Shown here piece after piece: positions 1 through 53,374 of a stretch of 53,374 nt of DNA (within the stretch, counting starts at the first letter, position 1; each line of letters opens with the position of its first letter). The notes under the pieces were generated by a model. The model worked only from the letters and a program-made list of their open reading frames with translations, searched no databases and had not been told where the DNA came from. Origin of the DNA: Clostridia bacterium (GTDB lineage: Bacteria > Bacillota > Clostridia > Oscillospirales > CAG-272); assembly GCA_017450945.1 (NCBI GenBank), contig JAFSSP010000005.1:1-53374 (forward strand). The letters run 5' to 3'. Both the position numbers and the translations under genes were made by a program.

Positions 1-12
1 ATCTCCTTGTTT

Positions 13-567
13 TTAATAGATTTCAATTAAGCCTTCGCTGTATTCTTGTACGGTGTAGTCGCCGAGATACTTTCCGTATGCTTCAAAGTCGAAAAAGTCT
101 TGCAGGTGTTCGGGTATCTCTCGGTCATAACCGGAACACGAAAACATTTCACGCCCGTAATCGTCCCAATCGTAGCCTTTATACAAATTGATATCATCAT
201 TCCAACGCGAGCCGTGGGAAGACACGAGATTTTCGAAGTCGTCATAACAACGGACTTCAAGGAACGCCATCAGAACGTTATACTTGTATTCGTCGTCTAA
301 AACGCCCGATTCATAGAGCGTTTCAAATAGCGTTTGCGGGTTGGTATAATCCCAATTCTTACAGCCCGATGGCAAGCCTTCTACGTCCTGAATAAACAGT
401 TCTTCGTCGATACCGTCGAGAATAAAGCCTTCTTCTTTGAGTTCATCGGTGATTTGCTCCCAATCGTTGTAGTCCGAAAGGTCAAGCCACTTTGAGCCTA
501 ACGCTCTTTCGTTGCATTCGTTGTATGAGCCCCAAGAGCCGATAACGATTTTGATATTTCCGTCCAT
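13..567 (-). CDS. ardA: ArdA-like antirestriction protein
   Basis: About 184 residues, very acidic and rich in Asp, Glu, Tyr and Trp. ArdA proteins mimic the shape and charge of B-form DNA and inhibit type I restriction enzymes, protecting an incoming mobile element. The N-terminal block with IVIGSWGSYNECNERALGSK and the following WLDLSDYND resemble the conserved start of ArdA (a short aliphatic strand, then G-x-W-x-x-Y-N-x-C/G). The chosen start is the ATG at 567, behind GGAGGCGTGAA; a reading frame 25 codons longer upstream lacks a ribosome site and would overlap the previous gene. It is the last of three leftward genes and starts 1 nt after the previous stop, so translation is probably coupled. 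The family call rests on motif and composition only. Confidence 0.75.
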   Translation of the reverse strand: MDGNIKIVIGSWGSYNECNERALGSKWLDLSDYNDWEQITDELKEEGFILDGIDEELFIQDVEGLPSGCKNWDYTNPQTLFETLYESGVLDDEYKYNVLMAFLEVRCYDDFENLVSSHGSRWNDDINLYKGYDWDDYGREMFSCSGYDREIPEHLQDFFDFEAYGKYLGDYTVQEYSEGLIEIY

Positions 568-568
568 T

Positions 569-781
569 TCACGCCTCCATAAAGTCTTTGAGATAGATTT
601 TCTCGTACATACAGCCGTATTCGAAGTATTCGCCGTCTTCATCGGTGTATATGTCGTAAGTGATGACGCTTATTTTGCCTCTGTTGGTAACGGCAACTTG
701 AACTTCGTTCGTTCTTTCGTTTACGGATACAATGTCAAAGGTGATAAAGGTTTCACCGTCAAAGTGTTGATATTCAGCCAT
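569..781 (-). CDS. Small hypothetical protein of the element
   Basis: 70 residues, starting MAEYQHFDGETFITFD. I do not recognise a family. It is acidic, with a run of beta-strand-like segments (VQVAVTNRGKISVITYDIYTDEDGEYFEYG), which suggests a small beta-rich domain. The start was placed at the ATG at 781 because AAAGGAG lies 8 nt upstream; an in-frame ATG three codons earlier sits too close to that site. It lies between the 102-residue gene upstream (5-nt gap) and the ArdA-like gene downstream (1-nt gap), so all three are probably one transcript. Small proteins of this size commonly accompany ardA in conjugative elements. Confidence 0.55.
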   Translation of the reverse strand: MAEYQHFDGETFITFDIVSVNERTNEVQVAVTNRGKISVITYDIYTDEDGEYFEYGCMYEKIYLKDFMEA

Positions 782-786
782 TTTCA

Positions 787-1095
787 TTACTCCTTTACGA
801 TTTTGTACCAAACTTGATATTCGACTTCGAGGTCGAGCATATCGTAAGAGCCGTCTTTTTCTCTGTAAACCGGGACTTCGGTAAAGTACATTGTGATATA
901 GCCCTTGAACTCGTTAGGTCTGTTCGCTACCGCGTGGCACGCTTTTTCAACGTCTTCGAAGATGCGAATATAAGGTTTGTTGTTTTTGGATATACACGGA
1001 CAGAGTAAATTACCTTCCGTTAAATACCCGAAACCGGATAACTTCTTATCCGATTTACTTCTTACGTTGGTGATTGAGAATACTACTTTTTTCAT
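787..1095 (-). CDS. Hypothetical protein, first gene of the ardA operon
   Basis: 102 residues, starting MKKVVFSITNVRSKSDKKLSG. No family recognised. The central part contains ISKNNKPYIRIFEDVEKACHAV, suggesting a small alpha/beta fold, and there is no signal peptide or membrane segment. A good ribosome site (GGAGGTAAATCC) precedes the ATG. The next gene begins 5 nt after the stop, so this heads a three-gene leftward operon ending in the ArdA-like gene. No consensus promoter was identified immediately upstream; transcription may start in the AT-rich gap at 1096-1228. Confidence 0.55.
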   Translation of the reverse strand: MKKVVFSITNVRSKSDKKLSGFGYLTEGNLLCPCISKNNKPYIRIFEDVEKACHAVANRPNEFKGYITMYFTEVPVYREKDGSYDMLDLEVEYQVWYKIVKE

Positions 1096-1228
1096 CTTGG
1101 ATTTACCTCCGAATTATTTATTTGCCTTTCGGCAGGGGCAACGAAAGCACCGAGAAAAGCCAAAAGCCGTATGTTTGAAGTCGCAATCCCGAAAATCAAC
1201 GGATTAAGAAAAAAATGTTGCGTAAATG

Positions 1229-1262
1229 AAAAAAGAGCCGAACTCTTTATCAAGTCCGACTC
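1229..1262 (-). terminator. Rho-independent terminator (leftward)
   Basis: On the minus strand a 10-bp stem (GAGTCGGACT with AGTTCGGCTC, using G-U pairs) closes an 8-nt loop and runs into TTTTTT. No gene ends just upstream of it. Confidence 0.65.
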
Positions 1263-1419
1263 TCGGTATTTATATAAGTTTTCAGCGACAATTTTTTCCC
1301 GTTGAATTTCGATTTTCTCCGTGCTACGATAGCCACAACAGAAAGGTAAATAAATCGAAGGATAATCTTTATAAAAAAAGTATTCCCCGATCAGCACAAC
1401 GGGAAGAAGATTTATAATA

Positions 1420-1452
1420 TGAAAAAATCCGAGCAATCGCTTGCCCGGATTT
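1420..1452 (-). terminator. Rho-independent terminator (leftward)
   Basis: On the minus strand AAATCCGGGCAA pairs with TTGCTCGGATTT across a 4-nt loop, with one G-U pair, and continues into a T-run. It lies about 50 nt past the tmRNA terminator, so it is either a second tmRNA stop or belongs to an undetected small transcript. Confidence 0.65.
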
Positions 1453-1504
1453 CCGTTTCTTTTCGTATTCATCGTGGTATTTTGACTCCGAAGAAGTCTT
1501 TTGC

Positions 1505-1550
1505 AAAAAATAATACGAACTCCGACTTTTCATCAGGGTTCGTATTATTT
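1505..1550 (-). terminator. tmRNA terminator
   Basis: A perfect 13-bp stem (AAATAATACGAAC at 1538-1550, minus strand, with its complement at 1508-1520) is followed by a T-run. It begins 5 nt after the mature tmRNA 3' end and is its likely terminator. Confidence 0.85.
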
Positions 1551-1555
1551 GCATA

Positions 1556-1947
1556 TGGTGGAGATGATGGGAATCGAACCCATGTCCGAAAACCCCTTGA
1601 TAGGACTTTCTTCGCAGACAGTCTGTTATTTAGATTTCCCCCGCGGGAGCGAAAGCAGACATTCTCTCCTTTGGAGTAGCCCTTTTGTGCCTGGTCGGCT
1701 CAAGAGCGAACGACCGACGCAGGTTCACCACTCATTTGACGCTCAGTCCGGAGTCGTGGTCCTCTCCGGAGGAACGGGTGGCCCGCAGGCCACAGCACTG
1801 CTAAGTCAAACCCTTACGGGAGTGACTCAGGCAGCCATAGCAACAGTTCTGTTGTCGTTTAATTTTAAAGTTTGGGCAGTTAACGAGATTACCCGGCTCG
1901 CTGCGCTTATCCTACCTCAGAATCCCCGTCGAAACCATTGCACCCCC
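1556..1947 (-). ncRNA. ssrA: Transfer-messenger RNA (tmRNA)
   Basis: tmRNA rescues stalled ribosomes: it is charged with alanine, enters the A site with SmpB, and encodes a degradation tag. The ends form a tRNA-like acceptor: 5' GGGGGTG (1947-1941) pairs with CATCTCC near the 3' end, followed by ACCA with the CCA encoded. The T-arm GGTTCGATTCCC is also present, as is the typical 5' tract GCAATGGTTTCGACGGGGAT. The tag frame runs from 1877 to 1827 and reads AQTLKLNDNRTVAMAA then TGA. The ending AMAA is a normal ClpXP-recognised tag end. Length is about 392 nt. The resume codon (GCC at 1877) is inferred from its position after TTAACT. smpB is not in the window. Confidence 0.96.
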
Positions 1948-1971
1948 ATATCATATTTGCTTGCGCATTTT

Positions 1972-2000
1972 ATTGTATCGCAAAAGCGGGAAGTTGTCAA
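1972..2000 (-). promoter_or_regulatory. Promoter of tmRNA
   Basis: Minus strand TTGACA (2000-1995), 17-nt spacer, TACAAT (1977-1972), about 25 nt before the mature 5' end of tmRNA. Confidence 0.85.
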
Positions 2001-2040
2001 GAAAAAGATGCTGTCAAATTTTGCAAAGTTGAAAAATTGG

Positions 2041-2069
2041 TTGACATTTCAAAAAGAATGTGATAGAAT
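2041..2069 (+). promoter_or_regulatory. Promoter of the repeat lipoprotein gene
   Basis: TTGACA (2041-2046), 17-nt spacer, TAGAAT (2064-2069), followed by GGGAGGGG and the ATG at 2096. Confidence 0.8.
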
Positions 2070-2095
2070 GAAAGTACAAAGGGAGGGGTGTTTAT

Positions 2096-2605
2096 ATGAA
2101 AAAATGTTTGATGATTCTTTCTCTTCTTTGCGCCCTTGCATTTCTGTTTACTTCCTGCGGCTTGTTTGATCTTGAGTCGGCAATCAAGGATATGGATCAG
2201 GATTCCAACGAAGAGAGCCAGGGAAAAGAAGATAGCCAAGGCAACGCCGAGAACAGCCAGGGCGATACGAATACCAATCAGGGTGAAACCAATACCGAGC
2301 AAGGTAATACGAATACCAATCAGGGTGAAACCAATACCGAGCAAGGTAATACGAATACCAATCAGGGTGGCACAAACATCAACCAGGGTGATACCAATAC
2401 CAACCAGGGTGGTACGAACACCGAGCAAGGTGACACGAATACCAACCAAGGTGGCACCAACACCGAGCAGGGTGATGATAACGGCACAGAATTGGAACCG
2501 GACTTTGGTGGCGAGGATAATCAGTCCGGCAACGTACAAATCCACGCCAATGGAGACGAAAGCTCTGATGTCGAGACCGATTATAATGACCTGGTTTTCA
2601 ATTGA
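2096..2605 (+). CDS. Lipoprotein with a heptad-repeat low-complexity tract
   Basis: 169 residues. A lipoprotein signal peptide (MKKCLMILSLLCALAFLF, lipobox LFTSC, Cys at about residue 22) indicates membrane anchoring on the outer face. From about residue 56 to 125 the protein is ten exact-length heptads of the form G-[DENG]-T-N-[TI]-[NE]-Q, a hydrophilic linker with no hydrophobic core. The C-terminal 45 residues are acidic (GTELEPDFGGEDNQ, then ESSDVETDYNDLVFN). No known domain is seen. Strong promoter, strong ribosome site. The next lipoprotein starts 16 nt after the stop, so the two are probably co-transcribed. Function unknown; a surface spacer or ligand-display role would be a guess. Confidence 0.85.
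   Translation: MKKCLMILSLLCALAFLFTSCGLFDLESAIKDMDQDSNEESQGKEDSQGNAENSQGDTNTNQGETNTEQGNTNTNQGETNTEQGNTNTNQGGTNINQGDTNTNQGGTNTEQGDTNTNQGGTNTEQGDDNGTELEPDFGGEDNQSGNVQIHANGDESSDVETDYNDLVFN
2261..2470 (+). repeat. Tandem 21-nt (7-residue) repeat inside the lipoprotein gene
   Basis: Ten head-to-tail units of 21 nt, 210 nt in total, each coding one G-x-T-N-x-x-Q heptad. Two adjacent 42-nt double units (2281-2322 and 2323-2364) are identical, a sign of recent duplication. Unit length is a multiple of three, so copy-number change keeps the frame. Confidence 0.93.
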
Positions 2606-2621
2606 GGGAAAGTGATTTAAG

Positions 2622-3158
2622 ATGAAAAAGATTATTTTGATCGCTTTAGCGATCGTCTTGTGCTTTTCTCTTTGCGCTTGCTCATCCCTTGATGAATTGC
2701 TGAAAGCTCCGGAGTTTCCTACAAGAAAGGATCAAGAAACGTCCGAACCGGGGCAGACGGAGCAAACTCCTCCCGCACAAGATGATCATGGTACCGAAAC
2801 AGGCACCGGGGAGAGTGGCGAGAATACCCAACAAGAGGAACAAACAGAACCTGCTACACAGCCGGAGAAGGATCCTGACGGCACTGCAACCTCACCCGAT
2901 ACAGGCAAGGATAATCCTCCTGCGCAATCGGGCAAGGATTCGACGACTCGGCCCGGTCAATCAACTCAGCCGCACGTCCACGATTTTTCCTTGCAGGTTG
3001 TCAGTGAAAAGTATGCTGCCGACGAAGAAAGCACCTATTATTACAGCTGTTCCTGCGGAGCGCGCGGAACCGAAACCTTTTATCGGAACATCAATATCAG
3101 TGAGGATCAGTCGGAGCCCGGTTACTGGGGCCCGATCGTTCCAGGAAAAATATTCTGA
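2622..3158 (+). CDS. Lipoprotein with a C-terminal HxH / CxCG domain
   Basis: 178 residues. Signal peptide with lipobox LCAC (Cys at residue 20). Residues 30-120 are a Pro, Glu, Gln and Thr-rich linker. The end is a short domain HVHDFSLQVVSEKYAADEES followed by YYYSCSCGARGTETF; the H-x-H, the SCSCG and the aromatic residues recur in exported proteins of Clostridia and could bind a metal ion. I know of no assigned function. The ribosome site is AGGGAAAG, weaker than its neighbours. It lies 16 nt downstream of the repeat lipoprotein and ends just before a bidirectional terminator. Confidence 0.8.
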   Translation: MKKIILIALAIVLCFSLCACSSLDELLKAPEFPTRKDQETSEPGQTEQTPPAQDDHGTETGTGESGENTQQEEQTEPATQPEKDPDGTATSPDTGKDNPPAQSGKDSTTRPGQSTQPHVHDFSLQVVSEKYAADEESTYYYSCSCGARGTETFYRNINISEDQSEPGYWGPIVPGKIF

Positions 3159-3162
3159 TAGC

Positions 3163-3200
3163 AAAAATAAACCGACCGCAGCACGGTCGGTTTATTTTTG
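3163..3200. terminator. Bidirectional terminator between converging genes
   Basis: AAAATAAACCGACCG pairs with CGGTCGGTTTATTTT around CAGCA, giving T-runs on both strands. It serves the lipoprotein gene (plus) and the carboxypeptidase-like gene (minus), whose stop lies inside it. Confidence 0.9.
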
Positions 3201-4517
3201 TTTGTTCTGTTTGTGAATGTCGTATTCGGTCTTTTGGCTGTAGTATTTATCCCACTTGTGACGTCGGCGATAAGAAAAGAAAAATTCCAGCCCGATCCAC
3301 ACGCCCATGGAGAGGAGAAAGAAGACAAGCCCCGCTCTTGCTCTGCGGCTTTCGGTGAGGTTTTTGATGCGGAGAATGCGGCTGATCAGGTTGCTTCGTT
3401 CGGCGGAGCCGGAAGTGTACAGTGGCAGGATCGTCAGGTTTGTTCCTTTGTATTGAACCGCCACATAGCCGACAAAGGTGTGATCCTCAACCGGCGCTTC
3501 CAGCGAGGAGGCATTCAATCGAAAGCTGAACAAAACATCTGTTCCGATCTCTGCGCCGTAGGGCAGATAGGCCGAAAAATTCTCGTCGGTTTTGACCGGC
3601 AGGGAGGAGACTTGATCCGAGACGGTTACAGGAATTTCGCAAAGGATGTCTTTTTTATCGATGATCTTCACATAGGTGTGCGAGGAATAGGCCCAAGAAA
3701 ACAGGCGGTTTGCCAGAGTGTAGTGATGATTCTCTCCCGATTTGCAGCCCAGGATCACACAAGCGTATCCTTCGCCGTTCCGGTCTGCAATGGCGACCAG
3801 AGCGTCGCTTCCGGTGGTAGTCCCTGCGCAAATGCCGAGACATCCCGAAAGGTAGTATTTTGAAGAAGAGATCAAGCCGTTGCGGTTTGAGATCTTGGAG
3901 CTGGCTTTTTGACGGATGGTCGGCAACGTATAGCTCGAAGCCGAGCAGATGCTAAGGTAGAAGCTGTTTTTGTAGGCGGAAAGGGCGATCTTCATCAGAT
4001 CCGATGCAGTGGTGACCGAAGCGTCTTCTAGGCCTGTATAGTCGGAAAAACGGGTATTTACGGCGCCAACATCCTTAGCGCGCTCGTTCATGCGCCGCAA
4101 AAACTCCTGCGGACTGCCGGAGGTGTAATAGACCAGAATCTGGTAGGCATCGTTATAACCGCCGCAAATGGCGGCATAAAGAAGATCCAGCGCCGAGAGG
4201 GAATCTCCCGCAGAGAACCCATAGCGGTAGCCGCTGACGCCGGACACCATTTGGTCGGTAATGCTGATCCATTCGGATGTGCGGCCTTCGAGCAGTTCGC
4301 ATAAAAGAAGCCCGGACATGGCCTTGACCGATGCGCCGGCGCGGATGGGTGCGTCTGCGTTTTTGGAAAGGATTTCGGTCTCGCTCTGCAAATGAATAAA
4401 GAGGACGCCTTCCGCTTCCGCAAGCGACGGCTCCTGCACTTCCGCTACGGCGGGGAACAAGGTGGCAAATAACAGTGCCGGGAGCAAACAAAAAAGGAGA
4501 AACAGTCGCTTTTGCAT
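3192..4517 (-). CDS. DD-carboxypeptidase-like (S11) protein, probably catalytically dead
   Basis: 441 residues. Signal peptide (1-25), peptidase S11 / low-molecular-mass PBP fold (about 30-275), a beta-rich C-terminal domain (about 280-375), one membrane helix (about 393-412) and a basic cytoplasmic tail. Active S11 enzymes trim D-Ala from peptidoglycan stem peptides with SxxK, SxN and KTG motifs. Here they read A62-S-V-K65 (Ser nucleophile replaced by Ala, although Ser63 is adjacent), G-Y-N (120-122) and T-T-G (234-236, Lys lost). Fold landmarks such as GYNDA, VNTRFSDYTGL and TTASDLMKIA are kept. It is therefore more likely a peptidoglycan-binding or regulatory pseudoenzyme than a hydrolase. 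It is third in an operon after ireB and ribF (19-nt gap). Confidence 0.85.
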   Translation of the reverse strand: MQKRLFLLFCLLPALLFATLFPAVAEVQEPSLAEAEGVLFIHLQSETEILSKNADAPIRAGASVKAMSGLLLCELLEGRTSEWISITDQMVSGVSGYRYGFSAGDSLSALDLLYAAICGGYNDAYQILVYYTSGSPQEFLRRMNERAKDVGAVNTRFSDYTGLEDASVTTASDLMKIALSAYKNSFYLSICSASSYTLPTIRQKASSKISNRNGLISSSKYYLSGCLGICAGTTTGSDALVAIADRNGEGYACVILGCKSGENHHYTLANRLFSWAYSSHTYVKIIDKKDILCEIPVTVSDQVSSLPVKTDENFSAYLPYGAEIGTDVLFSFRLNASSLEAPVEDHTFVGYVAVQYKGTNLTILPLYTSGSAERSNLISRILRIKNLTESRRARAGLVFFLLSMGVWIGLEFFFSYRRRHKWDKYYSQKTEYDIHKQNKQK

Positions 4518-4536
4518 AACCTTCCTCCTTTATGGT

Positions 4537-5481
4537 TTATGAAGTAATCTTGAAATAGGCCTTTGCCCGCTCCAGATCCTCTGAAATGGCTTTTTGCAGA
4601 GCCTTCTCACTCTCAAAAGCCTCTTCCGGACGGATCCACTCTAAAAAGCGGGTCGAAACGGTTTTTTCGTAAAGCGAGCCACAGTAGGACAAGAGATTGG
4701 TCTCACAGTTGACCTGCGACGTTTTTTCCACCGAAGGGCGAACGCCTACGTTGGAAACAGCCGGATAGATGGTACCGTCCACCAGAACCGTGGTGATATA
4801 AACGCCGTGTCTTGGGATGAGTGCATGCGCGGGGAAAAACTGGTTCAAAGTCGGGACTCCGAGCTTGTGACCGAGGCCTTTTCCGTGCTCCACCGGAGAA
4901 GTCAGAGCATAAGGTTCTCCCAAAAGGCGCGTAGCTTCTTTTGCGTTTCCGTCCTGTTCCAAAAGCTTGCGAATGCGGGTGGAAGAGACCACGTCGCCGT
5001 CCAAAGCAAACTCCGGCAGGATCTTTACAATAAGGGAAGTGTCGCTTTTCAAAAGCTCGGGGCGCCCCATGCCGCTTTTGCCAAAGCGGTAATTCTCTCC
5101 GCAAACAAGGGCTGTCGCGTGGCAGGTATCAATGAGGATCGACTGCAGAAAGTCTACCGGGGATAGGTCGCGTATCCTTGCAAAATCCGCAAAAATGACA
5201 AATTCCATGCCGCAATCGGCAAATTTGCGCATGCGATCTTCCTCACTGTCAAGATGTCCCGGCGGGGTTTTGAGGAGCAGATCCGAAGTGAGCCCGCGAA
5301 AACAGAATACACCGCAGGGAATGTGAGAATCAAAGGATTTTTGAATTTCTTTTGCGGCGGCAAAAAGCGACCGGTGTCCCAAATGCACGCCGTCAAAGTT
5401 CCCAAGGCACAAAATCGAGCGAGCTGGGATCGGGCAGGGCTTTTGATCCGGGAGCGAGAGGCAGAGAAGCGGTTCTTTCAT
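4537..5481 (-). CDS. ribF: Bifunctional riboflavin kinase / FAD synthetase
   Basis: 314 residues, the normal RibF length. It phosphorylates riboflavin to FMN and adenylates FMN to FAD in the cytoplasm. The N-terminal nucleotidyltransferase domain (1-185) has [14 protein letters not shown] (about 26-39) with the HxGH-type signature and the later SSTRIRKLL. The C-terminal flavokinase domain (about 188-310) has [15 protein letters not shown] (usually GRxLGFPTAN) and [12 protein letters not shown], with a C-E-T-N-L stretch in place of the usual VETHL. The start codon overlaps the ireB stop (ATGA), showing coupling. The substitutions in the kinase half are mild and I expect activity. Confidence 0.93.
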
Positions 5482-5717
5482 TCAATTCCCAGATAGTTTT
5501 TCACGATCTCGCTCATGAGCTCATCCCGGTCGATCTTCCGGATCAAGGCTCTGGCATTGTTGCAGTTGGTGATGTAGGTAGGATCTTCGGAAAGCAGATA
5601 GCCAACAATCTGGCCGATTGGGTTGTATCCTTTTTCGCAAAGATCCTCGTAGACCTCTTTTAGGATGGCCTTGCGTTCCTCCGGGGAAATATCGGTCATT
5701 TCTTTTTTATCTTCCAT
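5478..5717 (-). CDS. ireB: IreB family regulatory phosphoprotein
   Basis: 79 residues. IreB (DUF965) is a small phosphoprotein modified by the Ser/Thr kinase IreK (PrkC) in Firmicutes and linked to cell-wall stress and cephalosporin tolerance. Recognised by [20 protein letters not shown] and [14 protein letters not shown]. The family's phosphorylated Thr near the N-terminus may correspond to the Thr of MTDIS. The start at 5717 follows CGGAGGGTTTTTC; an in-frame codon seven residues upstream has no ribosome site. It is the first gene of the ireB-ribF-carboxypeptidase-like operon, which pairs a cell-wall stress regulator with a wall-enzyme homologue. Confidence 0.93.
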
Positions 5718-5754
5718 GAAAAACCCTCCGAATTGCAAAGAATTTTCTATTTTT

Positions 5755-5782
5755 ATTATACAGATATTTTTTCTTTTTTCAA
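5755..5782 (-). promoter_or_regulatory. Promoter of the ireB operon
   Basis: Minus strand TTGAAA (5782-5777), 16-nt spacer, TATAAT (5760-5755). It is divergent from the promoter of the dehydrogenase gene only 20 nt away. Confidence 0.75.
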
Positions 5783-5801
5783 TAGGTTTTTGAAAAATAT
5801 C

Positions 5802-5830
5802 TTGACGGATTTTTGCTTTTGAAGTATACT
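5802..5830 (+). promoter_or_regulatory. Promoter of the dehydrogenase-rarA operon
   Basis: TTGACG (5802-5807), 17-nt spacer, TATACT (5825-5830). Confidence 0.8.
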
Positions 5831-5861
5831 GAAGAAAAGGTATAGAAAGGTGGAAATTCCT

Positions 5862-6809
5862 TTGAAAATCTGTTTTCTGGATGCCGGAACGCTCGGCGAT
5901 GATCTTTCGCTTGATTCCTTTTTACATTTCGGTGAGGTTGCAACCTATTCTGCCACCGATCCTTCACTCATAGAAGAGCGTGCAAGCGGCTCGGATGTTC
6001 TGGTTGTCAACAAAGCAAAGCTCAACCGCCTGACGCTTGGCGAGCATCCGACGGCAAAGCTGATTTGCCTTGCGGCAACTGGATACGACAACGTTGATCT
6101 CGACTATTGCAGAGAAAAAGGCATCGGCGTTTGCAACGTGGTAGGCTACTCGACCAACGCCGTCACGCAGGTGACCGTTTCGATGGCGCTCTCGCTTTTG
6201 ACCCATCTTTCTGAGTACGATTCTTACGTCAAGGACGGCTCCTATACCGAAAGCGGGGTTGCCAACCGGCTTTCTCCGGTTTATCACGAGATCTATGGAA
6301 AAACCTGGGGCATCGTGGGGTTTGGCAACATCGGCCGTGCCGTCGCAAGAGTCGCGGAGGCGCTCGGATGCAAGGTTCTGGTTTATAAAAGAACGCCGGT
6401 AACCGACTATCCCTGCGTTTCCTTTGAGGAAATTTGCCGCGCGTCGGATATTCTTTCACTTCACGTTCCGCTAAACGATGAAACGAACAACCTTTTGGAT
6501 CGCGAACACATTGCCATGCTCAAGCCTTCCGCCATTGTTGTCAATGTTGCCAGAGGCGCGGTTGCCGACGAGGCGGCCCTGGCGGATGCGCTGAAAGAGG
6601 GAAGGATCGGCGGACTTGGCGTGGACGTTTACTCCAAGGAGCCTTTTTCGAAAGAGCATCCCTATACCGCCATTCTCGGCTGTAAAAACCTTTGTCTGAC
6701 GCCGCACATGGCCTGGGGCGGATATGAGACGCGCGTACGCCTTCTCGACGAGATCATGGAGAACATCCATTCGTTCTATTCCGGCGGGCGTCGCTCGCGG
6801 GTCGATTAA
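5862..6809 (+). CDS. D-2-hydroxyacid dehydrogenase (hydroxypyruvate/glycerate type)
   Basis: 315 residues. NAD(P)-dependent reductase of 2-keto acids such as hydroxypyruvate or glyoxylate. The catalytic domain is interrupted by a Rossmann domain with [15 protein letters not shown] (about 148-162). The catalytic triad is present: Arg in VNVARGA (about 227), Glu in VDVYSKEP (about 257) and His in LTPHMAWGG (about 281). The start is placed at TTG 5862, 8 nt after AAAGGTGG; a GTG at 5850 would lie within that ribosome site. rarA follows after 30 nt. Exact substrate cannot be told from sequence. Confidence 0.9.
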
Positions 6810-6839
6810 AAACTTTTTGAAAAGGAGGATTCCGAGACT

Positions 6840-8072
6840 ATGATTCATGCACAACTTGCAGACCTGCTTCGCCCGGAATCTTTTGACGATATCGTCGGCC
6901 AGGATCACCTGTTCGGCGAGCGCGGTGTCATCCGGCGGATGCTTGCCGGCGGGCGCATTACTAACATGATCTTTTTCGGCCCTCCCGGTACCGGAAAAAC
7001 CACCGCCGCGACCATCATTGCAAAGGCCTCCGGCATGACCTTCCGCAAGCTCAATGCGACGTCTGCCTCTCTTGCCGATGTCAAGGCGATCATTTCCGAG
7101 ACCGATAACATTTTTGGCGCAGGCGGCATTCTTCTGTACCTCGATGAGATCCAGTATTTCAACCGCAAGCAACAGCAGTCGCTTCTTGAATATATGGAGG
7201 ACGGTCGCATCACGCTCATCGCGTCTACCACCGAAAATCCGCATTTTTACGTTTATAACGCGATCCTCTCGCGCTCCTCGCTCTTTGAGTTCAAGCCGGT
7301 CACAAAAGAGGCTGTTCGCCCGGTGCTTTTGCGCGCGCTCGACTATCTCAACCGCGAATCGGGAAAAGAGAAGACCGTCTCGGACGACGTGCTCTCTTAC
7401 GTTGGTTCCGCATCGGGTGGCGACGTTCGGCGTTCGATCGTCCTGTTTGAGAACGCCTACCATGCGGCCGAGGGAGAGATTACAAAGGAGGACGTCGACC
7501 GTTTTGACGCCGGCATCCTTTCCTTCAACGACGACGTACATTACGATCTTTTGTCCTGCCTGCAAAAATCCATCCGTGGTTCCGACCCGGATGCGGCGAT
7601 CTTCTATCTTGCAAAGTTGCTTTCGATGGGCGAGCTTCTTTCGGCCTGCCGACGCCTTCAGGTGATCGCCTCGGAGGATATCGGCCTTGCTTATCCGCAA
7701 GCGGCGGCGATCGTCCGTGCCTGTTGCGAGTCGGCCGTTGAGTTGGGATTGCCGGAAGCCGGGATCCCGCTCTCCAACGCGACCATCCTGCTTGCCACCG
7801 CTCCCAAATCCAACTCGGCCAACAAAGCCTACGAGGCGGCAATGGCAAAGGTTCAAGAAGGAAAGGGCGTCACGGTTCCAAAGCACCTGCAAAGCCCGTT
7901 GTTCAAGGGATATCTTTATCCGCACAGCTATGAAAACCACTATGTCAACCAGCAATATTTGCCGGACGACCTTCTCGGCAGCGTCTTTTACCGCCCGGGC
8001 GAGAACAAGACCGAGCAAGCGGCAAAGGATTACTGGGACGTTATCAAAAAGAATACAAAAAAAGAGCTGTAA
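6840..8072 (+). CDS. rarA: Replication-associated recombination protein A (RarA/MgsA)
   Basis: 410 residues, a AAA+ ATPase of the clamp-loader clade that acts at stalled forks. N-terminal LADLLRPESFDDIVGQDHL is characteristic. Walker A is GPPGTGKTT (about 48-56), Walker B LLYLDEIQYF (about 98-107; the second family residue is Gln where many have His), and sensor 1 IASTTENP. The C-terminal half contains the tetramerisation domain, with the conserved YLAKLLSMGE, SEDIGLAYPQA and LLATAPKSNSAN, and ends with the usual PHSYENHYVNQQYLPD. ATG with AAAGGAGG upstream. Its stop codon lies in the loop of a strong hairpin terminator. Confidence 0.96.
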   Translation: MIHAQLADLLRPESFDDIVGQDHLFGERGVIRRMLAGGRITNMIFFGPPGTGKTTAATIIAKASGMTFRKLNATSASLADVKAIISETDNIFGAGGILLYLDEIQYFNRKQQQSLLEYMEDGRITLIASTTENPHFYVYNAILSRSSLFEFKPVTKEAVRPVLLRALDYLNRESGKEKTVSDDVLSYVGSASGGDVRRSIVLFENAYHAAEGEITKEDVDRFDAGILSFNDDVHYDLLSCLQKSIRGSDPDAAIFYLAKLLSMGELLSACRRLQVIASEDIGLAYPQAAAIVRACCESAVELGLPEAGIPLSNATILLATAPKSNSANKAYEAAMAKVQEGKGVTVPKHLQSPLFKGYLYPHSYENHYVNQQYLPDDLLGSVFYRPGENKTEQAAKDYWDVIKKNTKKEL

Positions 8073-8089
8073 GGCTCTTTTTTTGTATT
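8052..8089. terminator. Bidirectional terminator embedded in the end of rarA
   Basis: A perfect 16-bp inverted repeat (AATACAAAAAAAGAGC at 8052-8067 and its complement at 8074-8089) with the rarA TAA at 8070-8072 in the loop. It has T-runs on both strands, so it can also stop leftward transcripts from the cysK operon. Confidence 0.85.
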
Positions 8090-8367
8090 AGGCACCAGAG
8101 ATTCGAACCCAATCGGTTTTTGCAGGCGGTTTTCCGCCCATGCATTGTCAAAGCCCTTGCCAATACCGGCGTATTGCCTGCGGGCTTTTTCGCGCCTCGA
8201 CGAAAAACAGCTCTGTAAAAACTGCTACGCACCTATCGCCAAGACAGTTTTGAGGGGTTTCAGCCGCAGAGGTCGCAGTCCTACTGGAGGTAGGACAAGG
8301 CCGATAAGGCGCAAAAGCACCGAAACTGTCCGCCGAGAGGCGGTCGGGTTCGAATCTCTGGCGCCTA
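8089..8367. repeat. 279-bp inverted-repeat-bounded structured element, unidentified
   Basis: A 22-nt arm (8089-8110, TAGGCACCAGAGATTCGAAC then CC) is matched in inverted orientation at 8346-8367 with one difference. As minus-strand RNA the odd position makes a G-U pair; as plus-strand RNA it is an A-C mismatch, favouring the minus strand. Inside are nested hairpins: TGCA/TGCA plus GGCGG-TTTT-CCGCC (8121-8144), a long hairpin at 8150-8187 (AAAGCCC with GGGCTTT, AATAC with GTATT), GACAGTTT (8243-8250) with AAACTGTC (8323-8330) enclosing GTCCTAC/GTAGGAC, and CCGCC-GAGA-GGCGG (8331-8344). The arms resemble a tRNA T-arm (GGTTCGAATC) but no tRNA can be folded. No coding frame is credible. It could be a structured 3' UTR, a non-coding RNA or a MITE-like element. 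Confidence 0.7.
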
Positions 8368-8814
8368 GGGAAGCGGAACAAAGGGAAGCTCGATCCGATT
8401 GCCTGAGGAGGCGGCATTAGCCTCTTTTTCGTCTTGACTCTCGGCTTTCCCGGCTTGAACAGGTTCGTTGTTTTGCGGTTCGTCGGGAGTTGGAGAATCC
8501 TCTTCGTCTTCCTCTGCCTCTTCCTGCTCATCGGTTTGCTTATTTTCCTCTTTTTGAGGCTTTTCGTTTTGCTCGGTTTCCTGCTGGTTTTGTGATTCCT
8601 CTTGGTGGTCGGGTTCCTCGCTTGGCGGGGGATCGTTTTCGGAGTCTTTTGCAGGCGGCGTTTCGATTTCTTCTTTTTCTTTTTCAGGAGTCACTTGCTC
8701 TTCTTGGCCGGGTTGCTCGGTTTGCTCGGGATTTGTTTGTTTTTTGGAAAGGCCGCAGGCGACAAGGGCAAAGCAAAGAAGCAGAAGAAGTGCGGCAATG
8801 AAAAATCGTTTCAT
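8365..8814 (-). CDS. Lipoprotein with an acidic low-complexity tail
   Basis: 149 residues. Signal peptide with lipobox LVAC (Cys at residue 20), then about 115 residues almost entirely Glu, Gln, Pro, Asn, Lys and Asp, and a short end (SSGNRIELPFVPLP). No domain is recognisable. It starts 15 nt after the cysK stop with AGCGAGGATC upstream, so it is translated from the cysK transcript. Its stop codon lies within the right arm of the 279-bp inverted-repeat element. The architecture (lipobox plus charged linker) resembles the lipoproteins near 2.1-3.2 kb, but the sequence does not. Function unknown. Confidence 0.8.
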   Translation of the reverse strand: MKRFFIAALLLLLCFALVACGLSKKQTNPEQTEQPGQEEQVTPEKEKEEIETPPAKDSENDPPPSEEPDHQEESQNQQETEQNEKPQKEENKQTDEQEEAEEDEEDSPTPDEPQNNEPVQAGKAESQDEKEANAASSGNRIELPFVPLP

Positions 8815-8829
8815 GGTGATCCTCGCTTG

Positions 8830-9750
8830 TTATTGAAATAATTGTGTGGAGAGGTAGCGTTCGCCGGTATCCGGCAGGAGAGCAACAAAGGTGGCGCCGT
8901 TCCATTCGGGGCGGGAGAGGAGAAGCATTGCCGCGTGGAGCGCGGCTCCCGAGCTGATCCCAACCAGCAGGCCCTCCGCATTTGCAAAGGCTTTGGCGGC
9001 CTTAAATGCCTCCTCTTCGGTGACGGCGATTACGTCGTCCAGCACGCCGCGACTCAGGTTTTCCGGCACAAAGTTTGCGCCAATGCCCTGGAGTCCGTGC
9101 GGGCCGGTGATGCCTCTGGAAAGGAGTGGGGAAGCGGCAGGCTCTACCGCCGCAATAAAGCAATCCGGATTTTGTTCTTTGAGATATTTTCCAACGCCAG
9201 AGATGGTGCCGCCGGTTCCAACGCCGGCAACAAAACCGTCCACCCATTTTGCGTCCTTCCAGATCTCAGGGCCGGTGGTTCTGTAGTGCGCCGCCGGGTT
9301 TGCGGGGTTGTCAAACTGAGAGGGAATAAAGCTGTCCGGAATCTTTTTGGCAAGCTCCAGCGCCTTGTTTACGGCGCCTTTCATTCCGGCTTTTCCGGGG
9401 GTAAGGACAAGTTCGGCTCCGTAGGCGGCAAGGAGTGCGCGCCGCTCGGGGCTCATGGTGTCCGGCATGGTCAAAATCATGCGGTATCCTCTTGCCGCGG
9501 CAATGGCGGCAAGGCCAATGCCGGTGTTTCCGCTGGTCGGCTCGATCACGGTTCCGCCGGGGCGCAGTTTTCCGCTTTTTTCGGCCTCGTCCAACATGGC
9601 AAGGGCAATGCGATCCTTGGCGCTTCCGGCCGGATTGAAGGATTCGAGCTTGCAGAGCAGTCGCCCGTGGATATCGCACGCCTTTTCAAAGCGTTTTGGC
9701 TCGTAAAGCGGCGTTTTTCCAATGAGATCCTCGAGTTTTTTGTAGATCAT
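8830..9750 (-). CDS. cysK: Cysteine synthase (O-acetylserine sulfhydrylase)
   Basis: 306 residues, the normal length. A PLP enzyme that makes cysteine from O-acetylserine and sulfide. PLP lysine in SFNPAGSAKDR (Lys45), the phosphate/substrate loop EPTSGNTGIGLA (about 72-83), the glycine loop VGTGGTISGVG (about 173-183) and the C-terminal SSGAALHAA. The family's usual SVKDR is SAKDR here, a variant found in many CysK. The ATG at 9750 was chosen; the ribosome site is weak (TTTGGGG), and an in-frame TTG five codons upstream is possible. It has its own promoter (9786-9814) and a second, upstream leader-bearing promoter (10020-10048), and is followed by a lipoprotein gene. Confidence 0.95.
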   Translation of the reverse strand: MIYKKLEDLIGKTPLYEPKRFEKACDIHGRLLCKLESFNPAGSAKDRIALAMLDEAEKSGKLRPGGTVIEPTSGNTGIGLAAIAAARGYRMILTMPDTMSPERRALLAAYGAELVLTPGKAGMKGAVNKALELAKKIPDSFIPSQFDNPANPAAHYRTTGPEIWKDAKWVDGFVAGVGTGGTISGVGKYLKEQNPDCFIAAVEPAASPLLSRGITGPHGLQGIGANFVPENLSRGVLDDVIAVTEEEAFKAAKAFANAEGLLVGISSGAALHAAMLLLSRPEWNGATFVALLPDTGERYLSTQLFQ

Positions 9751-9785
9751 AGCCCAATACCCCAAACTTACAAGATTTCATCTTC

Positions 9786-9814
9786 ATTTTAGCATTTTGC
9801 GCCCCGGTTGTCAA
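9786..9814 (-). promoter_or_regulatory. Proximal cysK promoter
   Basis: Minus strand TTGACA (9814-9809), 17-nt spacer, TAAAAT (9791-9786). Confidence 0.85.
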
Positions 9815-9829
9815 GGAGAGGAGGAAAAA

Positions 9830-10013
9830 AGAAGAAAATAAAACTCGAACCATTCACGTTGCGTGAGCAAACAAATCATGCGGCCGCGGAAAAATCCGCG
9901 GCCGCAATTTATGCCGGTAGGCAATTCATGTTGCAATCTTAGAGCAACAAATCATGATTTTGCAATATCTCCGTCCTTACAGTGTATGGTGTATTTGCCA
10001 GTGTTGTATGATG
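9830..10013 (-). promoter_or_regulatory. Leader-like region with tiny Cys-containing ORFs and a GC palindrome
   Basis: Expected transcript of the distal promoter. It contains three tiny frames with cysteine codons: 9955-9926 (MICCSKIAT, TGT-TGC adjacent), overlapped by ATGA with 9929-9909 (MNCLPA), and one from 9879 (MICLLTQREW...). A perfect palindrome (GCGGCCGCGGA at 9880-9890 and its complement at 9895-9905) lies between the second and third. Two related modules (9851-9879 and 9922-9955) share ATTCA-GTTGC and an AAATCATG end. It could be a cysteine-sensing attenuator of cysK or a dispersed intergenic repeat. The ribosome site (AAGGACGGAG) is 13 nt from the first ATG, longer than ideal. Confidence 0.4.
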
Positions 10014-10019
10014 TTCCAT

Positions 10020-10048
10020 ATTTTAACACAAATCATCATGTTTGTCAA
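10020..10048 (-). promoter_or_regulatory. Distal promoter upstream of cysK
   Basis: Minus strand TTGACA (10048-10043), 17-nt spacer, TAAAAT (10025-10020). It reads into the leader-like region, then cysK. Confidence 0.8.
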
Positions 10049-10120
10049 TCTTGTTTTTTCCAAAATGTAGTGAATATATATTCAATCAAAAGAGCCGGAT
10101 TTTGTCTCAAAAAGCAAAAG

Positions 10121-10160
10121 GAAAGGGGAGAACCTCTACGGAAGTTCTCCCTTTTTCTTT
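10121..10160. terminator. Terminator of the cold-shock gene
   Basis: GGGAGAAC (10126-10133) pairs with GTTCTCCC (10144-10151), with T-rich tracts on both sides; it lies about 20 nt past the stop of the minus-strand cold-shock gene. Confidence 0.75.
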
Positions 10161-10169
10161 TGACGTGTT

Positions 10170-10400
10170 TTATTCGGCCGATTCTTCTTTGATCGGGCAA
10201 ACGTTGATCGCTCTGAGCTTTTCGCTGTTCTTAGGATCCGGCTCGGTATCAAACGTCACCTTTTGTCCTTCGGTCAGTGTTTTGAATCCTTCCACCTGGA
10301 TAGCGGAGAAGTGCACGAACACATCGTCGCCGCCGTTGTCGTTGGAGATGAATCCATAGCCTTTTTCAGCGTTGAACCACTTGACTGTACCGTTGTTCAT
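10170..10400 (-). CDS. csp: Cold-shock domain protein (CspA/CspB family)
   Basis: 76 residues, a single OB-fold cold-shock domain that binds single-stranded RNA or DNA and melts secondary structure. RNP1 is KGYGFISND (about 13-21) and RNP2 VFVHFSAI (about 27-34). The Csp start [16 protein letters not shown] is canonical. After the domain the tail [11 protein letters not shown] is slightly longer than in 66-67-residue Csps and contains a Cys. GGAGG precedes the ATG. The leader is about 100 nt from the mapped promoter-like site, in line with the long, structured 5' UTRs that give cold control in this family. Confidence 0.96.
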
Positions 10401-10507
10401 ACGGGTACCTCCATGTTAAAATTTGTGTACCCGGAAACACCAATGCTTTACTGGCGAGGTCGTGCTAATTCGCAAGAAGGATTCGAAGTTATCACGAATA
10501 CAGAGTG

Positions 10508-10536
10508 ATTTTAACATGTTATTCCTTTCATGTCAA
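10508..10536 (-). promoter_or_regulatory. Promoter of the cold-shock gene
   Basis: Minus strand TTGACA (10536-10531), 17-nt spacer, TAAAAT (10513-10508), leaving an untranslated leader of about 100 nt. TGTTAAAATC near the start and ATTTTAACAT just before the ribosome site are complementary, so the leader can close on itself. Confidence 0.85.
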
Positions 10537-10595
10537 TAGTTTTTTTGTATTTTTTAGAATATTTTTATCATTTTTTTGAAAAAATATCGAAAATC

Positions 10596-10624
10596 TTGAC
10601 AATTTGCAGGGGATCTGCTATAAT
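10596..10624 (+). promoter_or_regulatory. Promoter of the riboswitch-exchanger gene
   Basis: TTGACA (10596-10601), 17-nt spacer, TATAAT (10619-10624). Confidence 0.88.
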
Positions 10625-10635
10625 AAAGACACCAA

Positions 10636-10784
10636 AAATGTTCATGGGAACATTTTGCGTGGGGGAGTAGTTGCCGCTCTTTGGCGGGACAAGTCAACAA
10701 CCTCGGACGCTTTTTGCGCCCTGGCTTGTCATAGTAATGAGACTTGCGCATACGGAAGAGTCGTATGCGGAGTCTTTCTTTTTT
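10636..10784 (+). promoter_or_regulatory. yybP-ykoY manganese riboswitch with terminator
   Basis: The aptamer is recognised from GGGGGAGTAG (about 10661), GGCGGGACAAGTCAACA, and the matching CCCTGGCTTGTCATAG then TAATGAGACTT (to about 10745), the conserved loops of the yybP-ykoY class, which binds Mn2+. Directly after it AGACT (10740-10744) pairs with AGTCT (10771-10775) and GCATACG with CGTATGC, followed by TTTCTTTTTT: an intrinsic terminator that shares the end of the aptamer. The expected logic is transcription on at high Mn2+. A separate hairpin (AAAATGTTC/GAACATTTT, 10636-10657) precedes the aptamer. Confidence 0.9.
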
Positions 10785-10795
10785 GGAGGAGTTTT

Positions 10796-11833
10796 ATGGA
10801 TCATCTGATCGATCTTGCGCGCGACGGAATTGTTTCCTTCTTTTCCGGCTTTTTGAATTGGGGAAACGCGATCCCGATCATGGTAAATCTTTTGTTCCTT
10901 GCCGTGGGGCTGTTTGTCATTGTCAAGGGCGGCGACCTGTTTGTGGACGCGGCAACCTGGATCGCAGAGGTATCCGGCATTCCGAAATTCATTGTGGGCG
11001 CTACGGTGGTCAGCCTTGCCACCACCTTGCCCGAGCTTTTGACCTCGGCCTTTGCCGCGGCCAAAGGGAGCACCGATATGGCCATTGGAAACGCCGTTGG
11101 CAGTGTGACGGCAAACATCGGCCTGATCATGGCGATCTCGCTCATCGCCATGCCGTCGATCATCCGCCGCAAAGATTATTGGCCGAAAATTGCAATGATG
11201 CTCGGCGCGGCGCTGGTCATTGTGATCTCCGGGCTGTTTGGAAGCGTGAATCTCGTTGCCTGCGTGATCCTTGCGATTTTGTTCGGCGTCAACGTCTGGG
11301 AGAACATCCACGCGGCAAAGGCCGCTTCCAAAGAACAGGCTGACGCAGAGGAAAAAGTGCGGCCGCCGCATGACGGCAAAACGGTTGCAAAAAACATTTT
11401 CAAATTTGTTTTCGGTGCCGCGGGAATTGTGATCGGCGCGCAACTTTTGGTCAATTCGGGTTCTTCTTTGGCTTCGGCCGCAGGCGTTTCCGAGCGCGTG
11501 ATCTCGGTGACGCTCATCGCCGTTGGGACCTCGCTCCCCGAGCTGGTCACTACGATCACGGCCATTGTCAAAAAGCAATCCGATCTTTCGGTTGGCAACA
11601 TCATTGGCGCGAACATCATTGATCTCTCGCTTATTCTGCCGATCTGCGCCTTCCTTTCCGGCAAGGCACTTCCGGTCACTTCGGCGATCGCGGCCATCGA
11701 TTTTCCCGCGGTTCTCATTGTTGGGGCGGTTGCCTGCATTCCGACGCTCATCACCAAAAAATTCCAGCGTTGGCAGGGAATTGCACTACTGCTGATCTAT
11801 GTTCTGTATCTGACCATTACCGTTCTGCGCTAA
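10796..11833 (+). CDS. CaCA-family cation exchanger (YrbG-like), Mn-regulated
   Basis: 345 residues with about 10 membrane helices in two inverted halves, split by a hydrophilic loop (about 165-190). The alpha-repeats are ATVVSLATTLPELLTSAFAA (about 65-84) and IAVGTSLPELVTTITAIV, each with the Glu used for cation binding, then GNAVGSVTANIG and GNIIGANIIDL. CaCA proteins exchange Ca2+ or other cations for Na+ or H+. The start at ATG 10796 has TTGGAGGAG upstream; longer frames would run through the riboswitch. Control by a Mn2+ riboswitch suggests manganese export as the physiological role, although the family is annotated as Ca2+/Na+ antiporter. The classic GNxxGSN of the first repeat is altered. 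Confidence 0.9.
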   Translation: MDHLIDLARDGIVSFFSGFLNWGNAIPIMVNLLFLAVGLFVIVKGGDLFVDAATWIAEVSGIPKFIVGATVVSLATTLPELLTSAFAAAKGSTDMAIGNAVGSVTANIGLIMAISLIAMPSIIRRKDYWPKIAMMLGAALVIVISGLFGSVNLVACVILAILFGVNVWENIHAAKAASKEQADAEEKVRPPHDGKTVAKNIFKFVFGAAGIVIGAQLLVNSGSSLASAAGVSERVISVTLIAVGTSLPELVTTITAIVKKQSDLSVGNIIGANIIDLSLILPICAFLSGKALPVTSAIAAIDFPAVLIVGAVACIPTLITKKFQRWQGIALLLIYVLYLTITVLR

Positions 11834-11848
11834 AGAAAAAACTGTCGA

Positions 11849-11877
11849 TTGACATTTCTTTGCGCGAGTGCTATAAT
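11849..11877 (+). promoter_or_regulatory. Promoter of the BspA-like lipoprotein gene
   Basis: TTGACA (11849-11854), 17-nt spacer, TATAAT (11872-11877). Confidence 0.88.
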
Positions 11878-11923
11878 GAAATTGTAAAATGCCGATTGCA
11901 AGACTTTGAAAGGAGGCACCAAT

Positions 11924-13342
11924 ATGAAATTGCGGTGGATTTTTTTGATGGTTACCGTGTGCCTCTTTCTGTCTTTTTCCTTGTCCGGCTGTCGTAAGGA
12001 CACGCCGAACGATTCGGGAATTGACGAATTGCACGATATTCCTATCTCGCATTCCGACGATCAAAACAAAGAGAACGAAGACGAAGACGTGGACAAAACG
12101 CTCGACGGCAATACTGCCGATCACGATCCCGTTCTCCCCGATCCTGTCGTAGATCCGGACAATCAAGAGCTTATCTACTGGAACGTTTTGTTCCGGGATG
12201 AATTCGGAACGCAGATCGAACTGCAAAAAGTAAAAAACGGGGAAGGCGCAATTCCTCCCACGCCGCGCAGGGTCGACGGTTACCGCTTTTCGGAGTGGGA
12301 CAGGGAATGCAACGTCATTACCTCCAATCTCATTGTTACGGCGCGATATACCCCGCTTGACCCGGACGATGTGGCACGGCTCCAATATTCCGAGCCTACG
12401 GAAGACGGCACTTGCTCGATCGAAGGAATCGGCACTTTTGTCTCGAATTTTCTGGTCATCCCGGAGTTCTCTCCGGACGGTGCCAAAGTGGTCTCTGTCG
12501 CAAATAATGCCTTTTACAATCAAAAATTGCCGTCCAAGATCACGATTCCAAAAACGATTCGGGCCGTTGGTGATCTTGCTTTTGCCAATTCGAACGGACT
12601 TTCCGAGCTGACTTTGGAAGGCATGCCTTCGTATATCTCCCAAACTGCTTTTTCCGGCTGTAAGGATTTGCACCGTCTGGTTTTTGGAGACGCGATCAAC
12701 GTGATCACCGCAAGTCAGATGCTTTGGCTCGGGCCGCTCAAAAACGAACTGTTTTCGGTTTCGCTCGGTAAAAACGTCACCGAGATCGAAAGCGGCACTT
12801 TTGAAGATTGCACCCATCTTGTTGAACTTAAAAATCATTCTCCTTTGTACATCGTCAATGGCTCTTCGGAATCGGGCGGGATCGGATTGCATTTGATCGA
12901 ATTGGTTCAGGATGATACCGATAAAATTATTGAAGCAGGCAATTTCTTCTTCTACCGCCGCGCGGAAGACGGGGCCGACATCCTCTTTTATGCCCGTCCC
13001 GAGTGCGTTGAGGAGGGAACTCTGACCCTTCCGGAAGATGTTGGAAACGGAATCGTTTCCTATGAGATTTTGCCGCATGTGTTTGAGGGATGGACCAACA
13101 TTGAAAAACTGGTTGTTTCGAGCCGGGTGATCAAGATCGGTGAATCCGCGTTTTACGGCTGCGAAGGTTTCAAAATCGTCATCTTTGAGTCTTCGTTGCC
13201 CGATATGGAGAATTACGCATTCTCATATACTTCAATATTTGATTTGTACGTTTCCAATATCGAGTATACCCATTCGTTGGACGAGCCTGAGAACAATGGC
13301 AATTATTGGCACTTTGTTCACGGCCAACTTGTGATGTGGTAA
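11924..13342 (+). CDS. BspA-like leucine-rich-repeat lipoprotein
   Basis: 472 residues. Signal peptide with lipobox LSGC (Cys at about residue 23), then an acidic linker to about residue 75. Residues about 82-140 (YWNVLFRDEFGTQIE, then GYRFSEWDRE) resemble a Listeria-Bacteroides (InlB B-type) repeat. From about 150 the protein has BspA-type LRR_5 repeats (VVSVANNAFYNQKLPSKITI, LAFANSNGLSELTLEG, TAFSGCKDLHRLVFGD, GTFEDCTHLVEL, HVFEGWTNIEKLVV, SAFYGCEGFKIVIF). Such proteins sit on the cell surface and often bind host or polymer ligands. The ATG at 11924 follows AAAGGAGG. It has a consensus promoter of its own and a strong terminator behind, so it is monocistronic. Confidence 0.9.
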   Translation: MKLRWIFLMVTVCLFLSFSLSGCRKDTPNDSGIDELHDIPISHSDDQNKENEDEDVDKTLDGNTADHDPVLPDPVVDPDNQELIYWNVLFRDEFGTQIELQKVKNGEGAIPPTPRRVDGYRFSEWDRECNVITSNLIVTARYTPLDPDDVARLQYSEPTEDGTCSIEGIGTFVSNFLVIPEFSPDGAKVVSVANNAFYNQKLPSKITIPKTIRAVGDLAFANSNGLSELTLEGMPSYISQTAFSGCKDLHRLVFGDAINVITASQMLWLGPLKNELFSVSLGKNVTEIESGTFEDCTHLVELKNHSPLYIVNGSSESGGIGLHLIELVQDDTDKIIEAGNFFFYRRAEDGADILFYARPECVEEGTLTLPEDVGNGIVSYEILPHVFEGWTNIEKLVVSSRVIKIGESAFYGCEGFKIVIFESSLPDMENYAFSYTSIFDLYVSNIEYTHSLDEPENNGNYWHFVHGQLVMW

Positions 13343-13349
13343 ACGAAAA

Positions 13350-13391
13350 GGCTTCCGGAAAAAGCACGCTTTTTTCGGAAGCCTCTCTTTT
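13350..13391. terminator. Bidirectional terminator
   Basis: GGCTTCCGGAAAAAGC pairs with GCTTTTTTCGGAAGCC, followed by TCTCTTTTTT on plus and a T-rich tract on minus. It separates converging genes. Confidence 0.88.
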
Positions 13392-14264
13392 TTACAGCCA
13401 GGTGGGAAACAGGTAAAGGAGGGTTCTCAGATCCGAATAGATCTTTTTGAGCTCGGATTTCGGAAGTGGGTTTTCTCCACGGCCGCATTCGATCGTAAAA
13501 GCCGGGATCTTCATGGTACGAAGACACCAATCGGTAAGACCTCCGTAAGAGGAAAGTCCCTCGGCTCTTTCAAGCCGGTATCCGGATACCGCTTCCATTC
13601 GTTTTGCGATTCGCAGCGAGGAAGGCAACATGACGCCACGGCTTTGATAATAGATCACTTCTCCCTGCGTGTGAAAGGAGAGCACGCCCCGGATCTTCGG
13701 ATGATGCCGCAAAAAGCCGCAAAGATAGGCGACCTCCGGTTCGGATTCGGGCTCTTCTCCGGCAAAGCGGGTAGGCGCGCCGGATTGGATTCCGGAGGCT
13801 GCTTGATACTCCGAAAAGCAGTCGTTGTAGTTGTGGTTGAGATCCACACCTCTGCCGTTTGCCTGCCAGGAAGAAAACGTCTTGCTTCCGCCATTCATGG
13901 CGAGCACGCGCTCTTTGATGGGGTTGTCGTCGGAGATCCCGTGAAAAACATATTCCACGCCGTCCGGATTCAGCATGGGAACAACGTAAAATTTGACGCA
14001 CTCAAAAAGTTCCGCAATAGAGACCCCCGACACCCGTCTTGTGCCCGGATCTTTTGCCTCTTCCAAAAAACGCAAAAGCAGGTCGCTTGTCAGCCATTCC
14101 AGCGCGTGGTGCGTTCCGACGTATAAAACTTCCAGACGTCCGCGCCCGAGCGTCAGCATCGGGATCCCGCGACCGAGCAGGCTTGTTCCAAGGTAGCCAA
14201 AGGAGAGAAGTGGATTTTCTTCTTCCAGTTTCTCTGTGCGGGCAAGCAATTCTTTGTAATCCAT
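13392..14264 (-). CDS. M14 family zinc carboxypeptidase
   Basis: 290 residues, cytoplasmic by sequence (no signal peptide). The fold has the zinc motif HALE in VGTHHALEW (H-x-x-E, about 52-55), NPDGVEY, substrate-binding NGRGVDLNHNY (Arg and Asn, about 137-147), the third zinc ligand in LSFHTQGE (about 200) and the catalytic Glu in TIECGRGENPLP (about 265). Members of this group (gamma-D-glutamyl-meso-DAP peptidase I-like) cleave muropeptides or C-terminal amino acids. The start at 14264 was taken because AAAGGGAAAC precedes it. Single gene between two terminator-separated neighbours. Substrate is an inference; peptidoglycan stem peptides are plausible. Confidence 0.88.
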   Translation of the reverse strand: MDYKELLARTEKLEEENPLLSFGYLGTSLLGRGIPMLTLGRGRLEVLYVGTHHALEWLTSDLLLRFLEEAKDPGTRRVSGVSIAELFECVKFYVVPMLNPDGVEYVFHGISDDNPIKERVLAMNGGSKTFSSWQANGRGVDLNHNYNDCFSEYQAASGIQSGAPTRFAGEEPESEPEVAYLCGFLRHHPKIRGVLSFHTQGEVIYYQSRGVMLPSSLRIAKRMEAVSGYRLERAEGLSSYGGLTDWCLRTMKIPAFTIECGRGENPLPKSELKKIYSDLRTLLYLFPTWL

Positions 14265-14326
14265 AAGTTTCCCTTTCATTTTCTAAAAGAAAAATTGCGC
14301 TGTTTAATGTGAAAATTTCAAATATT

Positions 14327-14357
14327 TTGACACAAGCGCCGCAATCTATGCTAAAAT
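14327..14357 (+). promoter_or_regulatory. Candidate promoter for the membrane protein-HAD pair
   Basis: TTGACA (14327-14332) and TAAAAT (14352-14357) with a 19-nt spacer, longer than ideal; ATGC just before the -10 may compensate. Confidence 0.5.
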
Positions 14358-14386
14358 AGAAAAAACGATAAAAGGGGAGGCAAAAA

Positions 14387-15022
14387 ATGAGGCGTCAATG
14401 GCAAAAATCCGAGCCCTATGTATTTTGCATGACCTTTTTACCGCTTGCGGCGAGCTTCCTTTTGCATAGTCTCCTTCTGACACCGCTTTATCTGACGCTT
14501 GCGAGCGACGTGAACTGGAATTCGACATTGTTTCCTACCGCAATCGATTACCTCCGGCTGTTCCTCGAATACGCCTTTTTCTGGCTTCTGTTCGCTTTTC
14601 TTGGCCGGACGATGGGGAAGTGGAATCCGCTTGCAATCATTCTGCCGGTAGTCCTTTCCTGCATTCTCCGTCAGAGCTTGGAACTGGTCATGGGATATGC
14701 CGTGATGGGGTTCCCAAGCTGGAGAGAGTTCTGCGAAGAGGAGCTGACCGATACGCTTTTGCAGCTTTTGCTTGACGCGCTTTTGATCGCGGCGGCAGCC
14801 CTGTTTGTGAAGATTATCAAGAATCAAAAGTTCCAAACCCTCTTGCTTGCCGCGCTTCCGGTCTTGTTCCAGATCGTTTTTTTGACGATTGCCGCCCTGT
14901 CGCTCGGATACAATCGCAGAGCCTATCTTTTTGATTTAGTCGTTCACATTGTATGCTTTTTTGCGGGATTCGGTGTCATTTTTGCCTGGAACCATTTGTT
15001 GAGAAAGGAGAAGAGGTCATGA
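14387..15022 (+). CDS. Unknown integral membrane protein
   Basis: 211 residues with about six hydrophobic segments (roughly 13-38, 55-75, 80-102, 119-142, 148-170, 178-200). I do not recognise a family. Charged loops are short, apart from the FPSWREFCEEELTD segment between helices 3 and 4. A basic C-terminus (LLRKEKRS) suggests it lies inside the cell. AAAGGGGAGG precedes the ATG. Its stop overlaps the start of the HAD phosphatase gene (ATGA), so the two are translationally coupled and may act together, but nothing in the sequence says how. Confidence 0.8.
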   Translation: MRRQWQKSEPYVFCMTFLPLAASFLLHSLLLTPLYLTLASDVNWNSTLFPTAIDYLRLFLEYAFFWLLFAFLGRTMGKWNPLAIILPVVLSCILRQSLELVMGYAVMGFPSWREFCEEELTDTLLQLLLDALLIAAAALFVKIIKNQKFQTLLLAALPVLFQIVFLTIAALSLGYNRRAYLFDLVVHIVCFFAGFGVIFAWNHLLRKEKRS

Positions 15023-15672
15023 AAAAACAATACGATACCATCCTGTTTGATCTGGATGGAACGCTGCTCGATAACGATGCCTCCTTTGCAAGAGCTTTCC
15101 GGGTGATGAAAATGCTTTATCCCGAGACCTTTTCCCAGAACGTCGCGTTTGATCTTGCCGGCATGATCGATCTCTACAAACATCACAAGCCGAACCCGGA
15201 GGGCTATCTGTCCGAGTATTGTCAAAAGACCGGTTGGGTGTTGGAACGCCGTCCGGAGGCTTTTGTGTCCTTTTGGTTCGGGCTTTATCTCGATTATCCC
15301 GTGCTTTATCCCGAAGCGCTTCCGCTTCTTCGCTATCTGAAAGAAAAGAACTACAAGCTTGGGATCGTGACCAATGGAAACACCCTGACGCAGAGTCGCA
15401 AGTTGCGCTCCTGCGGGGTAGACGATCTTGTGGAGGTCAGCATCATTTCGGATTCGGTCGGGGTAGCCAAACCAAGTCCCGGAATCTATTACATTGCACT
15501 GGAACGTCTGCAGGCAAAAGCCGAGAATGCGCTCTTTGTCGGCAACAATCCGGATACCGATATTCTCGGCGCTATCAACGCGGGCGTGGATTCCTTTTTT
15601 ATTCCCGGCAGAACGCTGACGCAAACGCCTACCTATATCGGTGAGCTCAAAGAGCTGTTTCAACTTTTATAA
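15019..15672 (+). CDS. HAD-superfamily hydrolase (YjjG-like nucleotidase group)
   Basis: 217 residues. HAD motif I DLDGTLLDND (DxDGT, about 10-19), motif II IVTNG (about 114-118), motif III Lys in VAKPSPGIY, motif IV GNNPDTDILGAINAG. The cap is alpha-helical (C1, about 20-95). Sequence arrangement resembles pyrimidine 5'-nucleotidase YjjG, which dephosphorylates dUMP or dTMP and non-canonical nucleotides, but HAD substrates cannot be assigned from motifs alone. The start ATG overlaps the previous stop. A weak hairpin (GGCGCG/CGCGCC) at about 15690-15712 follows. Confidence 0.85.
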   Translation: MKKQYDTILFDLDGTLLDNDASFARAFRVMKMLYPETFSQNVAFDLAGMIDLYKHHKPNPEGYLSEYCQKTGWVLERRPEAFVSFWFGLYLDYPVLYPEALPLLRYLKEKNYKLGIVTNGNTLTQSRKLRSCGVDDLVEVSIISDSVGVAKPSPGIYYIALERLQAKAENALFVGNNPDTDILGAINAGVDSFFIPGRTLTQTPTYIGELKELFQLL

Positions 15673-15763
15673 CCCAAGTGCAAGAGGGGCGCGGCAAAAA
15701 ATGGTCGCGCCTGTCTGTTAAAGGAAAATTCCTTGCAAATTTGATATTTTTCCGACTTTGCTC

Positions 15764-15792
15764 TTGAAAAACAGGAATTTGCATGATATACT
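15764..15792 (+). promoter_or_regulatory. Promoter of the DUF3592-STAS-PP2C operon
   Basis: TTGAAA (15764-15769), 17-nt spacer, TATACT (15787-15792). Confidence 0.8.
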
Positions 15793-15829
15793 AACCATAT
15801 ATGATTTTCGGAGAAAGGAACTATGAAAA

Positions 15830-16849
15830 ATGTCTGTTGAAAACAAAGTTGCAAGAGTGATGAGAAATTCCGGCCCTGCGAGATTTTTTGTGCCTGCAGG
15901 AATTGTTTTGATTCTTTTCGGAATCCTTCTTTTCGCGTTTAACACAAATAACTATATCGAGACTTCCGGCCTTGTCCTTGAAGTGACCGAAAGCGTGAAC
16001 ACAGAAGATCGTTCGACGCAGTACGATGTCAAAGTTTCCTATACGGTCGACGGTAAGACCTATATCGGCGACTTTTCCGGCCTTTCTCATCAATATCAGG
16101 TTGGGGAGGCGTTTACGGTTCTTTATGATCCCGCAAGCCCGAATAAAGCGACCAATTCCAAAACCCCGAGCTTCGTCGGCCCGATCGTGATTGGCGTCGG
16201 CGTTCTGGTGGTGATCTACGGCATTTATGCAACCGTCAAAGCTTTCAAAAAAAGCAAGGCGCTTGATCGCGGGGTTCCTGCGGGAGCAGACGTAAACTTT
16301 GATGGCTTCAAAACAGCTCCGGACGTCACCGAGTATTATTTTCGCTTTGACGGACATTCCCTTAAGCCGGGATATCTCATTGAGGACGCCGGGCGGAATA
16401 TTCTGTTCGAGGGCAAAATGGCAAAGCAGGCGCTCGTTGGAGCCCGTAGTTTTGAATTTGTGAATCATGTCACCGGAAGCACCGCGGAACATGCCGTTGG
16501 CCATACCATGACGCAGACCTACAATGACGAAACCTTCTTTGCAAAGTCCTGGTTTAAGTTCGACGGCAAGAATGTCTGGGACGTCATCCATGAGAAGGGA
16601 ATTCGCATTTCGACCGATCTGCACAGCAAATTCCCGTACTGCATTTATGATGTAACGCAAAACGGCGCCGCTTTTGCGCGGATTGAAAGCAGCAGCATTT
16701 ATGTCCATGAAGACGAGGAAGCGGAGCACAAGCTCATTGTCCCGACCGGGAATATGTACTATCGTTTCTGGACCGACTCCAAGGATTTTGAATCCTTGTT
16801 TTTGACGATTTTTGCCATTTCCGAAACCGAACAGACTGTTGTAGAATAA
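15830..16849 (+). CDS. DUF3592-like two-helix membrane protein
   Basis: 339 residues. Membrane helix at about 19-38, an extracytoplasmic domain (about 40-105) with the DUF3592-type features SYTVDGKTYIGDFSG and VGEAFTVLYDPASPNKA, a second helix (about 114-134), then a cytoplasmic beta-rich region (about 150-335) of no recognised family that resembles a lipid-scramblase or LURP-like layout (YYFRFDGHSLKPGYLIEDAG). The ATG at 15830 is used because an ATG 7 nt earlier leads to an immediate stop. The STAS gene starts 35 nt downstream, so it shares a transcript with the partner-switch genes and could be the membrane input of that system; this is inference from context. Confidence 0.75.
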   Translation: MSVENKVARVMRNSGPARFFVPAGIVLILFGILLFAFNTNNYIETSGLVLEVTESVNTEDRSTQYDVKVSYTVDGKTYIGDFSGLSHQYQVGEAFTVLYDPASPNKATNSKTPSFVGPIVIGVGVLVVIYGIYATVKAFKKSKALDRGVPAGADVNFDGFKTAPDVTEYYFRFDGHSLKPGYLIEDAGRNILFEGKMAKQALVGARSFEFVNHVTGSTAEHAVGHTMTQTYNDETFFAKSWFKFDGKNVWDVIHEKGIRISTDLHSKFPYCIYDVTQNGAAFARIESSSIYVHEDEEAEHKLIVPTGNMYYRFWTDSKDFESLFLTIFAISETEQTVVE

Positions 16850-16883
16850 CGCAGAATAAACTCTTTTATCGAGGAGGACTACT

Positions 16884-17180
16884 ATGAACATTACTCAATC
16901 TGCCATAAACGGCAAAACCGTGCTGGCTCCCGAAGGACGGCTTGATACGGTATCAGCTCCCGAACTGGAAAAGGTTGTAAAAGACGTGATTCCAACGACC
17001 GACGAACTGGTGCTTGATCTTGCAAAGCTCGATTATATTTCCTCCGCAGGACTTCGCATTCTGCTTTCTGCGCAGAAAGCCATGATGACAAAAGGCGGCA
17101 TGACGGTTTGCAACGTCAATGAGACCATTCTTGAAATCTTTGAAGTGACCGGCTTTTCGGATATCCTGACGATCGTGTGA
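16884..17180 (+). CDS. STAS-domain anti-sigma factor antagonist (RsbV/SpoIIAA-like)
   Basis: 98 residues, a single STAS domain. In partner switching the unphosphorylated form binds an RsbW-type kinase and frees its target; a PP2C phosphatase reactivates it. The regulatory serine lies in LDYISSAGLRILLS (Ser53 or Ser54). The phosphate-loop region PEGRLDTVSAPELE and C-terminal FEVTGFSDILTIV are typical. GGAGG precedes the ATG. The stop overlaps the start region of the phosphatase gene, so enzyme and substrate are made together. The STAS domain of the fusion protein at 21.9 kb carries the same YISSAGLR motif, so the two STAS domains may share the phosphatase. Confidence 0.93.
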   Translation: MNITQSAINGKTVLAPEGRLDTVSAPELEKVVKDVIPTTDELVLDLAKLDYISSAGLRILLSAQKAMMTKGGMTVCNVNETILEIFEVTGFSDILTIV

Positions 17181-18664
17181 TGAAAATGGAAAAAGAAAAA
17201 AAGTCTTTTTGGAAGAAATTACGCGATAAGCTGACGCCAGACCTTATGTTCCATGAGACCGAGGTGCAGGCGAACCGCCTCGGCTTTCTGATGCTGTTAT
17301 GCAGCGGAATCATCCTGGTTCTCATCCTCATTCTGGTCGAAACCGGAATTTTCCCTTTGCAGGGAGATTTCATGAGGGCTGCAATCATTCGCTCCCTCAT
17401 TGAGATCACGGCTCTGCTCGTTTTCTGCAAAATCGTCAAGTACGACGCCTGGTGGCTTAAACCGCTTCTCATCGTCGGCATGGTGATCGTCTATGCGCTC
17501 CTTGACAGTATGCTCACCCACAAGGCCGCCATTCTGATGGTTCTTCCTGTGGTCTTCAGCAGCCGCTATTTTTCGCGCAGACTGACGGTGTTTACATCGC
17601 TGTTTACAACGGTTATCTTTATCTTTTCCGCCTATTGGGGCGCAACGCACGGTTTTATCAACCTCAACATCGTCACGATGGAGGAAGGTACCAGAATGGT
17701 CGCAACCGGAGGATTCCTCGGCGACGCGGTTCAGAACGTGCTCAACCTGGATCCGGCTGCGGGCAACAAAATGCTCATCGTAAACACCTTGCTTTACGAT
17801 TATCTTCCCAGATGGCTCATGTTTTCCATCGTGTCTGTGATCAGTTGCAACATTGCCCGCAAAGGGCGCGACATGGTGGTGACCCAGCACGAAAAAGACG
17901 TCAAGGGCGCGCGAATCGAGTCAGAACTCAATTTGGCTACCCGTATTCAGGCCGATATGCTTCCGAATATCTATCCGGCGTTTCCGGATCGAAAAGAGTT
18001 TGACATCTATGCGACGATGGATCCTGCCAAAGAGGTTGGCGGCGATTTCTACGACTTTTTCCTCATCGACAAGGATCATCTTTGCATGGTGATGGCCGAC
18101 GTCTCCGGAAAAGGCGTTCCTGCGGCGCTCTTTATGATGGCATCAAAGATCATTCTCGCCAACAACGCCATGATGGGGAAGAGCCCGGCGCAGATTTTGA
18201 CCGACACCAATGAGGCGATTTGTGCGAACAACCGCGAGGAGATGTTTGTCACGGTCTGGCTCGGCATTCTGGAAATTTCCACCGGCAAATTGACCGCGGC
18301 CAACGCAGGGCATGAGTATCCGGTCGTCAAAGATGCCGACGGTTCCTATGAGATCTATAAGGACAAGCACGGCTTTGTGATCGGCGGTATGCCCGGTGCT
18401 CGCTACAAAGAGTATGAGCTTATACTGAAACCGGGATCAAGACTGTTCCTTTATACCGACGGCGTTCCGGAAGCAACCGATGCCGATGGGAATATGTTTG
18501 GTGCAGACCGGATGGTCGAAGCGCTTAAAGCGATCGATCCTTCTGCCGATCCGAGTGTGACCTTGAAGGCGATTCGCGCGGCGGTAGACGGCTTTGTCAA
18601 AGACGCCGAGCAGTTTGATGATATTACCATGCTCAATCTTGAATACAAGGGCGATCTTTCATAA
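17180..18664 (+). CDS. Membrane-bound PP2C phosphatase (RsbU/SpoIIE-type)
   Basis: 494 residues. An N-terminal cytoplasmic stub is followed by about six membrane helices (about 35-230), a short coiled connector (about 232-260, HEKDVKGARIESELNLATRI) and a C-terminal PP2C_SIG domain (about 260-494). Metal and catalytic motifs: PAKEVGGDFYDFF, MVMADVSGKGVPAALFM, LTAANAGHEYPVV, LFLYTDGVPEATDADG and EQFDDITMLNLEY. Such phosphatases dephosphorylate the serine of STAS antagonists. The ATG at 17180 overlaps the STAS stop; GTG 17177 and ATG 17186 are alternatives. The membrane part lacks a recognisable sensor domain. It ends at a strong terminator facing the P-type ATPase gene. Confidence 0.93.
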   Translation: MKMEKEKKSFWKKLRDKLTPDLMFHETEVQANRLGFLMLLCSGIILVLILILVETGIFPLQGDFMRAAIIRSLIEITALLVFCKIVKYDAWWLKPLLIVGMVIVYALLDSMLTHKAAILMVLPVVFSSRYFSRRLTVFTSLFTTVIFIFSAYWGATHGFINLNIVTMEEGTRMVATGGFLGDAVQNVLNLDPAAGNKMLIVNTLLYDYLPRWLMFSIVSVISCNIARKGRDMVVTQHEKDVKGARIESELNLATRIQADMLPNIYPAFPDRKEFDIYATMDPAKEVGGDFYDFFLIDKDHLCMVMADVSGKGVPAALFMMASKIILANNAMMGKSPAQILTDTNEAICANNREEMFVTVWLGILEISTGKLTAANAGHEYPVVKDADGSYEIYKDKHGFVIGGMPGARYKEYELILKPGSRLFLYTDGVPEATDADGNMFGADRMVEALKAIDPSADPSVTLKAIRAAVDGFVKDAEQFDDITMLNLEYKGDLS

Positions 18665-18672
18665 TATCGAAA

Positions 18673-18714
18673 AAAAGAACGGCGCACCGCATGACTGCGG
18701 TACGCCGTTCTTTT
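18673..18714. terminator. Bidirectional terminator
   Basis: AAAAGAACGGCG (18673-18684) pairs with CGCCGTTCTTTT (18703-18714), with an inner ACCGC/GCGGT stem. It separates the converging phosphatase and ATPase genes. Confidence 0.9.
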
Positions 18715-18721
18715 ATGAAAT

Positions 18722-21700
18722 TCAAAGCTCTCTCGGTTTGGCAAGGCCGAGGTCGTAACGGATCTGAACGATCAGGGCGCCAATGATGTAGGAAAGCGTT
18801 GCAACGAGGATAAAGAGGTTATCCATCGACAGAAGCAGGTTGTTCGTCTTGGCAATCACGGCGTTGGAAAGGATCATGTTTGTAACCGTAAGGACAAGAA
18901 GCGTACAGGCTGATGCAAATGCGATCTTGATCATCCGCTTGGTCGGATCCTTCCAGGTCTTGTAACCGATATATCCGATGACAAGATACAGAAGAACGAA
19001 GATGGAATTTAAGAAGATGGAAACGCCGGTACCCACCCGGAATTTGTCGCTGATCTCAATGATCGATGTGGGGGAGGCCGAGGAAATTGCTTCTACGGCT
19101 GAGAGCAGGGCGTGCAGGATGAGAACGAATCCGGAAGAGAGAAGCAGTCTGCGGCCGATGCGGAAATCCCGGTTCTTTTTCACATCTTTTCCGTAGTTCT
19201 TCCGGTTGTGGTTTTCAATCGCAAAGCGGAGCAGGATATAGATTGGGACCGCAACGTAGAGGAAGAGTCGAAGAATCACAAAGTTGTCGCGATCCGAAAA
19301 GAGTTCCCGGACAACGTCGGAGCGTTGCGGGTGGAACATTTGCTGAATGAGCGGGGAATTGAAAATCGTTTCTCCGGCCGAGGCGTTATAGGCGAGCATA
19401 TCCGGTCCGATCGTCCGTCCGCCGATGTAAGCGGAAGGCAGGAGGAGTCCCAAGAAGATGAAAATTCCGGTGAGCGCCGCCATGACAAATACGCGGTATT
19501 TGTTGAAAGGCAGGCACATTGCAAAGACAACGACAAAGCCGGACAGCGTCAATAGCAATGTCATCATGGTTCTGAGGTTCTGCGCCGAAATGAGCGGGGA
19601 ATATCCTAAAACAATCGGCAGTTGATAAAGCAGAACGGGAAGGAAGATCCCGCAAAAAGCAAGCGTTCCCGCGGCAACTGCCTGGGTGAGGATGTTTTGC
19701 ATGAAAGAGCCTTTGATTGGTTTGCGTACCCGTTCGATCGAAAGGAGAAATCCGCCGGTTCCGATCACGGTCGCTTCCAGCATGTAGAGGTTTTCAACCG
19801 CGAGGTTCATTTGTCCTTTTGCAAAGGGGATCATGGCAAAGGCAAAGATGAAGACCGCGACAGCTTTCATCAGGTAGAGAACCGCTGTTTTTTGAATGTT
19901 GCTGATGACTCTCCGTCCTTCGCCGACCACGTCTTTGAGGTGCGAAAAATCATTGTCGAGCAGCACGACGTCCGAGCAGGATTTTGCCGCGTCGGTCGCT
20001 TTGGCAAAGGTGATCGAGCTGTTGGCTTTGCGGAGCGCCAGAATATCGTTGACGCCGTCGCCGGTCATGGCGACCTTGTGGCCTTTTTCCTGAAGGGCTA
20101 TGACGAGCGCCTCTTTTTGCTCGGGCGTTACCCGTGCAAAAACGGTATAATCTTCTACCAGATCCGGGATCTCTTCAAGAGAGACGCCCTCGAGAGAGAT
20201 GTAGCGGTCGGCAAACTTGATGCCGCACTGTTCGGCGATTTTGGAAACGGTCAGGGGGTTGTCGCCCGAAATGACCTTGACCGTTACGCCGTTTTCGCGG
20301 AAGAATTTGAGCGTATCCGGCGCCGTATCGCGGATGTGGTCTTCAATGACAAAGAATGCAACCAGAGCGCCGTCAAGTGTGAGCGCGATCACGCGCTTGC
20401 CTTCTTTTGCGCAGTCGGCGGCAAAGGAAAGTCGTTCATCTTCTTTGGAAAGCAGATATTCGGGTGCGCCCATGAGAAGCCGCTTGCCGTCCTGATAGAC
20501 AAGCCCCGAATATTTGACCGCGCTGGAGAAGGGGATCTTTTCGGCGTATTCGGCATGCTCGTCAAGACCGAATCTTTGGTAGATGGCTTCGGCCGTGGCA
20601 TTGCGCTCTCCCTGAGCGGCCATGAGTGCTCTTGCGTGCCGCTCGACCTCTTCCATCGGGACAAAGGCTTTGACGTCGGCCACCTTCATGGTGCCGTCGG
20701 TAAGCGTTCCGGTTTTGTCAAGGCAAATGACGTCCACGCGCGAGAGGTTTTCAAGCGAATAAAGCTCTTGAATGAGCGTTTGCTTTTTGGTCAGTTGCGC
20801 GATCGAGATCATAAGCGCGACCGAAGAGGTCAGCACAAGACCGGAGGGGATCATACCGATCCCACAGGTGCCGGACGTGATCACAATGAGCGCCCAGGAG
20901 ACAGGATTGTTTATGGTCAGCGTCATGCCGTCCCAGATCGAGGGATCGTTTCCGGTTTGGGAAATCTTAATGACCATCGTAATGATGACGGTTGCAATGA
21001 CGAATCCGAGCAACACGGTAAGGATTTTGATGATCCGCATAATGGAGGTCATCAGCTCGGACTTGTGGCGCGAACCGCTCTTGACGCGTTTGGTCAGCTC
21101 TGCGGCATAGGTATCATTGCCGACCGCGACCGCATAGCAGTGCGCTTCGCCGACGACGATTGCAGAACCGGAAAGGATCTTGTCGCCCACGCATTTTTTG
21201 ACGTGGTCGGCTTCACCGGTGAGCATCGATTCATCCACATATACTTCGCCGGATAAGACCTCAAGATCGGCCGAGGCCTGGTCTCCGGCAGATACCAGAA
21301 CGATATCGTCAAGCACAATGCTTGCGGCGTCGATCGATTGGACTTTGCCGTCGCGCAGGACTTTTGCCTTTGTTTCGGTCACGATGCGGAGCTTTTTGAT
21401 CACGCTGAGACTTTTGAGTTCCTGAAAGGACCCTATGACAACGTTGAGAATGGCCGGGATCAAAAACAGAAATTTGGAAAACCCGAAATAGTTGCCCGCA
21501 ACATCAGAATGTCCGGTTGCGTTCAAATAAATGATAAAGAAAATGAAAAGCGCGGCAATCGTCAAAAGAACAATGTTAAAAAAGGTAAACAGATTACCCG
21601 CAAGAATTTGCAGGATCCCTTTTTGGTTAGGGTCATCCGCTCGGTTGAAGTACCCCTTTTGGATGCGCTCTTCAACCTCTTTTTGCGTCAGCCCCTTGCT

Positions 21701-21751
21701 TTGATCCGGACGGATCCGGGAGAGCGGCGCCCGTTGGTTCTTTTTGCTCAT
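18722..21751 (-). CDS. Cation-translocating P-type ATPase (CtpE-like)
   Basis: 1009 residues. Phosphorylation motif ICLDKTGTLTDG, hinge MTGDGVNDILALRKANSSI, actuator motif MLTGEAD in place of the usual TGES, and the ion-site helix GMIPSGLVLTSS (PxGL; classic Ca2+ pumps have PEGL). At least ten membrane helices plus an extended C-terminal membrane region (about 800-1005). The arrangement resembles the CtpE-type group, for which Ca2+ uptake has been reported in mycobacteria; the ion here is not determined. AAGGAGG precedes the ATG, with a consensus promoter upstream. Divergent from the STAS-kinase-ATPase fusion gene. It interrupts the partner-switch genes on the opposite strand. Confidence 0.92.
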   Translation of the reverse strand: MSKKNQRAPLSRIRPDQSKGLTQKEVEERIQKGYFNRADDPNQKGILQILAGNLFTFFNIVLLTIAALFIFFIIYLNATGHSDVAGNYFGFSKFLFLIPAILNVVIGSFQELKSLSVIKKLRIVTETKAKVLRDGKVQSIDAASIVLDDIVLVSAGDQASADLEVLSGEVYVDESMLTGEADHVKKCVGDKILSGSAIVVGEAHCYAVAVGNDTYAAELTKRVKSGSRHKSELMTSIMRIIKILTVLLGFVIATVIITMVIKISQTGNDPSIWDGMTLTINNPVSWALIVITSGTCGIGMIPSGLVLTSSVALMISIAQLTKKQTLIQELYSLENLSRVDVICLDKTGTLTDGTMKVADVKAFVPMEEVERHARALMAAQGERNATAEAIYQRFGLDEHAEYAEKIPFSSAVKYSGLVYQDGKRLLMGAPEYLLSKEDERLSFAADCAKEGKRVIALTLDGALVAFFVIEDHIRDTAPDTLKFFRENGVTVKVISGDNPLTVSKIAEQCGIKFADRYISLEGVSLEEIPDLVEDYTVFARVTPEQKEALVIALQEKGHKVAMTGDGVNDILALRKANSSITFAKATDAAKSCSDVVLLDNDFSHLKDVVGEGRRVISNIQKTAVLYLMKAVAVFIFAFAMIPFAKGQMNLAVENLYMLEATVIGTGGFLLSIERVRKPIKGSFMQNILTQAVAAGTLAFCGIFLPVLLYQLPIVLGYSPLISAQNLRTMMTLLLTLSGFVVVFAMCLPFNKYRVFVMAALTGIFIFLGLLLPSAYIGGRTIGPDMLAYNASAGETIFNSPLIQQMFHPQRSDVVRELFSDRDNFVILRLFLYVAVPIYILLRFAIENHNRKNYGKDVKKNRDFRIGRRLLLSSGFVLILHALLSAVEAISSASPTSIIEISDKFRVGTGVSIFLNSIFVLLYLVIGYIGYKTWKDPTKRMIKIAFASACTLLVLTVTNMILSNAVIAKTNNLLLSMDNLFILVATLSYIIGALIVQIRYDLGLAKPREL

Positions 21752-21799
21752 GCGTGATTCCTCCTTGCAGAACTTTGAAAATCGGATTAAACAAAAAAT

Positions 21800-21828
21800 A
21801 TTATAGCATATTGTCCCTGGTAATGCAA
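21800..21828 (-). promoter_or_regulatory. Promoter of the P-type ATPase gene
   Basis: Minus strand TTGCAT (21828-21823), 17-nt spacer, TATAAT (21805-21800). Confidence 0.82.
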
Positions 21829-21865
21829 CCGTTTTGGACTTTTTTTACGGAAAAAGAAAAACAAG

Positions 21866-21894
21866 TTGAAAAAGCGTTCAGACCGTGCTATAAT
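21866..21894 (+). promoter_or_regulatory. Promoter of the STAS-kinase-ATPase fusion gene
   Basis: TTGAAA (21866-21871), 17-nt spacer, TATAAT (21889-21894). Confidence 0.85.
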
Positions 21895-21931
21895 ATAGAA
21901 AACCAATCTATTTTTTCATTTGGAGCGTATT

Positions 21932-23527
21932 ATGGCAAACGAAAACATCCTCAAACTTGAACTGAACGGCAGAATTGATTCGGGCAACTCCGAGAGCGTT
22001 GCAGAAAATCTCTTTGCAAAACTCAACGAAGCGCAGCCCGAGGCGCTTGTGTTGGATGCCGAAAATCTCGAGTATATCTCCAGCGCAGGACTTCGTGTGA
22101 TCCTTCGCATCAACCGCTCCTATCCCGATTTGAAGATCATAAACGTCTCTTCCGACGTTTATGAGATCCTTGAGATGACCGGATTTACAGAAATGATGAC
22201 GGTGGAAAAGGCCTATCGCCGCGTTTCGGTCGAGGGGTGCGAAGTGATCGGGGAAGGCTTTAACGGCAAGGTCTATCGGATCGATAAAGACAACGTCGTC
22301 AAAACCTACAAGAACGCCGATGCGCTTGCTGAGATCCAACACGAAAGAGAAGTGGCGCGTCTTGCGCTCATTCTGGGCGTGCCGACCGCAATTTCCTATG
22401 ACGTGGTCAAGGTCGGTGATAGTTACGGCTCGGTCTTTGAACTCCTGAACGCAAAGTCTTTTGCAAAGATTCTTGCAAAAGAGCCGGAACGCATGGATTT
22501 TTGCGTGGAAGAGTATGTAAAAATGCTCAAAAAGATTCACGCGATCAAAGTGCCGGCAGGGAAGCTGCCTTCCATCAAAGAAACAACTGCAAAAAAGATA
22601 GAGCGCATGAAGGATCTACTCCCGGACGGGCTCGGTGAAAAGTTTTTCGAGATGGTCAAGGCGATTCCCGAGAGCGAGAATATGGTGCACGGCGATTTCC
22701 ACACCAAAAACATCGTTCTTGCGGGTGATGAAGTGCTCCTGATCGATATGGATACACTCTCGGTCGGCGATCCGATCTTTGAATTCTTGCACATGTACTG
22801 CGCCTATGTGGGCTATTCCGAATACAACCCGGAGATCGTCCTCCAGTTCCAAGGGTATTCCGCCGAGATTTCCCGCACCTTCTGGCGCAAAACGCTGGAA
22901 GCTTATTTCGGAACCGACGACAAAAAGGTGATTGACGCCATTGAAGACAAGATCCGCTGTATTTCTTACGGGTATCTGATCGATTGGAAGACCCGCCATC
23001 CCGGAGATGATCAAGCGGAGAACGAAGCGACCATCGCGCTTTGGAAGGAACGTTTGATCGAAGTTCTCGGCCGCTTGGATTCACTTGACTTAAACCTGAT
23101 TGCGATCGAAACTTCCGATCCGAACGTCCTTGAGATCGACGCCAGTGTCGAAAAACTGCAGGACGTATTGGATTTTCTCAATGCAAAGCTGGAAGCGGCA
23201 GACTGCTCGGCCAAGGTTCGCATGCAGGTCAACATCGCGGTCGAAGAGATCTTCGTCAACATTGCAAATTACGCTTATGCACCGGAAGTCGGAAAGGCAG
23301 CGATCAAGGTTGATCTCTCGGGCGAGTCTCCAACGCTTACGGTGACGCTGATCGACAGTGGAATTCCGTATGATCCCACCGGAAAAACCGATCCGGATAT
23401 CACCCTTTCTGCCGAAGAGAGGCAAATCGGCGGGCTGGGGATCTTTATGACCAAGAAAATCATGGACGACGTGTCCTACGAACGCAAAGACGGAAAAAAT
23501 ATCCTGACCATGAAAAAAACGCTTTGA
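21932..23527 (+). CDS. STAS / APH-like kinase / RsbW-like ATPase fusion protein
   Basis: 531 residues in three parts. (1) STAS domain, 1-95, with LEYISSAGLR (Ser50-Ser51) as the likely phosphosite. (2) An aminoglycoside-phosphotransferase/choline-kinase-like domain, about 103-375: nucleotide loop GEGFNGKVYRID (108-118), Brenner motif HGDFHTKN (His253, Asp255, Asn260) and LIDMD (Asp272); this resembles the TIGR02172-type kinase group. (3) A GHKL ATPase of the RsbW/SpoIIAB type, about 395-531: N-box VEEIFVNIANYAYAP (Glu438, Asn443), G1 LIDSGIPYDP, G2 GGLGIFMTKKIMDDVSY. All key residues look intact. Antagonist and its kinase in one chain is unusual. ATG at 21932 follows TTTGGAGCG. A PHP gene follows after 17 nt. 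Confidence 0.92.
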   Translation: MANENILKLELNGRIDSGNSESVAENLFAKLNEAQPEALVLDAENLEYISSAGLRVILRINRSYPDLKIINVSSDVYEILEMTGFTEMMTVEKAYRRVSVEGCEVIGEGFNGKVYRIDKDNVVKTYKNADALAEIQHEREVARLALILGVPTAISYDVVKVGDSYGSVFELLNAKSFAKILAKEPERMDFCVEEYVKMLKKIHAIKVPAGKLPSIKETTAKKIERMKDLLPDGLGEKFFEMVKAIPESENMVHGDFHTKNIVLAGDEVLLIDMDTLSVGDPIFEFLHMYCAYVGYSEYNPEIVLQFQGYSAEISRTFWRKTLEAYFGTDDKKVIDAIEDKIRCISYGYLIDWKTRHPGDDQAENEATIALWKERLIEVLGRLDSLDLNLIAIETSDPNVLEIDASVEKLQDVLDFLNAKLEAADCSAKVRMQVNIAVEEIFVNIANYAYAPEVGKAAIKVDLSGESPTLTVTLIDSGIPYDPTGKTDPDITLSAEERQIGGLGIFMTKKIMDDVSYERKDGKNILTMKKTL

Positions 23528-23544
23528 GGCGGAAAGGAGCTTTT

Positions 23545-24411
23545 ATGGAAAGTCGGTTTCAAAAGATCGATCTGCACATGCATACCACGGTATCCGACGG
23601 TACCGACACACCAAAAGAGCTCCTTGACAATGTAAAAAAAGCCGGTATCGAATTCTTTTCTGTGACCGATCACGACGCGGTCAAAGCCGGAAAAATACTG
23701 CTTGGCATTCTTGGAAAAGAGGATCCCGCTTTCGTTCCTGGGATTGAGTTCTCCTGTCAGGACGAGCTTGGGAAATACCATATTCTCGGCTACGGATTTG
23801 ATCCGGATCATCCCGCAATCCAGAGTGCGCTCCGGCACGGTCACGATCTGAGAATGTCAAAGCTCGACAAGCGGCTTGCGTTTTTGGAAGAGAAATTCGG
23901 CTTTGTCTTTTCCAAAGAAGACAAAAACAGCATTTTTGCAGTGGATAATCCCGGCAAACCGCATATCGCAAACATGATGGTTCGCTACGGATATGCCAAA
24001 ACCAAAGAAGAAGCGATTCTCGATTATATCAACAAAGCTCCCGGAAAAAGCGAACACATCAGGCCCCCAGAGGCAATTTCCGGCATTCTTGGCGCCGGTG
24101 GAATCCCGATTTTAGCCCACCCTTTTTACGGAAGCGGGGACGAGCTCATTCTCGGCGACGAGATGGAAGCGCGGCTTTTGCGCCTGATAGAGATGGGCCT
24201 TCGCGGCGTGGAAGCCTACTACTCCGGCTTTACAAAAAAGATGCGGGTGCAGATGTGCGAGCTGGCCACAAGATATGATCTTTATATCACCGCCGGGAGC
24301 GACTATCATGGGACGAATAAGCTGGTGACGCTCGGTGATACCGGTCTTTCGGAAGAGACCGAGTATCCAAGTGGGCTCTGTCGGTTTATCGACGATATTC
24401 TGCAAAAATAA
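23545..24411 (+). CDS. PHP-domain metal-dependent phosphoesterase
   Basis: 288 residues, a stand-alone PHP domain of the YciV/TrpH (RNase AM-like) group, which acts on nucleotide or oligonucleotide phosphoesters. Metal ligands: DLHMHTTVSDGTDTP (H-x-H and Asp), SVTDHDAV, VPGIEFSC (Glu), LAHPF and AGSDYHG (Asp, His). An insertion between about 85 and 160 is typical. The ATG at 23545 follows GCGGAAAGGAGC. It lies 17 nt behind the STAS-kinase-ATPase fusion gene and so shares its transcript, but a functional tie is only inferred. Confidence 0.92.
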   Translation: MESRFQKIDLHMHTTVSDGTDTPKELLDNVKKAGIEFFSVTDHDAVKAGKILLGILGKEDPAFVPGIEFSCQDELGKYHILGYGFDPDHPAIQSALRHGHDLRMSKLDKRLAFLEEKFGFVFSKEDKNSIFAVDNPGKPHIANMMVRYGYAKTKEEAILDYINKAPGKSEHIRPPEAISGILGAGGIPILAHPFYGSGDELILGDEMEARLLRLIEMGLRGVEAYYSGFTKKMRVQMCELATRYDLYITAGSDYHGTNKLVTLGDTGLSEETEYPSGLCRFIDDILQK

Positions 24412-24452
24412 CAGGCTTTTTGCAAGCTTTTTTTTGGAAAGTGTATCAGTTT

Positions 24453-25112
24453 ATGAGCAGTGAACACGTAAAGGATATCCGCATGGATCCCTCCGATTTT
24501 ATTCTCCTTGCCGATGGCGTTCCCGAAATCGTGCAGGAGATTCGCTACTATTCGACCTACAACTTTATCGGAGATCGGATCAACGGCTACGAGGAACCCT
24601 GCGCCATTCTGACAAAAGAGGCGGCGCGCGCCCTCAAAACGGTTGCAGGCGAGCTTTCTGTTCAGGGTTATCGTTTGAAAGTTTTTGATGCCTATCGCCC
24701 GGTTTGTGCCGTCCGGCATTTTGAACTTTGGGGAATCGAGGATACCGATATCCGCATGAAACCATACTTTTATCCCAATCTTGAAAAACAGGAGCTTTTT
24801 ACAAAAGGGTTTATCGCAAGGCGTTCCAGCCATAGCCGGGGAAGCACGGTCGATCTGACTTTCCTTGATATGAAGACCGGCAAAGAAGTAGATATGGGTG
24901 GCCCGTTCGACTTTTTCTCCGAGGTTTCCCACTCCGACTACCGCGGCATTACCGACGAACAATACGAGAATCGCATGATCCTGCGTCATGCCATGTTGCG
25001 AGGAGGATTTTTACCACTGGCGAGCGAATGGTGGCATTTTACGCTTGCAAATGAGCCTTATCCGGATACTTATTTTGAGTTTCCGGTATCCTCCGCGTAT
25101 TTGCACAGATGA
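24453..25112 (+). CDS. D-Ala-D-Ala dipeptidase (VanX/DdpX family)
   Basis: 219 residues. A zinc dipeptidase that cleaves D-Ala-D-Ala. The family motif SxHxxGxAxD appears as SSHSRGSTVD, and the E-x-x-x-H-type motif as SEWWHF near residue 192; FDAYRP (Arg that helps catalysis) is also present. Start at ATG 24453, with GGAAAG upstream; an in-frame TTG at 24420 is less likely. No vanA, vanH or two-component genes are near, so it is not part of a visible vancomycin-resistance cluster and is more likely a housekeeping or recycling enzyme. Gap to the previous stop is 41 nt; it may be the last gene of the fusion-PHP operon. Confidence 0.9.
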   Translation: MSSEHVKDIRMDPSDFILLADGVPEIVQEIRYYSTYNFIGDRINGYEEPCAILTKEAARALKTVAGELSVQGYRLKVFDAYRPVCAVRHFELWGIEDTDIRMKPYFYPNLEKQELFTKGFIARRSSHSRGSTVDLTFLDMKTGKEVDMGGPFDFFSEVSHSDYRGITDEQYENRMILRHAMLRGGFLPLASEWWHFTLANEPYPDTYFEFPVSSAYLHR

Positions 25113-25127
25113 TTTTTTCGGAACAGG

Positions 25128-25161
25128 AAAAAGGATTTGGAAGATCTCCAAATCCTTTTTT
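25128..25161. terminator. Bidirectional terminator
   Basis: AAAAAGGATTTGGA pairs with TCCAAATCCTTTTT around AGATC; T-runs on both strands. It separates the dipeptidase gene from the converging ruvB. Confidence 0.9.
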
Positions 25162-25164
25162 GTA

Positions 25165-26226
<1,062 letters not shown>

Positions 26227-26241
26227 GTGTTCCTCCTATCG

Positions 26242-26865
26242 TCAGCGCGCGGATTTTTTGAGTGCTGCGCGGATGAGTTCTTCCACGGTCATCTGATCCG
26301 AATCCAGCCCTTTGAGAATGTTCATGGCGTCCGAGCGGTTGTAGCCGAGCACCATGAGCGCGTCGAGCGCCTCGGTCAGCTTTCCGCGATTCATTGGTGC
26401 CTCGGGCAGGTTCTTCGCATCCGGGAGAGCAGAGAAGCTTCCGCCGGTCTCTTTGAGGAGCTTGTCCTTCAGTTCCAAAACAATACGAGCGGCAGTCTTG
26501 GGGCCTATCCCATTTGCGGAAGAGATCGACTTGCGATCCTCTGAGCAGACGGCACGCGCAAATTTTTCCGGCGTCATGGCAGAGAGAATCGAGAGCGCGG
26601 CTTTTGGGCCAACGCCAGAGACGCCGATGAGCATAAGGAAGGTTTCTTTTTCCTGCTCGGTCGCAAAGCCGAACAATTCGATCCCGTCTTCGCGCACGGC
26701 AAGGTAGGTAAAGAGCTTGACCTCCGGGGCCTCGGAAAAAGAGCGGGAGGGAAGCGAACTTTGCGTCGTTCCGCTGATGGTAAGAGAGTAGCCGACGCCG
26801 CCGACGTCCAGAACGGCAAGGCCGGACTCCACATGAACGAGACTTCCTCGCAGATAGTAATACAT
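26242..26865 (-). CDS. ruvA: Holliday junction DNA-binding protein RuvA
   Basis: 207 residues. Tetramer that binds four-way junctions and loads RuvB. MYYYLRGSLVHVESGLAVLD is the N-terminal OB fold, with the acidic-pin and helix-hairpin-helix region in VSGVGPKAALSIL and ANGIGPKTAARIVLELKDK, and the C-terminal RuvB-binding domain with ALDALMVLGYNRSDAMNIL. The start at 26865 follows AAAGGAGCTTAGCGAAC. First gene of the leftward ruvAB operon, divergent from ruvC. Confidence 0.97.
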   Translation of the reverse strand: MYYYLRGSLVHVESGLAVLDVGGVGYSLTISGTTQSSLPSRSFSEAPEVKLFTYLAVREDGIELFGFATEQEKETFLMLIGVSGVGPKAALSILSAMTPEKFARAVCSEDRKSISSANGIGPKTAARIVLELKDKLLKETGGSFSALPDAKNLPEAPMNRGKLTEALDALMVLGYNRSDAMNILKGLDSDQMTVEELIRAALKKSAR

Positions 26866-26949
26866 GTTCGCTAAGCTCCTTTTTTGGTTGATCGCGTGTC
26901 CCGGAGGAATTTGCATGGTCCGTTTCGGGAATCCTCACACGTTTTCTCT

Positions 26950-26978
26950 ATTTTACCATAAAATTCTTCTTCTGTAAA
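26950..26978 (-). promoter_or_regulatory. Promoter of ruvAB
   Basis: Minus strand TTTACA (26978-26973), 17-nt spacer, TAAAAT (26955-26950). Confidence 0.8.
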
Positions 26979-27025
26979 TGAAAAAATTGATTTTTTTGGA
27001 GAATCTTTCGAAAATTGAAAATCCG

Positions 27026-27054
27026 TTGACTTTATCTTATAATTGTGATATACT
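27026..27054 (+). promoter_or_regulatory. Promoter of ruvC and downstream genes
   Basis: TTGACT (27026-27031), 17-nt spacer, TATACT (27049-27054). Confidence 0.82.
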
Positions 27055-27088
27055 TTAATTTGGAGTATTTTGGAAAGGAGTCGAGCAT

Positions 27089-27586
27089 ATGCGGATCCTC
27101 GGAATTGACCCGGGCCTTGCCATTGTGGGCTGGGGTGTCATCGAATACAGCGGTTCGAGATTTAAGACGATCGCTTACGGCTCGATCCAGACGCCGGCTG
27201 GCATGCGTACCGAAGAGCGGCTTTATCGGATCCAAAAGCAGATGGATCTGCTCTTTGAGACCTATCAGCCGGACGCCATGGCGGTCGAGGAACTCTTTTT
27301 CACAAACAACATTACCACCGGCATCCGGGTCGCAGAGGCAAGGGGCGTAATTCTGGTCTCTGCCGAAGCGCACAAGGTAAAGATCGCCGAGTACACGCCG
27401 CCTCAGGTCAAACAGGCGGTGGTCGGTTACGGAAAGGCCGAAAAAAGGCAGGTCATCTCAATGGTCACCATGCTTCTCGGCCTTACCGAGGAGCCAAAGC
27501 CGGACGATACGGCCGACGCGCTCGCCATCGCCATCTGCCACGCGCATTCGGATCGCTCCGCACTTGCCGGATATTTCAATCAGTAA
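27089..27586 (+). CDS. ruvC: Holliday junction resolvase RuvC
   Basis: 165 residues. Mg-dependent endonuclease that resolves junctions processed by RuvAB. The four acidic/His positions of the RNase H-like fold are present: ILGIDPGLA (Asp6), MAVEELFF (Glu), and PKPDDTADALAIAICH (the closing Asp pair and His). QAVVGYGKAEKRQV is the conserved central helix. AAAGGAG precedes the ATG. It is separated from ruvAB by a divergent promoter region, unlike many bacteria in which ruvC precedes ruvAB on the same strand. The methyltransferase gene begins 10 nt later. Confidence 0.97.
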   Translation: MRILGIDPGLAIVGWGVIEYSGSRFKTIAYGSIQTPAGMRTEERLYRIQKQMDLLFETYQPDAMAVEELFFTNNITTGIRVAEARGVILVSAEAHKVKIAEYTPPQVKQAVVGYGKAEKRQVISMVTMLLGLTEEPKPDDTADALAIAICHAHSDRSALAGYFNQ

Positions 27587-27596
27587 GGAGAAACCT

Positions 27597-28457
27597 ATGT
27601 GGTTTTCGGATTCTTGGATAGACTATGAACTACTCGACGCCTCGGACGGAGAACGACTGGAACGCTGGGGAGACAAGATTCTCATTCGTCCCGATCCGCA
27701 GGTCATCTGGCAGGGCGTCAAAACGCACAAGGCATGGAAAAAGGCCGACGGCATCTACCGCCGTTCTTCGTCAGGCGGTGGCGCATGGGTAAAGAATGAG
27801 CTCCCGGCTTCCTGGAACATTTCCTACGGAAGTCTCAGATTCGTTCTGCGGCCGATGGGCTTTAAGCACACCGGGCTTTTCCCGGAGCAAGCGACAAACT
27901 GGGACTTTAGCATGGAGCGCATCCGCAAGGCGGGACGGCCCATCAAGGTGCTCAATCTCTTTGCTTACACCGGAGGAGCCACGGTTGCCTGCGCGTCTGC
28001 CGGCGCTTCGGTAGTCCACGTGGACGCCGCAAAGGGGATTGTTGCGCAGGCAAAAGAAAACGCCGCGCTCTCCTCGCTCTCGGAGGCGCCGATCCGCTAT
28101 ATCGTCGACGACTGCAAAAAGTTCGTTGAGCGCGAGATCCGCAGAGGAAACAAGTACGATGCGATCATCATGGATCCGCCCTCCTACGGCAGAGGCCCAG
28201 GTGGAGAGGTCTGGAAGCTCGAAGACAGCATTGGCGAGTTTATCTCGCTCTCGTCGCAGCTCCTTTCCGACAACCCGCTCTTTTTCCTTGTCAATTCCTA
28301 TACCACAGGGCTTTCGCCCATGACCATGGCGTATCTTGTAAAGCTCTATATTGAGCGCCGCTTCGGCGGGCATACCGAGGCTTCGGAGCTGGGCCTTCCG
28401 GTCAGCGCGACCGGAGGATATCTCCCATGCGGCGCCTCGACCAGATGGGTCAAATAA
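27597..28457 (+). CDS. Class I SAM-dependent methyltransferase (RlmI-like fold)
   Basis: 286 residues. N-terminal region with beta strands, then a Rossmann-like methyltransferase domain: motif I VLNLFAYTGGATVACASAGA (about 118-137), motif II VVHVDAAK, and the DPPSYGRGPGGEVW motif IV (about 197) typical of RNA cytosine-C5 or 23S m5C methyltransferases such as RlmI. It has no PUA domain, so the target differs or is recognised differently. AAGGAG precedes the ATG. Located 10 nt after ruvC. Likely an rRNA methyltransferase; exact site not known. Confidence 0.85.
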   Translation: MWFSDSWIDYELLDASDGERLERWGDKILIRPDPQVIWQGVKTHKAWKKADGIYRRSSSGGGAWVKNELPASWNISYGSLRFVLRPMGFKHTGLFPEQATNWDFSMERIRKAGRPIKVLNLFAYTGGATVACASAGASVVHVDAAKGIVAQAKENAALSSLSEAPIRYIVDDCKKFVEREIRRGNKYDAIIMDPPSYGRGPGGEVWKLEDSIGEFISLSSQLLSDNPLFFLVNSYTTGLSPMTMAYLVKLYIERRFGGHTEASELGLPVSATGGYLPCGASTRWVK

Positions 28458-28493
28458 TCTTCTGTCATTGACACAGCAAAGGATAAATCAATC

Positions 28494-29384
28494 TTGAAAG
28501 AACAATTCGTAAAGACCGAGGAGCTTTCCTTTTCCTATCAGGCTGAAAACGAAAACGAAGCAATTCCTGCGGTCAAAAATCTGTCGGTGGAGTTTTCCTC
28601 GGGCGAGTACGTGGCCATTCTCGGTCACAACGGCTCGGGAAAATCAACCTTCGCAAAACTGCTCAATTTAATACTGGAACCTGTTTCGGGCAGGCTTTTT
28701 GTCGATGGGAAAGAACGCACGGCAGAGCTTTCGGAGGGGGAACTTCTGGATCTGCGCCGCACGGTCGGCATGGTCTTCCAGAATCCGGATAACCAGCTGG
28801 TTGCAACGATCGTCGAAGAGGACGTGGCGTTTGGCCCGGAGAACCTCGGATACCCGAGAGAAGAATTGCGCAAGAGAGTCGATGACGCACTCGCAACCGT
28901 CGGCATGACCGAATACGCTTCCTACGAACCGCACAGACTGTCCGGTGGGCAGAAACAGAGAGTGGCAATTGCCGGCGTGCTTGCCATGACGCCGCGCTGT
29001 ATCATTTTTGACGAATCGACCGCCATGCTCGATCCCAGCGGACGGCGCGAGGTGCTTTCCACCATTCGCAGACTGAACCGCGAAGAGGGAATTACCATTA
29101 TCAACATCACGCACTATATGAACGAAGCCGCCGAGGCCGACCGCATCCTTGTGATGAACGACGGCGAACTGCTCTTTGAGGGGACGCCGGACGAAGTCTT
29201 CTCGCGCCGTGACGAACTGCTTGCCGTTGGACTCGAAGTCCCGCAGAGTGCCGAGCTTGTCTTCCGCCTGAGGGAAGCCGGGATCGATCTTCCCACCGAG
29301 GCGCTTTCCACGCCGGAAAAGTGCGCCGCATGTATCGCGGACGCCTACTTTGCAAAACGCAAAGGAGGTGCTGTCGATGGATAA
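28494..29384 (+). CDS. ecfA1: ECF transporter ATPase EcfA1
   Basis: 296 residues. ABC ATPase of the shared energy-coupling module that powers vitamin and metal uptake. Walker A GHNGSGKSTFAK (about 43-54), Q-loop VFQNPDNQLVA, signature LSGGQKQRVAI, Walker B CIIFDESTAMLDPSGR (the FDESTAMLDP form is typical of EcfA1), and H-loop NITHYM. Starts with TTG at 28494 after AAAGGATAAATCAATC; there is no nearby ATG that keeps the conserved N-terminus. It overlaps ecfA2 by 8 nt. Confidence 0.95.
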   Translation: MKEQFVKTEELSFSYQAENENEAIPAVKNLSVEFSSGEYVAILGHNGSGKSTFAKLLNLILEPVSGRLFVDGKERTAELSEGELLDLRRTVGMVFQNPDNQLVATIVEEDVAFGPENLGYPREELRKRVDDALATVGMTEYASYEPHRLSGGQKQRVAIAGVLAMTPRCIIFDESTAMLDPSGRREVLSTIRRLNREEGITIINITHYMNEAAEADRILVMNDGELLFEGTPDEVFSRRDELLAVGLEVPQSAELVFRLREAGIDLPTEALSTPEKCAACIADAYFAKRKGGAVDG

Positions 29385-30333
29385 ACTGCGTCTTGAAAAT
29401 GTCACTTACCGCTACGATGTTGGCACCGCCTTTGAGCAGACCGCGCTCGACGACGTGACACTCTCAATTGAAGAAGGCAAGATCACCGGTATCATCGGAC
29501 ACACCGGTTCCGGAAAATCCACCATGATGAAATTGCTCAACGGTTTGGATCATCCGGCAGAGGGCAAGGTCTATCTGGACGGCGTTGATCTCAACGCCGA
29601 CAAAAAAGAACTGCTTTCTTCGAGCTCTCTTTTTGAAAAATATCAAAACTTGTCAAAAAGTGCAAGGAAAAAGGCAATTCTCAGCGAGTATGCGGATTTC
29701 AAAAAGAATCTTTGCTTCCGCGTGGGACTTGTGATGCAGTATCCCGAGTACCAGCTCTTTGAGGAAACGGTGGAAAAGGATATCTCGTTTGGGCCTAAGA
29801 ACATGGGGCTTTCAGAAGAGGAGATCAAAAAAAGAGTGCGCGAAGCCGCAATGCTGACAGGCGTTTCGGAAGACCTCTTTGAAAAGTCGCCCTTTGATCT
29901 TTCGGGCGGACAGAAGCGGCGCGTAGCTCTTGCCGGAGTCATGGCCATGAAGCCGGAGGTACTCGTCCTTGACGAACCGGCGGCCGGCCTTGATCCGCGC
30001 GGACGAAACAATATTTTCTCAAGCATTGTGGATTATCGCAACCAGACCGGTTCCACGGTCATTATCGTCAGCCACAGCATGGAGGATATGGCAAAGTACT
30101 GTGACCGCGTCGTTGTCATGAACCATGCCCGCGTGGCCATGGAGGGTGATCGCAAGGAGGTCTTTGCCCACGTTGGCGAGCTTTCGAGTATGGGGCTTGA
30201 CATTCCCGAGATCACCCGTCTTGCCGAGCTTTTGCGTGAACGCGGACTTCCACTGACCGATGCGATCTACACGGTAGAAGAGGCGACGAGCGCACTGCTT
30301 TCCGTTTTCGGGAAAGGAGGCGCTGATCGATGA
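29377..30333 (+). CDS. ecfA2: ECF transporter ATPase EcfA2
   Basis: 318 residues. Partner ATPase of EcfA1. Walker A GHTGSGKSTMMK (about 39-50), Q-loop VMQYPEYQLFEETV, signature LSGGQKRRVAL, Walker B LVLDEPAAGLDPRGR and H-loop VSHSMEDMAKYC. An insertion of about 25 residues (SSSLFEKYQNLSKSARKKAI) before the Q-loop is longer than in the family average. AAAGGAGG lies upstream of ATG 29377. Its stop overlaps ecfT (ATGA). Confidence 0.95.
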   Translation: MDKLRLENVTYRYDVGTAFEQTALDDVTLSIEEGKITGIIGHTGSGKSTMMKLLNGLDHPAEGKVYLDGVDLNADKKELLSSSSLFEKYQNLSKSARKKAILSEYADFKKNLCFRVGLVMQYPEYQLFEETVEKDISFGPKNMGLSEEEIKKRVREAAMLTGVSEDLFEKSPFDLSGGQKRRVALAGVMAMKPEVLVLDEPAAGLDPRGRNNIFSSIVDYRNQTGSTVIIVSHSMEDMAKYCDRVVVMNHARVAMEGDRKEVFAHVGELSSMGLDIPEITRLAELLRERGLPLTDAIYTVEEATSALLSVFGKGGADR

Positions 30334-31151
30334 AAGGTTTTACTTTGGGGCAATACTATCCGGGGAATTCTTTCATTCACCGTCTGGATCCGAGAGCCAA
30401 GATCATTCTTGGGATTCTTGCCATTGTTTGCACCTTCCTTTGCAAAACGCTGTTCAGTTTTATTTTGCTCTTTGCGCTGACGCTGATTCTTGCAATTCTT
30501 TCAAGGATTCCTTTGAAAATTCTTTTGCGTTCGTTAAGACCTGTCCTTTTCATCCTGCTTTTTACTTCGCTTGTCAATATTTTCATGACAAAAGGCGAAA
30601 ATCTTCTGTTCGAGTACTGGATCTTCCACGTCTATGAAGAAGGACTTTGGAACGCGCTCTTCATGATCGTCAGGATCACCTCTCTCATTGTGATGACCGG
30701 GATCTTTCTGACCTATACCACAACGCCGATTGCACTGACCGACGGGCTGGAACAACTGCTTTCTCCGCTCAAAAAGCTGCATATTCCGGTGCATGATTTT
30801 GCCATGATGATCACGATCGCCCTGCGCTTTATCCCAACGCTTGCCGAGGAGACCGAACGCATTATGAACGCGCAACGAGCGCGCGGTGTGAATTTTTCCT
30901 CGGGCGGGCTTTTCAAACGCGTGCGTTCGCTCATTCCGATTCTCATTCCGCTCTTTGTTTCGGCCTTTAACCGTGCCTTTGATCTTGCCAACGCCATGGA
31001 GTGCCGCTGCTATCACGGCGGGGAGGGAAGAACCAGGCTGAACGTCCTGCACTACAAGGCCGCAGACTTTATTGCCATGATCCTGCTTCTCGGGATCGGC
31101 ATTGGTCTCTTCTTTGCCAACCGTTTTACCTTTGGAGGGATGATCCGATGA
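30330..31151 (+). CDS. ecfT: ECF transporter transmembrane protein EcfT
   Basis: 273 residues, about five to six membrane helices. EcfT couples the two ATPases to swappable S components. Start MKGFTLGQYYPGNSFIHRLD and PRAKI are typical, and the coupling-helix motif A-R-G is in AQRARGVNFSSGG (about 188-200). It overlaps ecfA2 upstream and truA downstream by 4 nt each. No S-component gene is in the window, as expected for a shared group II module. Confidence 0.95.
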   Translation: MKGFTLGQYYPGNSFIHRLDPRAKIILGILAIVCTFLCKTLFSFILLFALTLILAILSRIPLKILLRSLRPVLFILLFTSLVNIFMTKGENLLFEYWIFHVYEEGLWNALFMIVRITSLIVMTGIFLTYTTTPIALTDGLEQLLSPLKKLHIPVHDFAMMITIALRFIPTLAEETERIMNAQRARGVNFSSGGLFKRVRSLIPILIPLFVSAFNRAFDLANAMECRCYHGGEGRTRLNVLHYKAADFIAMILLLGIGIGLFFANRFTFGGMIR

Positions 31152-31906
31152 AGCTGTTATTGACGCTTGGTTACGTTGGAACCAACTACTGCGGCTACCA
31201 GGTACAGCCCGGAAAGCCGACGATTCAAAAGGCGCTCAACGACGCGGCAAAAGAGCTGTTCGGCTTCGATTGCGACATTGTCGGTTGTAGCCGCACCGAC
31301 AGCGGCGTCCACGCAAAAGTCTTTTGTGCAACCGTATCGAAACGCGGCGAAGAGGGACTTCCTGCAAGCCTTGACGAAAAGAAGGCTCCGCTTGCTTTCT
31401 CGGCGCATCTGCCAAATGACATTGCCGTTTACGACGCAAAATGGGTCGAGGATGAATTTCACGCAAGGTACGATGTAAAAGAAAAAGAATACCTTTACCG
31501 CATCTGCAACCGACCGGTACACGATCCGTTTGAAGAGGGAAGAGCCTTCCACGTTCCAACGCCGATTACCGACGGAGACCTTGCTCGCATGAACGAAGCC
31601 GCGGCTTATTTGATCGGAGAACATGATTTTTCGGCCTTCCGCGCAGTAGGATCCAAGGTGACCGATCCGCACAGGACCGTTTATTCGGCAAGTGTCAAGC
31701 GCGACGGCAACATGATCCTTTTTTCGGTTTCTGCAAACGGATTCCTTTATCACATGGTTCGCATCATGGCCGGAACGCTTCTTGAAGTGGCGTCCGGAAA
31801 ACGCAACCCCGGAAGCGTAAAAGCGCTTCTGGACGATCCTTTGTCCGGCTCTGCCGGAATGACGGCGCCTGCCGAAGGACTCTATTTGATCCGCGTTACC
31901 TATTGA
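31148..31906 (+). CDS. truA: tRNA pseudouridine(38-40) synthase TruA
   Basis: 252 residues. Makes pseudouridine at positions 38-40 of the anticodon stem-loop. The catalytic aspartate is in GCSRTDSGVHAK (about Asp53), and YLYRICNRPVHDPF and FLYHMVRIMAGTLLEVASGK are conserved. Placing truA directly after ecfT is the usual order in Firmicutes. The start overlaps the ecfT stop (ATGA). Confidence 0.97.
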   Translation: MKLLLTLGYVGTNYCGYQVQPGKPTIQKALNDAAKELFGFDCDIVGCSRTDSGVHAKVFCATVSKRGEEGLPASLDEKKAPLAFSAHLPNDIAVYDAKWVEDEFHARYDVKEKEYLYRICNRPVHDPFEEGRAFHVPTPITDGDLARMNEAAAYLIGEHDFSAFRAVGSKVTDPHRTVYSASVKRDGNMILFSVSANGFLYHMVRIMAGTLLEVASGKRNPGSVKALLDDPLSGSAGMTAPAEGLYLIRVTY

Positions 31907-31939
31907 TTCTTGCCGATCATTCTGAAAGGAGGGGAGATC

Positions 31940-33157
31940 GTGAAGCAAAATCTGCTTGCAAAAATCCGTCCGGATCAAAAATCACCGGAGGATGAGATCC
32001 GCTCGCCTTATTATGAGAACGCTTCGGCGCGGTTCGGGATCGCGCAGGTGATCATCTATCTCTTTCTCCTTTTGTTTGTCGTTCTGTCGCTCTTCAACAA
32101 CCGGGATCTGGTTACCTACGAGAATTTTTACTACTTTTTCAAAGACCTCAACGCTGTCAATCTCGATCTGTATGACGCCGACACTGTCAGCTTTCCAACC
32201 GATGAGATTCAGTCCTTTACACTTTATCGCAAAGGACTTGCCGTGGCCGGAAACAACTCGGTCTCGATCTTTACCCAAACTGGACGGCAGCTGGTCTCTT
32301 CTTCGATCTCCTACCGGAATCCGGTAGCGGTCGGCTCTGGAAAGTATCTTCTTGTCTATGATCTCGGCGGCAAGAATTATTCGCTTTACAATTCCTATTC
32401 CCGCATCCATACCGGGACTACCGATGACCCGATTACAGCCTCTTTTGTTTCGCCTTCCGGAGACTACGCCATTGCCACAAAGAACGATGCGGAAGGGCTT
32501 TCCACGATCTGTTTTTACAATGACCGCTTCACGATGGTGAACCGTTACCGGAAGACCGGATATGTGATGGATCTTTCGATCAACGACAAAGGGAACCTTC
32601 TTGCGATCCTGCTTTCCGACGTTTCAAGCGGAGCTGTCCGGACAAAGGTGTTTCTATACGTCCCGGGAGAATCCACACATAAGGCCGAAGTGCTTTTGAA
32701 CAGCGGGCTCGGTGTCTCCTGCCGCTTTACTTCCGCGGCGCATCTGTCGGTGCTGTCCGAGCACGGCGCGGACGATATTTCCTATTCGGGCGCATCTGCA
32801 CACCTGATTGATTTTGACGGTCGCAGAATTCTTGCCGCCGAGCTGTCTTCGGACGGACTCTCGCTCTATCTTTCCGGTGCGTCGCTTTCCGAGAAGAATC
32901 AGCTTTTTGTCTTTGATAAGACAGGGCGTAGAATCTACCGCGGAACAAGCGAGGAGAACTACCGGACGCTTTCCCGTTCCGGGAAAATGCTTTTTTGCCT
33001 CTCGGACGGCTTTGTGGAGCGCATCAATACCTCTTCCGGAAAGCGGGAAAAAATGTCGATCGATACCGGCGGAAAAAAGCTTTTGTCGATTGACGGCGGC
33101 GAATTCTTGCTTTGTACTCCGCAAAAGGCCGCAACGATCTCCTTTCGGTCGGATTGA
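31940..33157 (+). CDS. DUF5711-like protein with a membrane anchor and beta-propeller
   Basis: 405 residues. A cytoplasmic N-terminal stretch (about 30 residues), one membrane helix (about 38-57, VIIYLFLLLFVVLSLF), then a region of repeated beta strands that looks like a seven-bladed propeller (IYS-type segments such as GLAVAGNNSVSIFTQTGRQL, VSPSGDYAIATK, DLSINDKGNLLAI, LSSDGLSLYLSG). DUF5711 is the closest family I can name; its function is not known. It starts with GTG at 31940 behind GGAGGGGAG. Gap of 33 nt to truA and 40 nt to the CvpA-like gene, so it is probably in the same transcription unit. Confidence 0.78.
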   Translation: MKQNLLAKIRPDQKSPEDEIRSPYYENASARFGIAQVIIYLFLLLFVVLSLFNNRDLVTYENFYYFFKDLNAVNLDLYDADTVSFPTDEIQSFTLYRKGLAVAGNNSVSIFTQTGRQLVSSSISYRNPVAVGSGKYLLVYDLGGKNYSLYNSYSRIHTGTTDDPITASFVSPSGDYAIATKNDAEGLSTICFYNDRFTMVNRYRKTGYVMDLSINDKGNLLAILLSDVSSGAVRTKVFLYVPGESTHKAEVLLNSGLGVSCRFTSAAHLSVLSEHGADDISYSGASAHLIDFDGRRILAAELSSDGLSLYLSGASLSEKNQLFVFDKTGRRIYRGTSEENYRTLSRSGKMLFCLSDGFVERINTSSGKREKMSIDTGGKKLLSIDGGEFLLCTPQKAATISFRSD

Positions 33158-33197
33158 TCCTACGCTTACATAGAAAATTCTGCAAAGGAGGAGCTTT

Positions 33198-33902
33198 ATG
33201 GGAAACTATTTGTTTGATATCATCGCGATCGCCGTATCGATCCTTTTGATCGTGGTTTTTGCCTGCAAAGGATTTGTCAAAAGCATATTCCGCTTTTTCA
33301 GGTGGTTGTTTGCCGCACTGATGGCCTATCTGTTTGGCAACAGAGTTGCCTCCTTCCTTTTTGAAAAGCTGTTTTACAAAGCGATCTTAAAATCGATCAC
33401 CGAAAAAGTACAGGCCGCATACAGCGGCGCCACGGCGGGATATTCCGGCGCGACCGCTTATGAAAAATTGCCGTTTTTCCTTAAGACCGAAGCGATGAAA
33501 ACAAAACTTTATGCCATTGAAAGCGGGGACGAAGCGGTTGCAAACATTTCCGAGGCTATTTCAAAGCCGGTCGCCTCGATCGCTTCTAACATTGCCGGAT
33601 ATCTTTTGGTTTTCCTTGTCGCGTTCCTTTTGTTCTTGCTTTTGACGATTGTCCTTGACAAGGTTGTCAAGCTATCCTCTCTGACCAAGTTTATCAATGG
33701 ATTTCTGGGAGCTCTTGTCGGAGCGATCCTCTCATTGCTTCTGATCGTTATGGCGGTTTCGGTGGTAAAAATCTTCTTTTCCGACACGCCTGTTTACGAG
33801 CATTCTTTTTTAGTCCGATGGATCGGAAATTCAAAACTTTTGCAAGGAATCCACATCTTTAACATCGGAGAACGCTGGCTCTCCGGCATGAAATCTTCTT
33901 AA
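33198..33902 (+). CDS. CvpA family membrane protein
   Basis: 234 residues. About four membrane helices (about 4-24, 33-54, 126-154, 160-190), with ACKGFVKSIFRFFRW matching the G-x-x-x-G/R start of the family. CvpA-like proteins are linked to colicin V production in Escherichia coli and to envelope homeostasis elsewhere. The stretch SGATAGYSGATAYEK between helices 2 and 3 carries a short YSGAT repeat. AAAGGAGGAGC precedes the ATG. Precedes clpE by 24 nt. Confidence 0.8.
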   Translation: MGNYLFDIIAIAVSILLIVVFACKGFVKSIFRFFRWLFAALMAYLFGNRVASFLFEKLFYKAILKSITEKVQAAYSGATAGYSGATAYEKLPFFLKTEAMKTKLYAIESGDEAVANISEAISKPVASIASNIAGYLLVFLVAFLLFLLLTIVLDKVVKLSSLTKFINGFLGALVGAILSLLLIVMAVSVVKIFFSDTPVYEHSFLVRWIGNSKLLQGIHIFNIGERWLSGMKSS

Positions 33903-33926
33903 CCCCTCGAAAGGAAAATTCTTCCA

Positions 33927-36239
33927 ATGGTACTCTGCTCAAATTGTAAAAAACGCATGGCCATCGTCTTTGTCACCAAAGTGGAAAACGGTGAAAAGAC
34001 TTCCAAAGGTTTTTGCCTCAAATGCGCCAAAGAGATGGGTGTTCCCGTCGACAATCTCATGGGGAACATTGTAGGCCAACTCGGCATTTCTCCCGAACAG
34101 CTCGAGAACGCCGAAGCCGATCTCAACGAGGCACTCTCTCAAAATCTGCCCTCTGACTTTGACGACAAAGAAGACGGCGGCGCTCCCGCCATCGATTTTC
34201 CCAAGCTCTTCCGTGACGCGGGACTTACGAACACCGAAGGCGATGGAGCCAGTCAGGCGACAAAGGAAAGCCGAAAGGATCAAAAGAACCGCGAAAAGCA
34301 GGAGAAAAAGCTCAAGTTTCTCTCTATTTACGGCCGCAATCTGACCCAATACGCAAGAGAGGGGCGCCTTGACCGCATCATCGGACGCGACAAAGAGCTT
34401 GCCCGCATGATCCAGATCCTTTGCCGCAGGCAGAAGAACAACCCCTGTCTCATCGGCGAACCCGGCGTGGGCAAAACCGCGATCGCGGAGGCGCTGGCAC
34501 AAAAGATTGCCGCAGGAGACGTGCCGTATAAGCTGAAAGGCAAGGAGCTTTATCTTCTCGATATGACCGCTCTCGTTGCAGGAACGCAGTTCCGCGGACA
34601 GTTTGAGTCGAGGATCCTCGGCGTTCTGAACGAGGTCAGAGAAGCCGGAAACGTGATTCTCGTCATTGACGAGGTTCACAATATTGTCGGCGCCGGAGAA
34701 TCCGAGGGAAGCGTCAATGCCGCCAATATCCTGAAGCCGGCGCTCTCGCGCGGTGAAGTCCGCATCATCGGTGCGACAACGCTCAACGAGTACCGCAAAT
34801 ATATCGAAAAGGATTCGGCGCTCGAACGCAGATTCCAGCCTGTCATGGTCAACGAGCCTTCGATTGAAGAAAGCGTGGAAATGCTCCGCGAAATCAAGCA
34901 CTACTACGAGGAGTTCCACGCCATCAAGATCCCGGAATCTCTTTTGCGCCGCGCCGTTGTGCTCTCCGAGCGCTATATCACCGACCGCTATCTGCCGGAT
35001 AAAGCGATCGACCTGCTCGACGAGGCGGCCTCCTCGCTGTCTCTTTCGTCTGCGCCCATCAACGGCTCTTACGAGATCCGCGACAAGCTCCTGTCGCTCA
35101 AAGACAGAAGGGAAGCGCTGGAAGCCGAGGTGGCAGGAAACAACGCCGCCGAGGAAGCGCGCTACGAGGAGATCACCAAGATCAAGGCCGAAGAGCTGAG
35201 GCTCTCCTCCGAGCTTTCTACCCTTGAAAAAGACGCAAAAGCCGTCGAACTGACCGAGAACGAGCTTGCCGAAGTGATTGAGCTTTGGACCGGCATTCCG
35301 GCGACCAGCATTACAGAAAACGAGTTTGAACGCATTGACAAGCTGGAAGAACGTCTCAAAGAGCGGATCGTCGGTCAGGACGAAGCGGTCGAGGCCGTGG
35401 CGCGCGCCATCAAGCGCAACCGTGCCGGAATCTCCTATAAACGCAAGCCGGTCTCCTTTATCTTTGCCGGCCCCACCGGTGTGGGAAAAACCGAACTGGT
35501 CAAAACGCTTGCCACCGATCTTTTCCATTCACCCGAAACGCTCATTCGCCTTGACATGTCGGAATTCATGGAGAAGCACTCGGTGTCAAGAATTATCGGA
35601 GCGCCTCCCGGATACGTCGGATATGACGAAGCCGGACAGCTCACAGAAAAGATTCGCCGAAAGCCCTATTCGGTCGTCCTTTTTGACGAGATCGAAAAGG
35701 CGCATCCCGACGTGCTCAATATTCTGCTCCAGATTCTTGACGACGGGCGCATCACCGACGCAAGAGGGAAAACGGTCAACTTTGAAAATACCGTGATCGT
35801 CATGACCACCAACGCGGGTTCGGATCGCTCGGCCGCCTTTGCAGGATTTTCGGCAGATACAAGCAGTATCGAAAGCACCAAAACGCAAAAGGCGCTTGAA
35901 GGCTTCCTTCGTCCCGAGTTTCTCAACCGTGTGGACGAGATCATCACTTTCCACAGCCTGACCGAGGAGAATTTTGCACAAATTGCAAGGATTATGCTCT
36001 CGGATCTGCAAAAAGCGCTGGAAGAAAAGAAGATCACGCTCGAGTACACAGATGCCGCGGCCGCTTATATTGCAAAGAAATCTTATTCCGGAAAGTTCGG
36101 CGCGCGCAATATGCGCAGATTTATCCAAAAGGAAGTGGAAGACCGGCTTGCACAAGAGATCATCTCTGACTATCGTCACGCCATCACGCACGCAAAGGTC
36201 GATTCGGACGGCGAAAAGATGATCGTGACCTGCCTTTGA
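33927..36239 (+). CDS. clpE: ATP-dependent Clp protease ATP-binding subunit ClpE
   Basis: 770 residues. An N-terminal zinc finger with four cysteines (Cys4, Cys7, Cys30, Cys33) takes the place of the usual Clp N domain, as in ClpE. After a linker, AAA+ domain 1 has GEPGVGKTA (about 173-181) and [14 protein letters not shown]; a middle coiled domain (about 385-445) of the ClpC/E type follows; AAA+ domain 2 has [14 protein letters not shown] and [14 protein letters not shown]. ClpE unfolds proteins for ClpP and is a heat/stress factor. The ATG follows AAGGAAA. No CtsR-type operator was seen in the 24-nt gap, so it seems to be expressed with its upstream neighbour. Confidence 0.9.
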
Positions 36240-36252
36240 ATCGGAGCGGAAC

Positions 36253-36879
36253 ATGACGGAGAAAGAAAAAATGCACACTGGAGAGCTCTATCTGCCACAG
36301 GACGGCGAGATCGTCGGGTGGCAGGCCGAGTGCCTCGACCGCCTGTATGAATACAACCACACACGGCCGACCGAAGCCAAAAGGCGAGAAGAACTCTTGC
36401 AAAAAATGTTTGCCGAGATCGGAGAGGGATGCTATCTCGAACCGCCCTTTTATTCCAATTTCGGCGGCGCGCATTGCCATTTCGGGAGCTTTATCTATGC
36501 CAATTTCGGCCTGACACTCGTTGACGACACGCACATTTACGTCGGCGATCACACGATGTTCGGCCCGCACGTGACGGTCGCGACGGCAGGGCACCCGATC
36601 TTGCCTGCGCTCCGCGAAGATCAATACCAGTATAATCTCCCGGTTCGCATCGGGAAAAACTGCTGGATCGGCGCCGGCGTCGTCATTCTGCCCGGCGTTT
36701 CGATCGGGGACGGGAGCGTCATCGGCGCGGGCAGCGTCGTGGCGAAGGATATTCCCGCCAACGTCGTCGCGTTCGGAAACCCGTGCAAAGTGCAAAGAGA
36801 AATCGGCGAGCGCGATCGGAAATTCTATTTCAAAGACCGGAAAATCTCCGAGGAACTCAAAAAGAAATTTGCACTTTGA
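36253..36879 (+). CDS. Maltose/galactoside O-acetyltransferase-like protein
   Basis: 208 residues. Left-handed parallel beta-helix hexapeptide repeats (GSFIYANFGLTLVDDTHIYV, VGDHTMFGPHVTV, RIGKNCWIGAGVVILPGVSI, IGDGSVIGAGSVV) with an N-terminal Mac domain (MHTGELYLPQD...). Catalytic His is in ATAGHPILP (about His115). Transfers an acetyl group from acetyl-CoA to a sugar or related hydroxyl acceptor. The sugar is not determined. It starts 13 nt after clpE. The ending GNPCKVQREIGERDRKFYF is typical. Confidence 0.93.
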   Translation: MTEKEKMHTGELYLPQDGEIVGWQAECLDRLYEYNHTRPTEAKRREELLQKMFAEIGEGCYLEPPFYSNFGGAHCHFGSFIYANFGLTLVDDTHIYVGDHTMFGPHVTVATAGHPILPALREDQYQYNLPVRIGKNCWIGAGVVILPGVSIGDGSVIGAGSVVAKDIPANVVAFGNPCKVQREIGERDRKFYFKDRKISEELKKKFAL

Positions 36880-36882
36880 CGC

Positions 36883-36910
36883 TTGATTCTTTCTTCCAAA
36901 CGCATATACT
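36883..36910 (+). promoter_or_regulatory. Candidate promoter of ylmC
   Basis: TTGATT (36883-36888), 16-nt spacer, TATACT (36905-36910). Either vegetative or weak. Confidence 0.45.
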
Positions 36911-36943
36911 GCGGATAGAACGGGAGAAAAGAGGAAAGCGGGC

Positions 36944-37270
36944 ATGAATCTTTGCAGTACCGAAACCTTGCGCAAGCTGGAGATCATCAATCTGAAAAAC
37001 GGAGCCAGACTCGGCTATGCGAGCGATTTTGAGTTTGACAAAAATACTGCCTGCGTCACCGCGCTGATCATCGGCGGATCCAAAGGGTTTCTGGGACTTG
37101 GCAAAACAGAGGATCTCTACATTCCATGGAGATGCATCCGCTGTTTCGGGGAGGATACCATCCTCGTGGAATTGGGGCAGGGGGATTGTTGCTGTTCTCC
37201 CGTTCCGCCGCCAAAAAAGCATGGCAGACGCGATGAAAAATTCGGCTATTTTTCCACCAATTGTGAATAA
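36944..37270 (+). CDS. YlmC/YmxH family sporulation-associated protein
   Basis: 108 residues. N-terminal PRC-barrel-like domain (CSTETLRKLEIINLKNGARL, then GYASDFEFD and LYIPWRCIRCFGEDTILVEL), then a Cys/Pro-rich tail (CCCSPVPPPKK) that may bind a metal. Members of YlmC/YmxH are found in spore formers, and several are sigma-controlled. AGAGGAAAG precedes the ATG. The promoter of the rpsB operon begins 24 nt after its stop. Confidence 0.8.
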   Translation: MNLCSTETLRKLEIINLKNGARLGYASDFEFDKNTACVTALIIGGSKGFLGLGKTEDLYIPWRCIRCFGEDTILVELGQGDCCCSPVPPPKKHGRRDEKFGYFSTNCE

Positions 37271-37293
37271 ACTGTTAAATATGAAAAAATTCC

Positions 37294-37322
37294 TTGCAAT
37301 GGAAGGCCTTGCGTGCTATAAT
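37294..37322 (+). promoter_or_regulatory. Promoter of rpsB-tsf
   Basis: TTGCAA (37294-37299), 17-nt spacer, TATAAT (37317-37322). Confidence 0.82.
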
Positions 37323-37329
37323 ACACTTT

Positions 37330-37463
37330 GGCTGTTTGCAGGGATTTTTTTCTTTGCAGGCCGATAATACACACATCGGGAAAGGGCCGTGACGGTTCCG
37401 GGTATTCACTCGGTTGCGCGGCAGGTACCGGTGGTGGAAAAAACCAAAGGAGGACATGCAATC
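37330..37463 (+). promoter_or_regulatory. Long leader of rpsB
   Basis: About 134 nt lie between the promoter and the rpsB start and end in AAAGGAGG. Ribosomal-protein leaders of this length often hold a regulatory RNA that binds the product (S2 here). I cannot assign a defined structure; a GC-rich stretch (GGCAGGTACCGGTGGTGG) lies just before the ribosome site. Confidence 0.35.
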
Positions 37464-38216
37464 ATGTCGGTTATCTCAATCAAGCAACTGCTCGAAGCAG
37501 GCGTCCATTTCGGACATCACACCAGAAGATGGAACCCCAAAATGGCAGAGTACATCTTCACCGAACGGAACGGGATCTATATCATCGATCTCCAGAAAAC
37601 CGTGAAGAAGTTTGACGAAGCTTACAATTTCGTCAGAGAGCTTTCCGAGAACAACGGAACCATCCTGTTTGTCGGAACCAAGAAGCAGGCCGCAGACGCC
37701 ATCAAGGAAGAGGCTACCCGCTGCGAAATGTACTACGTCAACGTTCGTTGGCCGGGCGGCATGATGACCAACTTCAAGACCATCAAGAAGTCGATCAACC
37801 GTCTCAACGACCTTTACAAAATGCAGGCTGACGGCACCTTTGATCTGCTTCCCAAAAAGGAAGTTGCCGCAATGCAGAAAGAGATCTTTGATCTCGAAAA
37901 GAGCTACGGCGGTATCAAGAGCATGGACAGACTTCCTGACGCCGTGTTCATCGTTGACCCCAAGAAAGAGCGCAACGCCGTTCTCGAAGCAAAGAAGCTG
38001 GGCATCCCGGTGGTTGCCATTGTGGATACCAACTGCGATCCTGACGACGCAGACTATATCATTCCCGGTAACGATGATGCCATCCGCGCCATCAAGCTCA
38101 TTTCCTCCGCACTGGCTGACGCCGTGATCGAAGGCAAACAGGGCGAGTCGAGCGCCGAGGCAGAGAAGGCCGAAGAGGCTGACGCCGAAGAAGAAAAGGC
38201 TGAAGACGCCGAATAA
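37464..38216 (+). CDS. rpsB: 30S ribosomal protein S2
   Basis: 250 residues. S2 joins late to the 30S head. [20 protein letters not shown] and [19 protein letters not shown] are canonical, as are [48 protein letters not shown] and [20 protein letters not shown]. The C-terminal 30 residues are an acidic Glu/Ala tail. The ATG at 37464 has AAAGGAGG. tsf follows after 27 nt. Confidence 0.98.
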
Positions 38217-38243
38217 TCCCACTTTTACAAAGGAGATCAAAAA

Positions 38244-39167
38244 ATGGCTAACATTACAGCAAAAGACGTTGCCGATCTTCGTGCGAAGACCGGTATCGGT
38301 ATGATGGATTGCAAAAAAGCGCTTGTAGAAGCTGACGGCGATATGGAAGCCGCCATCAAGATCCTGCGCGAGAAGGGCGAGCTCAAAGCCCAGACCAAAA
38401 TGGCGACCAGAATCGCCGCCGACGGTATCGTTGACATTCTCAAAAAGGGCAACTTTACCGCTATGATCGAAGTCAACACCGAGACCGACTTTGTGGCAAA
38501 GAACGAGAGCTTCAAGGCCTTCGTTCAGGATCTGCTCGGTATCATCATTGACAAGAAGCCCGCAGACGTCGACGCTCTCATGGCTTGCGCATACGACGCA
38601 GAGATGACGGTTGACGCAAAGGTCAAGGAAATGATCTTTAAGATCGGTGAAAAGATCACTGTCCGCCGCTTTGCAGTGGTGGAAGGCATCACCAGCACCT
38701 ACATTCACGGCGCCGGCTCGATCGGCGTTGTGGCCGTATTCGAGACAAACCTTGCCGACAACCCGGAATTTGCCGTTTTTGCAAAGAATATCGCGCTCCA
38801 GATCGGCGCTTATCCTACTCCTTACCTCTGCCGCGAGGAAGTTCCGGCATCGGTTCTGGAAGAGGAGAAGAACATTCTGCTTGCACAGATCGCAAACGAT
38901 CCTGCAAACGCAAAGAAACCCGACGCCATCAAAGAGAAGATGGTCATGGGCCGTATTTCCAAGTTCTACGACAACAACTGCCTCGTTGACATGACCTACG
39001 TCAAGGACGAGGACCTCAAGGTCGGCCAGTACGTCGAGAAGACCGCAAAGGAACTTGGTGGCGAGATCCGCATCGCAAAGTTCTACCGTTTCGAGAAGGG
39101 CGAAGGCATTCAGAAACGCGAAGAGAATTTTGCAGACGAGATCGCAAAAATGACCGCAGGCAAATAA
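38244..39167 (+). CDS. tsf: Translation elongation factor Ts
   Basis: 307 residues. Nucleotide exchange factor of EF-Tu. N-terminal UBA-like domain with DVADLRAKTGIGMMDCKKAL and VEADGDMEAAIKILREKG, then TKMATRIAADGI, VNTETDFVAKNESF and IALQIGAYPTPYL (usually AAxxPxYL), ending with the dimerisation-region coiled helices. AAAGGAG precedes the ATG. A terminator follows. Confidence 0.98.
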   Translation: MANITAKDVADLRAKTGIGMMDCKKALVEADGDMEAAIKILREKGELKAQTKMATRIAADGIVDILKKGNFTAMIEVNTETDFVAKNESFKAFVQDLLGIIIDKKPADVDALMACAYDAEMTVDAKVKEMIFKIGEKITVRRFAVVEGITSTYIHGAGSIGVVAVFETNLADNPEFAVFAKNIALQIGAYPTPYLCREEVPASVLEEEKNILLAQIANDPANAKKPDAIKEKMVMGRISKFYDNNCLVDMTYVKDEDLKVGQYVEKTAKELGGEIRIAKFYRFEKGEGIQKREENFADEIAKMTAGK

Positions 39168-39180
39168 AAACCGCTTTTTG

Positions 39181-39210
39181 GAACCCGCATTTCGGTGCGG
39201 GTTCTTTTTT
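39181..39210 (+). terminator. Terminator after tsf
   Basis: GAACCCGC (39181-39188) pairs with GCGGGTTC (39197-39204), loop ATTTCGGT, followed by TTTTTT. Confidence 0.92.
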
Positions 39211-39244
39211 GTGCAAAAAAATTGCAAAAAAGCAAACAAAAAGC

Positions 39245-39273
39245 TTTACAAAAAAACTGTTTTGTAGTAAAAT
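39245..39273 (+). promoter_or_regulatory. Promoter of pyrH and downstream genes
   Basis: TTTACA (39245-39250), 17-nt spacer, TAAAAT (39268-39273). Confidence 0.75.
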
Positions 39274-39307
39274 AAAAAGGAAGATTTCCGAAGGGAGAAA
39301 ACTTGAC

Positions 39308-40018
39308 GTGAAAAAACCGAAATATCATCGCGTTTTACTGAAACTTTCGGGCGAGGCCCTGGCAGACAAAAACGGCGGGATTCTCGATTTTGCCTTCCTT
39401 GACCGTGTGGCCGGGGTTGTCAAAAAATGTGTGGACGCAGGCGTTCAGGTTGCCGTGATCGTCGGCGCCGGAAACATCTGGCGCGGAAGAGCCGGCGGTG
39501 GAATGGATCGCACGCGGGCAGACCACATGGGCATGCTTGCCACCACAATCAATGCGATTGCACTTGAGGATGCCTTCAAGCGTGCCGGAATGCAGGCAAA
39601 GACCATGACAGCGATCCCAATGAAGGCGTTTGCCGATCCTTATACCACACGCGACGCGGTTGCCGCTCTCGAGGCGGGACAGGTCGTGGTGTTCGGATGC
39701 GGGCTTGGCGCTCCGTATTTTTCGACCGATACGGCCTGCGTGTTGCGCGCCGCCGAGATCGGCGCCGACTGTATTCTCATGGCCAAGAATATCGACGCCA
39801 TTTACAGCGACGATCCCAAAAAGAATCCGAATGCGGTGCGATACACCGATATTACTTATAAAGAGATTATGGAGCAGGGGCTTCGCGCGCTCGATCTGAC
39901 CGCAACGATTTTCTGCATGGACAACAATCTGACCGGATATGCTTTCGGGCTTTCAGACCCGGAAAATATTTATCGCGCGGTGATGGGAGAACCAGTCGGA
40001 ACCGCCATTCACAATTAA
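39308..40018 (+). CDS. pyrH: UMP kinase
   Basis: 236 residues. Phosphorylates UMP to UDP; hexamer of the amino-acid-kinase fold. VLLKLSGEAL (about 9-18), VGAGNIWRG, MDRTRADHMGMLAT, AGTG-type stretch as FGCGLGAPYFSTDTA (Gly-rich, usual GxGxPFFTTD), LMAKNIDAIYSDDPKKN. GTG start at 39308 behind GAAGGGAGAA (a little far, about 11 nt). frr follows after 21 nt. Confidence 0.97.
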   Translation: MKKPKYHRVLLKLSGEALADKNGGILDFAFLDRVAGVVKKCVDAGVQVAVIVGAGNIWRGRAGGGMDRTRADHMGMLATTINAIALEDAFKRAGMQAKTMTAIPMKAFADPYTTRDAVAALEAGQVVVFGCGLGAPYFSTDTACVLRAAEIGADCILMAKNIDAIYSDDPKKNPNAVRYTDITYKEIMEQGLRALDLTATIFCMDNNLTGYAFGLSDPENIYRAVMGEPVGTAIHN

Positions 40019-40039
40019 ATTTCAGAAGGGAGAAAGATC

Positions 40040-40594
40040 ATGAGATTCGATACCAGCGCAACCGAGAGCAAAATGAAAAAGACGGTGGAAAACTACGAGG
40101 GCAACCTTGCAACCATCCGTGCAAGTCAGGCGAACGCCGCCGTGGTTTCCGGAGTTACCTTTGAGTACTATGGCGCCGCGACAAGACTTGTGGATATGGC
40201 GTCTGTCACCGTGACCGATCCCAAGACACTGACCATCACTCCGTACGACCGTTCCACCCTCAAAGCCATGGTAAAAGCCATTCAAGCTTCCGACGTGGGA
40301 ATCACTCCTATGGACGACGGCTCTGTCATTCGCCTTGTTTTCCCGCCTCTGACCGAGGAACACAGAAAAGAACTGGCAAAGCAGATCTCCCGTTCGGGCG
40401 AAGACGCACGCGTTGCCATTCGCAACATTCGCAGAGACGCCAATGAAGAAATCAAAAAGCAGAAAAAGGACAGCGTACTCACCGAAGACGAGCAAAAGAT
40501 CGGTGAGAAGGCGGTTCAGGATCTGACCGACCGCTATATCAAGCTCATTGACGATATCACGGAGAAAAAAGAAAAAGAGATCATGAAGATCTGA
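40040..40594 (+). CDS. frr: Ribosome recycling factor
   Basis: 184 residues. Splits post-termination ribosomes with EF-G. MKKTVENYEGNLATIRASQA (helix 1), the beta domain YYGAATRLVDMASVTVTDP, then DGSVIRLVFPPLTEEHRKEL and RNIRRDANEEIKKQ, DEQKIGEKAVQDLTDRYIK. GAAGGGAGAAAG precedes the ATG. The common start of helix 1 differs a little (IRASQANAAVV for RTGRASPxLL). Confidence 0.97.
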   Translation: MRFDTSATESKMKKTVENYEGNLATIRASQANAAVVSGVTFEYYGAATRLVDMASVTVTDPKTLTITPYDRSTLKAMVKAIQASDVGITPMDDGSVIRLVFPPLTEEHRKELAKQISRSGEDARVAIRNIRRDANEEIKKQKKDSVLTEDEQKIGEKAVQDLTDRYIKLIDDITEKKEKEIMKI

Positions 40595-40616
40595 TGTTTG
40601 GGGGTAACCCCTTATC

Positions 40617-40647
40617 GGGCTGCCGCATGCAACAAGTGCGACAGCCC
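40617..40647 (+). promoter_or_regulatory. Hairpin in the uppS leader
   Basis: GGGCTG-C-CGCA pairs with TGCG-A-CAGCCC, 10 bp with one internal mismatch, followed by TACCTATCATTTT. It may be a partial attenuator or an RNA-processing site between frr and uppS. Confidence 0.5.
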
Positions 40648-40676
40648 TACCTATCATTTTCCGAAAGGGTGTAGCT

Positions 40677-41393
40677 ATGTTCGGCAAGAAAAACAAGAAA
40701 CAGGAAGTTCAGGTGGATGATCGTCTCAGACACATCGCCTTTATCATGGACGGAAACGGAAGATGGGCGCAAAAGCGCGGAATGCCGAGAGAATTCGGGC
40801 ATTCTCACGGGGGAGATACCTTCAAGAAAATCGGCCGTTATTGCCAAAAGATCGGCATCAAATATATGACGGTCTACGCCTTTTCCACCGAGAACTGGAA
40901 GCGCCCGCAAAAAGAGATCGACACGCTCATGAAGCTCCTTGATGACTATATTGAGGATGCGTTCCGCGAAATGTATGAGGATAACGTGCGGGTAAAATTT
41001 GTCGGCAACCTTTCGGTCTTTCCCGAGAGCGTGCGCGAGAAAATGGCAAAGATCGAAAAAGAGACCGAACAAAAGCCTTTCACACTCAATATTGCAATCA
41101 ATTACGGCGGCAGGGAAGAGATCGTTCATGCCTGCAACAAGCTCATAAAGGAAGGCAAAGAGAGCATCACGGAAGAGGATGTTTCGGCTTCCATCTATAC
41201 GGCCGGTCAACCGGATCCGGATCTGATTGTTCGCACCGGAGGCGATATTCGCACCTCTAATTTTTTGCTCTGGCAATCCGCTTATGCCGAATACTATTTT
41301 ACCAAAACGCTCTGGCCGGATTTTTCCGAACGGGATGTGGATGCGGCCGTAGCCGAGTTTTATTCCCGCAAACGGCGTTACGGCGGAGTTTGA
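40677..41393 (+). CDS. uppS: Isoprenyl transferase (undecaprenyl diphosphate synthase)
   Basis: 238 residues. Makes the C55 lipid carrier for wall synthesis. HIAFIMDGNGRWAQKRG (about 20-36) contains the catalytic Asp, followed by HSHGGDTFKK, VYAFSTENWKRP, NIAINYGGREEI and the C-terminal PDPDLIVRTGGDIRTSNFLL with WQSAYAEYYF (family RTSGExRLSNFLLWQ). Note TGGDIRTSN for TSGExRxSN: a Gly and Asp at usually Ser and Glu positions. AAAGGGTG precedes the ATG. cdsA begins 25 nt later. Confidence 0.96.
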   Translation: MFGKKNKKQEVQVDDRLRHIAFIMDGNGRWAQKRGMPREFGHSHGGDTFKKIGRYCQKIGIKYMTVYAFSTENWKRPQKEIDTLMKLLDDYIEDAFREMYEDNVRVKFVGNLSVFPESVREKMAKIEKETEQKPFTLNIAINYGGREEIVHACNKLIKEGKESITEEDVSASIYTAGQPDPDLIVRTGGDIRTSNFLLWQSAYAEYYFTKTLWPDFSERDVDAAVAEFYSRKRRYGGV

Positions 41394-41418
41394 ACCTGTT
41401 TTTCCAAAGGAGTTTTGC

Positions 41419-42270
41419 ATGAAAAAACGAATTATCACGGCGATTTTCGTGTTGCTTATATTCGTTCCGACTTTGATTTTTTCCGGAAGCCCGGCTTTGC
41501 CGATCATCATGGCAATTTGCTCGATCTTTTCGGTCTATGAGCTTTTTGCCTGTGTCGGATATCAAAAATCGATCGCGCTGTCGCTTCCGTTTTATTTGAT
41601 CGCGGCCGGATTCCCATTTTTGGTCCGCTATTGCAAAGATCTTGCTTTTTTGATGAAACTGACGGTAGCACTTTCGATCCTTTTTGTTCTGTACGGATTT
41701 GCCGTTGTGATTTTCACACACGGAAAATATACCGTGGAGAACATGGCAATGATCGAAGTGGGTTGCTTTTATGCGCTTGTCGGATTCAACGCAATGATGG
41801 TGATGCGCGACTATTTTCCGGGCGGGGCATACCTGTTGCCGATCGTCTTTATTGCGGCTTGGGTCACCGATGTGTTCGCCTTGTTCTGCGGGCTTCTTTT
41901 TGGCAGAGGAGGCAAGCACAAGCTCATTCCGGAGATCAGCCCCAAAAAGACGGTAGAGGGAAGTATCGGCGGCATTATTTTCTGTATGGTCGCGGTCGTT
42001 CTTTATGGCTTTCTGATTGGAAAATTCGTACCGCAAGTCGCCTTTGCTACCAAACCTTGGATTGCACTTTTGCTGGGACTTTTCCTGTCGGTCGTTTCCC
42101 AGATCGGAGACCTTTTGATGTCGCTTGTCAAACGCCATTACGGGATAAAGGATTTCGGCAAGATATTTCCGGGACACGGCGGCATGCTCGATCGCTTTGA
42201 TTCGGTCATTGCCGTTTCTGCCGCATTGTTTGTGTTCTGTACATTTTTTAAGTTTTTTGAGGTAGGCTAA
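41419..42270 (+). CDS. cdsA: Phosphatidate cytidylyltransferase
   Basis: 283 residues, about eight membrane helices. Makes CDP-diacylglycerol for phospholipid synthesis. The PROSITE-type signature is complete: MSLVKRHYGIKDFGKIFPGH, then GGMLDRFDS (about 233-262). ISPKKTVEGSIGGI and WVTDVFALFCG upstream are also standard (the usual D-x-x-A-Y-F with FA). dxr starts at the next base after the stop. Confidence 0.96.
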   Translation: MKKRIITAIFVLLIFVPTLIFSGSPALPIIMAICSIFSVYELFACVGYQKSIALSLPFYLIAAGFPFLVRYCKDLAFLMKLTVALSILFVLYGFAVVIFTHGKYTVENMAMIEVGCFYALVGFNAMMVMRDYFPGGAYLLPIVFIAAWVTDVFALFCGLLFGRGGKHKLIPEISPKKTVEGSIGGIIFCMVAVVLYGFLIGKFVPQVAFATKPWIALLLGLFLSVVSQIGDLLMSLVKRHYGIKDFGKIFPGHGGMLDRFDSVIAVSAALFVFCTFFKFFEVG

Positions 42271-43458
42271 ATGAGGAACCAGCAAAACACCGATAAAACC
42301 GAACTCGGTTCGCTTACCGTTCTTGGATCAACCGGCTCTGTCGGAGAGCAGGCGCTCGACGTCGCTTTGTCACAGGGGATCCGTGTTGACGCGCTTGTCG
42401 CCAATCAAAACGCAAGGCGCGTCGAAGAGCAGGCAAGAAAGTTTTCGGTAAAAGCCTGCGCTATGGCAGATCCGGAGGCGGCCGCAGAACTCAAAACCCG
42501 CCTTGCCGACACTTCGACCAAGGTTTACGCTGGCGAAAAAGGCATTCTGGATTTGATCGGGCGCGATTTCGGCCAACAGGAAACGGTTGTAAACGCGATT
42601 TTGGGAGAGGCCGGGTTAAAGCCAACCATCGCCGCGCTCAAGGCAAAAAAGCGCCTTGCTCTTGCCAACAAAGAGTCACTGGTTTGCGCCGGGACCTTTG
42701 TGATGGATCTTGCCAAAAAGAACGGCGTGCCGATCCTGCCGGTCGACAGTGAACACAGCGCTATTTTTCAATGTCTCCGCTCCGGATCGAAAAAGGAGAT
42801 CAAACGCATTTTTCTGACCGCTTCGGGCGGGCCGTTTTACGGCATGACGACAGAACAGCTTTCGGACGTTACTCTGGAAAAAACGCTTGCGCATCCAACC
42901 TGGAATATGGGAGCAAAGATCACGGTGGACAGCGCAACGCTGATGAACAAAGGCTTTGAAGTGATCGAGGCGGTTCATCTGTTTGGCGTCTCTGTCGATC
43001 AGATCAAGGTTCTTGTTCATCGAGAGAGCATAATGCACTCGGCGATAGAATATGTTGATAACAGCGTAATCGCTCAACTTTCAAAGCCCGATATGCGGCT
43101 TTGCGTTCAATATGCAATCACACATCCCGGCCGCACGAAAGCTGTGATCGAAGAACTTGACCTGACAAAGCTCTCGGGACTTACCTTCCGGGAGCCGGAC
43201 GAGACGACTTTCCGCCTTTTAGCGCTTGCAAAGAAAGCCATTCGGGAAGGCGGCGCGCTTCCTGCGGTTCTCAATGCCGCAAACGAAGTGGCTGTTGCCG
43301 CGTTTTTGCAAAAGAAGCTCAGCTTTTTGGGCATCTTTGATTTGGTTGAAAATACGGTTTCTTCGCTGGAACACGCCAAGTGCGCCACCACGATCGAAGA
43401 GGTTTTCGATTATGATGCGCAGGCCCGCAGGTTGGCCTATTCAAGCCTTTCCAAATAA
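42271..43458 (+). CDS. dxr: 1-deoxy-D-xylulose 5-phosphate reductoisomerase
   Basis: 395 residues. First committed step of the MEP isoprenoid pathway, feeding IspG and UppS of the same operon. NADPH site VLGSTGSVGEQALDV (about 18-32), LALANKESLVCAG, catalytic PVDSEHSAIFQCL (Asp-x-Glu metal pair), TASGGPFYG, HPTWNMGAKITVDSATLMNKG and VHRESIMHSAIEYVDNSVIA. The ATG directly follows the cdsA TAA. A ribosome site is weak (GAGGTAGGC), in line with coupling. Confidence 0.98.
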   Translation: MRNQQNTDKTELGSLTVLGSTGSVGEQALDVALSQGIRVDALVANQNARRVEEQARKFSVKACAMADPEAAAELKTRLADTSTKVYAGEKGILDLIGRDFGQQETVVNAILGEAGLKPTIAALKAKKRLALANKESLVCAGTFVMDLAKKNGVPILPVDSEHSAIFQCLRSGSKKEIKRIFLTASGGPFYGMTTEQLSDVTLEKTLAHPTWNMGAKITVDSATLMNKGFEVIEAVHLFGVSVDQIKVLVHRESIMHSAIEYVDNSVIAQLSKPDMRLCVQYAITHPGRTKAVIEELDLTKLSGLTFREPDETTFRLLALAKKAIREGGALPAVLNAANEVAVAAFLQKKLSFLGIFDLVENTVSSLEHAKCATTIEEVFDYDAQARRLAYSSLSK

Positions 43459-43490
43459 CAGAATCTCTCTCGAAAGGAGAGCATTTTATC

Positions 43491-44873
43491 GTGAGTTTTC
43501 CCACCATTTTACTCGCAATCTTCATTTTCGGAGTTCTCATTTTCATTCACGAGCTGGGGCACTTTCTTGCGGCCCGCGCTTTTGGAGTGACCGTTTTGGA
43601 GTTTGCTATCGGCATGGGGCCGAAACTCTTTTCCAAGCGTTCCAAAAAATCCGGAACCCTTTATTCGATCCGGCTTTTTCCCATTGGCGGATACGTCAAC
43701 ATGCTCGGGGAAGGCGCAAACGCCAACCCTGCTCCTGCTCCCAAAAAGGATCTCGAGAACGAGATTGAGCGCGATCCGCTCATCCAGAATTTAGAGGATA
43801 CCGAAGCCGCGCAAAAAGCTGCGGCAGAAGAGGATTTGCATTCTTATTCCAAACAAAAGGTCTGGAAGCGGATCGTGATCTCGCTTGCAGGGCCTATGAT
43901 GAACCTGCTCCTTGGATTTGCGCTCATGTTTCTTCTTGTCATCCTGTCCGGCACATCCACGTTGGGTGGGACGACCGTCGCCGGATTTTTTACCCAATAC
44001 AGTGCGGAAGAATCCGCTTACGGTCTTGAAACCGGTGACTATCTGGAAACGCTTGACGGAAAGCAAATCCGGAGTTACGGTCAGCTTGAGGCGGCAATTG
44101 ACGAATCTGACGACGGCGTTCTGATCGCCGATCTGACGGTTACCAGACTCAATAAGGAACAAACCGCTTATGAAACGGTGACGCTCTTTGGCGTTCGCCT
44201 GACCAAAGAGTTTCTTGCTTCTTCCTTTACCGGTTCGGTCAGCGAAAGCACGGGACTTAGAAGCGATGATATCATCAAAAAGGTAAACGGCATCCCGGTG
44301 CATACCTATAACGAGCTTTCTTATGAGATCATGATGCAGGGCTATCGCCCACTTGATTTGACGGTGGAACGGGATGGAAAACGGATCACCCTTGAGAAGG
44401 TTGCCTTTCCGAACTTCACCGATGAGAGCGGCAAAATTGCCCTGGGAGAGATGGATTTCCGCATTTACCGAGAAGAAAACCCGGGATTATTTATCATTCT
44501 CAAGCATGCATTTTTCAGGTCGCTTTCCACAGTCAAAATGGTTTGGGATTCGATTGGCGGATTGCTCACCGGCAGATTCGGGTTTGAATCGATCTCAGGA
44601 CCGGTCGGCATTACAAAAACCATTTCGGATACCGCAAAAACAGGATCGCTCAACCTGTTGTATCTTGTCATCGTGATTTCGATCAATCTGGGAATCATGA
44701 ACCTTTTACCGCTTCCGGCACTGGACGGAGGGCATATCTTCTTCCATTTGATCGAAGGAGTCAGGGGCAAACCGATCAAGCCAGAGGTAGAGGCCATCAT
44801 CAATTTTGTCGGTCTTGTCTTGCTTTTGGCGCTTGCCGTCATCGTTTCGATAAAGGATGTGATCTCACTATGA
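43491..44873 (+). CDS. rseP: RIP (site-2) zinc metalloprotease RseP/RasP
   Basis: 460 residues. Intramembrane protease that cleaves anti-sigma factors and other single-pass proteins. HELGH (about 23-27, in FIHELGHFLAA), a long insert (about 82-130, NANPAPAPKKDLENEIERDP... Lys/Glu-rich) before the next membrane helix, a PDZ domain (about 240-310, SESTGLRSDDIIKKVNGIPV), and NLLPLPALDGGHIF (LDG zinc ligand). GTG start at 43491 behind CGAAAGGAGAG. The charged insert is longer than in many homologues. The stop overlaps ispG. Confidence 0.95.
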   Translation: MSFPTILLAIFIFGVLIFIHELGHFLAARAFGVTVLEFAIGMGPKLFSKRSKKSGTLYSIRLFPIGGYVNMLGEGANANPAPAPKKDLENEIERDPLIQNLEDTEAAQKAAAEEDLHSYSKQKVWKRIVISLAGPMMNLLLGFALMFLLVILSGTSTLGGTTVAGFFTQYSAEESAYGLETGDYLETLDGKQIRSYGQLEAAIDESDDGVLIADLTVTRLNKEQTAYETVTLFGVRLTKEFLASSFTGSVSESTGLRSDDIIKKVNGIPVHTYNELSYEIMMQGYRPLDLTVERDGKRITLEKVAFPNFTDESGKIALGEMDFRIYREENPGLFIILKHAFFRSLSTVKMVWDSIGGLLTGRFGFESISGPVGITKTISDTAKTGSLNLLYLVIVISINLGIMNLLPLPALDGGHIFFHLIEGVRGKPIKPEVEAIINFVGLVLLLALAVIVSIKDVISL

Positions 44874-45967
44874 ATTATAACGGCATTCGTAAGATCAAAA
44901 GAGAAGTCCGCATTGGAAATTTGACCATGGGGAGCACTTTTCCGGTCGTCATTCAGTCGATGACCAATACCGATACGGAAGATGTTGCGGCAACGCTTTC
45001 CCAAGTAAAGGCGCTGGAGGCCGCAGGCTGTGAACTGGTGCGCCTGACCGTGCCGAATCAAAACGCCGCAAAGACCGCTTACGCTTTAAAAGAGGCCGGC
45101 GTACAGATTCCGCTTGTGGCTGATATTCATTTTGACTACAAGATCGCGCTTGCCGCGGCCGAAGCGGGATTTGATAAGATCCGCATCAATCCCGGCAACA
45201 TCGGCGACGACGAGCACGTCAAAGAGGTTTGTCGCGCCTGTAAAAAAAGAGGGATCCCGATCCGCATCGGCGTCAACAGCGGCTCGCTGGAAAAAAGCAT
45301 TCTCGCAAAACATGGCGCGCCGACGGCCGAAGCTCTTGTGGAGAGCGCGCTTTACCATGTTTCGCTTTTGGAAAAATTTGATTTTACCGACATCGTGGTT
45401 TCGATCAAGTCGTCGGACGTCTCAAACATGATCGCGGCCAACCGTCTTTTGTCGGAATCTTCTCCTTATCCGATCCACCTTGGCGTGACAGAATCCGGCG
45501 GAGGAAACCGCGGGTTGATCAAAAGCTCTGTTGGGATCGGTTCACTACTTTGCGACGGCATTGGAGACACCATTCGCGTTTCTCTGACCGATTCGCCGGT
45601 GGAAGAGATTCATGCCGCAAAAGCCATTCTGCAAGCCATCGGAATGGAAGGGAAGTGCGGACTGAATATTGTCAGTTGCCCCACCTGCGGGCGCACTAAA
45701 ATTGATCTCATTTCTCTTACAAAAGAGTTTGAGCGTCGCGTAGAAGCCGAAGGACTTTCCGAGATCCCGGTCAAGGTTGCGCTCATGGGATGCGCTGTCA
45801 ACGGGCCCGGTGAAGCCAGAGAGGCCGATTTTGGATTTGCCGGCGGCGTGGGCGAAGCGCTCTTTTTCCGTCATGGACAAGTTGTTGAAAAAATTCCGGA
45901 GGAGCATGTGATCGAGCGGCTGATCGAAGAGCTTTGCCGCTATCGGAACAGTTTGAAGCATTCATGA
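44870..45967 (+). CDS. ispG: 4-hydroxy-3-methylbut-2-enyl diphosphate synthase (flavodoxin)
   Basis: 365 residues. 4Fe-4S enzyme that converts MEcPP to HMBPP in the MEP pathway. KIKREVRIGNLTMGSTFPVV, VIQSMTNTDTEDVAATLSQV, LVADIHFDYKIALAAAEAG, INPGNIG, and the cluster cysteines in SCPTCGRTKIDL and GCAVNGPGEAREADFG. Start overlaps the rseP stop; stop overlaps the polC start (ATGA at 45964). Confidence 0.98.
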   Translation: MNYNGIRKIKREVRIGNLTMGSTFPVVIQSMTNTDTEDVAATLSQVKALEAAGCELVRLTVPNQNAAKTAYALKEAGVQIPLVADIHFDYKIALAAAEAGFDKIRINPGNIGDDEHVKEVCRACKKRGIPIRIGVNSGSLEKSILAKHGAPTAEALVESALYHVSLLEKFDFTDIVVSIKSSDVSNMIAANRLLSESSPYPIHLGVTESGGGNRGLIKSSVGIGSLLCDGIGDTIRVSLTDSPVEEIHAAKAILQAIGMEGKCGLNIVSCPTCGRTKIDLISLTKEFERRVEAEGLSEIPVKVALMGCAVNGPGEAREADFGFAGGVGEALFFRHGQVVEKIPEEHVIERLIEELCRYRNSLKHS

Positions 45968-48900
45968 GTAGGAATCTGTTGCAAATTTTCAGTCGATATG
46001 AGCCGGACGCATCCAATGCGGCGTATCTTCAAAGCGCAGACCCAGACACCATTCGTTTGTCGGTCGACCGCGAGAACCGCTGCATGATCGTTGAGGCTTC
46101 TTTTGGCGCGCCGATTCCGCACGAAAAACTGCATGCACTGGAAGAGGACATCAAAGAGACCTACGACCTGCGGATGCTGGAGATCCGTCCTACATATCCC
46201 TCTGAATATTTCTCAGAGGCATCCATTCCGGAACTATTAGATGAAACCTGCCGCCGCGGAACGGTTGCAAGGGGCTTTTTTGACCATTGTCGTTGGGAGT
46301 TGACCGACAGCCGCCTCAGCATCGAGATCCCATTTGCCAAGAGCGGCGTCGAGCTTGTCAACTACGCAAAAACGCCGAAGGTGATCGAAGCGATCGCGCA
46401 AGAACGGTACGGCGTTGCCCTTGAAGTGCTGGTCACGCAGTTGGAGCTTCCGGAGGAGTCCTATTATGCGGAACTGGACGAGCAGTTGACAGAGCTCGAA
46501 AAGTCTGCCGCAAATGCCGAGGCCGCCTATCTTTCTGCACAGCAGGTGCGTCAAACCTCTGCCGCGCCTTCCCAGGAGGAGTCGATGCTGCCGCGTGCGG
46601 CGAGTATCTATCGCACAGAAGATCCCACACCGGTCATAGAAGGCAAAAGATGCCGGATCGGGCATTATCAATACGATCTTTCCGAGCCGGAATATGTGCT
46701 TGGCGAGACCTTTGACATCACGCCTACGCCAATTGCTTTTATCAATCATCCGCAAAGGAATCTGGTTCTGCTCGGTGAAGCCTTGAATTTCAAAAAGGAT
46801 CCTTCAAAAGACGGAGAGCATTTTGACGTCAGCTTTGATCTGTTTGATGGAAACGCGTCGATCGGATATCGCGAATTCGGCATGGCGCCAGAAGAAGCGA
46901 ATGCGCTTGAGAGCGCCTTGAAATCTTCTGCTGTCGCCATTCGAGGCTCTGTCAGAAAGCTGACCAGAAAGGGGACCGTTGACCCGGATTTTTCGCTCTT
47001 TTACAAGGATATTGCAAAGATCAAACGAGTGCTTCGCACGGATAAATCTGAGAAAAAGCGGGTGGAGCTCCACCTGCACACTACCATGTCGGCCATGGAC
47101 GCAGTCATGATGCCCGAGGCCGCGCTCGACGCCGCCATGAAATGGGGCCATCCCGCCGTTGCCATTACGGATCATGGAAACGTGCAGGCTTTTCCGGAGG
47201 CCATGACCTATCTTGACGGACTCAAAAAGAAGAACGGCGGAGTCGCACCCGATATCAAGGTTCTCTATGGAATGGAGGCTTATTTTGTCAACAATACCGC
47301 AGGGGCCATTACAGGTGTCTTTGACCCCTCTTTTGACGCACCTGCAATCGTTTTTGATATTGAAACGACCGGCCTTTCGGTCAAGAACTGCGGCATCACC
47401 GAGATCGGTGCCGTCAAAATACAATGCGGGGAAGTACTCGAATCCTTTGACACCTTTGTCAATCCCGAAATGCCGATTCCGGAGGAGATCCAATCACTGA
47501 CCGGTATCACAAACGAGATGGTCAAGGACGCTCCGAAAGTGAAAGAAGCGCTGGAAGCCTTCTTTGCGTTTATCGGTGGGGAAGACGCCGAGAAAAAGCC
47601 GCTTCTCATCGCGCACAACGCAAATTTTGATATTGGATTTATCCGGTACTATGCCGAACAATCTGGTCTTGCGTTCCCAAATCCTTATCTCGATACGCTG
47701 GCACTTTCCAAGTATGTCAATCCAGAACTCAAAAATCACAAGCTGGATACGCTGGTCGAAGCCTACGGATTGGGAGATTTTAACCACCACAGAGCCTCGG
47801 AAGACTCGCGCGTTCTGGCGCTGATCTACTTCCAGATGCTTGATCGGCTCAAAAAGATGGAAGTCCACGACCTGACGGCGCTCCAGCGCGATATGACCGA
47901 AAAGGCCGATCCTCTGAAGCTCAAGCCGTATCACCAGATTCTTTTGGTTAAGAACCAGACAGGACTCAAAAACCTGTATCGCCTGGTTTCCGAGAGCTAT
48001 CTACGTTATTTCAAACGCTTTCCGAGAATCCCGAAAACGGTTCTGGAAAAGTATCGTGAAGGGCTTATTGTCGGCTCGGCTTGCGAAGCCGGGGAACTCT
48101 TCCGCGCGATTCTTGAAAACCGACCTGAAAGTGAGATCGAAGAGATCGTCGAGTTTTACGACTATCTCGAGATTCAGCCGATCTGCAACAACCGCTTTCT
48201 TGTGGCCGAAGGAAGCGTCAAGGACGACGAGGGACTGCGCGACCTTAACCGCACGATCGTTTCGCTTGGCGAAAAGTATCACAAACCGGTTTGCGCTACC
48301 TGCGACGCGCACTTTCTCAACCGGGAGGACGAGCTTTACCGCAAAATCCTGCTTGCAGGGCAAAAGTATAAAGACTACGACCGCGACGTGGGGCTTTATT
48401 TCCGCACCACCGAGGAAATGCTGGAGGAATTCTCCTACTTAGGAGAAGAGAAGGCTTATGAAGTTGTCGTGACCAACCCGAATCTCATCGCAGATCAGAT
48501 TGAAGCCGTACGCCCGATTCCAAAGGGCTCCTATCCGCCGTCCATGGAGGGCGCTGAGGAAGAACTCGAGAATCTCTGCTGGACGCGAGCGCGCGAACAA
48601 TACGGCGATCCGCTTCCAGAGCTGGTTTCGAGCAGACTGGAGCGTGAACTCGGATCGATCATCAAAAACGGTTTTGCCGTGCTGTATCTGATTGCTCAAA
48701 GGCTGGTGCATTTCAGCGAGGAACAGGGGTACTTAGTCGGTTCGCGTGGCTCTGTCGGATCCTCCTTTGTAGCCAATATGGCGGGTATTTCGGAGGTCAA
48801 TCCGCTTCCTCCGCACTATTTCTGTCCGCAGTGTAAGCATACAGAGTTCTTCACCGACGGTTCGGTAGGATCCGGTTTTGATCTGCCGACCAAAAAATGT

Positions 48901-50409
48901 CCTGTATGTGGCGCCACCTATAAGGCCGACGGTCAGGATATCATGTTTGAAACCTTCCTTGGCTTTGAAGGCGAAAAATCGCCGGATATCGACCTCAACT
49001 TTTCAGGCGAAGTGCAAGGAAGAGTTCATAAATACACCGAAGATCTCTTTGGCGAGGGACACGTCTTCCGCGCGGGGACCATCTCGGCTTTGGCCGACAA
49101 AACCGCTTACGGATACGTGGCAAAATACGTTGAACAGCTTGGATTCAGTCTGCCAAGAGCAGAGATGAACCGGCTCGTTTCCGGCTGTCTTGGCGTCAAA
49201 AAGACGACAGGACAGCATCCGGGCGGCATCATCGTTGTTCCGCAGGCCTTTGACGTCTACGATTTTACGCCGATCCAACACCCGGCCGACGACCCGAATT
49301 CGGATGTCATCACCACGCACTTTGCGTTCTCCTACCTGCACGATACCATCCTCAAGCTGGACGAACTCGGACACGATATTCCGACCAAGTATAAGTGGCT
49401 GGAACGCTTTACCGATTCTTCGGTTCTCGACGTTGCCATGAACGACAAATCGGTTTACGATCTTCTTGAATCCACAACGCCGCTCGGCATCACGCCGGGG
49501 CAGATCGACGGCTGTACAATCGGCACCTACGGACTGCCCGAACTGGGGACCAACTTTGTTCAGCAGACGCTCCTTGACGCAAAACCGCATACCTTTGCCG
49601 ACCTGCTCAAAATTTCCGGCCTGACCCACGGAACCAACGTGTGGCTTGGAAACGCGCAGGATCTCATCAAGAGCAAGACCTGCGATATTCGCGGGGTTAT
49701 TGGATGCCGCGACGACGTGATGGCAGACCTTATCCGCGCAGGCGTACCAAAAAAGACCGCTTTCCAGATTATGGAAGCCGTCAGAAAAGGGAAGGGGCTT
49801 ACCCCCGAATGGGAGGCCACCATGCTTGAGTGCGGCGTGCCGTCCTGGTATATCGACTCCTGCAAAAAGATCAAATATCTGTTTCCGAAAGCGCATGCTG
49901 CGGCCTACGTCATGTCTGCGATCCGTCTTGGCTGGTATAAGGTCCATGAGCCGGTCGCATTCTATTGTACCATGTTCACGGTCGCACCAAACGGCTTTGA
50001 CGCGCAACTCATAAGAGGGGACAAGCCGGCAGTCGAGGGTATGATGCACGAGATCATCAAAAAAGGAAAAGACGCCTCGCAAAAGGAAACTTCCTATCTC
50101 TCGGTGCTTCAGCTTGTCAACGAAGCCATGGCAAGAGGCATCCGGTTTTTGCCGGTCGATCTGGAAAAATCGCATGCGTTTGCATTTCTTCCGGAAAACG
50201 GAGCCATTCGCATGCCGTTTTCATCCTTGCCGGGACTTGGCGAGAACGCGGCGCAAAATATCATCCACGCAAGGGAAGAAGAACCGTTCTTCTCGGTAGA
50301 GGATCTGCAGATCCGCGCCAAGCTCGGAAAAACCGTCATCGAAATGCTCAGACAGAACGGCGTACTTGATCACATCAGCGAAACCAACCAGTTGACCATG
50401 CGTTTTTAA
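45964..50409 (+). CDS. polC: DNA polymerase III subunit alpha, PolC type
   Basis: 1481 residues. Replicative polymerase of low-GC Gram-positives. The order is an N-terminal OB-like region (about 1-350), PHP domain (begins near VELHLHTTMSAMDAVM, about 367) split by a DEDD exonuclease (VFDIETTGLSV, about 462), then the catalytic palm. A zinc motif CPQCKHTEF / CPVCGATY (about 955-985) precedes the metal-binding SPDIDLNFSGE (about 1007-1017). YGYVAKYVEQL, GQHPGGIIVVPQ, GITPGQIDGCTIGT and FPKAHAAAYVM follow. Its start overlaps ispG. The length fits PolC (B. subtilis about 1437). Last gene of the long operon. Confidence 0.97.
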   Translation: MSRNLLQIFSRYEPDASNAAYLQSADPDTIRLSVDRENRCMIVEASFGAPIPHEKLHALEEDIKETYDLRMLEIRPTYPSEYFSEASIPELLDETCRRGTVARGFFDHCRWELTDSRLSIEIPFAKSGVELVNYAKTPKVIEAIAQERYGVALEVLVTQLELPEESYYAELDEQLTELEKSAANAEAAYLSAQQVRQTSAAPSQEESMLPRAASIYRTEDPTPVIEGKRCRIGHYQYDLSEPEYVLGETFDITPTPIAFINHPQRNLVLLGEALNFKKDPSKDGEHFDVSFDLFDGNASIGYREFGMAPEEANALESALKSSAVAIRGSVRKLTRKGTVDPDFSLFYKDIAKIKRVLRTDKSEKKRVELHLHTTMSAMDAVMMPEAALDAAMKWGHPAVAITDHGNVQAFPEAMTYLDGLKKKNGGVAPDIKVLYGMEAYFVNNTAGAITGVFDPSFDAPAIVFDIETTGLSVKNCGITEIGAVKIQCGEVLESFDTFVNPEMPIPEEIQSLTGITNEMVKDAPKVKEALEAFFAFIGGEDAEKKPLLIAHNANFDIGFIRYYAEQSGLAFPNPYLDTLALSKYVNPELKNHKLDTLVEAYGLGDFNHHRASEDSRVLALIYFQMLDRLKKMEVHDLTALQRDMTEKADPLKLKPYHQILLVKNQTGLKNLYRLVSESYLRYFKRFPRIPKTVLEKYREGLIVGSACEAGELFRAILENRPESEIEEIVEFYDYLEIQPICNNRFLVAEGSVKDDEGLRDLNRTIVSLGEKYHKPVCATCDAHFLNREDELYRKILLAGQKYKDYDRDVGLYFRTTEEMLEEFSYLGEEKAYEVVVTNPNLIADQIEAVRPIPKGSYPPSMEGAEEELENLCWTRAREQYGDPLPELVSSRLERELGSIIKNGFAVLYLIAQRLVHFSEEQGYLVGSRGSVGSSFVANMAGISEVNPLPPHYFCPQCKHTEFFTDGSVGSGFDLPTKKCPVCGATYKADGQDIMFETFLGFEGEKSPDIDLNFSGEVQGRVHKYTEDLFGEGHVFRAGTISALADKTAYGYVAKYVEQLGFSLPRAEMNRLVSGCLGVKKTTGQHPGGIIVVPQAFDVYDFTPIQHPADDPNSDVITTHFAFSYLHDTILKLDELGHDIPTKYKWLERFTDSSVLDVAMNDKSVYDLLESTTPLGITPGQIDGCTIGTYGLPELGTNFVQQTLLDAKPHTFADLLKISGLTHGTNVWLGNAQDLIKSKTCDIRGVIGCRDDVMADLIRAGVPKKTAFQIMEAVRKGKGLTPEWEATMLECGVPSWYIDSCKKIKYLFPKAHAAAYVMSAIRLGWYKVHEPVAFYCTMFTVAPNGFDAQLIRGDKPAVEGMMHEIIKKGKDASQKETSYLSVLQLVNEAMARGIRFLPVDLEKSHAFAFLPENGAIRMPFSSLPGLGENAAQNIIHAREEEPFFSVEDLQIRAKLGKTVIEMLRQNGVLDHISETNQLTMRF

Positions 50410-50689
50410 CGCAGAGTACTGCGTGTGTTCACACAGCGGAATGCGAAAAAAGCCTTGTCAATGCTTGATTTTCGCAGGTTCCACGGCAGGGGATATCCTT
50501 CATAACGCTTCTTGACACACCGATGCAACTATACAAAATTAAAGTTTTGTATAATATAGGGGAGCGAAAACGGCCCAAAACAGGAAAAAAAGCCGGATAT
50601 GGCTTCGGAAAGCCGAAAATACACTCCATTTGTCCCGATTCTGCGAATGGATGGCTTTACTGCATCGTTACTGCACAGGAGAAAACTTT
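50410..50689. other. Gap after polC with inverted repeats; no gene seen
   Basis: 280 nt holding several short inverted repeats (CGCAG-AGTA-CTGCG at about 50411, GTGTG-TT-CACAC, TGCGAAAA/TTTTCGCA at about 50443-50478), none followed by a T-run, and the operator-like palindrome at 50530-50553. A leftward reading frame here lacks a ribosome site. The strongest -10-like sequence is TATAAT at 50550-50555 with no good -35. Confidence 0.5.
50530..50553. promoter_or_regulatory. Palindromic operator-like site over a -10 element
   Basis: TATACAAAA-N6-TTTTGTATA, a perfect 9-bp inverted repeat centred 150 nt upstream of the CpsB-like gene. Its right arm overlaps TATAAT (50550-50555). A symmetric AT-rich site over a promoter without a -35 fits a dimeric regulator. 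A related half-site (TATACAAAATTTTTAG) recurs at about 51397 just after the gene. Confidence 0.5.
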
Positions 50690-51394
50690 ATGGCCTATCT
50701 TGTTGATTGGAATTTTCAAATTCTTCCTTCGCTCGTCGGCAACGATCCGCATATGGAAAAATCTATTTCTGCTATGCAGTCCTTTGCGCAATCCGGGATT
50801 CATCGATTTCTTCTGCTCGCTTCATTTGATCCGTCGTCTGGCACTCCAATCTCTCTGCATTTGCTCAGATTGAAGAAGTATTCGACGGCTCTCAGAAAAA
50901 GCCTTCCCAAGACGCTCTCTCTGCAAACTGCCTCTCGTACCACCCTTCGAGAAGGCCTTTCCGGAATGAGCGATCTGGAATTGCTCTGCCATAAAAAAAC
51001 GGGATATCTGCCCTTGGATCTTCCTATTGCCGCTTACGAAGACTGGATTGATGTAGAACTCAATCGTCTGCTTTACAAAAAGCATCAAAAGCTCCTGTTT
51101 TTATCCTTTGAGTTGGCTCTGATCCTGTATCCGGATGAAGTGATCCAAAAACTCATGCGAATCGAGTCGGCGGCATTCCAATTTGGTTACAAATCCTTAG
51201 ATCAACCGGCAGTTCAAGGCGCGATCAAAAGCTTGCTGCGCAGAAAAAAGCCGGTGCTTCTCGGCACCGGTCGTGATCATTTTGAAGAGGCGTTCGCAAG
51301 CGAAATTCCGGAAAAATTGAAAACTGCAAAAGCCTGTTTTTTACCGGCAGAATGGGTTGCCCTCTTACGGTCGAACCGCCGATTTTGGACTTGA
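50690..51394 (+). CDS. CpsB-like (PHP-fold) protein lacking metal ligands
   Basis: 234 residues. Layout resembles CpsB/YwqE tyrosine phosphatases of capsule systems: N-terminal strand then ILPS, a helix (HMEKSISAMQSFAQSGI) and strand (HRFLLLASF), a late block FQFGYKSLDQPAVQGAIKSL and RRKKPVLLGTGRDHFEEAF. CpsB proteins begin IDIHSHILPGxDDG with metal ligands; here the block reads VDWNFQILPSLVGND and the H-x-H is gone. Other metal His (TPHH, AHPERY) are not apparent either. It is probably a divergent, non-catalytic relative, or unrelated. The ATG at 50690 follows AGGAG. Base use is close to neighbours but codons for Ser/Leu are richer. Confidence that it is a gene is fair; family call low. Confidence 0.6.
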   Translation: MAYLVDWNFQILPSLVGNDPHMEKSISAMQSFAQSGIHRFLLLASFDPSSGTPISLHLLRLKKYSTALRKSLPKTLSLQTASRTTLREGLSGMSDLELLCHKKTGYLPLDLPIAAYEDWIDVELNRLLYKKHQKLLFLSFELALILYPDEVIQKLMRIESAAFQFGYKSLDQPAVQGAIKSLLRRKKPVLLGTGRDHFEEAFASEIPEKLKTAKACFLPAEWVALLRSNRRFWT

Positions 51395-51523
51395 ATTATA
51401 CAAAATTTTTAGTCTGTAATATGTTTAACAAATGCTTTTTAGGGTCAAAAACACAATATATTGTAATGAAACGCATAAATAGTCAAAAAATATTGCCACA
51501 TGTTGTGCTTTTTGGCTTATAAA

Positions 51524-51793
51524 TCAAGAAAGTGCCTCTTTTGCGTACTTTTTTCTGGTTGCCTCGCCTCCGCGCAAATGCCGCTCTTCCCTGTTTTTGT
51601 CAAGCAGTTTGCGTACCTCTTCATAAAGGGCCGGGTCTTCCCTGCGCAGGTTTTCGGAAACATCTTTATGTACCGTGCTTTTACTGATTCCGAATACCGC
51701 GGCGGCTCCCCGCACCGTGGTTTGCTTTTCCACCAAATATTCTCCAAGGATTTTACATCTTGCTTTTCCAATCGTATCAAATGTTGTTCTCAT
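51524..51793 (-). CDS. spoIIID: Sporulation transcriptional regulator SpoIIID
   Basis: 89 residues. DNA-binding switch regulator of mother-cell gene expression during sporulation. The helix-turn-helix VRGAAAVFGISKSTVHKDVS (about 28-47) and the C-terminal basic part NREERHLRGGEATRKKY match the family well. Start at ATG 51793 was taken; an in-frame GTG four codons upstream is possible and the ribosome site for either is weak (TGTGGGA). Divergent from the RNA methyltransferase gene. Its presence is direct evidence that the organism belongs to a spore-forming lineage. Confidence 0.94.
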   Translation of the reverse strand: MRTTFDTIGKARCKILGEYLVEKQTTVRGAAAVFGISKSTVHKDVSENLRREDPALYEEVRKLLDKNREERHLRGGEATRKKYAKEALS

Positions 51794-51875
51794 GCCAAAT
51801 CCCACACTTTCTCGCTTTGTTGTTTCATCCTATGCGAAAAATGCGGGAATCATGCCAAAAAACGGAGGTTTTCCA

Positions 51876-52637
51876 ATGGCATACATAAAAGATCCATCTC
51901 AAATATATGAAGGTATGACCTCGATCTCGGCCTTATTGGAATCGACCGAATCGGCGGTAAGGATCCTTGAAGTCTTTATCGACCGGGACAAATGCGCCAA
52001 AAAGGCGCCCGAAATTGCCTTTTTGGAGGCAAAATCAAAAGAATTCGGTTTTCCTATCCGTTTGACCGATTCGAATGAAATTGCCACCCTTTCCAGCGGA
52101 AAAACGCACGGCGGGATCCTTGCGCGCTGTCTGCCAAAAGAGTTACCGACTCTTACGCAAAAAGATATTCTTCCGGGCGGCTTTTACGCCTATCTGGACG
52201 GCATGGAAGACCCCTATAATTTTGGATATACGGTTCGTTCTCTCTATGCCGCAGGAGCCGACGGCGTGGTGCTTTCCGAGCGAAACTGGATGAGCGCCGC
52301 GGGAGCTGTGGCAAGATCCTCTGCCGGGACCTCCGAAAAGATCCCGTTATTTGTTTCGGATTTTGAGAGTGCCATCTCGCTTTTCAAGAGCGCCGGTTAT
52401 CGGGTCGCTGCGGCGGGTATTCGGAATGCAGAATCGGTATTCTGCGCCGATTGTTCCTATCCGCTCTTGCTTGTCCTTGGCGGCGAAAAACGCGGCATTT
52501 CCGGAAAGCTCCTCGATCGATGCGATCTGGTACTGAAGATCCCTTATGCAAGACCATTCCGCGGCTCTCTTCCAAGTGCATCCGCGGCATCAGTCCTGGC
52601 CTTTGAGATCTTCCGCAAAAATCAAAAAAACGACTAA
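51876..52637 (+). CDS. SpoU/TrmH-family RNA 2'-O-methyltransferase
   Basis: 253 residues. N-terminal substrate-binding region (about 1-100) and C-terminal SPOUT knot domain. Motif 1 DPYNFGYTVRSLYAAGA (conserved Asn and Arg), motif 2 LVLGGEKRGIS, motif 3 IPYARPFRGSLPSASAASVL, where many homologues have SLNVSxA. GHGGGI-type segment KTHGGILAR is present. Likely targets ribosomal or transfer RNA; the replaced Asn in motif 3 makes the exact role uncertain. GGAGG precedes ATG 51876. Confidence 0.88.
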   Translation: MAYIKDPSQIYEGMTSISALLESTESAVRILEVFIDRDKCAKKAPEIAFLEAKSKEFGFPIRLTDSNEIATLSSGKTHGGILARCLPKELPTLTQKDILPGGFYAYLDGMEDPYNFGYTVRSLYAAGADGVVLSERNWMSAAGAVARSSAGTSEKIPLFVSDFESAISLFKSAGYRVAAAGIRNAESVFCADCSYPLLLVLGGEKRGISGKLLDRCDLVLKIPYARPFRGSLPSASAASVLAFEIFRKNQKND

Positions 52638-52697
52638 AAAAGCGGCGCTTTACCGTAAGTTCCATAGGGAATTTTTCGATAAAGCGGCGGCACATTT

Positions 52698-52745
52698 GAG
52701 CACAGGCGCGGTGTAAAGCCACGCCTGTTCTCCTTTTGTTGTTCA
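52698..52745 (+). terminator. Terminator after the RNA methyltransferase gene
   Basis: GAGCACAGGCG (52698-52708) pairs with CGCCTGTTCTC (52722-52732), loop of 13 nt, followed by CTTTTGTTGTT. A second inverted repeat (CGCTTTA/TAAAGCG) lies before it. Confidence 0.7.
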
Positions 52746-52862
52746 GTCGAAGTTGGGATCCTCCACGGCTCCGACAAAGTTGTAGACGATCTCAATGGTA
52801 TGCCTGTAATGCCCGTCAACCTTCTGCTTTTCGTGGATCAACGCCTTGTCAATGGAAGATAT
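52743..52862 (-). pseudogene. Remnant of the C-terminus of a large serine recombinase
   Basis: About 39 codons open on the minus strand, reading ISSIDKALIHEKQKVDGHYR then HTIEIVYNFVGAVEDPNFD. This matches the form of the C-terminal end (DUF4368-type: x-x-K-x-x-V-H-E-...-IEIVYNFVG) of large serine recombinases of Tn4451/TndX-like elements. No catalytic domain or plausible start precedes it within 500 nt; upstream are the AT-rich gap and a Sir2-family gene. It is therefore probably the leftover of an element that has decayed or moved. A short stand-alone gene is less likely although GGAGG lies 20 nt upstream. Confidence 0.5.
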
Positions 52863-52959
52863 TGTGTTTTCACCTCCAATTTTTGATTTGTTGACGAATA
52901 TGAGAGTCCACACTTTGCAAAGCAAAGTATAATGAGCCTATACTTTTACTTTACTCATG

Positions 52960-53374
52960 TTATTTCAACTTTTCGATCACTTCACCGATATCTCCGTTGA
53001 TGCAGATCGAGCGATCGGTGATCTCTTCAAGCGTGACTGCTTCGCCTTTGTTGACGCAGGCGTAGGTCGCCTTTGGGTTCTGCGCCGTCATATTCCAAAA
53101 CGGGATCTTGATGATGACCGGCGTGTTGTAGCCGACGCCGAGTTCAAGAAACAGCACTTTGCCTTTGCGTGTGCGGATGAAGTTTTCGTACCGCTCTGCC
53201 GCCTCGTGCCAGCCGTCGTCCTCGACGAAGGAATCGTCCGAGCGCAAATTCATCGTCACCTTGCCGCCGTAAACAGGACAGCGCGGGATCAGGTCACTCG
53301 GAATTGTCATTTTGATTTTTTTGTCTTCCGGAACCGTGAAAAGGCCGTCTTCGTCGCGCACGAATCCCTGCGCC
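52960..53374 (-). CDS. Sir2-family NAD-dependent deacylase, C-terminal part
   Basis: 138 codons seen; the gene starts beyond the right edge of the window. The sequence GWHEAAERYENFI, VLFLELGVGYNTPVIIKIPF, NPKATYACVNKGEAV and DRSICINGDIGEVIEKL matches the C-terminal half of Firmicute Sir2-type proteins (ELGVGxNTP...). IPRCPVYGGKVTMNLRSDDS looks like the zinc-binding region, but only one Cys (of CPxC) is present in this part. Sirtuins remove acyl groups from lysine using NAD+, or act as ADP-ribosyltransferases in the macrodomain-linked class. A missing start prevents a subclass call. No T-run after the stop was seen. Confidence 0.85.
   Translation of the reverse strand, partial: AQGFVRDEDGLFTVPEDKKIKMTIPSDLIPRCPVYGGKVTMNLRSDDSFVEDDGWHEAAERYENFIRTRKGKVLFLELGVGYNTPVIIKIPFWNMTAQNPKATYACVNKGEAVTLEEITDRSICINGDIGEVIEKLK

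What the first reader, a model, noticed from the sequence alone, without database searches (positions are those of the whole stretch)
21932..23527. One protein fuses a STAS antagonist, an APH-like kinase and an RsbW-like ATPase
In partner switching the STAS antagonist and the RsbW kinase are normally separate proteins that bind reversibly. Here they are the two ends of one 531-residue chain, with an intact APH/choline-kinase-like domain between (His253-Gly-Asp255, Asn260, Asp272) and an intact GHKL site. The molecule could switch in cis, phosphorylate a small molecule or protein, and pass the state to an unknown partner. The stand-alone STAS and a PP2C phosphatase are encoded 4 kb away. Family level known: STAS, APH (TIGR02172-type), HATPase_c. 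Inferred: the combination acts as one switch.
Basis: partly seen in the sequence, partly recalled or inferred. Interest (0 to 1): 0.72.

Follow-up and report, generated by a model that had tools for sequence, protein, structure and literature searches.

The report
Phospho-switch fused to small-molecule kinase
A gut bacterium has joined an on/off protein switch normally used to control gene transcription to an enzyme that probably phosphorylates a small molecule, beside a gene for an enzyme that probably removes phosphates, so the switch may control a metabolite or signal rather than a gene.

Summary
Window 21932-23527 (+) encodes one intact 531-residue protein with STAS, APH-type kinase and RsbW-type ATPase domains. 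Of 80 related loci, 79 hold the same layout at near full length, with all three active sites kept, so it is not an assembly join. Fusion of the switch ends is not the core of the system: many relatives have STAS-APH alone, with the ATPase as a separate gene or fused to the PP2C phosphatase. The tree is best read as one gain of the ATPase and two losses. Free STAS, PP2C, STAS-APH and ATPase form one module, rarely with a sigma factor nearby. Best-supported mechanism: partner switching with an enzyme as output. The ATPase phosphorylates, and PP2C dephosphorylates, a STAS serine, and the attached APH kinase reads that state (inferred). An unexpected lead: beside the core lies either a PHP phosphoesterase or a RelA/SpoT-like small alarmone hydrolase, never both (0 of 113 loci, within 3.5 kb of DNA held), with at least four changes between them on a tree; the hydrolase is fused to the same APH family in two genomes. 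This hints at a ribose-phosphorylated substrate or product. Nothing was tested biochemically; no structure model could be made.

The parts
16884..17180 (+). Free 98-aa STAS protein, YISSAGLR motif; likely substrate of the ATPase domain and the PP2C (inferred)
   Evidence: Pfam STAS 52.4 bits, TIGR00377 71.4 bits against cut-off 53.45; a relative lies near the fused gene in 73 of 96 fused loci
17177..18664 (+). SpoIIE-type PP2C phosphatase with hydrophobic N-terminal stretches (by eye, probably membrane-bound); overlaps the STAS gene by 4 bases
   Evidence: Pfam SpoIIE 165 bits; a relative near the fused gene in 52 of 96 fused loci; one of two SpoIIE-domain genes found in the genome
21866..21894 (+). 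Promoter-like site TTGAAA-N17-TATAAT
   Evidence: 11 of 12 consensus matches; a consensus match only
21932..23527 (+). Three-domain protein STAS-APH-HATPase, 531 aa
21938..22210 (+). STAS domain, residues 3-93; predicted phospho-acceptor Ser51 at 22082-22084
   Evidence: choice of Ser51 by comparison with SpoIIAA/RsbV is recalled
22241..23086 (+). APH-fold kinase domain, residues about 104-385 (Pfam 104-307); HGD 253-255, Asn260, Asp272
23141..23518 (+). RsbW/SpoIIAB-type HATPase_c_2 domain, residues 404-529; Glu439/Asn443, Asp475/Gly477, Gly500-Gly503
23545..24411 (+). PHP-family phosphoesterase, 288 aa if ATG 23545 is the start; 17 bases after the fused gene
   Evidence: Pfam PHP 27.4 against 26.4 bits over residues 16-53; nucleoside bisphosphate phosphatase model NF041577 116 bits, below its cut-off of 400; PDB 3e0f, 2yb1, 9etk, 7ug9; a relative near the fused gene in 64 of 96 fused loci, 64 of 64 co-oriented

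Best explanation
It is the effector of a partner-switching module whose output is an enzyme instead of a sigma factor. Shown by sequence: the module consists of a free STAS, a PP2C phosphatase, a STAS-APH protein and one RsbW-type ATPase, and the ATPase is placed differently in different lineages (fused to STAS-APH here). Inferred: the ATPase domain phosphorylates Ser51 of STAS domains, both its own (within a dimer) and that of the free STAS, which compete for it. The PP2C senses a signal, probably through its N-terminal hydrophobic part, and removes the phosphate. The phosphorylation or docking state of the STAS is passed through the short, constant, highly conserved STAS-APH junction to the APH domain, which phosphorylates a small molecule only in one state. 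The hydrolase next door (PHP here, a small alarmone hydrolase in other lineages) acts in the same pathway, probably removing a phosphate.
For: (1) Active-site residues of all three domains identical in 80 of 80 aligned rows or 85-86 of 86 distinct fused proteins. (2) Gene order recurs: in 96 fused loci (not deduplicated, many cut by contig ends) a free STAS in 73 (82 of 83 ORFs co-oriented), PHP in 64 (64 of 64), PP2C in 52 (53 of 53). (3) Domain shuffling: STAS-APH with a separate neighbouring ATPase (L147, L149) or with a PP2C-ATPase fusion (L148, L150, L152, L153, L159, L160, L177, L178, L179, L183). In 146 genomes of the window's family, by my reading of the table, 18 hold STAS-APH without a fused ATPase (one, G470, in fragments) and 18 of these 18 have a related ATPase elsewhere, beside it or not; 8 have such an ATPase without STAS-APH (end of table cut). 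(4) Tree: the fused form needs three changes, best read as one gain and two losses. (5) Own genome, 84% complete: HATPase_c_2 over cut-off only here and beside a SigF-like gene on C29; seven Sigma70_r2 genes, by best match RpoD, SigK, SigG, SigE, SigF, ECF and SigH-like, none best matched by SigB. (6) A sigma gene in 2 of 122 core loci. (7) STAS-APH junction 23 residues in 79 of 80 rows, the best conserved of seven segments (0.90); APH-ATPase junction 17-27 residues, 0.54.
Against: No activity was measured and no structure model was obtained. The constant junction may only mean that it belongs to the APH fold, since an APH protein without STAS keeps much of it (L099). In the window the PP2C and free STAS are separated from the fused gene by an opposite-strand gene and may be expressed apart. 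24 of 86 distinct fused loci and 12 of 27 two-domain loci have neither PHP nor HD in the DNA held. The genome is incomplete, and the sigma search used a profile of five own group-1/sporulation sigma factors, so ECF types could be missed. The APH part had no PDB match at E up to 0.001.
Confidence: 0.62

Rival explanations
1. It is an ordinary anti-sigma factor with extra domains: the ATPase domain holds a sigma factor (for example the SigF- or SigG-like one) and the STAS domains release it; APH is a scaffold or side activity.
For: HATPase_c_2, free STAS and SpoIIE-type phosphatase are the classic parts; the genome has SigF- and SigG-like genes.
Against: The SigF-like gene sits beside its own STAS and ATPase genes (L107). 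A sigma gene was found in only 2 of 122 core loci. APH catalytic residues are invariant in 86 of 86 fused proteins. STAS-APH persists without the fused ATPase.
Confidence: 0.15
2. The APH domain is a protein kinase, or acts on the STAS/PP2C proteins themselves, so the chain is a two-kinase relay without a small-molecule substrate.
For: The APH fold is related to protein kinases (recalled); weak matches to Bud32-type kinase models (about 20 bits, below cut-off).
Against: Best family match is to APH-like families; association with a PHP or HD nucleotide-type hydrolase and direct HD-APH fusion in L098 and L101 point to a small molecule.
Confidence: 0.13
3. It is a drug-modifying (aminoglycoside-type) kinase under stress control, with a MATE exporter in some of the operons.
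For: Pfam APH; a MATE transporter gene near the fused gene in 21 of 96 fused loci (MatE confirmed by Pfam in the three tested).
Against: No resistance model among the nine NCBIfam families reported for the protein; the same gene group is kept in many gut lineages; linked hydrolases are of nucleotide type.
Confidence: 0.05

Closest known systems
RsbU-RsbV-RsbW / SpoIIE-SpoIIAA-SpoIIAB partner switching (Bacillus)
   Same: PP2C phosphatase, STAS with conserved serine, RsbW-type ATPase; SpoIIAA, RsbV and RsbW chains are among the seven PDB matches
   Different: ATPase and a second STAS are in one chain with an APH kinase; a sigma gene is rarely nearby (2 of 122 loci)
SipA / sigma-SsdA of Actinoplanes missouriensis (PMC10733313; abstract and one section read)
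   Same: One protein carries both an anti-sigma and a STAS domain; its partner carries STAS fused to its output domain
   Different: The output there is a sigma factor; here an APH kinase, in the same chain
SiaABCD of Pseudomonas aeruginosa (PMC8457831; abstract read)
   Same: A switch protein directly activates an enzyme (diguanylate cyclase)
   Different: Separate proteins and a different enzyme; here the STAS is covalently joined to the kinase
TIGR02172 APH-like family (named after Fibrobacter)
   Same: APH part aligns with positions 7-226 of 226
   Different: Below the family's cut-off (115.6 against 228.2 bits)
Small alarmone hydrolases, MESH1 (PMC9765508, abstract read)
   Same: The HD partner gene of related operons matches these, HD..ED identical in 17 of 17 aligned rows, near-duplicates included
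   Different: Here it is the neighbour of, or fused to, an APH kinase; it is not in the window

Membership tests
RsbW/SpoIIAB-type serine kinase | HATPase_c_2 domain with intact N-box and G-boxes | tested here: met
   86.6 bits against cut-off 27.4; Glu439 and Asn443 in 86 of 86, G-box residues in 85 of 86 (one gap)
RsbW/SpoIIAB-type serine kinase | Curated RsbW equivalog score | tested here: not met
   NF003144 33.2 against 145 bits; TIGR01924 23.9 against 155.05
RsbW/SpoIIAB-type serine kinase | Phosphorylates a STAS serine and binds a sigma factor | not testable with these tools
   needs biochemistry
STAS antagonist | STAS domain with conserved phospho-acceptor serine | tested here: met
   53.8 against 22.6 bits; TIGR00377 56.9 against 53.45; Ser50 and Ser51 in 86 of 86 fused and 27 of 27 two-domain proteins
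APH phosphotransferase superfamily | Pfam APH above cut-off with catalytic HxD....N, later Asp and N-lobe Lys | tested here: met
   54.5 against 23.2 bits; Lys124, His253, Asp255, Asn260, Asp272 in 86 of 86 fused proteins; in two-domain proteins Lys and His 27 of 27, the others 26 of 27
TIGR02172 paralog family | Score above curated cut-off | tested here: not met
   115.6 against 228.2 bits; no match over cut-off in 341 class genomes
Sigma-factor partner switch (SigB/SigF type) | Cognate sigma factor in or near the operon | tested here: not met
   sigma gene in 2 of 122 core loci; no gene best matched by SigB in the own, 84% complete genome
Partner switch with enzyme output (SiaABCD-like) | State of the switch protein changes enzyme activity | not testable with these tools
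   inferred from domain fusion and intact sites only

The most novel reading that the evidence does not exclude
The STAS-APH protein makes a nucleotide-type signal or cofactor phosphorylated on the ribose 2' or 3' position, only when partner switching allows it, and the neighbouring small alarmone hydrolase or PHP phosphatase removes it. This would be a new second-messenger module that couples a PP2C/STAS/RsbW switch directly to nucleotide chemistry.
Probability: 0.2. Interest if true: 0.88.

Novelty: new variant of a known kind. Interest (0 to 1): 0.66.

Why it matters
Partner switching is best known as a way to free sigma factors. Here bacteria titled as Clostridia and relatives (57 of 80 titles name rumen or other ruminant stomach samples, the prefix RUG counted as rumen from recall) couple the same parts to a kinase whose substrate is unknown. 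Because the parts are shuffled between lineages, the wiring can be read from genomes and tested with a few purified proteins. In fused loci an alarmone-hydrolase-like gene and a PHP gene replace each other directly downstream, which gives a first place to look for the substrate: phosphorylated nucleotides or cofactors.

Tried and rejected
Assembly join: rejected, 79 of 80 related loci carry the frame at near full length and the other is cut by its contig end. Cis switching as the essential feature: rejected as the core idea. Sigma-factor target: looked for in the own genome and in 122 core loci, not supported. Whether the unknown 200-aa protein that pairs with STAS is a degenerate ATPase: profile comparison gave 12% probability, left open. 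Structure prediction: interrupted, then switched off; no docking statement is made and no fold search was run. TIGR02172 literature: 0 papers in the held library. In eight paper searches none of the listed titles or abstract openings describes a STAS-APH protein; longer result lists were cut (one search listed 20 of 650, 8 of 34) and many subscription papers are not held.

Rows dropped or chosen: one search left out 1 of 80 relatives (L040). One search used all 27 two-domain and every second fused core (70 of 113), including the broken row L097 as its open frame reads. One search used every third distinct fused ATPase with all others. One search left out 7 of 113 cores (six with long branches or close to those, plus the broken one). 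Results against a simple reading: the strict test that the fused proteins form one clade is rejected (p-AU 5e-13), probably because two two-domain proteins are nested among them; the gain-then-loss reading rests on a midpoint root; fused proteins occur scattered in several families and in one genome outside the class (G315), so horizontal transfer is possible. In one of the two HD-APH fusions (L101) the HDxxED motif reads HDVVEG, and the HD gene of L148 is shortened to 106 aa.

Full report
What is there. Window 21932-23527 on the + strand is one open frame of 531 codons from ATG, with GGAG before the start and a promoter-like site upstream. Pfam places STAS at 3-93, APH at 104-307 and HATPase_c_2 at 404-529, each above its curated cut-off. 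NCBIfam gives TIGR00377 (anti-sigma factor antagonist) above and TIGR02172 below its cut-off.

It is not an artefact. A scan of GTDB genomes found 345 stretches encoding a relative; the best 80 were kept, and 79 of them match the query nearly end to end. In an alignment of the query with 79 relatives, SSAGLR 50-55, Lys124, His253-Gly-Asp255, Asn260, Asp272, Asp475, Gly477, Gly500, Gly501 and Gly503 are identical in 80 of 80 rows. In 86 distinct fused proteins Glu439 and Asn443 are in 86 and the G-box residues in 85, one row having a gap.

How common. The full three-domain protein was seen in 2 of 398 phylum genomes (own included), in at least 7 of 341 class genomes (own included) and in 11 of 146 family genomes (own included).

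The module. In 96 fused loci (not deduplicated; many contigs end nearby) the neighbours are a free STAS in 73, PHP in 64, a SpoIIE-type PP2C in 52, a MATE transporter in 21 (14 of these ORFs also hit my HATPase profile; Pfam found both domains in the three tested), an unknown 200-aa protein in 20, a 409-aa protein in 15, a VanX-like protein (named by eye) in 13 and an HD protein in 6. In the window an opposite-strand P-type ATPase gene lies between PP2C and the fused gene, as in L022 and L044; L009 and L068 also have it directly upstream of the fused gene.

How the ATPase moves. Of 146 family genomes 92 match the query somewhere; by my reading of the table 11 hold the three-domain protein and 18 hold STAS-APH without the ATPase, one in fragments (end of table cut). 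Fetched loci show the ATPase as a separate neighbour (L147, L149) or behind the PP2C (L148, L150, L152, L153, L159, L160, L177, L178, L179, L183). L151 and L162 are STAS-APH proteins nested in the fused clade and followed directly by PHP, so probably losses of the ATPase; both genomes keep a related ATPase elsewhere. A tree of the STAS-APH core gives the fused form three changes (70 of 113 distinct cores used; root at the midpoint). The ATPase tree puts the fused ATPases on one side of a branch (support 82), near the PP2C-fused and separate ones, but has few columns.

Few sigma factors. The own genome (84% complete) has two HATPase_c_2 proteins over cut-off, this one and one on C29 between a STAS gene and a SigF-like gene; a third match below cut-off is a histidine kinase. 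It has two SpoIIE-domain genes, the window's PP2C and one on C8 in a frame of 805 residues, which I take to be SpoIIE itself. Its seven Sigma70_r2 genes are by best match RpoD, SigK, SigG, SigE, SigF, ECF and SigH-like; the SigE and SigF names are below the curated cut-offs. A profile of five own sigma factors found a sigma gene in 2 of 122 core loci.

Coupling. The stretch from the end of STAS to the APH glycine loop is 23 residues in 79 of 80 rows and has the highest mean conservation of seven segments (0.90); the APH-ATPase link is 17-27 residues, conservation 0.54. This fits a rigid STAS-APH unit with a tethered ATPase. It is an inference; no model was obtained.

Lead to the substrate. Within 3.5 kb of the core, in the DNA held, an HD gene lies in 12 of 27 distinct two-domain loci and 4 of 86 distinct fused loci, a PHP gene in 3 and 58, neither in 12 and 24, both in none of 113 (18 of the 113 have less than 1 kb on one side). 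The HD gene lies within 100 bases of the core, directly upstream in two-domain loci (L147: downstream, opposite strand) and directly downstream in fused loci, where PHP otherwise stands. A further fused locus (L134) also carries it. Within fused loci the chance that none of 4 HD loci has PHP, given 58 of 86, is about 0.01 (hand calculation that ignores relatedness). On a tree of 106 cores HD and PHP need at least four changes. The HD protein matches Lmo0812, MESH1, small alarmone hydrolases and RelA in the PDB. In L098 and L101 an HD_4 domain is fused to the N-terminus of the same APH family, seen in 2 of 321 class genomes (from the best matches); L101 has one changed residue in the HDxxED motif. 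The window's PHP protein matches PDB 3e0f (putative metal-dependent phosphoesterase), 2yb1 (named amidohydrolase), 9etk (PHP family) and 7ug9 (exoribonuclease) and, well below cut-off, the 3',5'-nucleoside bisphosphate phosphatase and RNase RNM models. [quoted passage not shown] Hence the guess that the APH substrate or product is a ribose-phosphorylated nucleotide; it rests on gene company only.

Known parts. STAS and anti-sigma domain in one chain (SipA) and STAS fused to an output (sigma-SsdA) are published (PMC10733313, abstract and one section). A STAS-glycosyltransferase of Anabaena is mentioned in a review (PMC8256260, passages). A switch that acts on an enzyme is known from SiaC-SiaD (PMC8457831, abstract). 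None of the titles or abstract openings listed in eight searches describes a STAS-APH protein.

Verdict. Real and conserved, with intact sites: a new variant of partner switching, probably with an enzyme output. The three-domain observation stands; the cis-switch idea is replaced by a module in which the ATPase can be in the same chain or in another.

Noticed in passing
L110:4962-6824 (-), own genome contig C8: A STAS domain of the free-STAS type (residues 1-96, motif TSAGLR) is fused to an acyl-CoA ligase: a second STAS-enzyme fusion in the same genome.
   Followed up: partly
L024:7904-9664 (+), L160:6444-8198 (+), L180:1706-3490 (-): MATE transporter with a C-terminal HATPase_c_2 domain; in the 15 such domains aligned Gly477 is Cys in 15 of 15 and Gly501 is His or Asn.
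   Followed up: partly
L005:3297-3902 (+); L109:5735-6514 (+), own genome contig C18: Unknown 200-aa protein without Pfam match that pairs with the free STAS; 27 related ORFs in the loci held, not deduplicated.
   Followed up: partly
L098:6583-8061 (-), L101:5977-7473 (-): HD_4 (small alarmone hydrolase-like) domain fused to the N-terminus of the same APH family.
   Followed up: yes
L097:6140-6925 (-): Broken STAS-APH gene in a genome outside the class: the frame stops inside the APH part.
   Followed up: no
window:18722-21751 (-): P-type cation ATPase gene directly upstream of, and opposite to, the fused gene; also in L009, L022, L044, L068.
   Followed up: no
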